From the NCBI GenBank assembly GCA_007693835.1, contig RECW01000136.1, forward strand, positions 1-55,563: a DNA stretch of 55,563 nt, in the 5' to 3' direction. This DNA comes from Paracoccaceae bacterium. Its GTDB lineage: Bacteria; Pseudomonadota; Alphaproteobacteria; Rhodobacterales; Rhodobacteraceae. Position numbers and translations under genes: made by a program. This document shows positions 1-55,563 of the stretch, one piece after another. The notes beneath the pieces were generated by a model. The model saw nothing but the letters and a program-made list of their open reading frames with translations, was not told the DNA's origin and made no database searches. How positions within the stretch are numbered: position 1 is the first letter of the stretch; each line of letters opens with the position of its first letter.

Positions 1-87
1 AGAGAGCCCGTCGCGCCTCGGCGCGCCACGCCGTTTCGCCCGCCCCGGCCCGCGCGCCGCGCGCGAGCCGGGTTGACCATCCCGTCC

Positions 88-666
88 TCACTGCGGGCTG
101 ATCTCGAGATCGATCCGGATCGGGATGACCGCCGCGAAAGCCGGCAGGCCGAAGTCCATGCCGAAGTCGCCCCGCTGGATCTCTCCCGTCACGGTGAAGC
201 CGGCGATGGTCTGCGAGGCGTCGAAGGGCGACGGCCCGATCTTGTTCAGCGTCGCCTCGAAAACGACCTCGCGGGTCTGACCGATCATCGTCAGGTCGCC
301 GACGACCTCGGCGGTGTTGTCCCCGGTCTGGCGCACCTCGCGGCTGACGAAGGTGATTTCGGGATAGGTCGAGACGTTGAGGAAGTCGCCGCTGCGGATG
401 TGACGGTCGCGCGCCTCCCAGAAAGTGTCGACGCTGGCGGCGTCGATCACGACGGTGAGCTCCGTCGCCTCGATGTTCTCGGGGTCGAAGAGGATGTCCG
501 CATCGAACGTCCGGAACTGTCCGTGGACCATGGAGAAACCGAGGTGGTCCGCCGTGAAGGTGATGTGCGCGTGGCTCCTGTCGAGAACCCAGGGCTGGGC
601 CGCGATCGCAGGGGCGGCGAAGAGCGGCAGGGCGCAGGCGAGAGCGAACGCAGGCGAAAAGCGCAT
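88..666 (-). CDS. YceI family periplasmic protein
   Basis: Signal peptide MRFSPAFALACALPLFAAPAIA followed by YceI-like W-x-LDRSHAHITFTADHLGFSMVHGQF...; internal ATG preferred over the 726 start. Confidence 0.9.
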   Translation of the reverse strand: MRFSPAFALACALPLFAAPAIAAQPWVLDRSHAHITFTADHLGFSMVHGQFRTFDADILFDPENIEATELTVVIDAASVDTFWEARDRHIRSGDFLNVSTYPEITFVSREVRQTGDNTAEVVGDLTMIGQTREVVFEATLNKIGPSPFDASQTIAGFTVTGEIQRGDFGMDFGLPAFAAVIPIRIDLEISPQ

Positions 667-884
667 GGGTGTCTCCTCCGGACGGTGTTTCGCTGCGAAA
701 GATGGCGCATCGGCGCCGCGCGGCAAAGCGCGGTCGCCGCGAACAGATTGTGATGCGTATCGGGGACAATCTGCTTTCCGGCCATGCGTCGTTCAGAAAA
801 CTGCAAACATTAAAGCGCGGAGGGTGCGTCCGCCGCGACTTCTGAGGGGCTTGAGGCGCATGCGGCGCGCGGCTACGCAGGCGC

Positions 885-1658
885 ATGGTCCCGTTTCGTC
901 CTGTCGAGCGGGCGCGCCCTGACGGCGAGCCCTCGCTCCTCCTGCTCTGCGATCACGCGTCGAACGCGATCCCGCCGGATCTCGGCGACCTTGGCGTGAC
1001 GGAGGCGGACCGCGCGCGGCACATCGCGTGGGACGTCGGGGCGCGCGGGGTGACGCTAGCGCTGTCCGACGCCTTCGAAGCCCCGGCGGTGCTCGCCGGC
1101 TTCTCCCGCCTCGTGATCGATCCGAATCGCGGCGAGGACGATCCGACGCTGGTGATGAAGATTTACGACGGGACGGTGATTCCCGGTAACCGGGGCGCGG
1201 ATGCGGCGGAGGTGGCGCGCCGGCTCGCGCTCTGCCACAGGCCCTACCACGATGCGGTGACGGCGCAGATCGACCGGGCCGTCGCGCTCGGCGCGCCGCC
1301 GCGTCTGATTTCGATCCATTCCTACACGCCGCAATTGCGCGGCCGCGCACCGCGGCCGTGGCACGTGGGGGTTCTGTGGGATCAGGACGACCGCATCGCC
1401 GCGCCCCTCCTCGCGCGCCTGCGCGAGGAGGATGAACTCGTGGTCGGCGACAACGAACCGTATTCGGGGCGCCTGCCCGGCGACACCCTGTGGCGTCACG
1501 GCACGAGCCGCGGCCTGCCGCACGCGCTGATCGAAGTGCGCAACGATCTGATCGCCGACGCGGAAGGCCAGCGCGCCTGGGGGGCGCTGCTGGCGCGCTG
1601 CATCGCCGACGTGCTCGATCTCGAGATCTTCGAGATCGAAGAAGCGCCGAGGCGTTAA
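885..1658 (+). CDS. N-formylglutamate amidohydrolase family protein
   Basis: LLLLCDHASNAIPPDLGDLG, HIAWDVGARGVT, SRLVIDPNRGEDD, SIHSYTP motifs. Confidence 0.88.
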   Translation: MVPFRPVERARPDGEPSLLLLCDHASNAIPPDLGDLGVTEADRARHIAWDVGARGVTLALSDAFEAPAVLAGFSRLVIDPNRGEDDPTLVMKIYDGTVIPGNRGADAAEVARRLALCHRPYHDAVTAQIDRAVALGAPPRLISIHSYTPQLRGRAPRPWHVGVLWDQDDRIAAPLLARLREEDELVVGDNEPYSGRLPGDTLWRHGTSRGLPHALIEVRNDLIADAEGQRAWGALLARCIADVLDLEIFEIEEAPRR

Positions 1659-1747
1659 ACGCAATTTCAAGAAATTCGTCCTAGTTTGGCGGCGTCGGAC
1701 ACGTCTGCCGGCGCCTTTGAAGCAACCCTCGCTTTTCAGCAAAGAGA

Positions 1748-1999
1748 TTGCTCGTGGACGATTTCGACAAGGGCGCGATCTCTCGCGACCAAGGCCCGCT
1801 TCACACCAATGTCGCAGCATGTCCCTTGCACATGACGCACGCCGACGTCCGCAAGCTTATTCAACTGGTGGACGAGCACGAGAATTTGCAGACCCTCATA
1901 CGTTTTCACACCGCTCTTGTCGTCATCAGCCATACGCTCAAGTGGCTCGCGGGCATCGCGGCCGCCATCGCCGTCTTGAAGGGACTGGACCTATGGTGA
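1748..1999 (+). CDS. small hypothetical protein with C-terminal transmembrane helix (first gene of a three-gene cassette)
   Basis: ORF with TTG (1748) or GTG (1754) start; ...HADVRKLIQLVDEHENLQTLIRFHTALVVISHTLKWLAGIAAAIAVLKGLDLW; stop overlaps the next gene's ATG region. Confidence 0.65.
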   Translation: MLVDDFDKGAISRDQGPLHTNVAACPLHMTHADVRKLIQLVDEHENLQTLIRFHTALVVISHTLKWLAGIAAAIAVLKGLDLW

Positions 2000-2490
2000 A
2001 GGATCGCCGCAGCCTGCCGGCCAGGTGGTCGAACGAAATCCGCGCCGCGATCCTTGCGTTGCTTACAGCGGGGGCGGCGTTGCTGGTCGCTCCGGCCGAC
2101 TGGTTCCTGCGGGTCCACTCGATCCAGGTGGTGCAGACGGCGGATGGCTCCGCCATGGTGATCCAGGCGCGCACCGTCTGGCCGAAGGATGTGCTGCAGG
2201 TGCGGTGGGCGGCCTCCATCGAGACGATTCTCGTCGAGGACGACGGCGCCACCGTCGGGCGGCTGGTGTGCGCCGGGCACGGCGTCTCGACGATCCGCGA
2301 CACGCACTATGCGGTCGTCCGCATGCCGCTCGCCGACTGGGTCGGCGATCCGAACTGCGCGCCGCCTGTGGGCGAGCCGCACTTCGCAGAGGCGACGTGG
2401 CGCTTCTCGATCTTCGGCGTCACCAAGACCGCGTCGAAGCGATCGGCCGCGTTCACCCTCGCCACCCCAGCCGTAGGACTGAACCTTTGA
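1993..2490 (+). CDS. hypothetical membrane-anchored protein, paralogue A
   Basis: Internal ATG at 1993; N-terminal TM (AAILALLTAGAALLVAPADWF) plus a beta-rich domain; aligns by eye with the next ORF. Confidence 0.7.
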   Translation: MVKDRRSLPARWSNEIRAAILALLTAGAALLVAPADWFLRVHSIQVVQTADGSAMVIQARTVWPKDVLQVRWAASIETILVEDDGATVGRLVCAGHGVSTIRDTHYAVVRMPLADWVGDPNCAPPVGEPHFAEATWRFSIFGVTKTASKRSAAFTLATPAVGLNL

Positions 2491-2987
2491 TCGGCCGCGA
2501 CGACTTCTACCGGCGCGCCCATAACGCGCGCGCCAGCGTCGCGATGCTGTGCGGCGGGTTGGCGGCCGCGCTGAGTTGCGGGACTGTCTTCTTCTTCGCT
2601 CCCGGCGAATGGTTCGTGAGAATCGACGATCTGCGCATCCTTCAGGGCGCGAGCGGCGACGTGCTGATCGTCGAGCAGCGGAGGATCGGGTCCGGCGACA
2701 ATCTGATCGTCGAGTGGACGAACGCCATCCACGAGACGCCCCGGCCCGGAGGCCGATCCACGGAGCCGAAGATGCGCTGCAGCGCGAGCGGCTCGTGGGC
2801 GGTCTCCGCCGACGCCGCAGCCGCGGGCTCCGCGGAATTCGCGCTGCGGGACTGGCTGGGCGGCGCGCCCTGCGCGATATCGGACGGCGGGACCTACATC
2901 GCCTCGACGGAATGGCGTTTCGCGGTGCTCGGCATGCCGAAGTCCGTGGCGCGCGCATCCGAGCCTGCGACGCTACCCCGTCGCTAG
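2487..2987 (+). CDS. hypothetical membrane-anchored protein, paralogue B
   Basis: TTG start overlapping the previous stop (TTGA); APGEWFVRIDDLRIL..., LRDWLGG..C...EWRFAVLG match paralogue A. Confidence 0.65.
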   Translation: MIGRDDFYRRAHNARASVAMLCGGLAAALSCGTVFFFAPGEWFVRIDDLRILQGASGDVLIVEQRRIGSGDNLIVEWTNAIHETPRPGGRSTEPKMRCSASGSWAVSADAAAAGSAEFALRDWLGGAPCAISDGGTYIASTEWRFAVLGMPKSVARASEPATLPRR

Positions 2988-3010
2988 ACCCGCTCGGGCG
3001 ACGTTTTCCG

Positions 3011-3448
3011 TCACCGCAGAAGCTGCTCCGAATCGACGCGGCCGATGTTGCCGAACAGTTGCTGCATGATGGTGAGTTCGCGGCCGAAGGTCGGCGTGGT
3101 CCGGGTCACGAGGTTGATCACCCTGCCGTCCTCGATGCCGAACCGGTCGACGCGCTCGACCACGCCCAAGTCGTCGAACGCGACCATGACGACGGTGCGG
3201 TCGACGATGCGGGGTTCGTAGAAGGCGAAGCGCTCCACCCGACTGGCGACGTAGAACCACTCGTCGGAGTCGAAGGCGCCCGTCACCGACGGGTTGCCGA
3301 GGCGCCGGAAGACCGACTCGCGCGTGTCCAGCCCTGCGGTGATCTGGTCGAGTTCTTCGGCGGCTGGGGTGAAGCCGTGGATCGTGTAGGTCGGCGCGCA
3401 GGCCGAAGCGGCGATCATCACGGCTGCGGCGGCGACCAGGCTGCGCAT
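3011..3448 (-). CDS. bamE: outer membrane protein assembly factor BamE (SmpA/OmlA family lipoprotein)
   Basis: Lipoprotein signal (ASACAP), HGFTPAAEELDQITAGLDTRESVFRRLGNPSVTG, DEWFYVASR. Confidence 0.88.
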   Translation of the reverse strand: MRSLVAAAAVMIAASACAPTYTIHGFTPAAEELDQITAGLDTRESVFRRLGNPSVTGAFDSDEWFYVASRVERFAFYEPRIVDRTVVMVAFDDLGVVERVDRFGIEDGRVINLVTRTTPTFGRELTIMQQLFGNIGRVDSEQLLR

Positions 3449-3569
3449 CGGCGGCGGCTCTCTCCAAAGCGTCGTGTTTCCCTACCGCATCGCCTGTTGT
3501 AGTGACAACCGACGTCGACCGCGCAGTTCGGCGCGCCGAGACGCCGGCGGCGACGCAAGCGAGGTTGTC

Positions 3570-4127
3570 ATGTCGAGCGATCCCATCCGCCCGCCCGAAT
3601 TCTCGCGGACCATCGCCACGGAGGCGTTGCGCGACAGGGGCGGCGGCGCCCTCAGCGCCGAAGCGACCGACGCCGAGCGGGCGGCGCTGGCGGCCCGTTA
3701 CGGCGTGCCGGCCGTTCTGGATCTCAGCGTCGACGCCACGGCCGACCCCTGGGGGCCCGGCGGGTGGCGCGTTTCGGGGCGCGCGCGCGCGCGGCTCACG
3801 CAGACATGCGTCGTCTCGCTCGAGCCGGTCGACACCGAGGTCGACGAGGGTTTCGTGCGCTTCTTCGCGCCCGGACGGCGCATCGAGGAGGCGCGCGACC
3901 TGCTGGATGAGGACGCCGAAGAAGAGCCCGAAGTCCTCGGCCCCGCGATAGACGTGGGGGAGATCGCCGCAGAGGCCGTCGCCCTGGGAATCGACCCCTA
4001 CCCGCGCCGCCCCGACGCCAGCTTCGACGGCGCCGTGCACGGCCCGCCGGGCGCCGAACCGCTGACGGACGAGGCCGCCCGCCCTTTCGCACGGCTTTCC
4101 GCGCTCAAGAGGCGCGGCGACGCGTGA
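3570..4127 (+). CDS. DUF177 (YceD-like) protein upstream of rpmF
   Basis: [23 protein letters not shown] and the position immediately upstream of rpmF. Confidence 0.85.
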
Positions 4128-4288
4128 CCGGCGCCGCCTCGGCGCTTCTGGGCCTTGCGGCGGCCGCGTTCCGCGGATATGCCACCCGCTCACGGCGGGC
4201 GTCGGCGCGGGCCGGACGACTTCGGCTCGTCGGTCGGTCGGCGTGCGTCGCGCCGCCCCTCGCTCGCGCGCCTGCTGGAGATTGCGCC

Positions 4289-4495
4289 ATGGCTGTTCAA
4301 CAGAACCGGAAAACGCGTTCGAAGCGCGACATGCGGCGCTCGCATGACGCTTTGGTCGCGGCCAACCCGAACGAGTGCCCGAACTGCGGCGAGCTGAAGC
4401 GCCCGCACCACGTGTGCGGGGCCTGCGGCTGGTACGACAGCCGGGAAGTCGTCTCGATGGTCGAGGAAGTCGACCTCGACGACGAAGCCGCCTGA
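4289..4495 (+). CDS. rpmF: 50S ribosomal protein L32
   Basis: [22 protein letters not shown]...[25 protein letters not shown], 68 aa, Cys-containing form. Confidence 0.97.
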
Positions 4496-4517
4496 CCCGT
4501 TCCGCCGCCTGCGCGCG

Positions 4518-5615
4518 ATGACTGTTCCCCCGTCGACAGGGCGCCTGACCATCGCCGTCGACGCCATGGGGGGCGACCACGGACCCGCTTGCGTCGTGGC
4601 CGCTCTCGAGAAGGCGGCGCGGGACGGCGACGAGGCGCGCTTCCTGCTCCATGGACCCGAGGCGGAGCTTGAGCCGTTGTTGGCCCGCCGCCGCGCCCTC
4701 TCAGAGCGCGTGGAGGTGGTGGACGCGCCGCGCGTGGTGTCGATGGACGACAAGCCCTCCGCGGCCGTGCGCACGGCGGAAGGCACGAGCATGTGGGCCG
4801 CGTTGTCCAGCGTCGCGACCGGAGCCGCGCAGGCTGCGGTGTCGTGCGGCAACACCGGCGCGCTGATGGTCATGGCGATGCTTCGGCTGCGCAAGGCCGA
4901 AGGCGTCGACCGCCCCGCCATCGCGGTGTTCTGGCCGTCGCGCGCCAGGGCGGGCTTCTCGATCGCGCTCGACATGGGCGCCGACCTCAAGGCGGACCCG
5001 ACGAATCTCGCGCAATACGCGGTGATGGGCGCCGAGTACGCGCGCGTCGGTCTTGATCTGGCGCGTCCACGCGTCGGTCTGCTCAATGTCGGCGTGGAGG
5101 AGATGAAGGGCCGCGCCGAACTGCGCGCCGCGCGCGACCTGATCGCCGCGGCGGCGACGCCCGGCGATTTCGACTGGCGCGGCTTCGTCGAGGGCGGAGA
5201 CCTTTTCGGCGACAGCGTCGATGTGATCGTCACGGACGGCTTCACAGGCAACGTCGCGCTGAAGACCGCCGAGGGCGCGGCGGCCTTCATCGGCGACCAG
5301 ATGCGGGCGGCCTTCCGCCACTCCCTGCTCTCGCGCCTCGCCGCCGTAGCGGCGATGGGAACCTTCAGCCGCCTGAAAAAGCGCATTGATCCCCGCCGGG
5401 TCAACGGCGGCGTGTTCCTCGGCCTGAACGGCGTGGTCGTGAAGAGCCATGGCGGGGCCGATGCGACGGGCGTGGCCGCGGCCATACGGCTCGCGACGCG
5501 CATGGGCCGCACGGGTTTCGCCGAGCGCGTGGCCCAGCGCGTCGCGCTGCTCGCCACAGACGGCGCAGTCAGCACAGCCGCCGCCGAACCAGAACGAAAG
5601 GCCCTGGCGCAATGA
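4518..5615 (+). CDS. plsX: phosphate acyltransferase PlsX
   Basis: [56 protein letters not shown]; followed by fabH. Confidence 0.97.
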
Positions 5616-6586
5616 GCGTTCTGCGCGCGGCGCCGCTTGGATGCGGCGCCTATCTCCCCGAACGCGTCGTCGAGAACGCCGCGTTCGCGCAGCGCCTCGA
5701 CACATCCGACGAATGGATCGTCGCGCGCACCGGGATCCGTCGGCGCCATTTCGCGGCCGAGGGCGAACTCACCTCCGATCTCGCCATCGCCGCAGCCCGA
5801 CGGGCGCTCGCCGACGCCGGGATCGAGGGGTCGGCGGTGGACGCCATCATCCTCGCCACGTCGACGCCGGACCACACGTTCCCGTCGACGGCCACCAAGG
5901 TTCAGCACGCGCTCGGCGCCGGCGGGTTCGCCTTCGACATCCAGGCGGTCTGCGCCGGCTTCGTGTTCGCCCTCGCCACCGCCGACGCGCTGATCCGCGG
6001 CGGCCAGGCGCGCACGGTTCTGGTGATCGGCGCCGAGACCTTTTCGCGCATCCTCGACTGGGAGGATCGCGGCACCTGCGTGCTGTTCGGCGACGGGGCC
6101 GGCGCGCTGGTGCTCACAGCGACCTTCGGCGACGGCGGCCCGCAGGACCGCGGCGTGCTCGCCACCTGCCTGCACTCGGAGGGCGCGCACCGCGACATCC
6201 TCCATGTCGACGGCGGGCCGTCGTCGACGCAGACCACCGGAAAGCTGCGCATGATGGGCCGTGAGGTCTTCAAGCACGCCGTTCACAAGCTCGCCGAAGT
6301 GGCCGAGGAGACGATGGCGAAAGCCGACGTCCGCCCCGAAGACATCGACTGGGTGGTGCCGCACCAGGCGAACATCCGCATCATCGAGTCGACCGCGAAG
6401 CGCGCCGGCGTGGCGATGGAGAAGGTGATCGTCACCGTCGAGGACCACGGGAACACCTCCGCCGCCTCCATTCCGCTCGCGCTGTCGCGGGCGGTCGGCG
6501 ACGGCCGCATCCGGCGCGGCGATCTCCTGCTGATGGAGGCGATCGGCGGCGGGCTGGCGTGGGGCGGCGCGATCCTGCGCTGGTGA
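5612..6586 (+). CDS. fabH: beta-ketoacyl-ACP synthase III
   Basis: [61 protein letters not shown]. Confidence 0.97.
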
Positions 6587-6623
6587 CAGCCGCGCCGCCG
6601 CTTGTGCAACGCCGCACAACCCA

Positions 6624-6658
6624 TTGACATTGACATGCTTTCCGGCGGCGCGCATCCT
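6624..6658 (+). promoter_or_regulatory. candidate promoter of ihfA with overlapping TTGACATTGACA -35 elements
   Basis: TTGACA at 6624 and 6630; CATCCT 17 nt downstream of the second; in the fabH-ihfA intergenic gap. Confidence 0.35.
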
Positions 6659-6686
6659 TTCCCGATAAGGGGCGGGAGGATGAATC

Positions 6687-6989
6687 ATGAGCGGCAAGAC
6701 GTTGACGCGCGCCGATCTGTCGGAGGCCGTGTATCGGGAGGTGGGGCTGTCGCGCAACGAGAGCGCGACGCTCGTCGAGAGCATCCTGCGCCACGTCTCC
6801 GACGCGCTGGTCGCAGGCGAGACGGTGAAGATATCGTCGTTCGGCACCTTCAGCGTGCGCGAGAAGGGCGAACGGATCGGCCGCAACCCCAAGACCGGCG
6901 AGGAAGTGCCGATCGAACCCAGGCGAGTCCTGGTGTTCCGCGCCTCCCACATCCTCAAGGACCGGATGAACGAGGAGGTTGACGCGTGA
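6687..6989 (+). CDS. ihfA: integration host factor subunit alpha
   Basis: [70 protein letters not shown]. Confidence 0.95.
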
Positions 6990-7468
6990 AGCCAGCCGAC
7001 GCCGCGAGCGCCGCCGAGGACGGAATCGAGCAGGTTCGCGAAAAATCCGCCCAGGCTTTCCGCACCATCTCGGAGGTGTCGGAGGAACTCGACACGCCGG
7101 CGCACGTATTGCGGTTCTGGGAGAGCAAGTTCCATCAGGTGAACCCGCTGAAGCGCGGCGGCGGGCGGCGCTACTACAGGCCGGCGGACGTGGCCCTGCT
7201 GCGCGGAATCCGGGCGCTGCTTTACGATGACGGATTGACGATCAAGGGGCTTCAGAAGGTTTTCCGAGAGCGCGGGGTGAAATACGTCGTCGCCGTGGGC
7301 GCCGGCGCCGAACCGGCGCCGCCGCGCCAGACCGCCCAGACCGATCTGTTCGACCCGCCCGCGCCCGAAGAGCCGGACGCCGACAGCACCGCGTCGGCGC
7401 CGGTCGACCACCTCGCCCCGGTGATCGCTCGGCTCGAGGCGCTTCGGGACAGGCTGCGCGCCGCCTAG
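6986..7468 (+). CDS. MerR family transcriptional regulator
   Basis: [46 protein letters not shown]; 4-nt overlap with ihfA. Confidence 0.92.
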
Positions 7469-7905
7469 ACGAGAAGCGGCGCGACGGCGTCCCTTATCGT
7501 AGCCGGGGCCTTGACCGGGCGCTGCGTGGCGCGGTCGACGTAGACGTGGATGAAGTGGCCCTGGGCGGCGGTCGTGTCGTCGTCGTTGCGGAACAGGCCG
7601 ATCTCATACCGCACCGAGCTTTCGCCGATCCGCCCGACGCGCAGCCCCGCCGTCACCACGTCCGGAAACGCGAGAGAGGCGAAAAAGACGCAACGCGTCT
7701 CGACCACGAGGCCCACGACCGCGCTTCTCGCGATGTCGAGGGCGCCTTGCTCGATCAGGTGCTGGTTCACCGCCGTGTCGAAGAATGAATAGTACACCAC
7801 GTTGTTGACGTGGCCGTAGACGTCGTTGTCCATCCAGCGCGTCGGCATCGCGCGGAAGGCGCGGTAGGCGGCGCGCGTCTCCGGCGTCGGCCGGCTCAAG
7901 GCCAC
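7465..7905 (-). CDS. acyl-CoA thioesterase (4HBT / hot-dog fold)
   Basis: [35 protein letters not shown] start at 7905. Confidence 0.88.
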
Positions 7906-8786
7906 TTGGCCTCGGGCGGCAGGCTCATCAGCACCGCTTCGGGGTTGTGGCCGGTCTGGAGGCCGAACTGGGTGCCGCGGTCGTAGACGAGGTTGAACTC
8001 GGCGTAGCGGCCGCGCTTGACCAGCTGCCACTCGCGGTCCTCCGCCGTCCAGCTCTCGCCCATGCGCTTTTCGGTGAGCGGCACGAAGGCGTCGAGGAAG
8101 GCGCGGCCGACGTCCTGGGTGAAGGCGAAGTCGGCCTCCCAGTCTCCGGTGCAGAGGTCGTCGTAGAAGATGCCGCCGACGCCGCGCGGCTCGTTCCAGT
8201 GGCGGATCATGAAGTAGTCATCCGCCCACGCCTTGAACTTCGGATAGTAGGCCGGGTCGTGGCGATCGCAGGCGGCGCGCAGCGTGTCGTGGAAGAACGC
8301 CGTGTCCTCCGGAACTTCGACCATCGGGTTGAGGTCCGAGCCGCCGCCGAACCACCAGCCGCGCGGCGTCCAGAACATCCGCGTGTTCATGTGGACCGCC
8401 GGCGTCTTGGGCGAGCGCATGTGCGCGACCAGAGAGATGCCCGACGCCCAGAAGCGCGGATCGTCGGCCAGCCCTTCAAGTTCATGGCGCGCCGTCAGGC
8501 TGCGCTGCGCCTGCGGCCCCAGCACGCCGTAGACCGCCGACACGTTGACGCCCACCTTCTCGAACACGCGGCCGCCGCGCATCACGCTCATCACGCCGCC
8601 GCCCTGGTCGCCCTCGCCTTCGCCGGCGCGGCGGGTCTCCTTGCGCTCGAAGCGGCCGGCGGGCAGGTGCGCGTGGGGGCCGGTCTCCTGCATGTCCTCA
8701 AGGCGCTCGAAGGCCGCGCAGATCGCGTCGCGCAGTTCGGAGAACCACGCCGCGGCGCGCGCCTTGCGTTCGGTGAAGTCTTCCAT
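7896..8786 (-). CDS. hemF: oxygen-dependent coproporphyrinogen oxidase
   Basis: [68 protein letters not shown]. Confidence 0.97.
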
Positions 8787-8857
8787 CGTCGGCCCCTTCC
8801 GCTTTGGCGGATTTATCCGGCGCGGACCGCGCGGCGGCAAGGCCGACGGGGGGCGAC

Positions 8858-9220
8858 CTATTGGCCGTCGCTGTCCCGAGGCCCGGCGCTCCGCTCCTCG
8901 GCCGCGACGCTCGGCCAGCGCGCGAAGGGAAAGGCCGGCGTGTTTGTCGCGCCGGTCACGAAACGCACCATGTCGCGCATCCAGAGCGCGACGGAGGCGC
9001 CGACACGGCCGAGCAGCCGGTTCGGCCCGCCGAAAACAAGCGCGATCAGGGCCTGAACGAGGCCGAGCGCGAAGATGAAGACTTCGGCGACGTTGAAAAG
9101 CACGAGAAAGATCACGCCGGCGATGAACCGCTCGACGCCGGTCACCCGCGGCTCGGCGTGGCTTTCGGCGTCGTCTTGCGCGGATGTGTCGTCGGCGCGC
9201 GCTGCGGCGGCGTCGGTCAT
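8858..9220 (-). CDS. DUF4389-like membrane protein
   Basis: VERFIAGVIFLVLFNVAEVFIFALGLVQALIALVFGGPNRLLGRVGASVALWMRDMVRFVTG. Confidence 0.65.
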   Translation of the reverse strand: MTDAAAARADDTSAQDDAESHAEPRVTGVERFIAGVIFLVLFNVAEVFIFALGLVQALIALVFGGPNRLLGRVGASVALWMRDMVRFVTGATNTPAFPFARWPSVAAEERSAGPRDSDGQ

Positions 9221-9323
9221 TTCACAGCTCCGGATTCCGGTGGACGACTGTCAGGTGGGGCCGCAGGGCCCGGCGACAACCCCTTGGGCGACGGGAGCGG
9301 CCGCAGCCGCCCCCACCCGCCCC

Positions 9324-9713
9324 TCAGTGGCCGCGGCGTTCGAGAAACGCGCGCAACTGGGCGATCTCGGCCTCCTGCGCCGCGATGATCGCTTCGGCGA
9401 GGGCGCGCATCTCGGGGTCCGCGCCGAATTCGAGCTGGATCTCCGCCATCTCGATCGCCCCCTGGTGATGCGGGATCATGCCGGCGGCGAAGTCGACGTC
9501 GGCGTCGCCTGTCAGCGGGATGTCCATGCCGTCGTGCATGCGCGCCATGCTGTCGGCCCAGGCTTCGGCGTAGGGCGCATCGCTCGCGGCCTGAGCGCCA
9601 TGCGCGGCGTGGCCTGCATGGCCGCCGTGCGTCATCTGCGCCAGAGACAGGCCGCCGGCGCCGATGGCGACGCCGACCGCGAGAAGCGCGGCGGGGACAA
9701 GAACGTTCTTCAT
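9324..9713 (-). CDS. DUF305 domain-containing exported protein
   Basis: [42 protein letters not shown]...; His/Met-rich, signal-like N-terminus. Confidence 0.9.
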
Positions 9714-9755
9714 CGGGTTTCTCCGTCTTCGTGTTTCGGTCGAGTCGCTGAAGGC

Positions 9756-10043
9756 TCAAGCGAAACGCGGCGGCGGAGACGGAGGGGCGCGGGTTCGAGA
9801 CGCGGCTTGAGTCGAATCTTCGGGGGTGGCCTCGGACGCCGCGACGATCGGTGTCGGCGCCGGCGGCTCCAAGGCGATCCATCCGCAGCAGAGCGCCGCG
9901 GCGCATCCCTCGGGAAAATGGGAGGCCGCGCAATCGGCGTGCGCCACCGTCACCGCTGCGGCCTCGGCGTGCGCCGGCGCGCCATGATCGCCGAGGCAAA
10001 GCGCCAGCAACGGCAGGCAGAGCAGCCAGAGAGCGTGGCGCAT
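9756..10043 (-). CDS. hypothetical small exported Cys-rich protein
   Basis: MRHALWLLCLPLLALCLGDHGAPAHA signal peptide; CAASHFPEGCAAALCCGW; adjacent to the DUF305 gene. Confidence 0.55.
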   Translation of the reverse strand: MRHALWLLCLPLLALCLGDHGAPAHAEAAAVTVAHADCAASHFPEGCAAALCCGWIALEPPAPTPIVAASEATPEDSTQAASRTRAPPSPPPRFA

Positions 10044-10139
10044 GAGGACCATGCCGACAGAGGTAGGCGCCGGCCGGCGGGGCGCAAGCTGCCGCCCCCG
10101 GCGTCGCCGCGCTATCGTGGCCGGGGAAAGGAGGGCCCG

Positions 10140-10367
10140 ATGGAGACAAAGCACAGCGATTCGCCCGACGGAGGCCCGCCGCGGCCGCCCCGCATCGGCC
10201 TTGTCGTGGCGGCGGTGGCGTTCACCCTCGTCGCTCTGGTAGGGCCGGTGCTGCTCGCGCTCGACATCGACCCGACGACCTGGGTGATGGTCATCCCGCT
10301 GCTCTGGCTGACCGTGTTCGCGGGGATCGGCCATTACGCCTGGCGGTTCATGAAGTTTTTTCGCTAG
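10140..10367 (+). CDS. hypothetical small membrane protein (two predicted TM segments)
   Basis: 75 aa, IGLVVAAVAFTLVALVGPVLLALDI...WVMVIPLLWLTVFAGIGHYAWRFMKFF. Confidence 0.6.
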   Translation: METKHSDSPDGGPPRPPRIGLVVAAVAFTLVALVGPVLLALDIDPTTWVMVIPLLWLTVFAGIGHYAWRFMKFFR

Positions 10368-11400
10368 CGCCGCCGCGGCCGAAGTTGGTGAGCGCGCTCG
10401 CGGCGAGGGTGCGGCCGCTCGGCCGGCGGAAGACGTGGAACGGCAGCGGGCGGCAGACGTCGATGGCGGCGGCGCCGACGCGCGCCGTCAGCGCGCCGTT
10501 CACCAGCCCCTCGCCGAACCGCCGCGAGATCTTCGCCAGCGCTCCGCCGCCGAACGCCGGGCCGAGCATGTCGTCGCCGAGAGAGACCACCCCCGTCGCC
10601 ACCAGATGGCCCGCGACGGCGCGCAGCAGCCGCCACGACCCGAGCCACCCTGCCCTTCCGCCATAGATTTCCGCGATCTGTCGGATCATCCTGAGATTGA
10701 CGTAGAGCGCGCTGAGCACGTCGATCAGCGCCATGGGCACGAAGGCGGTGATCGCGGCGACGCTGCGCGAGGCGCGCGCGACGGTCTGTTCGGCGCGCTT
10801 GTCGAGGCCTTCCATCAGCGCCCGTTCGGCGTGGGAGATCAGCCCTTCGGCGTCGAACAGGTCCGCCTCGCGGTCGCGGAGCTTGGAGACGCCCCATTCC
10901 AGATCGGGCCGCGCCTTGTAGAGCCGCGACAGCGACCGCAGCGACGCGACGGCCTGCTTGCGGTCGCTCGCCGCCAGCGCCTTCTCGGCCCCCGCCCGCA
11001 CCGCGTCGATGCGCCCGAGCCGCGCCAGCCCCGCCAGCTCCTTCAGCGCGAAGCCGAGCGCGCCGAGCCCCACGACGGCGGCGAGCGCCAGCGCCACCGA
11101 CCCGAGCACCGGGTTGCGCGCGAACAGGGCGAACACGAAGTCGTAGGCCGCGATCGACGCGCCGAGGCCGATCAGCGCGACCAGAGCCCCCCAGACGATC
11201 TGGCCGAATCGGGTCGGGCGGCGTGCGGCGGCGCGAATCGCCCGCGCCGCGGCGGCGTCCTCGATCACCGGCGCGTCGGGCGGCGGCGGCGCGGCGGCGG
11301 GTTCCGCGTCGCGCGGCGGGGGCAGCGCGTCCTCGAAGATCACCGGACCGATGCGCGCCGTCTTCCGGCCTTCGGGCTGCAACTCGATCGGCCCTGTCAT
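10348..11400 (-). CDS. YcjF/TIGR01620-like (DUF697) membrane protein
   Basis: Two TM segments, GLFGALVEAF-type C-terminal DUF697 region; overlaps the ycjX-like gene. Confidence 0.85.
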   Translation of the reverse strand: MTGPIELQPEGRKTARIGPVIFEDALPPPRDAEPAAAPPPPDAPVIEDAAAARAIRAAARRPTRFGQIVWGALVALIGLGASIAAYDFVFALFARNPVLGSVALALAAVVGLGALGFALKELAGLARLGRIDAVRAGAEKALAASDRKQAVASLRSLSRLYKARPDLEWGVSKLRDREADLFDAEGLISHAERALMEGLDKRAEQTVARASRSVAAITAFVPMALIDVLSALYVNLRMIRQIAEIYGGRAGWLGSWRLLRAVAGHLVATGVVSLGDDMLGPAFGGGALAKISRRFGEGLVNGALTARVGAAAIDVCRPLPFHVFRRPSGRTLAASALTNFGRGGASEKTS

Positions 11401-12824
11401 CGCAGACGATCCGCGAGCAGGAATTCGAGCGCCTGATCGAGCCGGATGTGCGGCGGTCCTTCATTGGCGCGGGCGGCGTTCGACGGGGGCGCGAAGCGCA
11501 TCACCTTGAAGTCGCCGTCGAGCCAGCCCGTCCCGCGCTCGGCCTCCTCCCGCGCCTCGGCCAGCACGCGCTGCGGGCTCTCGGGAAGGTCGCCGGGGTG
11601 GAGCGCGGCCTCCTTGCCGCTGGAAATCAACCGGCCGCGGACGCAGGGGATCTTCTGGCCGCGGTGCTCGATCTCCTGCTCGACGGTGGCGCGGATGCTC
11701 GCGATGGCGAGCGCCTCGGTTCGGGCGCCGCGGAACGACGCGCGCTCGACGCTTTCGCGCAGCAGCGCGTTGACGATCGCGGTCATGCGCGAGTGCTGGG
11801 TGTGGTGGACGTGGTCGGCCTTGGTGGCGGCGAACAGGATGCGGTCGATCCGCCGGCCGAGCAGCGACCCGAGCCAACCCTTCGCCCCCGGTTTGTAGCA
11901 GGCGAGGATGTCCGTCATCGAGGACCGCAGGTCGGCCACCGCCCCGGGCCCCGCATCAAGCGCGCCGAGGAGGTCGATCAGCACCACCTGCCGGTCGAGG
12001 CGGGCGAAATGGTCTCGGAAGAACGGCTTCACCACATGGCGCTTGTAGGCCTCGAAGCGGCGCGCGAACTCGGCGTAGAGCGTGCGCCGCCGGCCGCGGG
12101 CCTTCGGCAGCGGCGTGAAGGCGAGCGCGGGCGAGCCCTCGAGCTCGCCCGGCATCAGGAACCGCCCCGGCGTCATGCCCGACAGCCCGTCCATGCGACA
12201 GGCGGAGAGGTATTCGCCGTAACTCGCGACGAGGTCCTGAGTCACGTCCTCGTCGTAGGGCGCGTCGGGGTCGGCGGCCTCGACCAGCCGCAGCCACTTC
12301 TCGGCGCGATCGGCGCGGAGCGGGGTGCGCGCGGCCTCCAGCACGCTCGCCGACCATGTGGCGTAGGACTGGTCGATCAGCGGCAGGTCGAGCAGCCATT
12401 CGCCGGGGTAGTCGATGAAATCGATATGGACCGTCTTCGGCCCGCCGAACCCGGACAGCCACCCCTGCGGCCGATACCGCACCGAAAGGCGCAGCTGCGA
12501 GACCGAGCGCGTGCCCTCCGGCCAGTGCGGATCGCGGCCCGAGAGGGCGGCCATGTGCGCCTCGTAGTCGAAGCGCGCGATGTTCATGTCGGGCTGCGGG
12601 CGCAGGGCGACCGCCTCGATGCGGCCCTCCATCTCCGGCGTGAACCGCAGCATGCGGCCGCGCTCCAGCAGGTTGGCGACGAGCGAGGTGAGGAACACCG
12701 TCTTGCCGGCGCGGCTGACGCCGGTGATGCCGACACGGAAGCTCGAGTCGAACAGGCTCTCGCGGACGCCGTCCGCCATGCCGCCGAGCGCGTCCGCCGC
12801 GCTGTCGAAAACGCCTAGAACCAC
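11397..12824 (-). CDS. YcjX-like P-loop protein (DUF463)
   Basis: VGITGVSRAGKTVFLTSLVANLLERGRM, VHIDFIDYPGEWLLDLPL, VVLIDLLGALDAGP, FAATKADHVHHTQH. Confidence 0.92.
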   Translation of the reverse strand: MVLGVFDSAADALGGMADGVRESLFDSSFRVGITGVSRAGKTVFLTSLVANLLERGRMLRFTPEMEGRIEAVALRPQPDMNIARFDYEAHMAALSGRDPHWPEGTRSVSQLRLSVRYRPQGWLSGFGGPKTVHIDFIDYPGEWLLDLPLIDQSYATWSASVLEAARTPLRADRAEKWLRLVEAADPDAPYDEDVTQDLVASYGEYLSACRMDGLSGMTPGRFLMPGELEGSPALAFTPLPKARGRRRTLYAEFARRFEAYKRHVVKPFFRDHFARLDRQVVLIDLLGALDAGPGAVADLRSSMTDILACYKPGAKGWLGSLLGRRIDRILFAATKADHVHHTQHSRMTAIVNALLRESVERASFRGARTEALAIASIRATVEQEIEHRGQKIPCVRGRLISSGKEAALHPGDLPESPQRVLAEAREEAERGTGWLDGDFKVMRFAPPSNAARANEGPPHIRLDQALEFLLADRLR

Positions 12825-13039
12825 CGCCGAGTCCCCCTTCGCGGCCGGAGATAGGCCATAGCGGCGTGAGAGGGAAAGGGGGATGGAGGTCGACCGGGCG
12901 TCCCGTTTTCTGGACGCGGCGGCGCCGCCTTGGTATCCACGCCGCCGGTGCGCGGCTGCGGCGCGCGTTCCGCCGGTGACGGCGGGGGGCTTTCGGCGCG
13001 GTCCGAGCGCACGCCTTCAGGCGTGAAGCGGGAAACGGC

Positions 13040-16000
13040 ATGGCCGCAGACGATCTTCCGGGCGCCGAGCCCGACTACAAGGCCACGGTCTTCCTGCCGT
13101 CGCCGGCGTTTCCGATGCGCGCCGGCCTGCCCCAGCGCGAGCCGGCGTGGCTTGCGCGGTGGGAGGCGATGGGGCTTTACCGCCGCCTGCGCGAGCAGTC
13201 GAAAGGCCGGCCGGGCTTCGAACTGCACGACGGTCCTCCTTACGCGAACGGCCACCTGCATATCGGCCATGCGCTGAACAAGATCCTTAAAGACTTCGTC
13301 GTGCGCTCGCGACAGATGCTCGGCTACGACAGCGCCTACGTGCCGGGGTGGGACTGCCACGGCCTGCCCATCGAGTGGAAGATCGAGGAGCAGTACCGCG
13401 CGCAGGGCCTCGACAAGGACTCCGTGCCGATCAACGAGCTGCGCGCCGAGTGCCGCCGCTTCGCCGAAGGCTGGATCGACATCCAGCGCGCCGAGTTCAA
13501 GCGCCTCGGCGTCACCGGCGACTGGGACCACCCCTACCTCACGATGAGCTACGACGCCGAGGCGACCATCGCCGCGGAGTTCATGGCCTTCGTGATGAAC
13601 GGGTCGCTCTACCGCGGCTCGAAGCCCGTCATGTGGTCGGTGGTCGAGCAGACGGCGCTGGCCGAGGCGGAAGTCGAGTATCACGAGCACCAGAGCACGA
13701 CGATCTGGGTGAAGTTTCCGGTGGTCGACGCGCCGTCGTCGGACCTGAGCGACGCGACCGTTCTGATCTGGACCACGACGCCGTGGACGATCCCGCAGAA
13801 CCGCGCGATCTGCTTCAATCCCCATCTGGTCTATGGGCTCTATCGCGTCACCGCAGCGCCCGAGGACAACTGGGCGAAGCCGGGGGACATGCTGCTGATG
13901 GCCGACGCCCTCGCGGAGGGCGTCTTCACGCAGGCGCGCGTCGAGGCGTTCGAGAAGCGGCGCGCCGTCTCGGCGAAAGAACTCGCCGCCCTCACCTGCG
14001 CCCACCCGCTCCGCGATCTCGACCCCGAATTCGCCTTCGACGTGCCGATGCTCGCCGGCGACCATGTCACCGACGAGGCCGGCACCGGCTTCGTCCACAC
14101 CGCCCCGGCCCACGGCGCCGACGACTACAACGTGGCGATCAACGCGCAGGACGCCTTCCTCGACTTCAGGAACAAGGGCCGCGCCGAGTATCTCCAGCAC
14201 ATCCTGCCCCACAACGTGCTGCCGGACGGCGCCTTCCGCGAAGACCTGCCGCTGTTCGGCGGCGCGCGCATCTTCGACGCCAAGGGCAAGGAGGGCGACG
14301 CGAACAGGCGCGTCGTCGAGAAGCTGATCGAGGCCGGCGCGCTGCTCGCGCGCGGGCGGCTGCGCCACTCCTACCCGCACTCGTGGCGCTCCAAGGCGCC
14401 GCTGATCTTCCGCAACACGCCGCAGTGGTTCATCGCCATCGACAAGCCGCTCGAGGACGGCCTCGGCGCGCACGGCGACACGATCCGCGCCCGCGCGCTG
14501 AAGTCGATCGAGGAGCTTGTCGCCTTCACGCCGCGCACGGGCAGGAACCGCCTGCATTCCATGATCGCCGCCCGCCCCGACTGGGTGGTGAGCCGCCAGC
14601 GCGCCTGGGGCGTGCCGCTGACCTGCTTCCGCAACCGCGAGACCGGCGTCCTGCTCCGCGACCCGGAGGTGAACGCCCGCATCGTCGCGGCCTTCCGCGC
14701 GGAGGGCGCCGACGCCTGGTTCGCCGACGGGGCCAAGGCCCGGTTCCTCGGGAACGGCTACGACCCGGAGGACTGGGACAAGGTCGACGACATCCTCGAC
14801 GTCTGGTTCGACTCGGGCTCGACCCACGCCTTCGCGCTGCGCGACCGCGGCGGGCGCTGGCCGGCCGACGTCTATCTCGAAGGCACCGACCAGCACCGCG
14901 GCTGGTTCCACTCCTCGCTGCTGCAGGGCTGCGGCACGCGGGGGCGCGCGCCCTATCGCGCGGTGGTGACGCACGGCTTCACGCTCGACGAGAAGGGCGA
15001 GAAGATGTCGAAGTCGCGCGGCAACGTCGTCGCGCCGGAGAAGGTGGTCGCGGAGTACGGGGCCGACATCCTGCGTCTCTGGGTCGCCACCACCGACTAC
15101 ACCGAAGACCAGCGCATCGGCCCGAAGATCCTGAAATCGGTCGCCGACGGCTATCGCCGTCTGCGCAACGGCTTCCGCTTCATGCTCGGCGCGCTGGCCG
15201 AATTCGACGAGGCCGAGCGCGTCGCCCCCGCCGACATGCCGGAACTGGAGCGCTGGGTGCTCCACCGCCTCGCGGAACTCGATGCGGAGGTGCGCGCCGG
15301 CTACGAGGCCTTCGCCTACCAGAAGGTCTATGCGGCGCTGTTCACCTTCGTCACCGCCGACCTCTCCGCCTTCTACTTCGACATCCGCAAGGACGCGCTC
15401 TATTGCGACGCGCCCGACTCGGTGCGCCGCCGCGCCTGCCGCACGGTGATGGACCTGCTGTTCCACCGGCTGACGACATGGCTCGCCCCGATTCTCGCCT
15501 TCACCATGGAGGAGGTGTGGCTCGAGCGCTTCCCCGGCGACGATTCTTCGGTGCACCTGCAGGTCTTCCCCGAGACCCCGGCCGCCTGGCGCGACGCCGC
15601 CCTCGCCGCGAAATGGGCGAAGGTGCGGGCCGTGCGGCGCGTGGTGCTCGGCGCGCTGGAGATCGAACGGCGCGAGAAGCGCATCGGCGCCGCGCTCGAG
15701 GCCGCGCCGATCGTCCACGTCGAGGACGCCGAGACCCGCGCCGCCTGCGCCTCGGTCGACATGGCCGACGTCTGCATCACCTCGGCGCTCACGCTCTCGG
15801 GCGATCCCGCGCCCGACGCGGCGTTCCGGCTGCCCGAGGCGCCAGGCGTCGCCGTCGAGCACGTCGCCGCGGACGGCGCGAAGTGCGCGCGCTGCTGGAA
15901 AGTGCTGCCCGACGTCGGCGCCCACCGCCACGCCGCCGTCTGCGCGCGCTGCGACGCCGCGCTCGACATCATCCCGTCCGCGAGGGGGGCAGGAGGTTGA
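13040..16000 (+). CDS. ileS: isoleucine--tRNA ligase
   Basis: [54 protein letters not shown]-terminal CARCW..C..C zinc site; 986 aa. Confidence 0.98.
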
Positions 16001-16078
16001 TGCGTCGCTTTTTTGCTTCTTTCGCCGAAAATGAATGATACTTCTCTCCGCGGGTCAGTTGTGTTTGGGAGAAAGTCG

Positions 16079-17290
16079 ATGCTTGAGAAGAGGCTCGCGT
16101 TCATCGCGGTGGCGGGCGTCGTCGGTCTGAGCGCTCCGGCGTCCGCGACCACGGTGACCTCCAGCGTCGATCTCGCTTTTTTTCAGGGCGGCCGCCTCTC
16201 TGGGCCAGTCGAGGGCGCGCCCATCGCCGCGCGCACGCTGGGGTTCGGCCCCTCGGCAGTGCAGTTCGCCGTCGGGGCCAGCGCGGACAGCGCAAATTAC
16301 TCATCCTTCGTCATATCGAGCGTGACGGCGTCGTTCTCGCCCGTGCTCGACGTGGTGGAGGCGCGCGGCGCGACGGTGCTGCTCTCCAGCCCCGGCGTGC
16401 GCGGGAGCGTCCAGACCACGCTGGACGGGCGGGCCACGGCCGGGTTCACCTTCGCGCCGATCCAGAACGTTCCACCCTTTTCCGGGACGCTGACGCTACC
16501 ACCAGTGCTGGCCGTCGATGAGAGCTTCCAGCTCTCGAACGACGCGCGCACCGTAGCGACAACCGCCGCATTCGGCGAAACGTTGCGCGACTCCGCCGGC
16601 GTGCGCTTCAGCGCCCAGGCCTCTCCGCAACTGCCTGTCGATTTTCCCTTCGCGCTCGACTTCGGCGGCAGGACGGGCGGGAATTTCGACTACGACACGA
16701 CCTTCAGGGCGGACGGGCTCTCGGGGTTCGTCGCCGCGACCCACGAGAGCGGCGCGACCGTCCTTTCGCCCTTCGCCCTCGACGGCGGAGCGGTGCTGAC
16801 CCAGCTCGACCTGTCGATGGAAGGCCGATGGTCTCTCGGCCTGCTAGACGTCGACCTGCTGAACACCCTCACGATGGGGCTCACGTTATCCCCCTTCGGC
16901 GAGGCGTTCTGGCGCGTCGGGAACTGTCCCGGAGGTTGGCTGAGGGTCTGCATCGCGGAAGGCCGCGAGACGGTGGTCGCTCCGCCGGTCCGGCTCGCCC
17001 TCGCCTCCTTCGACATTCCCTATCCGACGGCGTCGGCTCTGCTCGGCGTGATCGACGTGATCGGCCGCGCCGGCCCGCCGTCGTCTGACGATGGCGCGGG
17101 AACGATCGGCGGTCTGCCCGGAACGGGCCCGGGAAGCGATCCGAACGCCGGGGGCGTGACGCCGCCGCCGGGCATGGCCGATCCGGTGACGCCCGTGCCC
17201 ATCCCGCCGTCGCTGGCCTTGCTCGGATCGGCGATCGCGCTGCTCGTCGCGCGCGCGCGGCGCTTTGCCACAGCGAAGGCAGTCGTGTAA
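16079..17290 (+). CDS. exported protein with C-terminal PEP-CTERM/VPLPA-CTERM-like sorting signal
   Basis: Signal peptide MLEKRLAFIAVAGVVGLSAPASA; C-terminus VTPVPIPPSLALLGSAIALLVARARR (motif + TM + basic tail). Confidence 0.75.
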   Translation: MLEKRLAFIAVAGVVGLSAPASATTVTSSVDLAFFQGGRLSGPVEGAPIAARTLGFGPSAVQFAVGASADSANYSSFVISSVTASFSPVLDVVEARGATVLLSSPGVRGSVQTTLDGRATAGFTFAPIQNVPPFSGTLTLPPVLAVDESFQLSNDARTVATTAAFGETLRDSAGVRFSAQASPQLPVDFPFALDFGGRTGGNFDYDTTFRADGLSGFVAATHESGATVLSPFALDGGAVLTQLDLSMEGRWSLGLLDVDLLNTLTMGLTLSPFGEAFWRVGNCPGGWLRVCIAEGRETVVAPPVRLALASFDIPYPTASALLGVIDVIGRAGPPSSDDGAGTIGGLPGTGPGSDPNAGGVTPPPGMADPVTPVPIPPSLALLGSAIALLVARARRFATAKAVV

Positions 17291-17327
17291 GCCGGGCTCC
17301 GCGTCATGAGGACCGGAGGGGCGAACC

Positions 17328-18536
17328 GTGAGCGGCATTCTCGCAGGACTGCGGGTGATGGAGGGGTCGGCTTTCGTGGCGGCCCCCCTCGCCGGCATGA
17401 CGCTGGCGCAGATGGGCGCCGAGGTGATCCGCTTCGACCGTCCCGAAGGCGGGCTCGACCATCACCGCTGGCCGGTGAACGCGGATGGCGTCAGCTGGTT
17501 CTGGGCGGGGCTCAACAAGGGCAAGAAATCGGTCGCCGTCGACCTCAGGTCGCCCGAAGGACGCGAACTGGTCACGGCGCTCATCACCGCGCCGGGCGAG
17601 GACGCGGGCGTGTTCCTCACCAACCTCCGCGCGAAGTGGATGGAGTACGAGACGCTGCGCAAGCGCCGCGAGGATCTGATCATGGTCACCGTGCTCGGCA
17701 CCCGCGACGGCGGCCCGGCGGTTGACTACACCGTGAACCCGATGGTCGGCTTCCCCGACGCGACCGGCCCCGAAGACGCGACCGACCCCGTCGCCCATGT
17801 CCTGCCGGCGTGGGACTGCATCTGCGGCCAGATGGCGGCGGTCGGGCTGCTCGCCGCCGAGCGGCGGCGCCTGAGAAGCGGCAAGGGCGAAAGCGTCGAG
17901 ATCGCGCTCAAGGACGTCGCGCTCGCCATGCTCGGCAACCTCGGGATCATCGGCGAGGCGGCGGCCGGGCGCGACCGCCCGAAGATCGGCAACGCGCTGT
18001 TCGGCGCCTACGGGCAGGATTTCCTCTGCGCCGACGGCCGGCGCGTCATGGTGGTCGGTCTCACGGACGGTCAATGGGCCGGGCTGACGGCACTCACCGG
18101 GACGCAGGCCGCGATGGACGCCCTGGGCGCGCGCCTCGGCCTCGACCTCTCGCGGGAGGGGGACCGCTTCGCCGCGCGGAAGGAGATCACCGCCCTGCTC
18201 GCCCCCTGGTTCGCCGCGCGGCCGTCCGGCGACGTCGGGCGGATGCTGGACAAGGCGCGCGTCGCATGGGGCCCGTTCCGCACTTTCCGTCAGGCGCTTG
18301 CGGAAGACCCGGAACTCACGGCCGGCCCGCTGTTCTCAATGGTCGAGCACCCCGGTCTCGGGGCCGTTCTGACGCCCGGTTCTCCGTTGTCCTTTCTCGG
18401 CGCCGCGGGCGCGCAGCCGGCGCCGGCGCCGCGGCTCGGGCAACATACCGAAGAAGTTCTCTCGCGCGTCCTGGGACTCGGTTCCGGCGAGATCGGACGG
18501 CTCGTCGACCGGGGCGTCGTCGCGACGGCCGCCTGA
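17328..18536 (+). CDS. CaiB/BaiF family CoA-transferase, likely 2-methylfumaryl-CoA isomerase (Mct)-like
   Basis: LRVMEGSAFVAAPLAGMTLAQMGAEVIRFD, FWAGLNKGKKSVAVDLRSPEG, TVNPMVGFPDATGP, HVLPAWDCICGQMAAVGLLAAERRR, RRVMVVGLTDGQW. Confidence 0.8.
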   Translation: MSGILAGLRVMEGSAFVAAPLAGMTLAQMGAEVIRFDRPEGGLDHHRWPVNADGVSWFWAGLNKGKKSVAVDLRSPEGRELVTALITAPGEDAGVFLTNLRAKWMEYETLRKRREDLIMVTVLGTRDGGPAVDYTVNPMVGFPDATGPEDATDPVAHVLPAWDCICGQMAAVGLLAAERRRLRSGKGESVEIALKDVALAMLGNLGIIGEAAAGRDRPKIGNALFGAYGQDFLCADGRRVMVVGLTDGQWAGLTALTGTQAAMDALGARLGLDLSREGDRFAARKEITALLAPWFAARPSGDVGRMLDKARVAWGPFRTFRQALAEDPELTAGPLFSMVEHPGLGAVLTPGSPLSFLGAAGAQPAPAPRLGQHTEEVLSRVLGLGSGEIGRLVDRGVVATAA

Positions 18537-18546
18537 GCCTCGCGCC

Positions 18547-20343
18547 ATGGAGGCGGGAGCAGGAAGGCGCGACGCGACGGCGCGTTGGTCCGGCGCACCA
18601 GGACAGCCCGCCCGCCGGGCGCGTCTGACGCTGTTTCGCGGCTTCGTCTGCGCGGTGGACGGTCAGGCGCTCGCGCTGGGCGGGCCGCGCGCGCAGGCGG
18701 TGATCGCCATGCTCGCTCTCGGTCCGACGGAAGGCGTCGCGCGCGCCGAAGCCGCCCGAACGATCTGGTCCGAAGTGACGCCCGAACGGGCCCGCGCGTC
18801 GCTCAGACAGGCGTTGCGCGCGCTGCGGGCGAGCCTCGACGTCGCCGGTCTCTCCGGTCTGCTCGACGCCGGACCGTCGCTCAGGCTCGCCGCGCATGGT
18901 TACGAGACCGACGTCGGCGATGTCCTGCGTGCGGCGCACGTGGGCGTCCCCCATCCGACGCTGCTCGGCGAGGCGGACCCCTTCGCCGCGTTGTTCGGTC
19001 TTGACGGAGCCGTTGGCGACGCCTTCGCCGCCTGGGTCGGGGCGACCGCCGACGAGCTGCGACGCGTCGTGCGCCGGGCGCTGGCGCAACCGCGGACCGA
19101 GCCCCACGCCGAACGCGATAGCGCCCACGCCTGCGCCTTGCTCGACCCCGCCGACGAGGGGGCCGCGCGGCGCGCGATGGCGGCGCACGCCGCGCTCGGC
19201 GAAACCCATCGCGCGCTCGCCGTCTATGATCGCCTGTGGCGCACGCTCGACGCACGGATCGGGGCTGAGCCCGGAGAGGCGACCCAGCGCCTGCTTGAGC
19301 AGGTGCGCCGCGGGGCGAACGCGAATCCGCGCGCCGGCCCATCCGGCGCCAGCCCCGAAATCGCCGCCGCAGCGCCTGTGCTCTGGACGCCGCCTTTCAC
19401 CAGCGACGGCGCGCCAGGCGCGGCGGCGGCGGCGGCGGTGCTCCGCCTCGATTTCTCCGCCGCCGCCGCGCGCCTGCGCGGTTGGCGGGTGCGTCTGGGC
19501 GACGCCGTCGGAGAATCGGGCTTTCGGGCATGGGGCGCCGTGCGCGCCGGGTCGACCGGCCTCGTGCTGCGCGTCGCCTTGGAGAGTTCGCCGTCGGGCG
19601 ACCTCGTCTGGTCGATGGAGACGGCCGCGACAGTCGCCGGAGCCGCCCGCGCCGCGCGCGCCGCGCACGCCGCCTGCGCGCAGGAAGGCGTCGAACCGGG
19701 GACCGCCGTCGAACCGGGGGCCCTGTCGCGATTGACAGCGCGTAGCGCGATGCGCGAGGCCGCCGTGGTTCAAGCCCCGGCGCTCGGACTTCTCACCGCG
19801 GCGCTCGCCGGCGCGCCGCCGGCGGCGCACGCGGTGGAGGCGGCGCTCGCCGCGGCCCACGGGGCGGTCGACGGCGCGCCGCTCGCGGCGCCGGCGAGGC
19901 GGGCGCTCGGCTGGGCGCAGCTTTTCGCGCGCCAGTTCGCCGATGCGGCGGAGGCCTTCGCCCTCGCCGCCGAACTCGACCCCACGGACCCCTGCGCCTT
20001 GCGATGCTGCGCGCTCGGTCTTGCGCTGGCGGGACAGCCGGACGCGGCGCGGACCGCGCTCGCCGACGCCACGGCGATCGAACCGGATGGTGGTGATCCG
20101 ATCGGCGCGCTTGCGATGGCGATTCTGGGCGAACCGGCGCCGACGCGCGACGACAGCCCGCTCCTGCTGCGCGCTTGGGCCGCCCCCGACACCCTGACGG
20201 ATGCTCCGCCCCACGAGCAGCATCCTCCCGCAGTCCACGCGCGCCGTCTCGCCCGCGCGCTGCCGATGGCGGACGAGGCGCGCGCGGCGGCGATCGAAGC
20301 GGCCATCGAGCAGGCGTTGCGCGGCGGCGTTCAGGCCAGGTGA
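18547..20343 (+). CDS. BTAD/SARP-like transcriptional regulator with TPR-like C-terminal region
   Basis: LTLFRGFVCAVDGQALALGGPRAQAVIAMLALGP (winged-helix), ARASLRQALRALRASLD, BTAD-like AHAALGETHRALAVYDRLWRTLDARIGAEPGEATQRLLEQV. Confidence 0.75.
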   Translation: MEAGAGRRDATARWSGAPGQPARRARLTLFRGFVCAVDGQALALGGPRAQAVIAMLALGPTEGVARAEAARTIWSEVTPERARASLRQALRALRASLDVAGLSGLLDAGPSLRLAAHGYETDVGDVLRAAHVGVPHPTLLGEADPFAALFGLDGAVGDAFAAWVGATADELRRVVRRALAQPRTEPHAERDSAHACALLDPADEGAARRAMAAHAALGETHRALAVYDRLWRTLDARIGAEPGEATQRLLEQVRRGANANPRAGPSGASPEIAAAAPVLWTPPFTSDGAPGAAAAAAVLRLDFSAAAARLRGWRVRLGDAVGESGFRAWGAVRAGSTGLVLRVALESSPSGDLVWSMETAATVAGAARAARAAHAACAQEGVEPGTAVEPGALSRLTARSAMREAAVVQAPALGLLTAALAGAPPAAHAVEAALAAAHGAVDGAPLAAPARRALGWAQLFARQFADAAEAFALAAELDPTDPCALRCCALGLALAGQPDAARTALADATAIEPDGGDPIGALAMAILGEPAPTRDDSPLLLRAWAAPDTLTDAPPHEQHPPAVHARRLARALPMADEARAAAIEAAIEQALRGGVQAR

Positions 20344-20350
20344 ACGCCCT

Positions 20351-20989
20351 TCACTTCGTGCCGAACAGCCGGTCTCCGGCGTCGCCGAGACCCGGCGTGA
20401 TGTAGCCCTTTTCGTTCAGCCGGTCGTCGACCACCGCCGTGAAGACGCGCACGTCCGGGTGCGCCTCGCCCATCCGCGCGACGCCTTCCGGCGCGGCGAG
20501 CAGGCACATGAACCGGATGTCGCGGGCCCCGGCCTGCTTCACCCGGTCCACCGCCGCGACCGCCGAGTTCGCCGTCGCGAGCATCGGGTCGAGGAGCACG
20601 ACGGTGCGCTCCTCCAGGTCGCTCGGCAGCTTGCAGTAGTACTCGATGGCCTCCAGCGTGTCGTGGTCGCGGTAGAGCCCGACGAAACCGACGCGCGCCG
20701 AAGGCGCAAGCTCCAGCACGCCGTCGAGCATTCCGTTGCCCGCCCGCAGGATCGAGACGAGCGTCAGCTTCTTGCCCTCGAGCGTCGGCGCGTCCATCGG
20801 CTGCAGCGGCGTCTCGATCCGACGCGTCGTGAGCGGCAGGTCGCGAAACACCTCATAGCCGAGCAACAGGCTTATTTCGCGCAGCAGGCGGCGGAAACTC
20901 GCGGTCGACGTGTCCTTCTCCCGCATCAGGGTCAGCTTGTGCTGGACCAGCGGGTGGTCGACGACGGTGAGGTGCGGCGGATGAGTCAT
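20351..20989 (-). CDS. upp: uracil phosphoribosyltransferase
   Basis: [78 protein letters not shown]. Confidence 0.97.
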
Positions 20990-21051
20990 GGCGCGGGTCT
21001 CCTTCTCGACCCCGTCTTACGCCGCCCCCGGCCCGCCGAACAGCGGCGCGC

Positions 21052-21936
21052 CTACTCGTCGAAACCCCGGAACGGCATTTCCGGCGCACGTTTCAGCCAG
21101 TTGTCGGGCGACCAAGCCGCCGCCCGGTCCACCACATGGAGCGCGTAGGCCAGGCGCGATCGCGCCGACAGGTTCGGGCCCGACCGGTGCGGCACGAGAC
21201 CATGGAGCACGACCAGCGCGCCCTCCGGCGCTTCGAGAGCGACTTCGGCGCCGGCGAAGGGCGCCGCGTCCAGCACCTCCATCACCAGATCGTCGCCGTC
21301 GTAGCGGAAGCGGCGTTTCAGCCCCTCGGCATGGCCGCCGGGCACGGCGAACAGGCAGCCGTTCTCCCGGTCCGCCGCTTCGAGCGCGACCCAGAAGCCG
21401 GTGACGGAGACCGGCTCGGTGTGCAGGAAAGTCGCGTCCTGGTGCAGCGTCACCTCGCCGCCGATTTCGGGCTGCTTGCAGATCACCATCGACTGCGCGA
21501 GCGCGGGGTCCGCGAGGCCGAGGTCGGCCGCCGTCTCGGCGAGCCGCGGGTCGCGGGAGAACGGCCCGAAGATCGGGTCGAGGTCGTGCAGCGCATGGCC
21601 GATCTTGTTCACCGCCTTCGTCTTCGGCCGGTCGAGCGCCCCGTCGGCCGCGACGGCGCCCTCCTCGACGAAGAACCGCACCTTGTCGCCCGACTCGCGG
21701 AAGTAGTCCTCCGCCGCATGGGCCTGCGCGGCGGCCGAGAAGGCGACGCGGTTCTGGTCGGGGTCGAACGCCTCGATCAGGTCGGCGACGCGGCCGCGGA
21801 GCAGCGCGCAGGTCTCGGGCGAGGCGAAGCCGTCGAGCACGAGGAAGCCGTCGCGCGCGTAGGCCGCGACCATCGTCGCGGTCAGCCGACCGTCGGCGGG
21901 GTAGGCGAAACGCGGCGGCGTCGGGAAATCGGTCAC
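21052..21936 (-). CDS. phytanoyl-CoA dioxygenase (PhyH) family Fe(II)/2-oxoglutarate-dependent oxygenase
   Basis: [25 protein letters not shown] (HxD), [16 protein letters not shown] start overlaps the deoB stop. Confidence 0.88.
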
Positions 21937-23132
21937 AGGAAGCTCTCTCCGTGGGGGCCGGCGGGCAGGCCGAGCCACGCGGCCACGCTCGCGCCGACAT
22001 CGGCGAAACGCCGGCGGCCGATGGCCCTGGCGCCCGCGCCGAGCCCCAGCACCGGGACCATCTCGCGGGTGTGGTCGGTGCCCGCCCACGTGGGATCGTT
22101 GCCATGGTCGGCGGTCAGGATCAACAGGTCGCCCGGGCGCATCGCGGCTTCGAACCGGCCCACCGCGACGTCGAAGGCCTCCAGCGCGCGGGCGTAGCCC
22201 GACACGTCGCGGCGGTGGCCCCAGAGGCTGTCGAACTCGACGAAATTGGCGAAGACCAGCGCGCCCTCCGGCGCGTCGGCGAAGCTCTCGACGGCGATGT
22301 CGATCAGCGCCGCGTCGGACGGCCCCTTGCGCACCTCGGTCACGCCGCGGTGGGCGAAGATGTCGCCGATCTTGCCGACGCCGATCACCGCCCTGCCCGC
22401 CTCGGCGGCGCGGTCGCAGAGCGTGGGTTCCGGCGGCGGCGTGGCGTAGTCGCGGCGGTTCGGCGTGCGGCGGAAGCCGGAGACGGCGTCGCCGGTGAAG
22501 GGCCGCGCGATGACGCGGCCGACGTTCAGCCGGTCGACCAGCCGACGCGCCGCCTCGCAAACCGCATAGAGACGGTCGAGACCGAACGCCTCCTCGTGCG
22601 CTGCGATCTGCAGCACGCTGTCGACCGAGGTGTAGCAGATCGGCTTGCCCGTCCGCACATGCGCCGCGCCGAGATCGGCGATGATGTCGGTGCCCGAGGC
22701 GTGGCGGTCGCCGAGAATCCCCGGCAGCCCGCACTCCGCGACCAGCGCCTCGGTGAGCCACGCCGGAAAGGCCGGGATGGTGCGCGGGAACACGCCCCAG
22801 GCGAAGGACACCGGAACGCCGGCGAGCTCCCAGTGCCCCGACGGCGTGTCCTTGCCCGTCGACGTCTCCACCGCCGCGCCCCAGAGGCCCTGCGGCGCGG
22901 CGGAAAGCCCGGGCGGCCGGCGGCCCGTCGCCAGCGCCGCCGCCGCGCCGAGACCGATGCGGTCGAGGTTCGGCAGGCTGAGGGGGCCGCTCCGCCCCTC
23001 CTCCGCGCGACCCGCGGCGCAGGCTTCTGCGATGTGGCCGAGAGTGTCGGCGCCGTCGTCGCCGAAGGCGGCGGCGTCCGGCGCGCCGCCGATCCCGACG
23101 CTGTCGAGCACGAACAGGAAGGCGCGGCTCAC
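21933..23132 (-). CDS. deoB: phosphopentomutase
   Basis: [74 protein letters not shown]. Confidence 0.96.
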
Positions 23133-24451
23133 GCGACGTCCTCCGGGCCGATGCGGGCGAGGACAGGATCGCGGAGCAGCGGCGCCGTATCCGACAGGGT
23201 GTAAGCGGCGCGCAGGGCGTCGGCCGCCGCGTCCGCCTCCGCCTCCGTGCGCGCATGGACGCGGCCGAGCGGCGCGTCGGGTCCGACATGGGCGCCCACG
23301 GCGGCGAGGGCGTCGAAGCCGACCGAGGGGTCGATCCGGTCCGCCGTCCGCGCCCGTCCGCCGCCGAGCGCGATCACCGCCACGCCGACGGCGCGGGTGT
23401 CGATCGCCGCGACGACGCCGGGCGTCTCCGGCGCGACGTCTCGGATGACCGCCGCCTGCGGCAGGTGTTCGGCGAAGCGCTCCAGAAAATCCATCGGCCC
23501 GCCGAGGGCCTGCACCATGCGGCTGAACCGCTCCGCCGCCGCGCCGCCCTCGAAGGCCCGCACGATGCGCTTGCGGGCGATCTCCGCATCCGGCGCGAGG
23601 CCGCCGAGCAGCAAGGCCTCGGCGCCCAGCGCCACCGTCACATCCCACAGCCGCGCGTCGATCTCGTCGCCGATCAGGAACCGGCACGCTTCCGCGACTT
23701 CCAGCGCGTTGCCGGCGACGGGCGCCAGGGGCTCGTCCATGTCCGTGAGCAAGGCCGCGGTGCGGCAGCCGGCGCCGTTGGCGACGCCGACCAGGCTGTC
23801 GGCCAGCGCCCGCGCCTCGGGCGCGCTCGCCATGAAGGCGCCCGAGCCGCATTTCACGTCGAGCACCAGCGCATCGAGCCCCGCCGCCAGCTTCTTCGAC
23901 AGGATCGAGGCGGTGATCAGGTCGACGCTCTCCACCGTCGCGGTCACGTCGCGGATGGCGTAGAGCTTGCGGTCCGCAGGCGCCAGCGCCGTCGTCTGCC
24001 CGATGATCGCCGCGCCCACCTCGCCGACCACACGCCGGAAGGTCTCGCTGTCGGGTTGCGTCGCATAGCCGGGGATCGAGTCGAGCTTGTCGAGCGTTCC
24101 GCCGGTGTGGCCGAGGCCGCGACCGGAGATCATCGGCACATAGGCCCCGCACGCGGCCAGCGCCGGCGCGAGCATCAGCGAAACCGTGTCGCCGACGCCG
24201 CCTGTCGAGTGCTTGTCGAGCACCGGCCCGTCGACGTCCCAGCGCAGCGTCTCGCCGCTGTCGCGCATCGCCTCGGTCAGGGCGACGCGCTCGGGCAGGG
24301 TCATGCCGCGGAAGAACACCGCCATGGCGAGCGCCGCGGCCTGCTCGTCGCCGACCGTCCCGTCGGTCAGGCCGCGGACGAAGAAACGGATCTCCTCGGC
24401 CGAAAGCGCCGCGCCGTCGCGTTTGCGGCGGATGATCTCCTGCGGCAGCAC
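23129..24451 (-). CDS. deoA: thymidine phosphorylase
   Basis: [71 protein letters not shown]. Confidence 0.97.
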
Positions 24452-25198
24452 TCAGTAGCCCTCGGCCGGATTGGGCGCCGCCGCGCCGTCGAGGGCGGCG
24501 AGGAGCGCCGTCAGCAAGGCGCTCGCGCCGATTCGGAAGGTGCGCGGGCGGGGCCAGTCCGCGCCCATGGCCTCGCGCGCCAGAGCCAGATAGGTTTCGG
24601 CGTCCTCCAGCGTGCGCACGCCGCCGGACACCTTGAGGCCCACGCGCGCGCCGCTGGCCGCGATGGCGTCGAGCATCACGCGCGCGGCCTCCGGCGTCGC
24701 CCCGGTCGCGACCTTGCCGGTCGAGGTCTTCAGGAAATCGGCGCCCTCGGCGACGGCGAGGTCGGCGGCGCGGCGGATCACGCCCGGCTCGTGCAGCATC
24801 CCCGTCTCGAGGATCACCTTCATCAGCTTCGGCCCCGTCGCGACGCGCACGGCGTCGAGCATCTTGGCGGCGACGTCGGCGCGGCCTTCGGCGAAGGCGC
24901 GATAGGGCAGCACGAGGTCTATCTCGTCGGCCCCGTCCGCCAGCGCCTGCTCGGTTTCGGCCACCACAGGCGCCACGCGATCGGCGCCGTAGGGAAAGTT
25001 CACCACGGTCGCCACGGCGACATCCCTCGGCAGGGCCGCCCGCGCGTGCTTCACGAAGCGCGGCCAGACGCAGACGGCCGCGACCGCTCCATGCGGCGTC
25101 GTGGCCTTCGCGCAGAGCGCGGCGACGTCCCCCGCCGTGCAGTCGTCGCTGAGATCGGTCAGGTCGAGACAGGCGAGAGCCGTCGCGGCGTCGCTCAT
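24452..25198 (-). CDS. deoC: deoxyribose-phosphate aldolase
   Basis: [72 protein letters not shown]. Confidence 0.95.
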
Positions 25199-25977
25199 GC
25201 GAACCCCTCCGCGAAGCGCATCGCCAGGGCCTCGAAGCGCGCGGCGGCGCGGTCGGCCTCGGCCTTGGTCTGGGCGTGCGACAGCGGCGCCGCGCCGAGC
25301 CCTGCGGCGAGGTTGGTGATCACCGAAACGCCGGCCACGCGCAGACCGAAGTAACGGGCGAGGATGGTTTCGGGAACCGTCGACATGCCGACCGCATCCG
25401 CCCCCAGCACGGTCGCGGCGCGGATCTCGGCGGGCGTCTCGAACGACGGGCCTGAGAACCAGGCGTAGACGCCCTCGTGCAGATCAGGGTCTATCGCCTT
25501 CAGACGTGCACGCAACGCCGGGTCGTAAGCCTCTCCCATATCGACGAAACGCCTGTCGCCCACCTCGCCGATCAGTGGATTGAGGCCGGAAAACGAGATA
25601 TGGTCCGCAATCGCCATCAGCGCCCCCGGCCCCATCGCGGGCCGCGTCGACCCGGCGGCGTTCGAGAGCAGCACCGCCTCGGCGTCGAGCCGCGCCAGCG
25701 TCTCGATCGGCGCGCGCATCGCCCGCGCGTCGCCGTGCTCGTAGTAGTGCGCCCGCCCCGCCAGCAGCGCCACCCGCGCCCCGCCGAGCCAGCCGAGCGC
25801 CAGCGCGCCCCGGTGCCCGGAGACGCCGGAGGCCGGGAAACCCGGCAGGTCGGCGTAGGGGATCTCGACCGCCTCCTCGACATGGGCGGTCAAGCCCCCG
25901 AGCCCGGAGCCGAGCACGATCCCCAACGCCACCGGCTCGTGGCCGGCGCGGGCGCGCACGGCGTCGGCGGCGGTCAC
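25195..25977 (-). CDS. purine nucleoside phosphorylase
   Basis: [102 protein letters not shown] start. Confidence 0.94.
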
Positions 25978-26357
25978 GGCTTCAGCCCGAAGGCGGCGGG
26001 CAGCAGTTCCGCCAGCGTGAACCGCGCGCGCACGCCGTCCAGCCCCGCCGAGTGGATCACCGCCGAGGCCGCGCCGAACTCGGCGAGGCGCTGGCGGCAG
26101 CCGCCGCAGGGCGTGACGGGCTCGGGGTGGTCGGCGATCACCAACGCCTCGGTGAAACGGGTCTCGCCCGCCGTCACCATCGCGGCGAGGGCGGAGGTCT
26201 CGGCGCACCAGCCTTCCGGGAAGGAGGCGTTCTCGACGTTGCAGCCGGCATAGACCGCGCCCGACGCCCCGCGCACGGCGGCGCCGACGGCGAAGCCCGA
26301 ATAGGGCGCGTGGGCGTTGGCCCGCGCCGCCACGGCCGCCCGGAGCAGGTCGTCCAT
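25974..26357 (-). CDS. cdd: cytidine deaminase
   Basis: AHAPYSGFAVGAAVRGASGAVYAGCNVENASFPEGWCAET, TPCGGCRQRLAEFG. Confidence 0.96.
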   Translation of the reverse strand: MDDLLRAAVAARANAHAPYSGFAVGAAVRGASGAVYAGCNVENASFPEGWCAETSALAAMVTAGETRFTEALVIADHPEPVTPCGGCRQRLAEFGAASAVIHSAGLDGVRARFTLAELLPAAFGLKP

Positions 26358-27325
26358 CACCGTTCCTTCACGTAAGGCGCGCCGCCCGCCTTCGGCGGTA
26401 TCGCCTTGCCGATGAAGCCCGCGAGCAGCACCACCGTCAACACATAGGGCGCGGCCTGCACCGCCTGCGGCGGCACGCCGCCGATCAGCGGCAGATCCAC
26501 TCCCTGAAGCCGGATCGCCCCCGCGTCGAGAAAGCCGAACAGCAGACAGGCCGCCATCGCCTGCATCGGCCGCCACTTCGCGAAGATCAGCGCCGCCAGC
26601 GCGATGAAGCCCTTGCCGGCCGACATGTTCGGGATGAACCCGGCCGACTGCGCCATGGACAGATAGGCGCCGGCGAAGCCGCAGAGCACGCCGCAGCAGA
26701 TCACCGCCTTGTAGCGCAGCCACGGCACCGAGAGCCCGGCGGTGTCGACCGCGGCCGGGTTCTCCCCCACCGCGCGCAGCCTGAGCCCGAAGCGCGTGCG
26801 CCAGAGCACCCACCATGTGATCGGCGCCAGCGCGAAGGCGAAGTAGACCAGCGCGTTATGGCCCGAGATCAGGACGGACCACACCTGCCCGAGCAACGGC
26901 GCGTCCCGCAAGGTCTCCGCCAGCGGCAGGTCCATTCCCAGCAGCCGCCCCTCCCGCGGCAGCGAAGGCGTCTTGCCCCCTTGCGCGAACCACGCATGAC
27001 CGAGCACCGCCGTCAGCCCGGCGGCGAGGAAGTTGATCGCGACGCCCGAGACGATCTGGTTGCCCCGCGCCGTGATGCAGGCGAAGCCGTGGATCAGCGC
27101 GAAGCCCACCGACGTCAGCACCGCCGCGAGCAGCGCCGCGGGGATCGAGCCGGTCCAGAACGACACGACCGCGCCCGCGAAGGCCGCCGCCAGCATCTTG
27201 CCTTCCAGCCCGATGTCGAAGACCCCCGCCCGCTCGGAGTAAAGCCCCGCCAGCGCCGCGAACAGCAGCGGCGTGGCGAGCCGCAGCGTCGAGTCGAGGA
27301 CGAGGATCAGCGCCTCGAACATCAC
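26357..27325 (-). CDS. ABC transporter permease, nucleoside/BMP type (YufQ-like)
   Basis: LAALAGLYSERAGVFDIGLEGKMLAAAFAGA, NFLAAGLTAVLGH, AVGENPAAVDTAGLSV. Confidence 0.9.
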   Translation of the reverse strand: MMFEALILVLDSTLRLATPLLFAALAGLYSERAGVFDIGLEGKMLAAAFAGAVVSFWTGSIPAALLAAVLTSVGFALIHGFACITARGNQIVSGVAINFLAAGLTAVLGHAWFAQGGKTPSLPREGRLLGMDLPLAETLRDAPLLGQVWSVLISGHNALVYFAFALAPITWWVLWRTRFGLRLRAVGENPAAVDTAGLSVPWLRYKAVICCGVLCGFAGAYLSMAQSAGFIPNMSAGKGFIALAALIFAKWRPMQAMAACLLFGFLDAGAIRLQGVDLPLIGGVPPQAVQAAPYVLTVVLLAGFIGKAIPPKAGGAPYVKER

Positions 27326-28428
27326 GCGGTCCGGATCGCCCGCGGCGCGAACAGCCGCGCCAGCGCCGGGCGGAACAGGAACTCCAGCGCGCCGGCGAAC
27401 AGGATGACCAGACCCTGGATCATCACGATCATGTCGCGGGTGATCGCCGGTTTCTCGAACGCGAGCTCAGCGCCGCCCTGATAGAGGATGCCGAACAGGA
27501 TCGCCGCCAGCACCACGCCGAGGGGATGCGCCCGCCCCATCAGCGCCACCGCGATGCCGACGAAGCCCGCGCCGCCGACGAACTCGAAGATCAGCCGGTT
27601 CTGCTCTCCCATCACCGAGTTCAGCGCCATCATGCCGGCGAGCGCGCCGGATACGCCCATGGCGACCAGCGTGATCCGCACCGGCGAGACGCCCGCGTAG
27701 ATCGCCGCCGTCGGGTTGGCGCCGAAGGTGCGGATCTCGTAGCCGAGCCGCGTGCGCCAGATCAGCGCCCAGACCGCGACCGCCATCGCCAGCGCCATCA
27801 GCAGCGACACGTTGAGCGGCGCCGAGCCGATCCGCACGCCGAACAGCCCCATGAACCCGGTCAGCCGCGGCGCGCGGCCGCCTTCGGCGAAGGTCCGCGT
27901 CTCGGGGCTCATCGAGCCCGGCGGCGACAGCACGTCGACCAGCAGCCAGATCATCAGCGAGGCGGCGATGAAGTTGAACATGATCGTGGTGATCACGACG
28001 TGGCTGCCGCGCTTGGCCTGCAGCCACGCCGGTATGAACGCCCAGCCCGCCCCCACGGCCGCCGCACCGAGGGCGGCCAGCGGGAACACCGCCCACCACG
28101 GAAAGATGCGGTCGAGCGTCAGGCAGGCCGCGGCGACGCCGAGCCCGCCGACATAGGCCTGCCCCTCGCCGCCGATGTTGAACAGCCCCGCATGGAACGC
28201 CACCGCGACGGCGAGGCCGGTGAAGATGAAGTTGGTGGCGTAGTAGAGGGTGAACCCGATCCCCTCGCCCCAGCCGAGCGCCCCGTAGAGCAGCACCCGC
28301 GTCGCCTCCAGCGGGTCCTCCCCGATGCCGACCACGACCAGCCCCGCGATCAGGAAGGCCGCGGCGAGGTTCAGCAGCGGGATCAGGCCGAGATCGACCC
28401 AGCGCGGGAGGGAGGATGCGGCGGACAT
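27322..28428 (-). CDS. ABC transporter permease, nucleoside/BMP type (YufP-like)
   Basis: AGLFNIGGEGQAYVGGLGVAA, VVITTIMFNFIAASLMIWLL, TFGANPTAAIYAGVSP. Confidence 0.9.
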   Translation of the reverse strand: MSAASSLPRWVDLGLIPLLNLAAAFLIAGLVVVGIGEDPLEATRVLLYGALGWGEGIGFTLYYATNFIFTGLAVAVAFHAGLFNIGGEGQAYVGGLGVAAACLTLDRIFPWWAVFPLAALGAAAVGAGWAFIPAWLQAKRGSHVVITTIMFNFIAASLMIWLLVDVLSPPGSMSPETRTFAEGGRAPRLTGFMGLFGVRIGSAPLNVSLLMALAMAVAVWALIWRTRLGYEIRTFGANPTAAIYAGVSPVRITLVAMGVSGALAGMMALNSVMGEQNRLIFEFVGGAGFVGIAVALMGRAHPLGVVLAAILFGILYQGGAELAFEKPAITRDMIVMIQGLVILFAGALEFLFRPALARLFAPRAIRTA

Positions 28429-28510
28429 TGCGGCGGCCTGTGCTGGCCCGGCGCGCCCGTCGCGCCGGCGCGTTCATCATGGCGCGGCGCACACGCGCCG
28501 TCGACACTTC

Positions 28511-30769
28511 TCAGGCGAAGCGGTTGTTGCGCGGGAAGCCCCGCGGCGCCATCCGGCCGGCCGAGGCGCGGCGGAACAGGTATTCCTCAAGCTCGGGGCC
28601 CGCGACCGTGCGCGTGCGGCCGGCGGAGTCCTTCCACGCCAGCCCCTCGCCCTTCCAGAACACGATGGCGTCCGACAAGCCGCCGTCCTTGTACTTCTGC
28701 AGGCGCACGCCCTTGCCCTTGGAGAGCTCAGGGATCTCCGTCAGCGCAAACACCGAAAGCCGCCGGTTCTCGCCCACCACGGCGACATGATCGCCCGTCA
28801 CCGGCGCGGCGACGACCAGCCGCGCCCCCGGCGCCAGCGTCATCGCCTGCCGGCCGGCGCGGGTCTGCGCGATCAGGTCGTCCTCGGCGACCACGAAGCC
28901 GTCGCCCGCCGACGACGCGAGCAGGCGCTTGACGCCGGGGCGGTGGACGAACAGCGCGGCCACGTCGTCGTCGTTGGCGAGGTCGATCATCAGCCGCAGC
29001 GGCTCGCCCATGCCGCGCCCGCCCGGCAGCTTGTCGCCCGACAGGGTGAAGGCCCGGCCCGATCGGGTCAGCGCGAGGATGCGGTCGGTGGTCTCGGCGT
29101 GGAAGGCGAAGCGCGGGCCGTCGCCGTCCTTGTGCTTCACCTCCGCGTCGAGCGGCTGCGTGCCCCGCAGCGCGCGGATCCAGCCGTTCTTCGAGCACAG
29201 CACGGTGATCGGCTCGCGCTCGATCATCGCCTCGGGCGGCATGATCTCGACCTGCGGCGCGGCGGCGATGGTCGTGCGCCGCGCGCCGCCCGGCGCGTCG
29301 CGGCCGAAGCGGGCGTCGATCTCGCGCACCTGATCGGCGATGCGCGCCCACTGCTTCGCGGGGCTCTCCAGCAGCGCCGTGAGGTCGGCCTGCTCGGCGG
29401 TCAGCGCGTCGCGCTCCTGCCGCAGCGCCATCTCCTCGAGCTTGCGGAGGCTGCGCAGCCGCATGTTCAGGATCGCCTCGGCCTGCGCGTCGGTCAGGCG
29501 CACCGGCGTCGGGCTGTCTCCGTTCGACCAGTCCTCGGCCATCAGCGCGGGCTTCGGCTCGTCCTCGCCGCGGATGATCTCGATCACGCGGTCGAGGTTG
29601 AGGAAGGCGACGATGTAGCCCTCCAGCAACTCCAGCCTTCGCGCGATCTTCTCAAGCCGGTGGCGGCTGCGGCGCTGCAGCACCTCGCGCCGGTGGCCGA
29701 GGAAGGCCAGCAGCAACTCGCGCAGGCTGCACACCCGCGGCGTGCGCCCGTCGATCAGCGCGTTCATGTTGAGCGGGAAACGGGTCTCCAGGTCCGACAG
29801 CTTGAACAGCGTCTCCATCAGCACCGCGGGGTCGACGGCGCGGGAGCGCGGTTCGAGGATCAGCCGCACGTCCTCGGCCGATTCGTCGCGCACGTCCGCG
29901 AGCATCGGCGCCTTCTTCTCCAGCACGAGCTGGGCCAGCCGCTCGACCAGCTTCGATTTCTGCACCTGATAGGGAATCTCGGTGACGACGATCTGGTAGA
30001 CGCCGCGGCCGAGATCCTCCGTCCGCCACCGCGCGCGCAGGCGGAACCCGCCGCGGCCGGTGGCGTAGGCTTCGGCCACGCTCTCGGGCGGTTCGATCAT
30101 CACGCCGCCGGTGGGGAAGTCGGGGCCGGGCACGATGGCGGCCACGTCCGCCTGCGGGTTCTCGATCAGCGCGAGCAACGCGGCGCAAAGCTCGCCGGCG
30201 TTGTGGGGCGGGATGGAGGTCGCCATGCCGACGGCGATGCCCGCCGCCCCGTTGGCGAGCAGATTGGGAAAGGCGCCGGGCAGGACGACGGGCTCCTCCT
30301 CCGAGCCGTCGTAGGTGGCGCGCAGGTCGACGGCGTCCTCGTCGAGCCCGTCGAGCATGGCGGCGGCGACCGCCGTCAGCCGCGCCTCGGTGTAGCGCTG
30401 GGCGGCGGCGTTGTCGCCGTCGATGTTGCCGAAGTTCCCCTGCCCCTCGATCAGCGGATAGCGCAGCGAAAAGTCCTGCGCCGCCCGCACCAGCGCATCG
30501 TAGACGCTGAGTTCGCCGTGAGGGTGATACTTGCCGATCACGTCGCCGACCACGCGCGCCGACTTCTTGAACGGCGAGGCCGGGTCGAGCCGCAGTTGCC
30601 GCATCGCGTAGAGCAGACGGCGATGCACCGGCTTCAGCCCGTCGCGCGCGTCGGGCAGGGCGCGGTGCATGATCGTCGACAGCGCGTATTGCAGATACCG
30701 CTCGCCGAGCGCGCGCGTGAGCGGCTCGCTGGTCACGGAAGGCGGTGCGTCGTCGGTTTCGTCTGCCAT
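28511..30769 (-). CDS. parC: DNA topoisomerase IV subunit A
   Basis: [64 protein letters not shown], 752 aa. Confidence 0.96.
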
Positions 30770-30898
30770 GGGCGAGACGGTAGTCGCTCGCGCCCGCGCG
30801 GTCCATCGCCCGCCCGATCGCGCACCGCGGTAACCGGTTTCACGACTATCACGGGATTGTCAGTTCCTGTTCATCAATGTCGCCGACACAAGCGGCGC

Positions 30899-31357
30899 AT
30901 GATGTTCGAACCAGCGCATGTGCTGGCTGCGGCGCTCGCGTTGAGCAGCGCCGGGCTGGAGAACCGCCACGACCCGGCCGACGTGGCCTGTCTGGCGCTC
31001 AACGTCTACCACGAGGCGCGTGGCGAAAGCGTGACCGGCCAGGCGGCCGTCGCGCACGTCACCTTGAACCGGGTGCGGAACCCGCGGTTCCCCGACAGCG
31101 TCTGCGCGGTGGTGACGCAGCAGGCCCGCGGCGTCTGCCAGTTCTCATGGGTGTGCAACGACCCAGGACAGCCGCGCAACCGGACGGCGCTGAAGCGCGC
31201 CTATCAGGTCGCCGTCGACACGCTCGCCGGCCGCCGCGCCGACCCGACCAACGGCGCGACCTACTTCTTCAGCCGCCGCATCCCGACGCCCGACTGGGCG
31301 CGCCGCATGCGCGAGACCACGGCGATCGACAACCACCGCTTCTTCCGCCAGGGCTGA
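30899..31357 (+). CDS. cell wall hydrolase (SleB-like hydrolase_2 family)
   Basis: ACLALNVYHEARGESVTGQAAVAHVTLNRVRNPRFPDSVCAVVTQ...CQFSWVCN, NGATYFFSR. Confidence 0.9.
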   Translation: MMFEPAHVLAAALALSSAGLENRHDPADVACLALNVYHEARGESVTGQAAVAHVTLNRVRNPRFPDSVCAVVTQQARGVCQFSWVCNDPGQPRNRTALKRAYQVAVDTLAGRRADPTNGATYFFSRRIPTPDWARRMRETTAIDNHRFFRQG

Positions 31358-31373
31358 CGCCGCGCCTGCCGGT

Positions 31374-32306
31374 TCACCGGGCTCGGCCGCGGTGGATGCG
31401 GCCGAAATCGGGGTCGGGCGTGTCCTGTCCGGCCTCCACGATCCCTCGGCGAATCGCTCGCGTGCGGGTGAAATAGTCGAACAGCAGCTCGCCGTCGCCG
31501 GTTCGGATCGCCCGCTGAAGGGCGAAGAGCTCCTCGGTGAAACGGCCGAGGATCTCCAGCGTCGCCTCGCGATTGGTCAGGAACACGTCGCGCCACATCG
31601 TGGGGTCGGAGGCGGCGATGCGGGTGAAGTCGCGGAAGCCCGCCGCGGAGTACTTGATCACCTCCGACTCGGTGACGTGGCGCATGTCGTCGGCGACGCC
31701 CACCATGGTGTAGGCGATCAGGTGCGGCGCATGGCTGGTGACGGCGAGCACGAGGTCGTGGTGCTCGGGGCTCATCTCGTCGACCTTCGCGCCCAGCCGC
31801 TCCCAGAACTCCGCGACCCGCGCGACGGCGCGGCGCGGCGCGGCGGGCGGCGGGGTGACGATGCACCAGCGCCCGTCGAACAGTTCGGCGAAACCGGCGT
31901 CGGGCCCCGAGTGCTCGGTGCCGGCGATGGGGTGGGCCGGCACGAAGGCGGCGCCGTCAGGCAGCGCCGCCGCGACCGTCCGCACGACCGCGGCCTTCAC
32001 CGAGCCGACGTCTGACACGACGGCGCCTGGCGCCAGCGCCGGCGCGACGGCGGCCGCCGCCTCGCCCATCGCGCCGACCGGCGTGCACAGGATCACCAGA
32101 TCGGCCCCGCGCGCCGCTTCGGCGGCCGTCGCAGGAACGGCGTCCAGAAAACCGAGAGAGGTCGCGCGGTCGCGCACCGCCTCGGCGCGATCCCACCCCA
32201 CGAGCGTCGCCGCCGCGCCGCCGCGGCGGGCGGCATGGGCGATGGACGCGCCGATCAGCCCGAGCCCGATCAGCGCGACGCGCCCGAAGACCGGCCCCTC
32301 GCTCAA
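31374..32306 (-). CDS. prephenate/arogenate dehydrogenase family protein
   Basis: VALIGLGLIGASIAHAARRGG, VILCTPVGAM, FVPAHPIAGTEHSGPDAGFAELFDGRWCIVTP; TTG start overlapping the hisC stop. Confidence 0.92.
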   Translation of the reverse strand: MSEGPVFGRVALIGLGLIGASIAHAARRGGAAATLVGWDRAEAVRDRATSLGFLDAVPATAAEAARGADLVILCTPVGAMGEAAAAVAPALAPGAVVSDVGSVKAAVVRTVAAALPDGAAFVPAHPIAGTEHSGPDAGFAELFDGRWCIVTPPPAAPRRAVARVAEFWERLGAKVDEMSPEHHDLVLAVTSHAPHLIAYTMVGVADDMRHVTESEVIKYSAAGFRDFTRIAASDPTMWRDVFLTNREATLEILGRFTEELFALQRAIRTGDGELLFDYFTRTRAIRRGIVEAGQDTPDPDFGRIHRGRAR

Positions 32307-33412
32307 GCCCGCGCCGCGCGGAAGCCGTCGACCGCCTCGGCCACGGCGCGGCAGGCCGCCTCGTCGCCGATCGAGATGCGCAGCCACCCCGGCAGACCGT
32401 AGCCCTCCATCCGCCGCACGATCAGGCCGCGGGTCTTGAGCCACGCGTCGGCCTCAGGGGCGGAGGCGGGCCCTTCCTCGCCGAAGCGGGCGAGCAGGAA
32501 GTTGCCGTGGGAGGCCGTGCACGGCACGCCCGCCCGGGCGAGCCGCGCCGCGAGCCACCCCCGCCAGGCCGCGTTCGCGGCGGCGGACCGCGCGACATGC
32601 TCGCCGTCGGCGACAGCCGCCGCGCCGGCGGCCAGCGCCGGCGCGCTCACGTTGAAGGGCCCGCGCACGCGGTTCAGCGCGTCGACAACATGGCCGGGCG
32701 CGTAGGCCCAGCCGAGCCGCAGCGCCGCGAGCCCGTGGATCTTCGAGAAGGTGCGCGTCATCACCACGTTGTCGTGCGCAGCGACCAGCGCCGCCCCCGG
32801 GTCGTAGCCCGGCTCGTCGACATATTCGGCGTAGGCCGAGTCGAGCACCAGCAGGGCGCGTTCAGGGATTCCCGCCGCCAGCCGCGCCACCTCCGCGCCG
32901 GCGATCAGCGTGCCGGTGGGGTTGTTCGGGTTGGCGAGAAACACCAGCCGCGTGCGCTCGGTGCAGGCGGCGAGCATCGCGTCGACGTCCGCCGACAGGT
33001 CGTGCTCCGGCGCCGCAACGGGCGTCGCGCCCGCGGCCCGCGCCGAGATCGCATACATCAGGAAACCGTGGCGACTGTGGACCACCTCGTCGCCCGGCCC
33101 TGCGTAGGTCTGGCAGAGCAGCGAGATGATCTCGTCCGACCCCGCCCCGCAGACGATGCGCTCCGCCTCCAGTCCATGGACCGCGGCGATGGCGCGGCGC
33201 AGCTCGGTCGCCCCGCCGTCGGGATAGAGCGCCAGGTCGCCGGCGGCGGCGCGGTAGGCCTCGACCGCCGCGGGGCTCGGGCCGAACGGGTTCTCGTTCG
33301 CCGACAGCTTGATCGCGCGGTTCGCGCCGGGCGCGCCCGCTTCGCCGCCGACATAGGGCGCGATCCCCATGACGCCGGGTTGCGGGACGATGCGGGGGTG
33401 CGGTGCGGTCAT
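32303..33412 (-). CDS. hisC: histidinol-phosphate aminotransferase
   Basis: KLSANENPFGPSPAAVEAYRAAAGDLALYPDG, FLANPNNPTGTLI, TRTFSKIHGLAALRLGW. Confidence 0.94.
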   Translation of the reverse strand: MTAPHPRIVPQPGVMGIAPYVGGEAGAPGANRAIKLSANENPFGPSPAAVEAYRAAAGDLALYPDGGATELRRAIAAVHGLEAERIVCGAGSDEIISLLCQTYAGPGDEVVHSRHGFLMYAISARAAGATPVAAPEHDLSADVDAMLAACTERTRLVFLANPNNPTGTLIAGAEVARLAAGIPERALLVLDSAYAEYVDEPGYDPGAALVAAHDNVVMTRTFSKIHGLAALRLGWAYAPGHVVDALNRVRGPFNVSAPALAAGAAAVADGEHVARSAAANAAWRGWLAARLARAGVPCTASHGNFLLARFGEEGPASAPEADAWLKTRGLIVRRMEGYGLPGWLRISIGDEAACRAVAEAVDGFRAARA

Positions 33413-33475
33413 GGCTCGGCTCGCGCGGCTTCGGCGCGCCCGTTTACCGCGGGGCGCGCGCCGACGCCAGCGGCC

Positions 33476-34611
33476 TCAGGCGCTTGCGAACCAGCGGTCG
33501 AGGACGCCGCGATAGAGCCGCGCGAGGCGGCGGACGTCCTCGACCGGCACGCGTTCGTCCACGGCATGCATGCCGCGCCCGACGAGGCCGAGTTCCACCA
33601 CGGGGCAGTGATCCTTCACGAACCGCGCGTCGGACGTGCCGCCAGCCGTCGAGAGCGCCGGCCGCGCCCCCGTCTCGGCCGCCACCGCCGCGGCGACCAT
33701 CTCGACGAAGGGCCCGGGCGGCGTGACGAAGCTTTCGGCCGAGAGATGCGTCTCGACGGCGATGGCGACGCCGGTCTCGGCCGTCACGACTTCGGCCGTC
33801 GCGCGCAGGCGCGCGGTCAGCGACGCGCCGTCGTGGGCGTCGTTGAAGCGGATGTTGACCGTCGCGCGGCCCTCCGCCGGGATCACGTTGGTCGCCGGGT
33901 TGCCGACGTCGATGGTGGTGATCGCCAGCGTCGAGGGCTCGAAATGCGCCGTGCCTTGGTCCAGCGGCGTCGACGCCAGCCGATCCAGCAGCCGCGCAAG
34001 CGCCGGCAACGGGTTCAGGGCGCGCGCGGGATAGGCGGTGTGGCCCTGCACGCCGCGGGCGGTGAAAGTCGCCGTCAGCGAGCCCCGCCGCCCGATCTTG
34101 ATCGCGTCGCCGAAGGTCTCGGCCGAGGTCGGCTCGCCGACGAGGCAGACGTCGAGCCGCTCGCCCTCGGCGGCCATCCAGTCGAGGATCGCGCGGGTGC
34201 CGTGCTCCGCCGCCCCTTCCTCGTCGCCGGTGATCAGCAGCGCGACCGACCCCTTCGGCGGCGTCTCGCTCACGAAGCCCGCCGCCGAGGCCGCGAAGGC
34301 GGCGACCGCCGACTTCATGTCGACCGACCCCCTGCCCCACAGGTCGCCGCCCGCGATCGCCGCCGAGAACGGCGGATGCGTCCACGCCGCCGCGTCGCCC
34401 TCCGGCACGACGTCGGTGTGGCCGTTGAAGCCGAAGACGGGGCCTTCCGTCCCCCACCGCGCGTAGAGGTTCGCGACGCCGCCCCGGTCGACCCGCGCGC
34501 ACCGAAATCCGAAGGGCGTCAGCGCCTCGGCCAGCACGTCGAGCGCGCCGGCGTCGGCCGGAGTGACGGAGGCGCGGCGGACCAGTGCCGCCGTCAGCTC
34601 GACCGGATCGA

Positions 34612-34615
<4 letters not shown>
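33476..34615 (-). CDS. dapE: succinyl-diaminopimelate desuccinylase
   Basis: [58 protein letters not shown] start coupled to dapD. Confidence 0.94.
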
Positions 34616-35457
<842 letters not shown>

Positions 35458-35547
35458 CGAGGCCTCCTGCCGGTGACTTTCCACACTCGGCCGCGCTATA
35501 CGCTGCAGGACCAGGGCGCGCAACGCGCGGGAGCGACAGGAGCGCGC

Positions 35548-36399
35548 ATGACGAGCGACCACATCCGCCACTCGGTGTTCCCGCCGGCGGACCGCGACGT
35601 CGCCGCCGTCGAGCGGCTGCCGTCGACGCCGCAGACCGAGAACGCCGCCTACCGCCTCGCCTTCCGCGACGTCGACTTCCTGATGCGCGACGAGCTGCGC
35701 CCGGTGCGGCTGCAGCTCGAGCTGCTGAAGGTCGAGATGGCGATGAACGAGCGCGAGATCGATTCGACCGTCGTCCTGTTCGGCGGCGCGCGGATCCGCC
35801 CGCCGGGCCTCGCGCCCGCGGACCGGCCGGGCATGGCGGCGCTGTCGCACTTCTACGAGGAGGCGCGGCGCTTCGCGAAGCTCGCCTCGGAGGAATCGCT
35901 GCGGCGCGGCGGGCGGGAGTTCGTCATCGTCACCGGCGGCGGCCCTGGCGTGATGGAGGCCGGCAACCGCGGCGCGCACGAGGCGGGCGCGCAGTCGATC
36001 GGGCTCAACATCATGCTGCCCCACGAACAGGCGCCGAACGGCTGGGTGACGCCGGACCTCTCGTTCAACTTCCACTATTTCGCCATCCGCAAGATGCACT
36101 TCCTGATGCGCGCTGCGGCGGTGGCGGTGTTTCCGGGCGGCTTCGGCACGCTGGACGAATTGTTCGAGACGCTGACGCTGATCCAGACGCGGCGCATGGC
36201 GCCGATGCCGGTGGTCCTGTTCGGCGAGGCGTTCTGGCGCAAGGTCGTGAACTTCGAGGCGCTGATCGAGGCCGGCACCATCGCGCCCGAGGACCTCAAC
36301 CTCTTCCACTTCTGCGAGACGGCGGAGGACGCCTGGGCCTACGTCTCGCGCCTCTGCGGCGTCGGCGAGAGCGCCGGCCGCAGCGCCGCCGCCGGCTGA
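35548..36399 (+). CDS. LOG family protein (TIGR00730-type Rossmann fold)
   Basis: [65 protein letters not shown]. Confidence 0.9.
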
Positions 36400-36526
36400 C
36401 GCCGCCGCGACCCAAGACTGTCGCGACCCCGCAACGATCACGCGAACGCGACCGACGATGTCGGAGGGTTTACTCGACGCCGGGCGCCCACGGCATCACT
36501 TTCGTCTCCGAGAGCGGAGGCGGAAC

Positions 36527-37285
36527 ATGGGTTTTCAGCGTGTGATGGGTGCGGTTTGCGCCGCTGTTGTGACGGCGTTGGGCGCGGCTGGTCCCTCGGG
36601 GGCGCGCCCGGTCGTCGTGGAGCTTTTCACCAGCCAGGGGTGCAACGCCTGCCCGCCCGCCGACGCGCTGCTCGGTGAGCTGGCCGCGCGCGACGACGTG
36701 ATCGCGCTCGCGCTTCACGTCGACTACTGGGACTACCTCGGGTGGCGGGACGTCTTCGGCTCGGCGGCGAACACGCGGCGGCAGAGGAGCTACCTCCGGA
36801 CGCTGGGCGGCCGCACCGTCTTCACGCCGCAGCTCGTGATCGACGGAGCGCTGGCCCTGCCCGGCGCGCGCCGCGCCGACGTGCTGGACGAGATCGCCAT
36901 CGCCCGCGCCACCCCCCACGCCGCCGCCGTCGCCCTGGAGCGCGATCCCGATGGCATGGTGATCCGGGTCGACGGGGAAGCGCAGGACAATCCCGCGCGC
37001 GTGCTGTTCTTCGTCTTCGAGCCGCCGCACGTGGTGACACCCACGCGCGGCGAGAACGTCGGGCGGCCTCTCGTCTACCACAACGCCGTCCGCTTCTGGA
37101 TGACGCTGGGGTGGTGGCGCGGCGGCGAGCAGGTGTGGCGCGCGCCGGCGCCGGAAGACGCGCGGGGCGTGGCGGCGCTGGTGCAGCGTCGCGACGGCGT
37201 CATCATCGGCGCGGCGCAGCGGTTGATGAACGGCGCGGCGCCGGCGGTGTCGGAAGTCAGCGGCGCGGCGATCAGCGCGCCCTGA
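36527..37285 (+). CDS. DUF1223 thioredoxin-like secreted protein
   Basis: Signal peptide; VVELFTSQGCNACPPADALLGELAARDDVIALALHVDYWDYLGWRD. Confidence 0.9.
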   Translation: MGFQRVMGAVCAAVVTALGAAGPSGARPVVVELFTSQGCNACPPADALLGELAARDDVIALALHVDYWDYLGWRDVFGSAANTRRQRSYLRTLGGRTVFTPQLVIDGALALPGARRADVLDEIAIARATPHAAAVALERDPDGMVIRVDGEAQDNPARVLFFVFEPPHVVTPTRGENVGRPLVYHNAVRFWMTLGWWRGGEQVWRAPAPEDARGVAALVQRRDGVIIGAAQRLMNGAAPAVSEVSGAAISAP

Positions 37286-38141
37286 CCTTCCGCCGCTTCC
37301 ATCGGTGATGCAGCCAGAACCACTGGCCCGGCGCCGCGTCCACCCACGCGGAGAAGCGGTCGTTGATCGCTCCGGTCACAGAGATGGGGTCGCCCGGCGG
37401 CAACGGCGGCTCGAAGGTCACGTCGAAGCTCAGGCCGTCGGCGCGTCGCTGCGCGAAGGCCGGGATCAGCGCCGCGCCTGTGCGTTGCGCCAGCGCCGCG
37501 ACCGCCGTCGCCGTCTCGGCCTCGCGGCCGAGGAACGCGATCAGCGGATCGCCGCCCGACCGTTGATCGAGCAGCACCATCACCACACCGCCGCGCTTCA
37601 GAGCGCCGAGCAAGCCGCGCCCGCCCTGCCGACCCTTGTGGAGCACCGGCTCGCCGGCGGCGCGGATGCGCCAGATCGACATGGCGTCGAACAGCGGATT
37701 GTTGAAGGCGCGGTAGAGAATGCCGACGTCGACGCCCGCGTCGCGCGCCGCGAGGCGCACCGCCTCCCAGTTGCCGAAGTGGGCCGACACCACCACCACG
37801 CCCCGCCCCGCCGCCGCGGCCTGCCGCAGATGCTCCACGCCCCGCGCATGGCGGCGCTCCGAGCGGGCGGCGAAGTCGGGCATGCGGATGTATTCGGCGA
37901 GCACGCGGCCGAAGTTGTCCCCCACCTCCCGCGTGATGCGGCGCGGCTGGAGGGAGGGGCGCACCATCGCGAGGTTCTCGCGAATGCGGCGCGCGGCCGG
38001 CGCCAGCGGCAGCCCCCAGCGGCCGACGGCGGCGAAGGCGCGGACCGCGGCGTCGGCGGGGATGACGAAGAACGGCGCGATGACGATCGCGAAGGCGACG
38101 CCCTCCACGGTCCACCAGAACCGGCGCGTCCACGGTCTCAC
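37272..38141 (-). CDS. lysophospholipid / lipid A acyltransferase (LpxL/HtrB-like)
   Basis: NLAMVRPSLQPRRITREVGDNFGRVLAEYIRM, GVVVVSAHFGNWEAVRLAARDAG, VVMVLLDQRSGGD, WFWLHHRWK; GTG start. Confidence 0.88.
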   Translation of the reverse strand: MRPWTRRFWWTVEGVAFAIVIAPFFVIPADAAVRAFAAVGRWGLPLAPAARRIRENLAMVRPSLQPRRITREVGDNFGRVLAEYIRMPDFAARSERRHARGVEHLRQAAAAGRGVVVVSAHFGNWEAVRLAARDAGVDVGILYRAFNNPLFDAMSIWRIRAAGEPVLHKGRQGGRGLLGALKRGGVVMVLLDQRSGGDPLIAFLGREAETATAVAALAQRTGAALIPAFAQRRADGLSFDVTFEPPLPPGDPISVTGAINDRFSAWVDAAPGQWFWLHHRWKRRKVRAR

Positions 38142-39538
38142 GCGCGCCTCCGAGACAGTGCGGCGAAGCGCGCGCCCTGAAGCAGCAGCGACAGCGTCGC
38201 CCCAGCGACGCTGGCCCACATCAGACCCGCCGCGCCCATGTCGAGTTCGAAGGCGAACAGGGCGCCGAGCGGCACCATCGCCAGCCAGAACGCGATGAAG
38301 TAGAGCCCCGACGACACGAAGGTGTCGCCGAGGGCGCGGTTGCACTGGCCCATCACGATCTGCCCGCCGTCCGGCAGGACGGTGACGGCGACGACGAACA
38401 GCAGCCCGACGGTGACGCCCTGCACCGCCGGATCGACCGTGTAGACCGCCGCCAGGGCCTCGGGGGCCGCGACAAGCCCGAGGCCGATGCCTCCCATGAC
38501 GACGAAGCACGCAGCGAGCCCCAGCCAGCCGGCGAACCGCGCCTCGCCGAGGCGCCCCGCCCCTGCCTCCGACCCCACCCGCACCGCCGTCGCGACGCTG
38601 AGGCCGAGGGCGACCATGAACACCGTCGCCTCGATGTTGTGGGCGATGGAGTAGGCCGCCAGCGCCGTCGGGCCGAGCAGCCCCGCCATCTGCATCAGCG
38701 CGCCGAAGGCGCTGGTCTCGAAGCCGACCGAAAGGCCGGCGGCGTAGCCGATGCGCCGCATCTCGGCGCCCGCCCGCCATCCGCCCGGCCCCCAGAAGCC
38801 GCCCATGCGCCGCAGCCCGCCGGCGGCGCGCACCTCCGGCAGGCGGAGGATCACGATCAGCACGACGAGGAACAGGAACACCCGCACCAGCGAGGTCGAG
38901 ATCGCCGAGCCGACCGCCCCCAATTCGGGCGCGCCGAGGTTGCCGTAGATGAACACCCAGTTCAGCGCCACGTTCAGCGCGTTCGCCGCCAGCATCGCCA
39001 GCATGGCGGGCTTCGGCCGGCCGCTGCCCTCCAGATAGAAGGCGCAGGTGATGTAGAGCACCTGGAACAGCACGCCGGGCGCGAGCACGAAGCTGACGGC
39101 GCCGCCGCCCTCCGCGAGCGCCTCCGACTGGCCGATCAGCCGCAGCCACAGAAAGCCGAGCGCCATCAGCGCGGCGCCCGCCAGCCCCGCCGCCGTCGCC
39201 CACGGCAGCGAACGCCGCCAGATGTCGACGCACTCCTCCGTTTTCCCGGCCCCGAAACGCCGGGAGACCAGAGAGATCACGCCCATCTGGAGGCCGACCG
39301 CCGTCACCATGATCGGGATGAAGAGCCCCAGCGCCACCGAGGCCTCCGCCAGCGCCAGCGTCGCGTAGCGGCCGAGCATAATCACGTCGACCAGCGCCAT
39401 GGCGAGGATGCCGGCGCGTGACAGCATCACCGGCCACGCGAGCCGCGCCAGCATGCCGAGATGGCGGCGCAGCCGCGCGCCGCCGGGCTCGACCCGCAGC
39501 GCGCCGCGCGGGCGGATGTCGGCTTCGGGCTTGTTCAC
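38138..39538 (-). CDS. MATE family efflux transporter
   Basis: LAWPVMLSRAGILAMALVDVIMLGRYATLALAEASVAL, multi-TM, NVALNWVFIYGNLGAPELGAVGSAIST. Confidence 0.9.
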   Translation of the reverse strand: MNKPEADIRPRGALRVEPGGARLRRHLGMLARLAWPVMLSRAGILAMALVDVIMLGRYATLALAEASVALGLFIPIMVTAVGLQMGVISLVSRRFGAGKTEECVDIWRRSLPWATAAGLAGAALMALGFLWLRLIGQSEALAEGGGAVSFVLAPGVLFQVLYITCAFYLEGSGRPKPAMLAMLAANALNVALNWVFIYGNLGAPELGAVGSAISTSLVRVFLFLVVLIVILRLPEVRAAGGLRRMGGFWGPGGWRAGAEMRRIGYAAGLSVGFETSAFGALMQMAGLLGPTALAAYSIAHNIEATVFMVALGLSVATAVRVGSEAGAGRLGEARFAGWLGLAACFVVMGGIGLGLVAAPEALAAVYTVDPAVQGVTVGLLFVVAVTVLPDGGQIVMGQCNRALGDTFVSSGLYFIAFWLAMVPLGALFAFELDMGAAGLMWASVAGATLSLLLQGARFAALSRRRA

Positions 39539-40422
39539 GGCGCGCTCCCGAGCCGCTCGCGCCGCCACACGTAGAGACCGGAGCCGACGATCACCGCCGC
39601 ACCAGCCAGGGTGAAGCCGTCGGGGATGTCATCGAAGAACGTCCAGCCGAAGAGCCCGGCGAAGACCAGCCCGACGTAAGTCAGCGGCGCCACCGCCGAG
39701 GCCGGCGCGAGGGTGTAGGCGAAGATGAACATCAACTGCCCCGCCGCCCCGAGCAGCCCGAGCAGCACCATCAGCGCGGCGTCCGAAGGCGTCGGCGTCG
39801 TCCAGACCAGCGGCAGCCAGAGCGTCGCCAGCACCGCGCCGAGACCGGCGGTGTAGAGAAACGTCGTCCGCCAGTCCTCGGTGCGGCCGAGGAACCGGGT
39901 CGAGACGGAATAGCCTGCGAAGCACAGCGCGCAAAGCAGCGGCAGCAGGGCCGCAGGCTGGAACGCCGCAGCGCCGGGCCGCACGATGATCATCGCCCCG
40001 ACGAAGCCCGCCGCCACCCCCGCCCAGCGGCGCGGCCCCACGGGCTCGGCGAGCAGCAGGGCGGCGAGCGCGGTGATCATCAGCGGCGCGACCTGGAAGA
40101 TCGCCGTCGCCTCGGCCAGCGGCAGCAGGGAGAAGGCGAAGAACCCCGAGACCGTCGCCCCGAACATGAAGGCGGACCGCAACACCTGCATCCCGAGCTT
40201 CTGCGTCCGCAGCACGGTGCGCAGGCGCGGCGCGAACAGCAGCGTCACCAGAAGCGCCTGCATGGCGTAGCGCGCCCAGACCACCTGAAGCGGGTCGTGG
40301 CGCGTCATGAGACCTTTCGCGAGCGCATCCATCGACGCGAAGGCCAGGTCGGCGATCAGGACGCAGACCGCGCCGCGCGCGAGCGCGGGCATGGCGGCCG
40401 CGCGCGCGGCGATGGCGGTCAT
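39535..40422 (-). CDS. DMT superfamily (EamA) transporter
   Basis: 10-TM-like pattern; VWARYAMQALLVTLLFAPRL, AEATAIFQVAPLMITALAALLLAEPVGPRRWAGVAAGFVGAMIIVRPG. Confidence 0.9.
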   Translation of the reverse strand: MTAIAARAAAMPALARGAVCVLIADLAFASMDALAKGLMTRHDPLQVVWARYAMQALLVTLLFAPRLRTVLRTQKLGMQVLRSAFMFGATVSGFFAFSLLPLAEATAIFQVAPLMITALAALLLAEPVGPRRWAGVAAGFVGAMIIVRPGAAAFQPAALLPLLCALCFAGYSVSTRFLGRTEDWRTTFLYTAGLGAVLATLWLPLVWTTPTPSDAALMVLLGLLGAAGQLMFIFAYTLAPASAVAPLTYVGLVFAGLFGWTFFDDIPDGFTLAGAAVIVGSGLYVWRRERLGSAP

Positions 40423-40455
40423 TGTGCCCTCGTGACGGCCGATGAGGCCCGGTGG

Positions 40456-41103
40456 TCAGACGGACGGGACGGCGACCCCGATCATGCAGTCGCGGGTGAC
40501 GATCCCGGCGAGACGTTCCTCGTCCCACCCCGCAGCGGCGTCCGGACGCCGCGGAACGACCAGATACCGCATGTCGGCCGTGCTGTCATGCACACGCACC
40601 GTCGTCGTCCCGGGGACAGTGAGCCCGAACTCCGCGAGCACCCTGCGCGGCTCGCGCACGGTGCGGGAGCGGTAGGCGCGGCTCTTGTACCAGTCCGGCG
40701 GCAGACCGAGCAGGTTGCGCGGGTAGCACGAGCAGAGGGTGCAGACGACGACGTTGTGCTCGGCCTCGGTGTTCTCGACCGCGACGAGCTTCAGCGCATC
40801 GACCTCGATCCCCATCTCGCGACAGGCGGCCGAGCCGTCGGCGAGCAGCCGCGCCTTGAACGCCGGGTCGGTCCAGGCGCGCGCCACGACCTGCGCGCCG
40901 AGCGCCGGCGTGCGCGCGTCCATCCGCGCGATCTGCGCGGCGATCTCGGCGGCCGTGGCGACGCCCTTCTCGACCAGCAGTTCGCGCACTGCGATCTCGA
41001 GCCGTTGCGCCTCGGTCAGCGGCGCGTCCTGATCGGCGCGACAGGGATGGCTAGAGGGGCCGAGCCCGCGGTGGTCGTGATCGTGGTGATGGTCATGGGG
41101 CAT
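40456..41103 (-). CDS. nitrile hydratase alpha-type / thiocyanate hydrolase gamma-type subunit, Co-type metal motif
   Basis: NVVVCTLCSCYPRNLLGLPPDWYKSRAYRSRTVREPRRVLAEFGL; His-rich N-terminus MPHDHHHDHDH; 215 aa. Confidence 0.88.
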   Translation of the reverse strand: MPHDHHHDHDHRGLGPSSHPCRADQDAPLTEAQRLEIAVRELLVEKGVATAAEIAAQIARMDARTPALGAQVVARAWTDPAFKARLLADGSAACREMGIEVDALKLVAVENTEAEHNVVVCTLCSCYPRNLLGLPPDWYKSRAYRSRTVREPRRVLAEFGLTVPGTTTVRVHDSTADMRYLVVPRRPDAAAGWDEERLAGIVTRDCMIGVAVPSV

Positions 41104-41440
41104 CGCCCGGCTCCAGCCAGTGCTCGAAGATCTCGGCGTCGATGGTGTCGCCGTCGCCGTCGCCCCAGAGGTCGGCGAGCGCGAAGCGCACGCGGTAGAG
41201 CGGCAGCACCGGTTCGCCGTCGCGGCGGTAGGCGAGCTCCTCGGGGTTCGCGAAATGACCGCAGACGCGCTCGACGCGACCCGTGCGCCCGCGCAGATAC
41301 CACGGCGTGCGCATGTGGCCCGGCGCGGCCCCGCGCTTCACCCGAACCACGGCGCCGGGCGCGAACCGCGGCGCGGCGGCCCCGGGGGCGAGGTAGGGCG
41401 GGTCGAAGGCGCGCGGCGCGACCGCCGGCGGCTCACCCAT
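41093..41440 (-). CDS. nitrile hydratase beta C-terminal (SH3-like) domain as a separate subunit (thiocyanate hydrolase alpha-like)
   Basis: FAPGAVVRVKRGAAPGHMRTPWYLRGRTGRVERVCGHFANPEELAY..LYRVRFALADLWGDGDGDTIDAEIFEHWLEP; ATG at 41440 overlapping the upstream stop by 8 nt. Confidence 0.82.
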   Translation of the reverse strand: MGEPPAVAPRAFDPPYLAPGAAAPRFAPGAVVRVKRGAAPGHMRTPWYLRGRTGRVERVCGHFANPEELAYRRDGEPVLPLYRVRFALADLWGDGDGDTIDAEIFEHWLEPGDAP

Positions 41441-41792
41441 GCCCGCCCTCCAGCGACGCCTCGCCGTAGGTCGCGCCGCGGGCGGCGACCTCCTCAATCT
41501 TCGTGTTGAGTTCGGCCACCGTGAACGCCCCGGCTTCGAGCAGGTTCTGCGTGATCGCGGCGATCCAGCGCTCGTAGTAGGTCATGGTCTCGAAGGCGTC
41601 CTCACCCATGTCCTCGAGCGCGCGCCGCAGCCCGTCGACGGTGAAGAGTCCCTTCGCCGAACACAGCACCATCAGCGCGTCGACCCGCTTCTCCCAAAGC
41701 GCGAAGTCGTGCTCCTCCGGGCTCACCGGCCCGCCGGGGCGTCCGCCCATGTCGTGCCAGCGCCGGCCGGTTTCTTCCGCATCGTTCGTCAT
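41433..41792 (-). CDS. nitrile hydratase beta N-terminal helical domain as a separate subunit (thiocyanate hydrolase beta-like)
   Basis: WHDMGGRPGGPVSPEEHDFALWEKRVDALMVLCSAKGLFTVDGLRRALEDMGEDAFETMTYYERWIAAITQNLLEAGAFTVAELNTKIEEV. Confidence 0.82.
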   Translation of the reverse strand: MTNDAEETGRRWHDMGGRPGGPVSPEEHDFALWEKRVDALMVLCSAKGLFTVDGLRRALEDMGEDAFETMTYYERWIAAITQNLLEAGAFTVAELNTKIEEVAARGATYGEASLEGGHG

Positions 41793-41911
41793 CCTCCGAC
41801 GCTAACCGGCTCGCCGGCCTCTGTCACGCGCCAGCGAAACTGCGACCTTTTCTCGCACTCCGAACAGCCATAGGCTCCCCCTCGGGGAGATGACCCCAAA
41901 GGGAGGAAAAC

Positions 41912-42331
41912 ATGCGAAAAATCACCATGGCGGCGGCCGCCGCGCTGCTCGCGGGCGCAGCCGTCGCCGAACTGACCCCAGCCCCGGAGGGCGCGCAGAC
42001 CTACATCGTGTCGCCGGCCGACGGCGCGACCGTGTCCAACCCCGTCACCATCGTGTTCGGCGCGCGCAGCATCGGGATCGCGCCGGCGGGCGTGGAGTGG
42101 GAGCGGACGGGCCACCATCACCTGCTGATCAACACCACGGTCGACGCCGTCCCGCTCGACGAGTCGCTGCCCGCGACCGACCAGATCCGTCACTTCGGCG
42201 GCGGCCAGACCGAGGTGACGCTGGAGCTGCCGCCGGGCACGCACACCCTGCAACTGCTGATGGGCGACCACGACCACATCCCCCACGATCCGCCGATCTA
42301 CTCGACGCCGATCACCATCACCGTCGAATGA
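41912..42331 (+). CDS. DUF4399 domain-containing exported protein, copy 1
   Basis: TYIVSPADGATVSNPVTIVFGARSIGIAPAG...GHHHLLINTTV..IRHFGGGQTEVTLELPPGTHTLQLLMGDHDHIPHDPPIYSTPITITVE. Confidence 0.9.
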   Translation: MRKITMAAAAALLAGAAVAELTPAPEGAQTYIVSPADGATVSNPVTIVFGARSIGIAPAGVEWERTGHHHLLINTTVDAVPLDESLPATDQIRHFGGGQTEVTLELPPGTHTLQLLMGDHDHIPHDPPIYSTPITITVE

Positions 42332-42426
42332 CTCCCGCCGCGCGCCCGCCGGGCTTTGCCCGCCGCGGCGCGCGGTCTATGTCCGGCGCGAAGCCGCCAG
42401 GGCGGCAAGTTCCGGGAGACTTTCAC

Positions 42427-42891
42427 ATGATCCGTTCGTTCCTCGCCGCCGCGGCGATCCTCGCCGCCGGCCCGCTGTCCGCTCAGTCGATGCGCGCCGC
42501 CGAAGGCCGCCCCGCCTACGACGTCGGCATCCCCGAGCCGAGCCAGCCGACCGTCTTCTTCGCCAACATCAAGGACGGCGCGACCGTCACCAGCCCCGTC
42601 GCCCTCGAATTCGGCTCCCTGGCGATCATGATCGGGGCGATCGGCGATTTCGAGGACTACTTCAGCGGCCACCACCACCTGCTGATCGACGTGACGGCCG
42701 ACGACCTCGACCTGACGCAGCCGATCCCGGCGACGGAGAACATCATCCACTTCGGCGGCGGAGAGCGGCGCGCGGTGCTCGGGCTGCTGCCGGGAACCTA
42801 CACGCTGCAGCTGCTCGCCGGCGACGACAACCATGTGCCCCACGATCCGCCGGTGATGTCGGCGCCGATCACGATCACCGTGGTCGAGTAA
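42427..42891 (+). CDS. DUF4399 domain-containing exported protein, copy 2
   Basis: VFFANIKDGATVTSPVALEFGSLAIMIGAIG...GHHHLLIDV..IIHFGGGERRAVLGLLPGTYTLQLLAGDDNHVPHDPPVMSAPITITVVE. Confidence 0.9.
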   Translation: MIRSFLAAAAILAAGPLSAQSMRAAEGRPAYDVGIPEPSQPTVFFANIKDGATVTSPVALEFGSLAIMIGAIGDFEDYFSGHHHLLIDVTADDLDLTQPIPATENIIHFGGGERRAVLGLLPGTYTLQLLAGDDNHVPHDPPVMSAPITITVVE

Positions 42892-42899
42892 GCCGCGCC

Positions 42900-43919
42900 T
42901 CAGCCGCCCGTCACGCTCATGTGGCGGGCGACGGCGCCGAAGTCCTCCCGGCGCGAGTAGTCGAAGTCGTGGCCCTTGGGCTTGCGCGCGATGGCGCGGC
43001 GGATCTCGGCGATCAGCGGCGCGTCGTCGGTCGGGTGCTCGCGGAGCGGGGCGCGCAAGTCGGCCTGGTCGTTCTGGCCGAGACACATGTAGAGCGTGCC
43101 GGTGCAGGTCACGCGGACGCGGTTGCAGCCTTCGCAGAAGTTGTGCGTCAGCGGCGTGATGAAGCCGATGCGCTGCCCCGTCTCCTCGACACGGACATAA
43201 CGGGCGGGCCCGCCCGTGCGCAGCGGAATGTCCGTGAGACGCCAGCGCGCCGCCAGCGTCTCGCGCACTTCGCTCACAGGCAGGAACTGGTCGAGCCGGT
43301 CCTCGTTGCCGAGATCGCCCATCGGCATGACTTCGATGAACGTCAGGTCCATCCCCCGCGACCCGCACCATTCGGCGAGCGGAATGATCTCGTCGTCGTT
43401 CGCGCCCTTCAGCGCCACGACGTTGATCTTGACGCGCAGCCCCGCCTCCTGCGCGGCGTCGATCCCGTCGAGCACCTGCGCGAGCCGGCCGCGCCGGGTG
43501 ATCGCCGCGAACTTGGCGTCGTCGAGCGTGTCGAGCGACACGTTCACCCGCTTCACCCCGCAGTCGGCGAGCTGTTTGGCGAAGCGGCGCAGCTGCGAGC
43601 CGTTGGTGGTGAGCGTCAGTTCGTCGAGGCCGCCGCCGGGATGGGCGCCGAGACGCCGGCCCATCGCCTCGAAGAACGTCATGATGTCCCGCCGCACCAG
43701 GGGCTCGCCGCCGGTGATGCGCAGCTTCTTCACGCCGAGGTCGACGAAGGCGCCGCACATCCGCGTCAGCTCCTCGTGGCTGAGCAGGTCGGCCTTCGGC
43801 AGGAAGGTCATCTCCTCCGCCATGCAGTAGACGCAGCGGAAGTCGCACCGGTCGGTCACGCTCACGCGCAGATAGGTGATCGGGCGCGCGAACGGGTCGA
43901 TCAGCGGGGCGCAGGGCAT
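42900..43919 (-). CDS. moaA: GTP 3',8-cyclase MoaA (radical SAM)
   Basis: [68 protein letters not shown]-terminal GG. Confidence 0.97.
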
Positions 43920-43981
43920 GAGACGTCCTCCCGAAGCTTTTGCCCGACCTTAAGTCCGACTGCTTCGGTAGGCAATCCGCC

Positions 43982-45169
43982 TCAGGCCGCCTCGACGTGG
44001 CCGTAGAGCCAGTCGAGCCGGGAGAGCGCGAACCGCGGCGCGAGGCGCGCGCCGAGCGCGATCGGCGCATAGCGGAAGAAGCGGTCGACGAGGCCGGTGG
44101 CGTGGAACAGCCGGGCGTTGGCCTGCGCCGCGGCCTGCACCCGCGTCGCGCGCGGCCGGCGGGCGATCTCGTAGGCGCGGAACGCCGCGGCGGGGTCGTC
44201 GGCCTGAGGCAGCAGCCGCGCGAGCGCCGCGCCGTCCTCGAAAGCCTGCACCGCGCCCTGCGCCATGAACGGCAGCATCGGGTGGCAGGCGTCGCCCATC
44301 AGCGCCACGCGGCCCGAAGACCAGGCCGGCGGCGCAGGTCGGTCGAACAGGCCCCACAGCAGGCAGGTCTCCGCCGCCGCCAGCACGTCGGTCGCGCCCG
44401 GCCGCCATCCGGCGAAGGCGGCGCGGACATCGGCGGGGTCGCCCTTCTGCGACCAGTCCTCGGCCCGCCACTCGGACCGCTCCTCGACGGCGACGAAGTT
44501 CACGAGGTCGCCGCGGCGGAGGTAATAGGTCACGAGATGGCGCCCCGGCCCGACCCAGACCGTGGCGGTGGGATGCACGGTTCCGGGTCGCAGCGCCGCG
44601 CGCGGCACGGTCCCGCGCCAGGCGACCTGCCCGGTGAAGCGCGGCTCGACGGGGCCGAACAGCGCCGTGCGCACGGTGGAGCGCACGCCGTCGGCGCCGA
44701 TCACGACGTCGGCCTCGACGGCCTCGCCGCCCTCGAGCAGCAGCGCCGCGCCGGTCGGCGTCTGCCCGACGCCCGTCACGGCCGCGCCGAGCCGGATGGC
44801 GGCGCCGGCGTTCCGGGCGGCCGCTTCGACCGCCGCGAGCAGATCGGCGCGGTGAACCTGGAGATAGGGCGCGCCCCAGCGCGCCTCGGCCACCGCGCCG
44901 AGCGGCAGATGGAGCACCGTGGCGCCGCTGACGCCGAGGCGGATCTCGGCCGCCTCGGGCTGGAACGCGGCGGCCTCGACCGCCGTCAGCGCCCCGATGC
45001 GCGCCAGCAGCCGCGCGCCGTTGGGGCTGATCTGGATCCCCGCACCCGCTTCGCCGAGCGCCGCCGCGCGCTCGACCACGACGACCTCGACCCCGCGCCG
45101 CGCCAGCGCCGCCGCGGCGTAAAGCCCGGCGAGGCCGGCCCCGGCGATGGCGATCCTGCGCGGCTTCAT
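43982..45169 (-). CDS. FAD-dependent monooxygenase (UbiH/salicylate hydroxylase-like)
   Basis: IAIAGAGLAGLYAAAALARRGVEVVVVERAAALGEAGAGIQISPNGARLL, DVVIGADGVRSTVRTALFG, ALMGDACHPMLPFMAQGAVQAFEDGAAL. Confidence 0.92.
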   Translation of the reverse strand: MKPRRIAIAGAGLAGLYAAAALARRGVEVVVVERAAALGEAGAGIQISPNGARLLARIGALTAVEAAAFQPEAAEIRLGVSGATVLHLPLGAVAEARWGAPYLQVHRADLLAAVEAAARNAGAAIRLGAAVTGVGQTPTGAALLLEGGEAVEADVVIGADGVRSTVRTALFGPVEPRFTGQVAWRGTVPRAALRPGTVHPTATVWVGPGRHLVTYYLRRGDLVNFVAVEERSEWRAEDWSQKGDPADVRAAFAGWRPGATDVLAAAETCLLWGLFDRPAPPAWSSGRVALMGDACHPMLPFMAQGAVQAFEDGAALARLLPQADDPAAAFRAYEIARRPRATRVQAAAQANARLFHATGLVDRFFRYAPIALGARLAPRFALSRLDWLYGHVEAA

Positions 45170-45235
45170 TCCGCCGTCCTCCTGCGTTGCGCCGCCGGGG
45201 TATGCCCCGGATCGCCCGCCGGGGGCAACGACCGT

Positions 45236-46294
45236 TCAGCCGGCCTCCGGGTCGGGATCGAACAGCGTCGGTTGCCCCGCTCGGGAAGGACCGGGCAGCC
45301 CGATATGCGTCCAGGCGCGGTGGGCCAGCATCCGCCCGCGCGGCGTGCGCTGGATGAACCCCTGCTGGAGCAGGAAGGGTTCGATCACCTCCTCGATGGC
45401 GTCGCGCGCCTCGGAAAGCGCGGCGGCGATGGTCTCGACGCCCACCGGCCCCCCCTCGTAGGCCTCCGCGAGCAGCAGCAGATAGCGCCGGTCCGCGCCG
45501 TCGAGCCCGGCGGCGTCGACGCCGAGCCGCGTCAGCGCCCGGTCGGCGAGCGCGCGCGTCACCCGCCCGTCGCCCTCCATCACGGCGAAGTCGGCGACCC
45601 GGCGGAGCAGCCGCCCCGCCACGCGCGGCGTGCCGCGGGCGCGGCGCGCGATCTCCTCGGCGCCGTCCGGATCGGCGGGCGCGCCCATAAGCCGGGCGGC
45701 GCGGTCGACGATCCGGGTGAGTTCCCCCACGGTGTAGAAGTCGAGCCGGACGGGGATCCCGAAACGGTCGCGCAGCGGCGTGGTCAGCAGCCCGAGCCGC
45801 GTGGTGGCCCCCACCAGCGTGAACGGCGGCAGGTCGATGCGCACCGATCGCGCCCCCGGCCCCTCCCCGATCACCAGATCCAGCGCGAAGTCCTCGAGCG
45901 CGGGATAGAGAATCTCCTCCACCGCCGGGTTCAGCCGGTGGATCTCGTCGATGAACAGCACGTCGCGGGCTTCGAGGTTGGTGAGGATCGCCGCGAGATC
46001 CCCCGCCCGCGCGATCACCGGCCCCGACGTCATGCGGAAGCCGACGCCGAGCTCGCGCGCCATGATCTGCGCGAGCGTGGTCTTGCCGAGGCCGGGGGGC
46101 CCGTGCAGCAGCACATGGTCGAGCGCCTCGCCGCGCTTGCGGGCGGCGCCGACGAAGACGCGCAGGTTCGCCTTCGCCGCCTCCTGGCCCACGAAGGCGT
46201 CGAGCGTCTCGGGGCGGAGCGCGCGGTCGGCGGCCTCGGTCGCGTCCTCCGGGCGCGGATCGGCGCGCAGCAGCGGGTCGGGGGCGGCGGTCAT
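45236..46294 (-). CDS. ruvB: Holliday junction branch migration DNA helicase RuvB
   Basis: [81 protein letters not shown]. Confidence 0.97.
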
Positions 46295-46980
46295 GCGCCG
46301 CCCGCCGCCCGCGCGCCGAGCGCCTTGAGCGCGGCGCGGATCAGCGCGCCGGCGTCGGCCGCCCCGCCCTCGGCCGCCGCCGCCACGGCCTGCGCCGCCT
46401 CGCCGTCGGCGTAGCCGAGATTGCCCAGCGCCGAGAGCGCGTCGGCCATCGCCGCCGCCTGCGCCTCGTCGCGCCGCGGCGCTTCGGTCTCCGCCCCGTT
46501 CGTCCGGTCGCGCGCCGGGGCGCCGGTCTGCGACGCGTCCGGCGCGGCGGGCCGCGCCGCCCGCGCGCCGAGCGCCATCACCGCCGGCGCCTTGTCGCGC
46601 AGTTCGTTGACGATCCGCGCCGCGAGCTTCGGGCCGACGCCGGGCGCGGCGCGGATCGCCGTCGCGTCGCCGAGCGCCAGCGCGCGGCCCATCTGCTCCG
46701 GACCGAGCGCCCCGAGGATCGCGAGCGACACCCGCGCGCCGACACCCTGCACCGACGTCAGCAGCCTGTGCCACTCGCGTTCGGCCAGGGTCGGGAACCC
46801 GAACAGCGCCATCATGTCCTCGCGCACCACCATCTCGGTGTAGAGCGCGGCCACGTCGCCCGCGCGCAAGCCGCGCAAGGTGCGGCCCGAGCACTGCACC
46901 ACGTAGCCCACGCCCCCAGTCTCGATGAGCGCATGGTCCTCGGCCACGTAGTCGACGCGGCCCGTCAGCTTGCCGATCAC
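46291..46980 (-). CDS. ruvA: Holliday junction branch migration protein RuvA
   Basis: [72 protein letters not shown] start. Confidence 0.95.
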
Positions 46981-47468
46981 GACGCGGCTCGCGCGACCAG
47001 CGTCGGCCCGTTGCGATGGGCGCGCACGATCGCGATGGCGAGCGCGTCCCAGGCGTCGTGCACGGTCGCGCGGGCGCCCGGCAGCAGCGCGGCGACCATC
47101 GCGGCGACCTGCCCCTTCTCCGCCCGGCCGACGCCGACGATCGCCTTCTTGATCTCGTTCGGCGCGTATTCCGCAGGCTCGAGCCCCGCCTGCGCCAGCG
47201 CCAGCAGCGCGACGCCCCGGGCCTGCCCCAGCAGCAGCGCGCCCGCGGGATCGGCGTTGACGAAAGTGCGCTCGATGGCGGCGGCGTCCGGCGCATGGGC
47301 GACGATGACGTCGGCGAGGCCCGCGTGCAGCCGGGCCAGTCGGTCGCCGAGCGGCCCGCGGCCTGATTCGCAGACTCCGTTGGCGACGTGGCGCAACCGC
47401 CCCGACATCAGCTCGACCACGCCCCAGCCCATCCGCTTGAGACCCGGATCGACGCCGATGATGCGCAT
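46977..47468 (-). CDS. ruvC: crossover junction endodeoxyribonuclease RuvC
   Basis: [70 protein letters not shown]. Confidence 0.96.
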
Positions 47469-47674
47469 GCGCCCTCCCTGCGACACTCCGCGCCGCCAGA
47501 CCTCGCCTAGCACGAACCGCGAACACGCGCCAAGAGGAATGCGGCGTCCCGGTCGTTTTCCGGCGTCCCCGCGTCGCTTTCCCGCTGCTGCGCGCGATCC
47601 GGCCAAACGGTTAAAAACACGCCGGAAAACCCATGCGCGCCGCGCATGGCCGGCCCGCGCCGGCGTCATTTGTG

Positions 47675-47704
47675 GCGCACGAAATCTTAGCCTATCTCGT
47701 GCGC
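47675..47704. promoter_or_regulatory. 8-bp inverted repeat upstream of the DUF1127 gene; candidate operator
   Basis: GCGCACGA (47675-47682) ... TCGTGCGC (47697-47704) with a 14-nt spacer. Confidence 0.35.
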
Positions 47705-47748
47705 AACTGCTCACACGATCATCACTCGCGCCTGTCAGGAGTTCCGCC

Positions 47749-47988
47749 ATGGCCGTCATCGAAACCACCCGTCCCGCTCCCTTCGGCGCCATCTCCGCGT
47801 TCCGGTTCGTCTCCTTCGTCGAGCGCGCCGTCGAAGCGTTCCGCGCCTACTGGGTCGCCGTGCAGACCCGCGACCAGCTCGCCCGCCTGTCGCCGCGCCA
47901 GCTCGCCGACATCGGCCTCGCCGACGCGACCTACTCGCGCCTCGATCTCGACGAGATCGCCCGCTCGCTGGCCGCCAACCGCCGCTGA
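47749..47988 (+). CDS. DUF1127 domain-containing small protein
   Basis: C-terminal YWVAVQTRDQLARLSPRQLADIGLADATYSRLDLDEIARSLAANRR. Confidence 0.9.
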   Translation: MAVIETTRPAPFGAISAFRFVSFVERAVEAFRAYWVAVQTRDQLARLSPRQLADIGLADATYSRLDLDEIARSLAANRR

Positions 47989-48018
47989 GCCTCGCTTCCC
48001 ACGCGCGAGACCACGACC

Positions 48019-48047
48019 GAGCCGCCGCGCCCCCTGCGCGGCGGCTT
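48019..48047 (+). terminator. GC-rich hairpin, possible terminator after the DUF1127 gene
   Basis: GCCGCCGCGC-CCCCT-GCGCGGCGGC perfect 10-bp stem 33 nt after the stop; no strong T tract. Confidence 0.55.
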
Positions 48048-48049
48048 CG

Positions 48050-48919
48050 TCATGTCCGCCGCAGCGTCAGCGCCGTCCAGCCCGCGAGGCGAACCCGGTC
48101 TTCGAGCCGGAAGCCCCACGCGCGATAGACCGCTTCCGTCGCCGGCGCCTGCCGGTCGAGGATCCCGGACAGGATCACCCGCCCCCCCGGCGCCGCGCGC
48201 CGCGCCATGTCGGGCGCGAGGCGCGCCAGCGGCCGGGCGAGGATGTTCGCGAAGATCAGGTCGAACGGCGGCCCCTCGCGCAGCGCCGGCGTGCGGAAGC
48301 CCGGCGCGCAGGCGACGCGCACCAGCGGCCCCATGCGGTTGGCGCGGGCGTTGGCGCGCGCGGTCGCGGTCGCGACCGGGTCGATGTCGGACGCCGTCGC
48401 GGGGCGGCGCCACAGCTTCGCCGCCGCCATCGCCAGCACGCCCGTGCCGCAGCCGACGTCGGCGACGCGGCGCGGCGGCGTCATGCGCCGCGACAGGCGG
48501 TCGAGCGCGATCAGGCAGCCCTGCGTCGTCGCGTGATGGCCGGTGCCGAAGGCCATCGCCGCCTCGATGCGCAGCCCGATCAGGTGCGGCGAAATCCGGT
48601 CGGCGTCATGCTCGCCGTAGACGACGAAGCGGCCCGCGCGCACGGGCGAGAGCTCCCGGCGGACGGCGGCCACCCAATCCCGCTCCGGCAGCTTCGAGAC
48701 GACGAAAGGGCGCGCGCCCCAGGCGGCCGACAGCAAGTCGAGCGCCAGCCCGTCGGGCGGCGCCTGAAAATACCCGCCGACCTCCCAGAGGCCCGAGCCG
48801 TCCTCGATCTCGAACACGCCGACGCCGGTCGGCGCGGGCGAGAGCGCTTCGAGCGCGGCGCCGAGGGCTTCGGCGGCGGCGCGCTCGGGCGCGACGGCGA
48901 GGGCGGTCCAGGTGGGCAT
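48050..48919 (-). CDS. prmA: ribosomal protein L11 methyltransferase
   Basis: MAFGTGHHATTQGCLIALDRLSRR, RVADVGCGTGVLAMAAAKL, DLIFANILARPLARLAPDMARR, GGRVILSGIL. Confidence 0.94.
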   Translation of the reverse strand: MPTWTALAVAPERAAAEALGAALEALSPAPTGVGVFEIEDGSGLWEVGGYFQAPPDGLALDLLSAAWGARPFVVSKLPERDWVAAVRRELSPVRAGRFVVYGEHDADRISPHLIGLRIEAAMAFGTGHHATTQGCLIALDRLSRRMTPPRRVADVGCGTGVLAMAAAKLWRRPATASDIDPVATATARANARANRMGPLVRVACAPGFRTPALREGPPFDLIFANILARPLARLAPDMARRAAPGGRVILSGILDRQAPATEAVYRAWGFRLEDRVRLAGWTALTLRRT

Positions 48920-49092
48920 GGGCGTCTCCGGCGGGGATCGCCCTCGCTCTAGCCGCAGGCGCGGCCCGCGCCAAGCGCCGCAAGCGCAGCGGCGGCGGGC
49001 GCCGTCGCGCTCGGGCGCGAAACGCCTATAAAGGGCCTCCGGCGCGAATCGCGCCGCTCCGCCCGCACGCGACCGCCGAAAGGGACGCCGGC

Positions 49093-50277
49093 ATGTTCGA
49101 AACGCTCCAGACACCGCCGCCCGACAAGATCCTCGCCCTCTCCGCCGCCTTCCGCGCCGACCCGCGGACCGAGAAGCTCGATCTCGGCGTCGGCGTCTAC
49201 AAGGACGAGGCGGGCGAGACGGTCATCCTGAACACCGTCAAGACCGCGGAGCGGAGGCTGCTGGAGACGCAGACCACCAAGACCTATGTCAGCCCCGCCG
49301 GCGACGAGGGGTTCAACGCCGCGATGGCGAAGCTCGTCTTCGGCGACGCCGTCGAGCCCGCCCGTATCGCCGCCGTCCAGACGCCGGGCGGCACCGGCGC
49401 CTGCCGGATGCTCGCCGAACTGGTCGCGCGCGCCGAGCGCGGCGCCACCGTCTGGCTGCCGGAGCCCACCTGGCCCAACCATGCCGGCATCGTGCGGCAG
49501 GCGGGGCTCAGCTTCTCGACCTATCCCTACTTCGACCCCGAGACCCTCGGCGTCGACTGGAAGGGCATGCGGTCGGCCCTCTCGCACGCCGGTCCCGGCG
49601 ACGTCGTCCTGATCCATGGCTGCTGCCACAACCCGACCGGCGCCGACCTCACCGCCGCGCAATGGGGCGACCTGGCGGCGCTGGCGGCCGAGCGCGAATT
49701 CACGCCCTTCATCGACCTCGCCTACCAGGGCTTCGGCGAAGGGCTGGAGGCCGACGTCGCAGGCGTGCGCCTGATGGCGGCGGCCGTGCCCGAACTGTTG
49801 CTGGCCGCGTCGTGCTCGAAGAACTTCGCGCTCTACCGCGAACGGGTGGGCTGCGCGATGGCGCTCGCCGCGACGCCCGAGGCGGCGACGCTCGTGAAGG
49901 AGAGCATGAAGGCGCTGGCCCGCGTGAACCATTCGATGCCGCCGGACCATGGCGCGGCCGTCGTCCGCACCATCCTGGAGGATCCGACGCTGCGCGCCGA
50001 ATGGGAGGCTGAGGTCGCCGCCATGCGGGCGCGGGTGCTCGATCTGCGGGCGGCGCTGGCCGAAGGGCTGCGCGCCCGCCTGAACGACGACCGTTTCGAC
50101 TTTCTGCTCAGCCACAAGGGCATGTTCTCGCGCATCGGCGCCACGCCCGAGCAGGTCGAGCGGCTGCGGGAAGACCACGGCGTCTACATGGTGGGCGACG
50201 GGCGGATCAACGTCGCCGGCCTGAACAAGGCCGGCGTCGCGCGGCTCATCGAGGCGCTGGTCGCCGCGGGCGTCTGA
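49093..50277 (+). CDS. aromatic/aspartate aminotransferase (class I PLP)
   Basis: LDLGVGVYKDEAGETVILNTVKTAER, QTPGGTGACRMLAE, LIHGCCHNPTGADLTAAQW, AASCSKNFALYRERVG. Confidence 0.93.
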   Translation: MFETLQTPPPDKILALSAAFRADPRTEKLDLGVGVYKDEAGETVILNTVKTAERRLLETQTTKTYVSPAGDEGFNAAMAKLVFGDAVEPARIAAVQTPGGTGACRMLAELVARAERGATVWLPEPTWPNHAGIVRQAGLSFSTYPYFDPETLGVDWKGMRSALSHAGPGDVVLIHGCCHNPTGADLTAAQWGDLAALAAEREFTPFIDLAYQGFGEGLEADVAGVRLMAAAVPELLLAASCSKNFALYRERVGCAMALAATPEAATLVKESMKALARVNHSMPPDHGAAVVRTILEDPTLRAEWEAEVAAMRARVLDLRAALAEGLRARLNDDRFDFLLSHKGMFSRIGATPEQVERLREDHGVYMVGDGRINVAGLNKAGVARLIEALVAAGV

Positions 50278-50282
50278 GCCCC

Positions 50283-51029
50283 ATGCCCGGCGACGGCGAG
50301 CGGCCGCCGGGCGGCGGGGCCGCCTTCGAGCAATGGCTCGAAGGGTGGGCCCGCCTCGCCGCGGCGCAGGCCGCCGCCGCCGAAGCCCTCGCCGCCGACC
50401 CCGAGGAGGCCGAAGCCGACCGCCTGTGGCGCGCCGTCGAAGCGCAGTTCGCCCAGTGGCGCGCCGCGGCCCGCGCGGTCGGCGCGCGCGCGCACGGCCC
50501 CGAGGCCGCCGAGACGCTGGCGCGGTTCCTCGACCCCGGCGCGTGGCTGCTGGCGGGCTGCGACGAACTCGACCCGACGCTGACGCGGCTGGTCGCAGGC
50601 CCCGCGCCATCGGACCTCGGCGATTTCGGCCGCGCCGCGCTCGTCGCCGCGCCGGAATGGCCGGCGCTCCGCCGCGCCGCCGCCGGGCGCCGGACGGTGA
50701 TCGCGCGCGCCTGGCGCGAGGTCTTCGCGCGGCTTTCGGCCGAGCAGACCGCAGACCCCGCCCTCGCCTGGCCTGTGGCGGAGCGGCGCTGGCGCGCGGA
50801 GGCCGAAGCCGCGCTGGAAGCCCTGCTGCGCTCCGACGCTTTCGTGGCGGCGCAACGGCGGCTGGTGTCCGCCGCCCTCGCGCTCCGCGCGGCGGAGACG
50901 CGGCTCGTCGAGGCGTTCTGCGAAGCCCGCGCCCTGCCGACCCGCCGCGAGATCGACGACCTGCACCGCACCGTGACCGACCTGCGCCGTGAACTCCGCG
51001 CGCTCAAGCGCGACCTGGGGCGGGAATGA
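50283..51029 (+). CDS. phaE: PhaE-like subunit of class III PHA synthase
   Basis: Ala-rich helical protein ending ALPTRREIDDLHRTVTDLRRELRALKRDL; 4-nt overlap with the phaC-like gene. Confidence 0.72.
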   Translation: MPGDGERPPGGGAAFEQWLEGWARLAAAQAAAAEALAADPEEAEADRLWRAVEAQFAQWRAAARAVGARAHGPEAAETLARFLDPGAWLLAGCDELDPTLTRLVAGPAPSDLGDFGRAALVAAPEWPALRRAAAGRRTVIARAWREVFARLSAEQTADPALAWPVAERRWRAEAEAALEALLRSDAFVAAQRRLVSAALALRAAETRLVEAFCEARALPTRREIDDLHRTVTDLRRELRALKRDLGRE

Positions 51030-52081
51030 CCGCCGGCCTCGACGCGCTCGACCGCGGCGCGGCGTTCTGGGCGGCGGCCGCGGCGCTCGCCCGCGCCCCG
51101 GCGGTCGAGATCGGCGAGACGCCCGCCGACCCGGTGTTCCGCCGCGACAAGACGGTGCTGCGCCGGTATCGCCCGATAGCGGCGGCGTCGGACCGCGCGC
51201 CGGTCGTCATCGTCCACGGCCTCGTCGGCCGGGCGACGATGACCGACCTCGACGCGGACCGCTCGCTGGTCCGCGCCCTGCTCGCGCGCGGCGTCGCGAC
51301 GCATGTCGTCGACTGGGGCCGCCCGAGCCGCGCCGACCGCTTCCTGCGTTTCGAGGATTTCGTCTGCGACCACCTCGCCGCCGTCGTCGCGGCGGTGACG
51401 CGCGCCGAGGGCCGGCGGCCCGCGCTGTTCGGCATCTGCCAAGGCGGGATCTTCGCCCTTTGCCTCGGCGCGCTCGCGCCCGGGGCGGCGGCGGGCCTCG
51501 CGCTCGCGGTGACGCCGGTGGACTTCGACGCGGACGCCGACGCGCCGCTGGTCCGCTGGGCGCGGGCCTTCGGGGCGGCGGAGGTCGAGCGCCTGATCGA
51601 CGCCTTCGGCTATCTGCCCGGCGGCGTGATGGGCGCCGTGTTCCAGGCCCTGACGCCCGCGAAGACGTCGCGCAAATACACGCTCGACCTGCTCGACGTC
51701 GCGCGCGATCCCGGCCGCCTCGCCCTCTTCCTGCGCATGGAGCGCTGGCTGGCCGACCGGCCGGACCATCCGGGCGAGGCGGCGAAGCAACTCGTGATCG
51801 AGCTCTACCAGCGCAACGCGCTGGCGCGGGGCGCCTTCCGGCTGGACGGGGCGCCCGTGCGGCTCTCGGACATCCGGGCGCCTGTCCTCGCCCTCTACGG
51901 CCTGCGCGACCACATCGCGCCGCCCGCCTGCTGCCGCGCGCTCGGGCCGCTGCTCGACCCCGCGACGCCCTACGCCGAGCAGGGGCTCGACGCCGGGCAC
52001 ATCGGCGTCTTCGTCAGCGGCCGGGCGCGCCGGGCGCTGGCCGCCGCCCTGCTCGACTGGCTCGCGACCCTCGGAGACTGA
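51026..52081 (+). CDS. phaC: poly(3-hydroxyalkanoate) synthase, class III-like PhaC
   Basis: PVVIVHGLVGRATMTDLD, FGICQGGIFAL (PhaC-box), LYGLRDHIAPP, LDAGHIGVFVSG; 351 aa. Confidence 0.9.
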   Translation: MTAGLDALDRGAAFWAAAAALARAPAVEIGETPADPVFRRDKTVLRRYRPIAAASDRAPVVIVHGLVGRATMTDLDADRSLVRALLARGVATHVVDWGRPSRADRFLRFEDFVCDHLAAVVAAVTRAEGRRPALFGICQGGIFALCLGALAPGAAAGLALAVTPVDFDADADAPLVRWARAFGAAEVERLIDAFGYLPGGVMGAVFQALTPAKTSRKYTLDLLDVARDPGRLALFLRMERWLADRPDHPGEAAKQLVIELYQRNALARGAFRLDGAPVRLSDIRAPVLALYGLRDHIAPPACCRALGPLLDPATPYAEQGLDAGHIGVFVSGRARRALAAALLDWLATLGD

Positions 52082-52082
52082 C

Positions 52083-52847
52083 ATGCCGCGCTTCGCCGCC
52101 AACCTCTCGTTCCTGTTCACCGAACGCCCGTTCGCCGAGCGCTTCGGCGCCGCGGCCGAAGCCGGGTTCGAGGCGGTGGAGTGCCTGTTTCCCTACGAGC
52201 AGGCGGCCGAGACCACCGCGGCGCTGCTGCGCGCGCACGATCTGACGCTCGCGCTGTTCAACGCCCCGCCGGGCGACTGGGCGGCGGGCGAGCGCGGCCT
52301 TGCGGCCTTGCCCGGCGACGAAGACCGTTTCACCGCCGCTGTCGCCGAGGCCCGCGCCTACGCGGCCGTCGCGCGACCCGGGCGCATCCACCTGATGGCG
52401 GGGCTGGCGGAAGGCCTTGACGCGCGGGCGACCTACGTCGCCAACCTCCGCGGCGCCTGCGCCGCGGCGCCCGACCTCGCCTTCACCGTGGAGCCCATCA
52501 ACGGCCGCGACATGCCCGGCTATCACCTCCGCCGCCTCGCCGACGCGCTGGATGTGATCGAGGCGGTCGGCGCGCCGAATCTCTCGCTCCAGCTCGACCT
52601 CTACCACCGCCAGATCGAGGAGGGCGACGTCACCCGCGCGATCGAAGCCGCCGCGCCGGTGCTCGGCCACGTGCAGGTCGCCGGGGTCCCCGACCGGAAC
52701 GAGCCGGACGGCGGCGAACTCGCCTTCGGCCGCCTGATGGACGCGCTCGACCGTGTGGGCTTCGCGGGCTTCGTCGGCTGCGAATACCGCCCCGCCGGCC
52801 GCACCGAGGACGGCCTCGGCTGGTTCGCGCCCTTCCGCCGGCGCTGA
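52083..52847 (+). CDS. hyi: hydroxypyruvate isomerase family (TIM barrel) protein
   Basis: FAANLSFLFTERPFAERFGAAAEAGFEAVECLFPYE, FTVEPINGRDMPGYHL, LQLDLYHRQIEEGDVTRAI, FVGCEYRP. Confidence 0.88.
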   Translation: MPRFAANLSFLFTERPFAERFGAAAEAGFEAVECLFPYEQAAETTAALLRAHDLTLALFNAPPGDWAAGERGLAALPGDEDRFTAAVAEARAYAAVARPGRIHLMAGLAEGLDARATYVANLRGACAAAPDLAFTVEPINGRDMPGYHLRRLADALDVIEAVGAPNLSLQLDLYHRQIEEGDVTRAIEAAAPVLGHVQVAGVPDRNEPDGGELAFGRLMDALDRVGFAGFVGCEYRPAGRTEDGLGWFAPFRRR

Positions 52848-52909
52848 CGCCGGACTCGCCTTTCGCCCCGCGCGGCCCGATCCTCGCCCCGACGACTCGG
52901 GAGGCGACC

Positions 52910-55306
52910 ATGGACGCGGAGAAGGCGGCGCGGCTGCGCGAGATCGAAAGACGGCTGCTCTGGCTCGCCTGCTGGACCATCCACAACGCGAACCACCTGC
53001 GCGAGAAGGACCGGGTGAAGGTGGGCGGGCATCAGGCCTCGTCGGCCTCGATGGTCTCGATCATGACCGCCCTCTACTTCCATGCGCTGCGGCCCGAAGA
53101 CCGGGTGGCGGTGAAGCCCCACGCCGGCCCCGTGTTCCACGCCATCCAGTATCTGATGGGGAACCAGACCCGCGAGAAGCTGGAGGCGTTCCGCGGCTGG
53201 GGCGGCGCGCAGTCCTACCCCTCGCGCACCAAGGACGTCGACGACGTGGATTTCTCCACCGGCTCCGTCGGCCTCGGCGTCGCGATCACCGCCTTCGCGG
53301 CGCTGGTGCAGGACTATCTCGCGGCGAAGCCGTGGGCCGCCAGGCGTCCGCTCGGGCGGATGGTCGCGCTGGTCGGCGACGCGGAGCTCGACGAGGGCAA
53401 CGTCTACGAGTGCCTGCAGGAAGGCTGGAAGCACGACCTGCGCAACGTCTGGTGGGTGATCGACTACAACCGCCAGTCGCTCGACGGCGTGGTGCGCGAG
53501 GGGTTGTGGCGGCGCGTCGAGGCGGTGTTCGAGGCGTTCGGCTGGGACGTGGTGCGGCTGAAATACGGCGCCCTGCAACGCGCCGCCTTCGCCGAGCCCG
53601 GCGGCGAGCGGCTGAAGGCGTGGATCGACGCCTGCCCGAACGACGACTACTCGGCCCTCGTCTACCAGGGCGGGGCGGCGTGGCGGAGACGCCTGATGGA
53701 CGACATCGCCGACCAGGGCGCGGCGACGGCGCTGCTGGAGCGCCGCTCGGACGCGGAGCTTGCGCGACTGATGGAGAACCTCGGCGGCCATTGCGTCGAG
53801 ACGCTGGCGGACGCCTTCGACGCCGTGACCCACGACCGCCCGACCGTGTTCCTCGCCTACACGGTGAAGGGCTGGGGCACGCCGCTGGCCGGCCACAAGG
53901 ACAACCATTCGGGGCTGATGACGCCGGCGCAGATGGCGGAGTTCCAGCGCGCGATGGGGGTGCCGGACGGGGCGGAATGGGCGCCGCTTGCGGGCGTGGA
54001 CGACGCGGAGGGGCTGCGCGCCTTCCTCGACCGCGCGCCGTTCTTCGCGGCGGGGCGACGGCGCTTCGCGGCCGCGCGGGTGGCGACGCCGGGGCCCGTG
54101 GCGCTGGAGGAGACCGAGATCTCGACGCAGGCCGCCTTCGGCAAGATCCTCGACGCGCTGGCCCGCGACGAGAGCCCGCTCGCCGAGCGCATCGTGACCA
54201 CCGCGCCCGACGTCACCGTCTCGACCAACCTCGGCGCCTGGGTGAACCGCCGCGGCCTGTTCGCCCGTGACGCCCGCGCGGACGTGTTCCGCGAGGCGCG
54301 CATCCCGTCGGCGCAGAAATGGCGGTTCGACCGCCAGGGCCAGCACGTCGAGCTCGGCATCGCGGAGATGAACCTGTTCCTGCTGCTCGGGGCGGCGGGG
54401 CTGTCGCATTCGCTGTTCGGCGAACGGCTGCTGCCGGTGGGGACGGTCTACGACCCCTTCGTCGCCCGCGGCCTCGATGCGCTGAACTACGCCTGTTATC
54501 AGGACGCGCGGTTCATGATCGTCGGCACGCCGTCCGGCGTCACGCTGGCGCCGGAGGGCGGCGCGCACCAGTCGATCGGCGCGCCGCTGATCGGCATGAG
54601 CCAGGACGGGCTGGCGAGCTTCGAGCCCGCCTTCGCCGACGAGACCGCGCTGATCATGGACTGGGCCTTCGACTACATGCAGCGCGACGGCGAAGGCGAC
54701 CCCCGGTTTCTGGAGGACCATGAGCGGACCTGGCTGCGCGACGAAACCGGCGGCTCGGTCTACCTCCGCCTCTCCACCCTGCCTCTGGAGCAACCGAGGC
54801 GGCGGCTGGCGGGCGCGTCGGCGCAGGGCGTGATCGACGGCGCCTACTGGCTGCGCGAGCCGGGCCCCAACGCGGAAGTCGTGATCGCCTATCAGGGCGT
54901 CGTCGCGCCCCACGCCATCGAGGCGGCGGGGCGCCTCGGCGAGGACCGGCGCGACGTCGGCGTTCTGGCGGTGACGTCGGCGGACCGCCTGAACGCCGGG
55001 TGGACGGCGGCGCAGCGCGCCCGGCGCCGCGGGCTGTCGGGCGCCCTCGCCCATGTCGAGCGGCTCCTCGCCCCCCTTCCCCGCCACTGCACGCTGATCA
55101 CGGTGATCGACGGCCATCCCGCGACGCTGGCGTGGCTCGGCGCGGTCGAGGGCCACCGGACGATCGCGCTCGGCGTCGAGCATTTCGGCCAGACCGGCCG
55201 CGTTTCGGAGCTGCACCGCCACTTCGGGGTCGATGCCGACGCCATCGTGGGCGCGGCGGCGAGCGTTTCGCGCGGACGGCCGGTTCGGCATCTCAAGGCG
55301 CTTTGA
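52910..55306 (+). CDS. transketolase-like / AceE-type (PDH E1-like) ThDP enzyme
   Basis: HNANHLREKDRVKVGGHQASSASMVSIMTALYF, HAGPVFHAIQYLMGNQTREKLEAFRGWGGAQSYPSRTKDVDDVDFSTGSVGLGVA, LVGDAELDEGNVYECLQEGWKHDLRNVWWVIDYNRQSLDG; 798 aa. Confidence 0.88.
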   Translation: MDAEKAARLREIERRLLWLACWTIHNANHLREKDRVKVGGHQASSASMVSIMTALYFHALRPEDRVAVKPHAGPVFHAIQYLMGNQTREKLEAFRGWGGAQSYPSRTKDVDDVDFSTGSVGLGVAITAFAALVQDYLAAKPWAARRPLGRMVALVGDAELDEGNVYECLQEGWKHDLRNVWWVIDYNRQSLDGVVREGLWRRVEAVFEAFGWDVVRLKYGALQRAAFAEPGGERLKAWIDACPNDDYSALVYQGGAAWRRRLMDDIADQGAATALLERRSDAELARLMENLGGHCVETLADAFDAVTHDRPTVFLAYTVKGWGTPLAGHKDNHSGLMTPAQMAEFQRAMGVPDGAEWAPLAGVDDAEGLRAFLDRAPFFAAGRRRFAAARVATPGPVALEETEISTQAAFGKILDALARDESPLAERIVTTAPDVTVSTNLGAWVNRRGLFARDARADVFREARIPSAQKWRFDRQGQHVELGIAEMNLFLLLGAAGLSHSLFGERLLPVGTVYDPFVARGLDALNYACYQDARFMIVGTPSGVTLAPEGGAHQSIGAPLIGMSQDGLASFEPAFADETALIMDWAFDYMQRDGEGDPRFLEDHERTWLRDETGGSVYLRLSTLPLEQPRRRLAGASAQGVIDGAYWLREPGPNAEVVIAYQGVVAPHAIEAAGRLGEDRRDVGVLAVTSADRLNAGWTAAQRARRRGLSGALAHVERLLAPLPRHCTLITVIDGHPATLAWLGAVEGHRTIALGVEHFGQTGRVSELHRHFGVDADAIVGAAASVSRGRPVRHLKAL

Positions 55307-55332
55307 CCGCACCGGCTTCGCCCAATATCTGG

Positions 55333-55361
55333 GCGCCAGCGAAGCGCAGCGCTTCGGGCGC
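55333..55361 (+). terminator. bulged GC-rich hairpin after the transketolase-like gene, possible terminator
   Basis: GCGCC-AG-CGAAGCGC-A-GCGCTTCG-GGCGC; no T tract. Confidence 0.4.
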
Positions 55362-55448
55362 GGCGTCTGCTGCGAAAGAGCCGTCGCGGCGGTCGCCCCT
55401 GCAGGCGCGCGAGACCGCGAAGGATGATGGCGACCGCGTCGAGCGCCG

Positions 55449-55477
55449 TTGACAACCTCGCTCCCGCGACTTACCCA
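55449..55477 (+). promoter_or_regulatory. candidate promoter of tRNA-Arg
   Basis: TTGACA (55449-55454), 17-nt spacer, TACCCA; tRNA begins about 10 nt downstream. Confidence 0.4.
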
Positions 55478-55486
55478 CCGCCGCAC

Positions 55487-55563
55487 GCACCGGTAGCTCA
55501 GCTGGATAGAGCACCAGACTACGAATCTGGGGGTCAGGGGTTCGAATCCTCTCCGGTGCGCCA
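55487..55563 (+). tRNA. tRNA-Arg (anticodon ACG), CCA encoded
   Basis: GCACCGG/CCGGTGC acceptor, CCAGA-CTACGAA-TCTGG anticodon arm, TTCGAAT T-loop, 3' CCA. Confidence 0.96.

Follow-up and report, generated by a model that had tools for sequence, protein, structure and literature searches.

Three-subunit enzymes of the nitrile hydratase superfamily have been characterised in few cases, namely toyocamycin nitrile hydratase, the enzyme of Streptomyces canus and thiocyanate hydrolase (SCNase). Toyocamycin nitrile hydratase has an (αβγ)2 structure, with subunits of 21.2, 10 and 11.4 kDa (PMC8574189), and ToyJ alone was reported to be sufficient for maturation (Nelp 2014, in the form cited by PMC7329996). 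AnhD-AnhE-AnhA of S. canus CGMCC 13662 is a cobalt enzyme, which has been purified and hydrates acetamiprid, thiacloprid and benzonitrile (PMC7329996). Cobalt enters AnhA without an activator, and AnhD, equivalent to the N-terminal half of the β subunit (βN), is the metal and swapping chaperone (PMC7329996).

The locus presented here is found in the window, that is, the whole stretch of DNA analysed (55,563 nucleotides; contig RECW01000136.1 of a Paracoccaceae bacterium, order Rhodobacterales). It encodes βN, the C-terminal half of the β subunit (βC) and the metal-binding α subunit, in this order. The closest characterised match in design is the actinobacterial AnhD-AnhE-AnhA, likened here by its description (PMC7329996), which also has the βN-βC-α order, three polypeptides, a Co-type site and no activator gene. 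ToyJKL of Streptomyces rimosus likewise replaces the usual two subunits by three (PMC12648386, PMC8574189), but it sits in an antibiotic cluster and has a known nucleoside substrate, whereas the window locus lies in ordinary chromosomal surroundings. ScnB-ScnA-ScnC of Thiobacillus thioparus (PDB 2dd4) shares the three polypeptides, the metal-subunit motif CTLCSCYPR and a His-rich N-terminal tail; in contrast to it, the window locus has no βArg90, all three of its subunits are shorter, and its α is placed outside the SCNase clade and scores less than the TIGR03887 cut-off. Two-subunit Co-type nitrile hydratases (NHases; Pseudomonas putida 3qxe, Pseudonocardia thermophila 1ire, the latter PtNHase) share the fold, CTLCSC, both β arginines and YYxxW, but have a fused β, a Trp at the position of α Arg129 and a separate activator gene.

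With split β genes upstream of α, no activator and CTLCSC, the locus belongs with the TNHase/ScNHase kind, and it illustrates well a design that is known but little studied. We interpret it as the operon of a three-subunit, non-corrin-cobalt nitrile hydratase of an already described kind (probability about 0.78).

Gene organization and genomic context

A preliminary description had listed three overlapping minus-strand ORFs of 119, 115 and 215 aa, the last with CTLCSC. The open frames and the Pfam domains bear this out:

41433..41792, minus strand: βN, N-terminal half of the nitrile hydratase β subunit, 119 aa; PF21006 (NHase_beta_N), E 1.8e-21
41093..41440, minus strand: βC, SH3-like C-terminal half of the β subunit, 115 aa from the ATG at 41440; PF02211 (NHase_beta_C), E 1e-21
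40456..41103, minus strand: α, metal-binding subunit, 215 aa, Co-type; PF02979 (NHase_alpha), E 9.8e-79
40726..40743, minus strand: CTLCSC cobalt site, α residues 121-126 (from sequence)
40717..40719, minus strand: α Arg129, equivalent of SCNase γArg136 and PtNHase αTrp116 (from motif alignment and PDB mutants)
41433..41440, minus strand: 8-nt βN/βC overlap ATGGGTGA, with the βC start just ahead of the βN stop (from sequence)
41093..41103, minus strand: 11-nt βC/α overlap, with the α start inside the βC end (from sequence)

The three E-values exclude chance domain matches. The overlap of stop and start codons at the βN/βC junction is an ordinary coupled one, with GGAGGG ahead of the βC start, and suggests translational coupling. 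Because start/stop overlaps are present at both junctions, βN, βC and α are almost certainly co-translated.

βN carries HDMGG at residues 13-17, YYERW and the catalytic-type Arg56. It resembles AnhD of S. canus and SCNase β, and its sequence matches in the PDB were 3qxe_B and 2dd4_B. Additional PDB matches of βN to TAL effectors were discarded as helical-repeat noise, with no stretch passing by itself. βC resembles AnhE of S. canus and SCNase α, and matched 2dpp_B, 1ire_B and 2dd4_A. For α, too, the PDB sequence matches were nitrile hydratase and SCNase chains. The N-terminal tail of α is His-rich (MPHDHHHDHDH). The genome (95.9% complete) has only one α and one βN; no activator gene was found in the operon, and no second βN-like protein in the genome.

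Many genomes of the order carry the operon between FliG-like and purB genes and the genes for a lipid A acyltransferase, DUF1223 and aconitase. On the latter side, the window has EamA, MATE-like (assigned by eye), lipid A acyltransferase and DUF1223 genes. From this conserved chromosomal synteny, the locus looks vertically inherited, not mobile. No amidase gene adjoins the operon, which counts against the nitrile hydratase reading; about 10 amidase-signature matches were found elsewhere in the genome, and these amidases could take the amide further. A search of the genome for the cobalt transporter CbtA found none, and NicO gave a partial match only. Divergent from the operon, two tandem DUF4399 proteins are encoded on the plus strand (41912-42331 and 42427-42891 of the window).

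Phylogeny of the α subunit

The relatives followed two main architectures: α-fused β-βN-like accessory gene, and βN-βC-α without the accessory gene, to which the window belongs. The non-redundant set comprised 108 α subunits, 58 of them labelled split and 47 fused. An activator paralogue was adjacent in 45 of the 47 fused-β loci, and absent from the βN-βC-α loci. The residue following the CSCYP part of the motif is Arg in every split α, L055 excluded, and in none of the 47 fused-β α subunits (39 Trp, 4 Phe, 2 His, 1 Leu and 1 with a different motif). Judged from the sequences, the split layout marks a lineage, with the βN-βC-α order coinciding with CYPR and no adjacent activator. CYPR in place of CYPW in α, together with activator loss, offers a simple lineage marker.

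A long branch set off the fused lineage in a tree of 110 α rows. In a 42-row tree, to which plasmid and SCNase rows were added, all split, SCNase and βN-α fusion rows were found on one side (support 100/98). SCNase (T. thioparus and two plasmid scnC) formed one long-branched clade on the Arg side (100/100), with the window outside of it, and the window α was placed within a 12-row clade (96/83). An annotated three-gene locus from a Streptomyces plasmid (L149) was on the window's side of the tree. Constraining all split rows to one clade, with SCNase and the fusions left out, gave a p of 0.07, short of a firm rejection. The identity of the window α was 77% to Limibaculum and Neomegalonema, 59% to the Streptomyces three-gene α and 47% to SCNase γ. 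A phylogeny of the CTLCSC subunit against SCNase γ and fused-β NHases had been suggested in the preliminary description, and here it separated both groups from the window clade. Within the three-gene lineage, SCNase appears to be a single derived branch that has gained a further arginine in the β pocket.

The His-rich α tail was considered as a substitute for the activator, and rejected. It first seemed exclusive to the split type, but fused-β α subunits also often start with MPHDHH. At least 3 His in a fixed 30-aa N-terminal segment were present in 29 of the 47 fused-β α subunits, versus 56 of the 58 split ones, and the median number of His in the tail was 3 versus 5.5. Because only the length of the tail differs between the two types, it was not used as evidence.

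Catalytic residues, structural models and proposed mechanism

All residues of CTLCSC (6/6) are invariant in 14 relatives. Both catalytic β arginines of the superfamily (PtNHase βArg52 and βArg157) are present in the window proteins: βN Arg56 aligns with βArg52, and βC Arg44 (codon 41311-41309) corresponds to βArg157, with residues 22-107 in register with 136-219 of 9d65_B. At the position of α Arg129, SCNase and nitrile hydratase have each been given the residue of the other, in PDB entries 3vyg (titled 'Thiocyanate hydrolase mutant R136W') and, reciprocally, 3vyh ('aW116R mutant of nitrile hydratase'), whose sequences show the substitutions; the position is therefore a recognised one in the pocket. 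The genes, domains, gene order, catalytic residues, phylogeny and lack of a βN-type activator were all observed directly. As a separate observation, one relative (L079) has the cobalt motif RTLCSC, with the first Cys replaced by Arg, in a three-gene locus that is otherwise intact.

AlphaFold models were of single chains. The α model (pLDDT 85) had NHase α and SCNase γ as its sole strong structural matches, with an rmsd of 1.9 Å over 199 columns to SCNase γ (2dd4_C) and of 2.8 Å to PtNHase (1ire_A). For the βN model (pLDDT 69.9), the top Foldseek matches were all NHase β or SCNase β, and weak (E no better than 8e-3).

For assembly, cysteine oxidation and activity, we infer the following. By homology, βN and βC would together take the place of the fused β subunit, forming an (αβγ)2-type enzyme with α. 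Co(III) would be held by α Cys121, Cys124 and Cys126 and by two backbone amides, with Cys124 and Cys126 in their oxidised forms, sulfinate and sulfenate, kept in place by βN Arg56 and βC Arg44. On binding to the cobalt, a nitrile would be attacked by the sulfenate and leave as the amide. Because there is no activator in the operon and no second βN-like protein in the genome, maturation probably relies either on βN, acting as a metal and swapping chaperone in the way shown for AnhD, or on α alone, as reported for ToyJ. By analogy with AnhD, βN is likely the chaperone of the window enzyme.

Substrate

The substrate is most likely an organic nitrile, with thiocyanate less probable. Against the nitrile hydratase reading are listed the TIGR01323 score of α (248.1 bits, 1.75 below the cut-off of 249.85), the positive pocket residue α Arg129, and the α model, which is a little closer to SCNase γ than to PtNHase α.

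A narrower version of the nitrile hydratase explanation is that the enzyme takes a small nitrile that is charged or special in some other way (for example a cyano-acid or a host metabolite nitrile) as a housekeeping enzyme of the order, with the Arg selecting for a negative group. The pocket Arg is invariant across the whole three-gene lineage, and the synteny in many genomes (FliG; lipid A acyltransferase, DUF1223, aconitase) is not that of a mobile catabolic island. However, neutral nitriles are hydrated by a three-subunit enzyme of identical layout (PMC7329996), and as a clue to the substrate the neighbouring genes gave conserved chromosomal synteny only, with no substrate-specific gene found among them. 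We consider this version unlikely. Only tentatively, and with the odds against it, can it be proposed that the βN-βC-α enzymes of the order, with their pocket Arg and often in one chromosomal place, make up a functional class of their own, with a housekeeping substrate other than thiocyanate and other than the xenobiotic nitriles so far assayed.

Further down in probability is a thiocyanate hydrolase, whose positive pocket would take SCN- and release carbonyl sulfide and ammonia. SCNase genes are ordered scnB-scnA-scnC, and the window locus has the same order. Furthermore, α Arg129 is the equivalent of γArg136, SCNase is on the window's side of the tree, and the α model fits SCNase γ at 1.9 Å. 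In 2013, Yamanaka et al. reportedly attributed the selectivity of SCNase mainly to two arginine residues, the second of which we take to be βArg90. This residue lies directly before the catalytic-type Arg91 of SCNase β, whereas the window βN has Leu55-Arg56, and no other aligned βN-βC-α locus has Arg at this position. Arg is found there in T. thioparus and in the Roseomonas and Azospirillum scn loci, and both plasmid scn loci keep RRR. The T. thioparus SCNase subunit sequences used were verified against the chains of PDB 2dd4.

The window α reached 205.5 bits with TIGR03887, 86 bits short of the cut-off of 291.45, while the positive control, Roseomonas scnC, passed it at 359.2 bits. The separate long-branched clade of SCNase also argues against a thiocyanate hydrolase, and so does the lower α identity to SCNase (47%) than to the Streptomyces three-subunit type (59%). 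Cobalt or sulfur genes were not found beside the window locus, whereas scnC loci have CbtA/CbtB, HupE/UreJ or TauE/SafE. Although it would work like the superfamily, the window protein is not filed as SCNase because of its TIGR03887 score, Leu55 and the identities. It is unlikely to be a true thiocyanate hydrolase, and thiocyanate as substrate is possible but disfavoured. The preliminary description had left the choice between a thiocyanate hydrolase relative and a three-subunit NHase; the relation to both stands, the three-subunit NHase is favoured, and a strict SCNase is disfavoured by TIGR03887, the clade and βArg90. In the two plasmid scnC loci, the β halves are fused (283 aa), near CbtA/CbtB or HupE/UreJ and TauE/SafE (L146, 2568-4217; L147, 4036-5678).

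The β split and its distribution

That a frameshift or assembly error broke an ordinary fused β gene has a negligible probability: the two β ORFs do overlap in different frames near 41433-41440, but they do so as a normal coupled start/stop overlap with GGAGGG before the βC start, and ~56 distinct relatives likewise encode the β halves separately and in this order. These include Limibaculum, Neomegalonema, a betaproteobacterium, Streptomyces and Planktothrix, and they rule out an artefact. The preliminary description had named a frameshift at this junction, or relatives with uniformly fused β genes, as objections to the split; neither was encountered, and the split is genuine.

A βC search of 296 genomes of the order gave matches at E <= 1e-17 in ~57 genomes, roughly a fifth, and every locus fetched among these matches proved to be split. 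The three-polypeptide layout was correctly recognised in the preliminary description, but it is less unusual than implied there: the layout is widespread in the order, and the S. canus enzyme had already been purified (PMC7329996). The collected relatives show that the design is common in this alphaproteobacterial order, and the role of the enzyme in ordinary marine and soil bacteria is now testable in culturable genera.

The β split arose more than once, as seen from L055 (473-2103, minus strand), an independent split with the order α-βN-βC-accessory, a broken β and a Trp-type α motif. A second split clade (L036, L066, L130, L138 and L139) has CTLCSCYPRSILGQ, and both split types were found together in two genomes (L129/L130 and L090/L139). 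In two other loci (L026, 1480-2718, minus strand; L029, 991-2076, plus strand), βN is fused ahead of α in one polypeptide with CYPR, with no βC within reach. A genome with such a βN-α fusion also encodes βN and βC separately, on another contig (L165), where the beginning of an α gene comes next. The three-gene layout is also present on plasmids of Streptomyces and Planktothrix, and in Azospirillum brasilense an unannotated plasmid carries βC, α and βN as separate ORFs, in another gene order. The Planktothrix plasmid locus (L148, 250-4606) directly follows asnB, apparently in a biosynthetic cluster.
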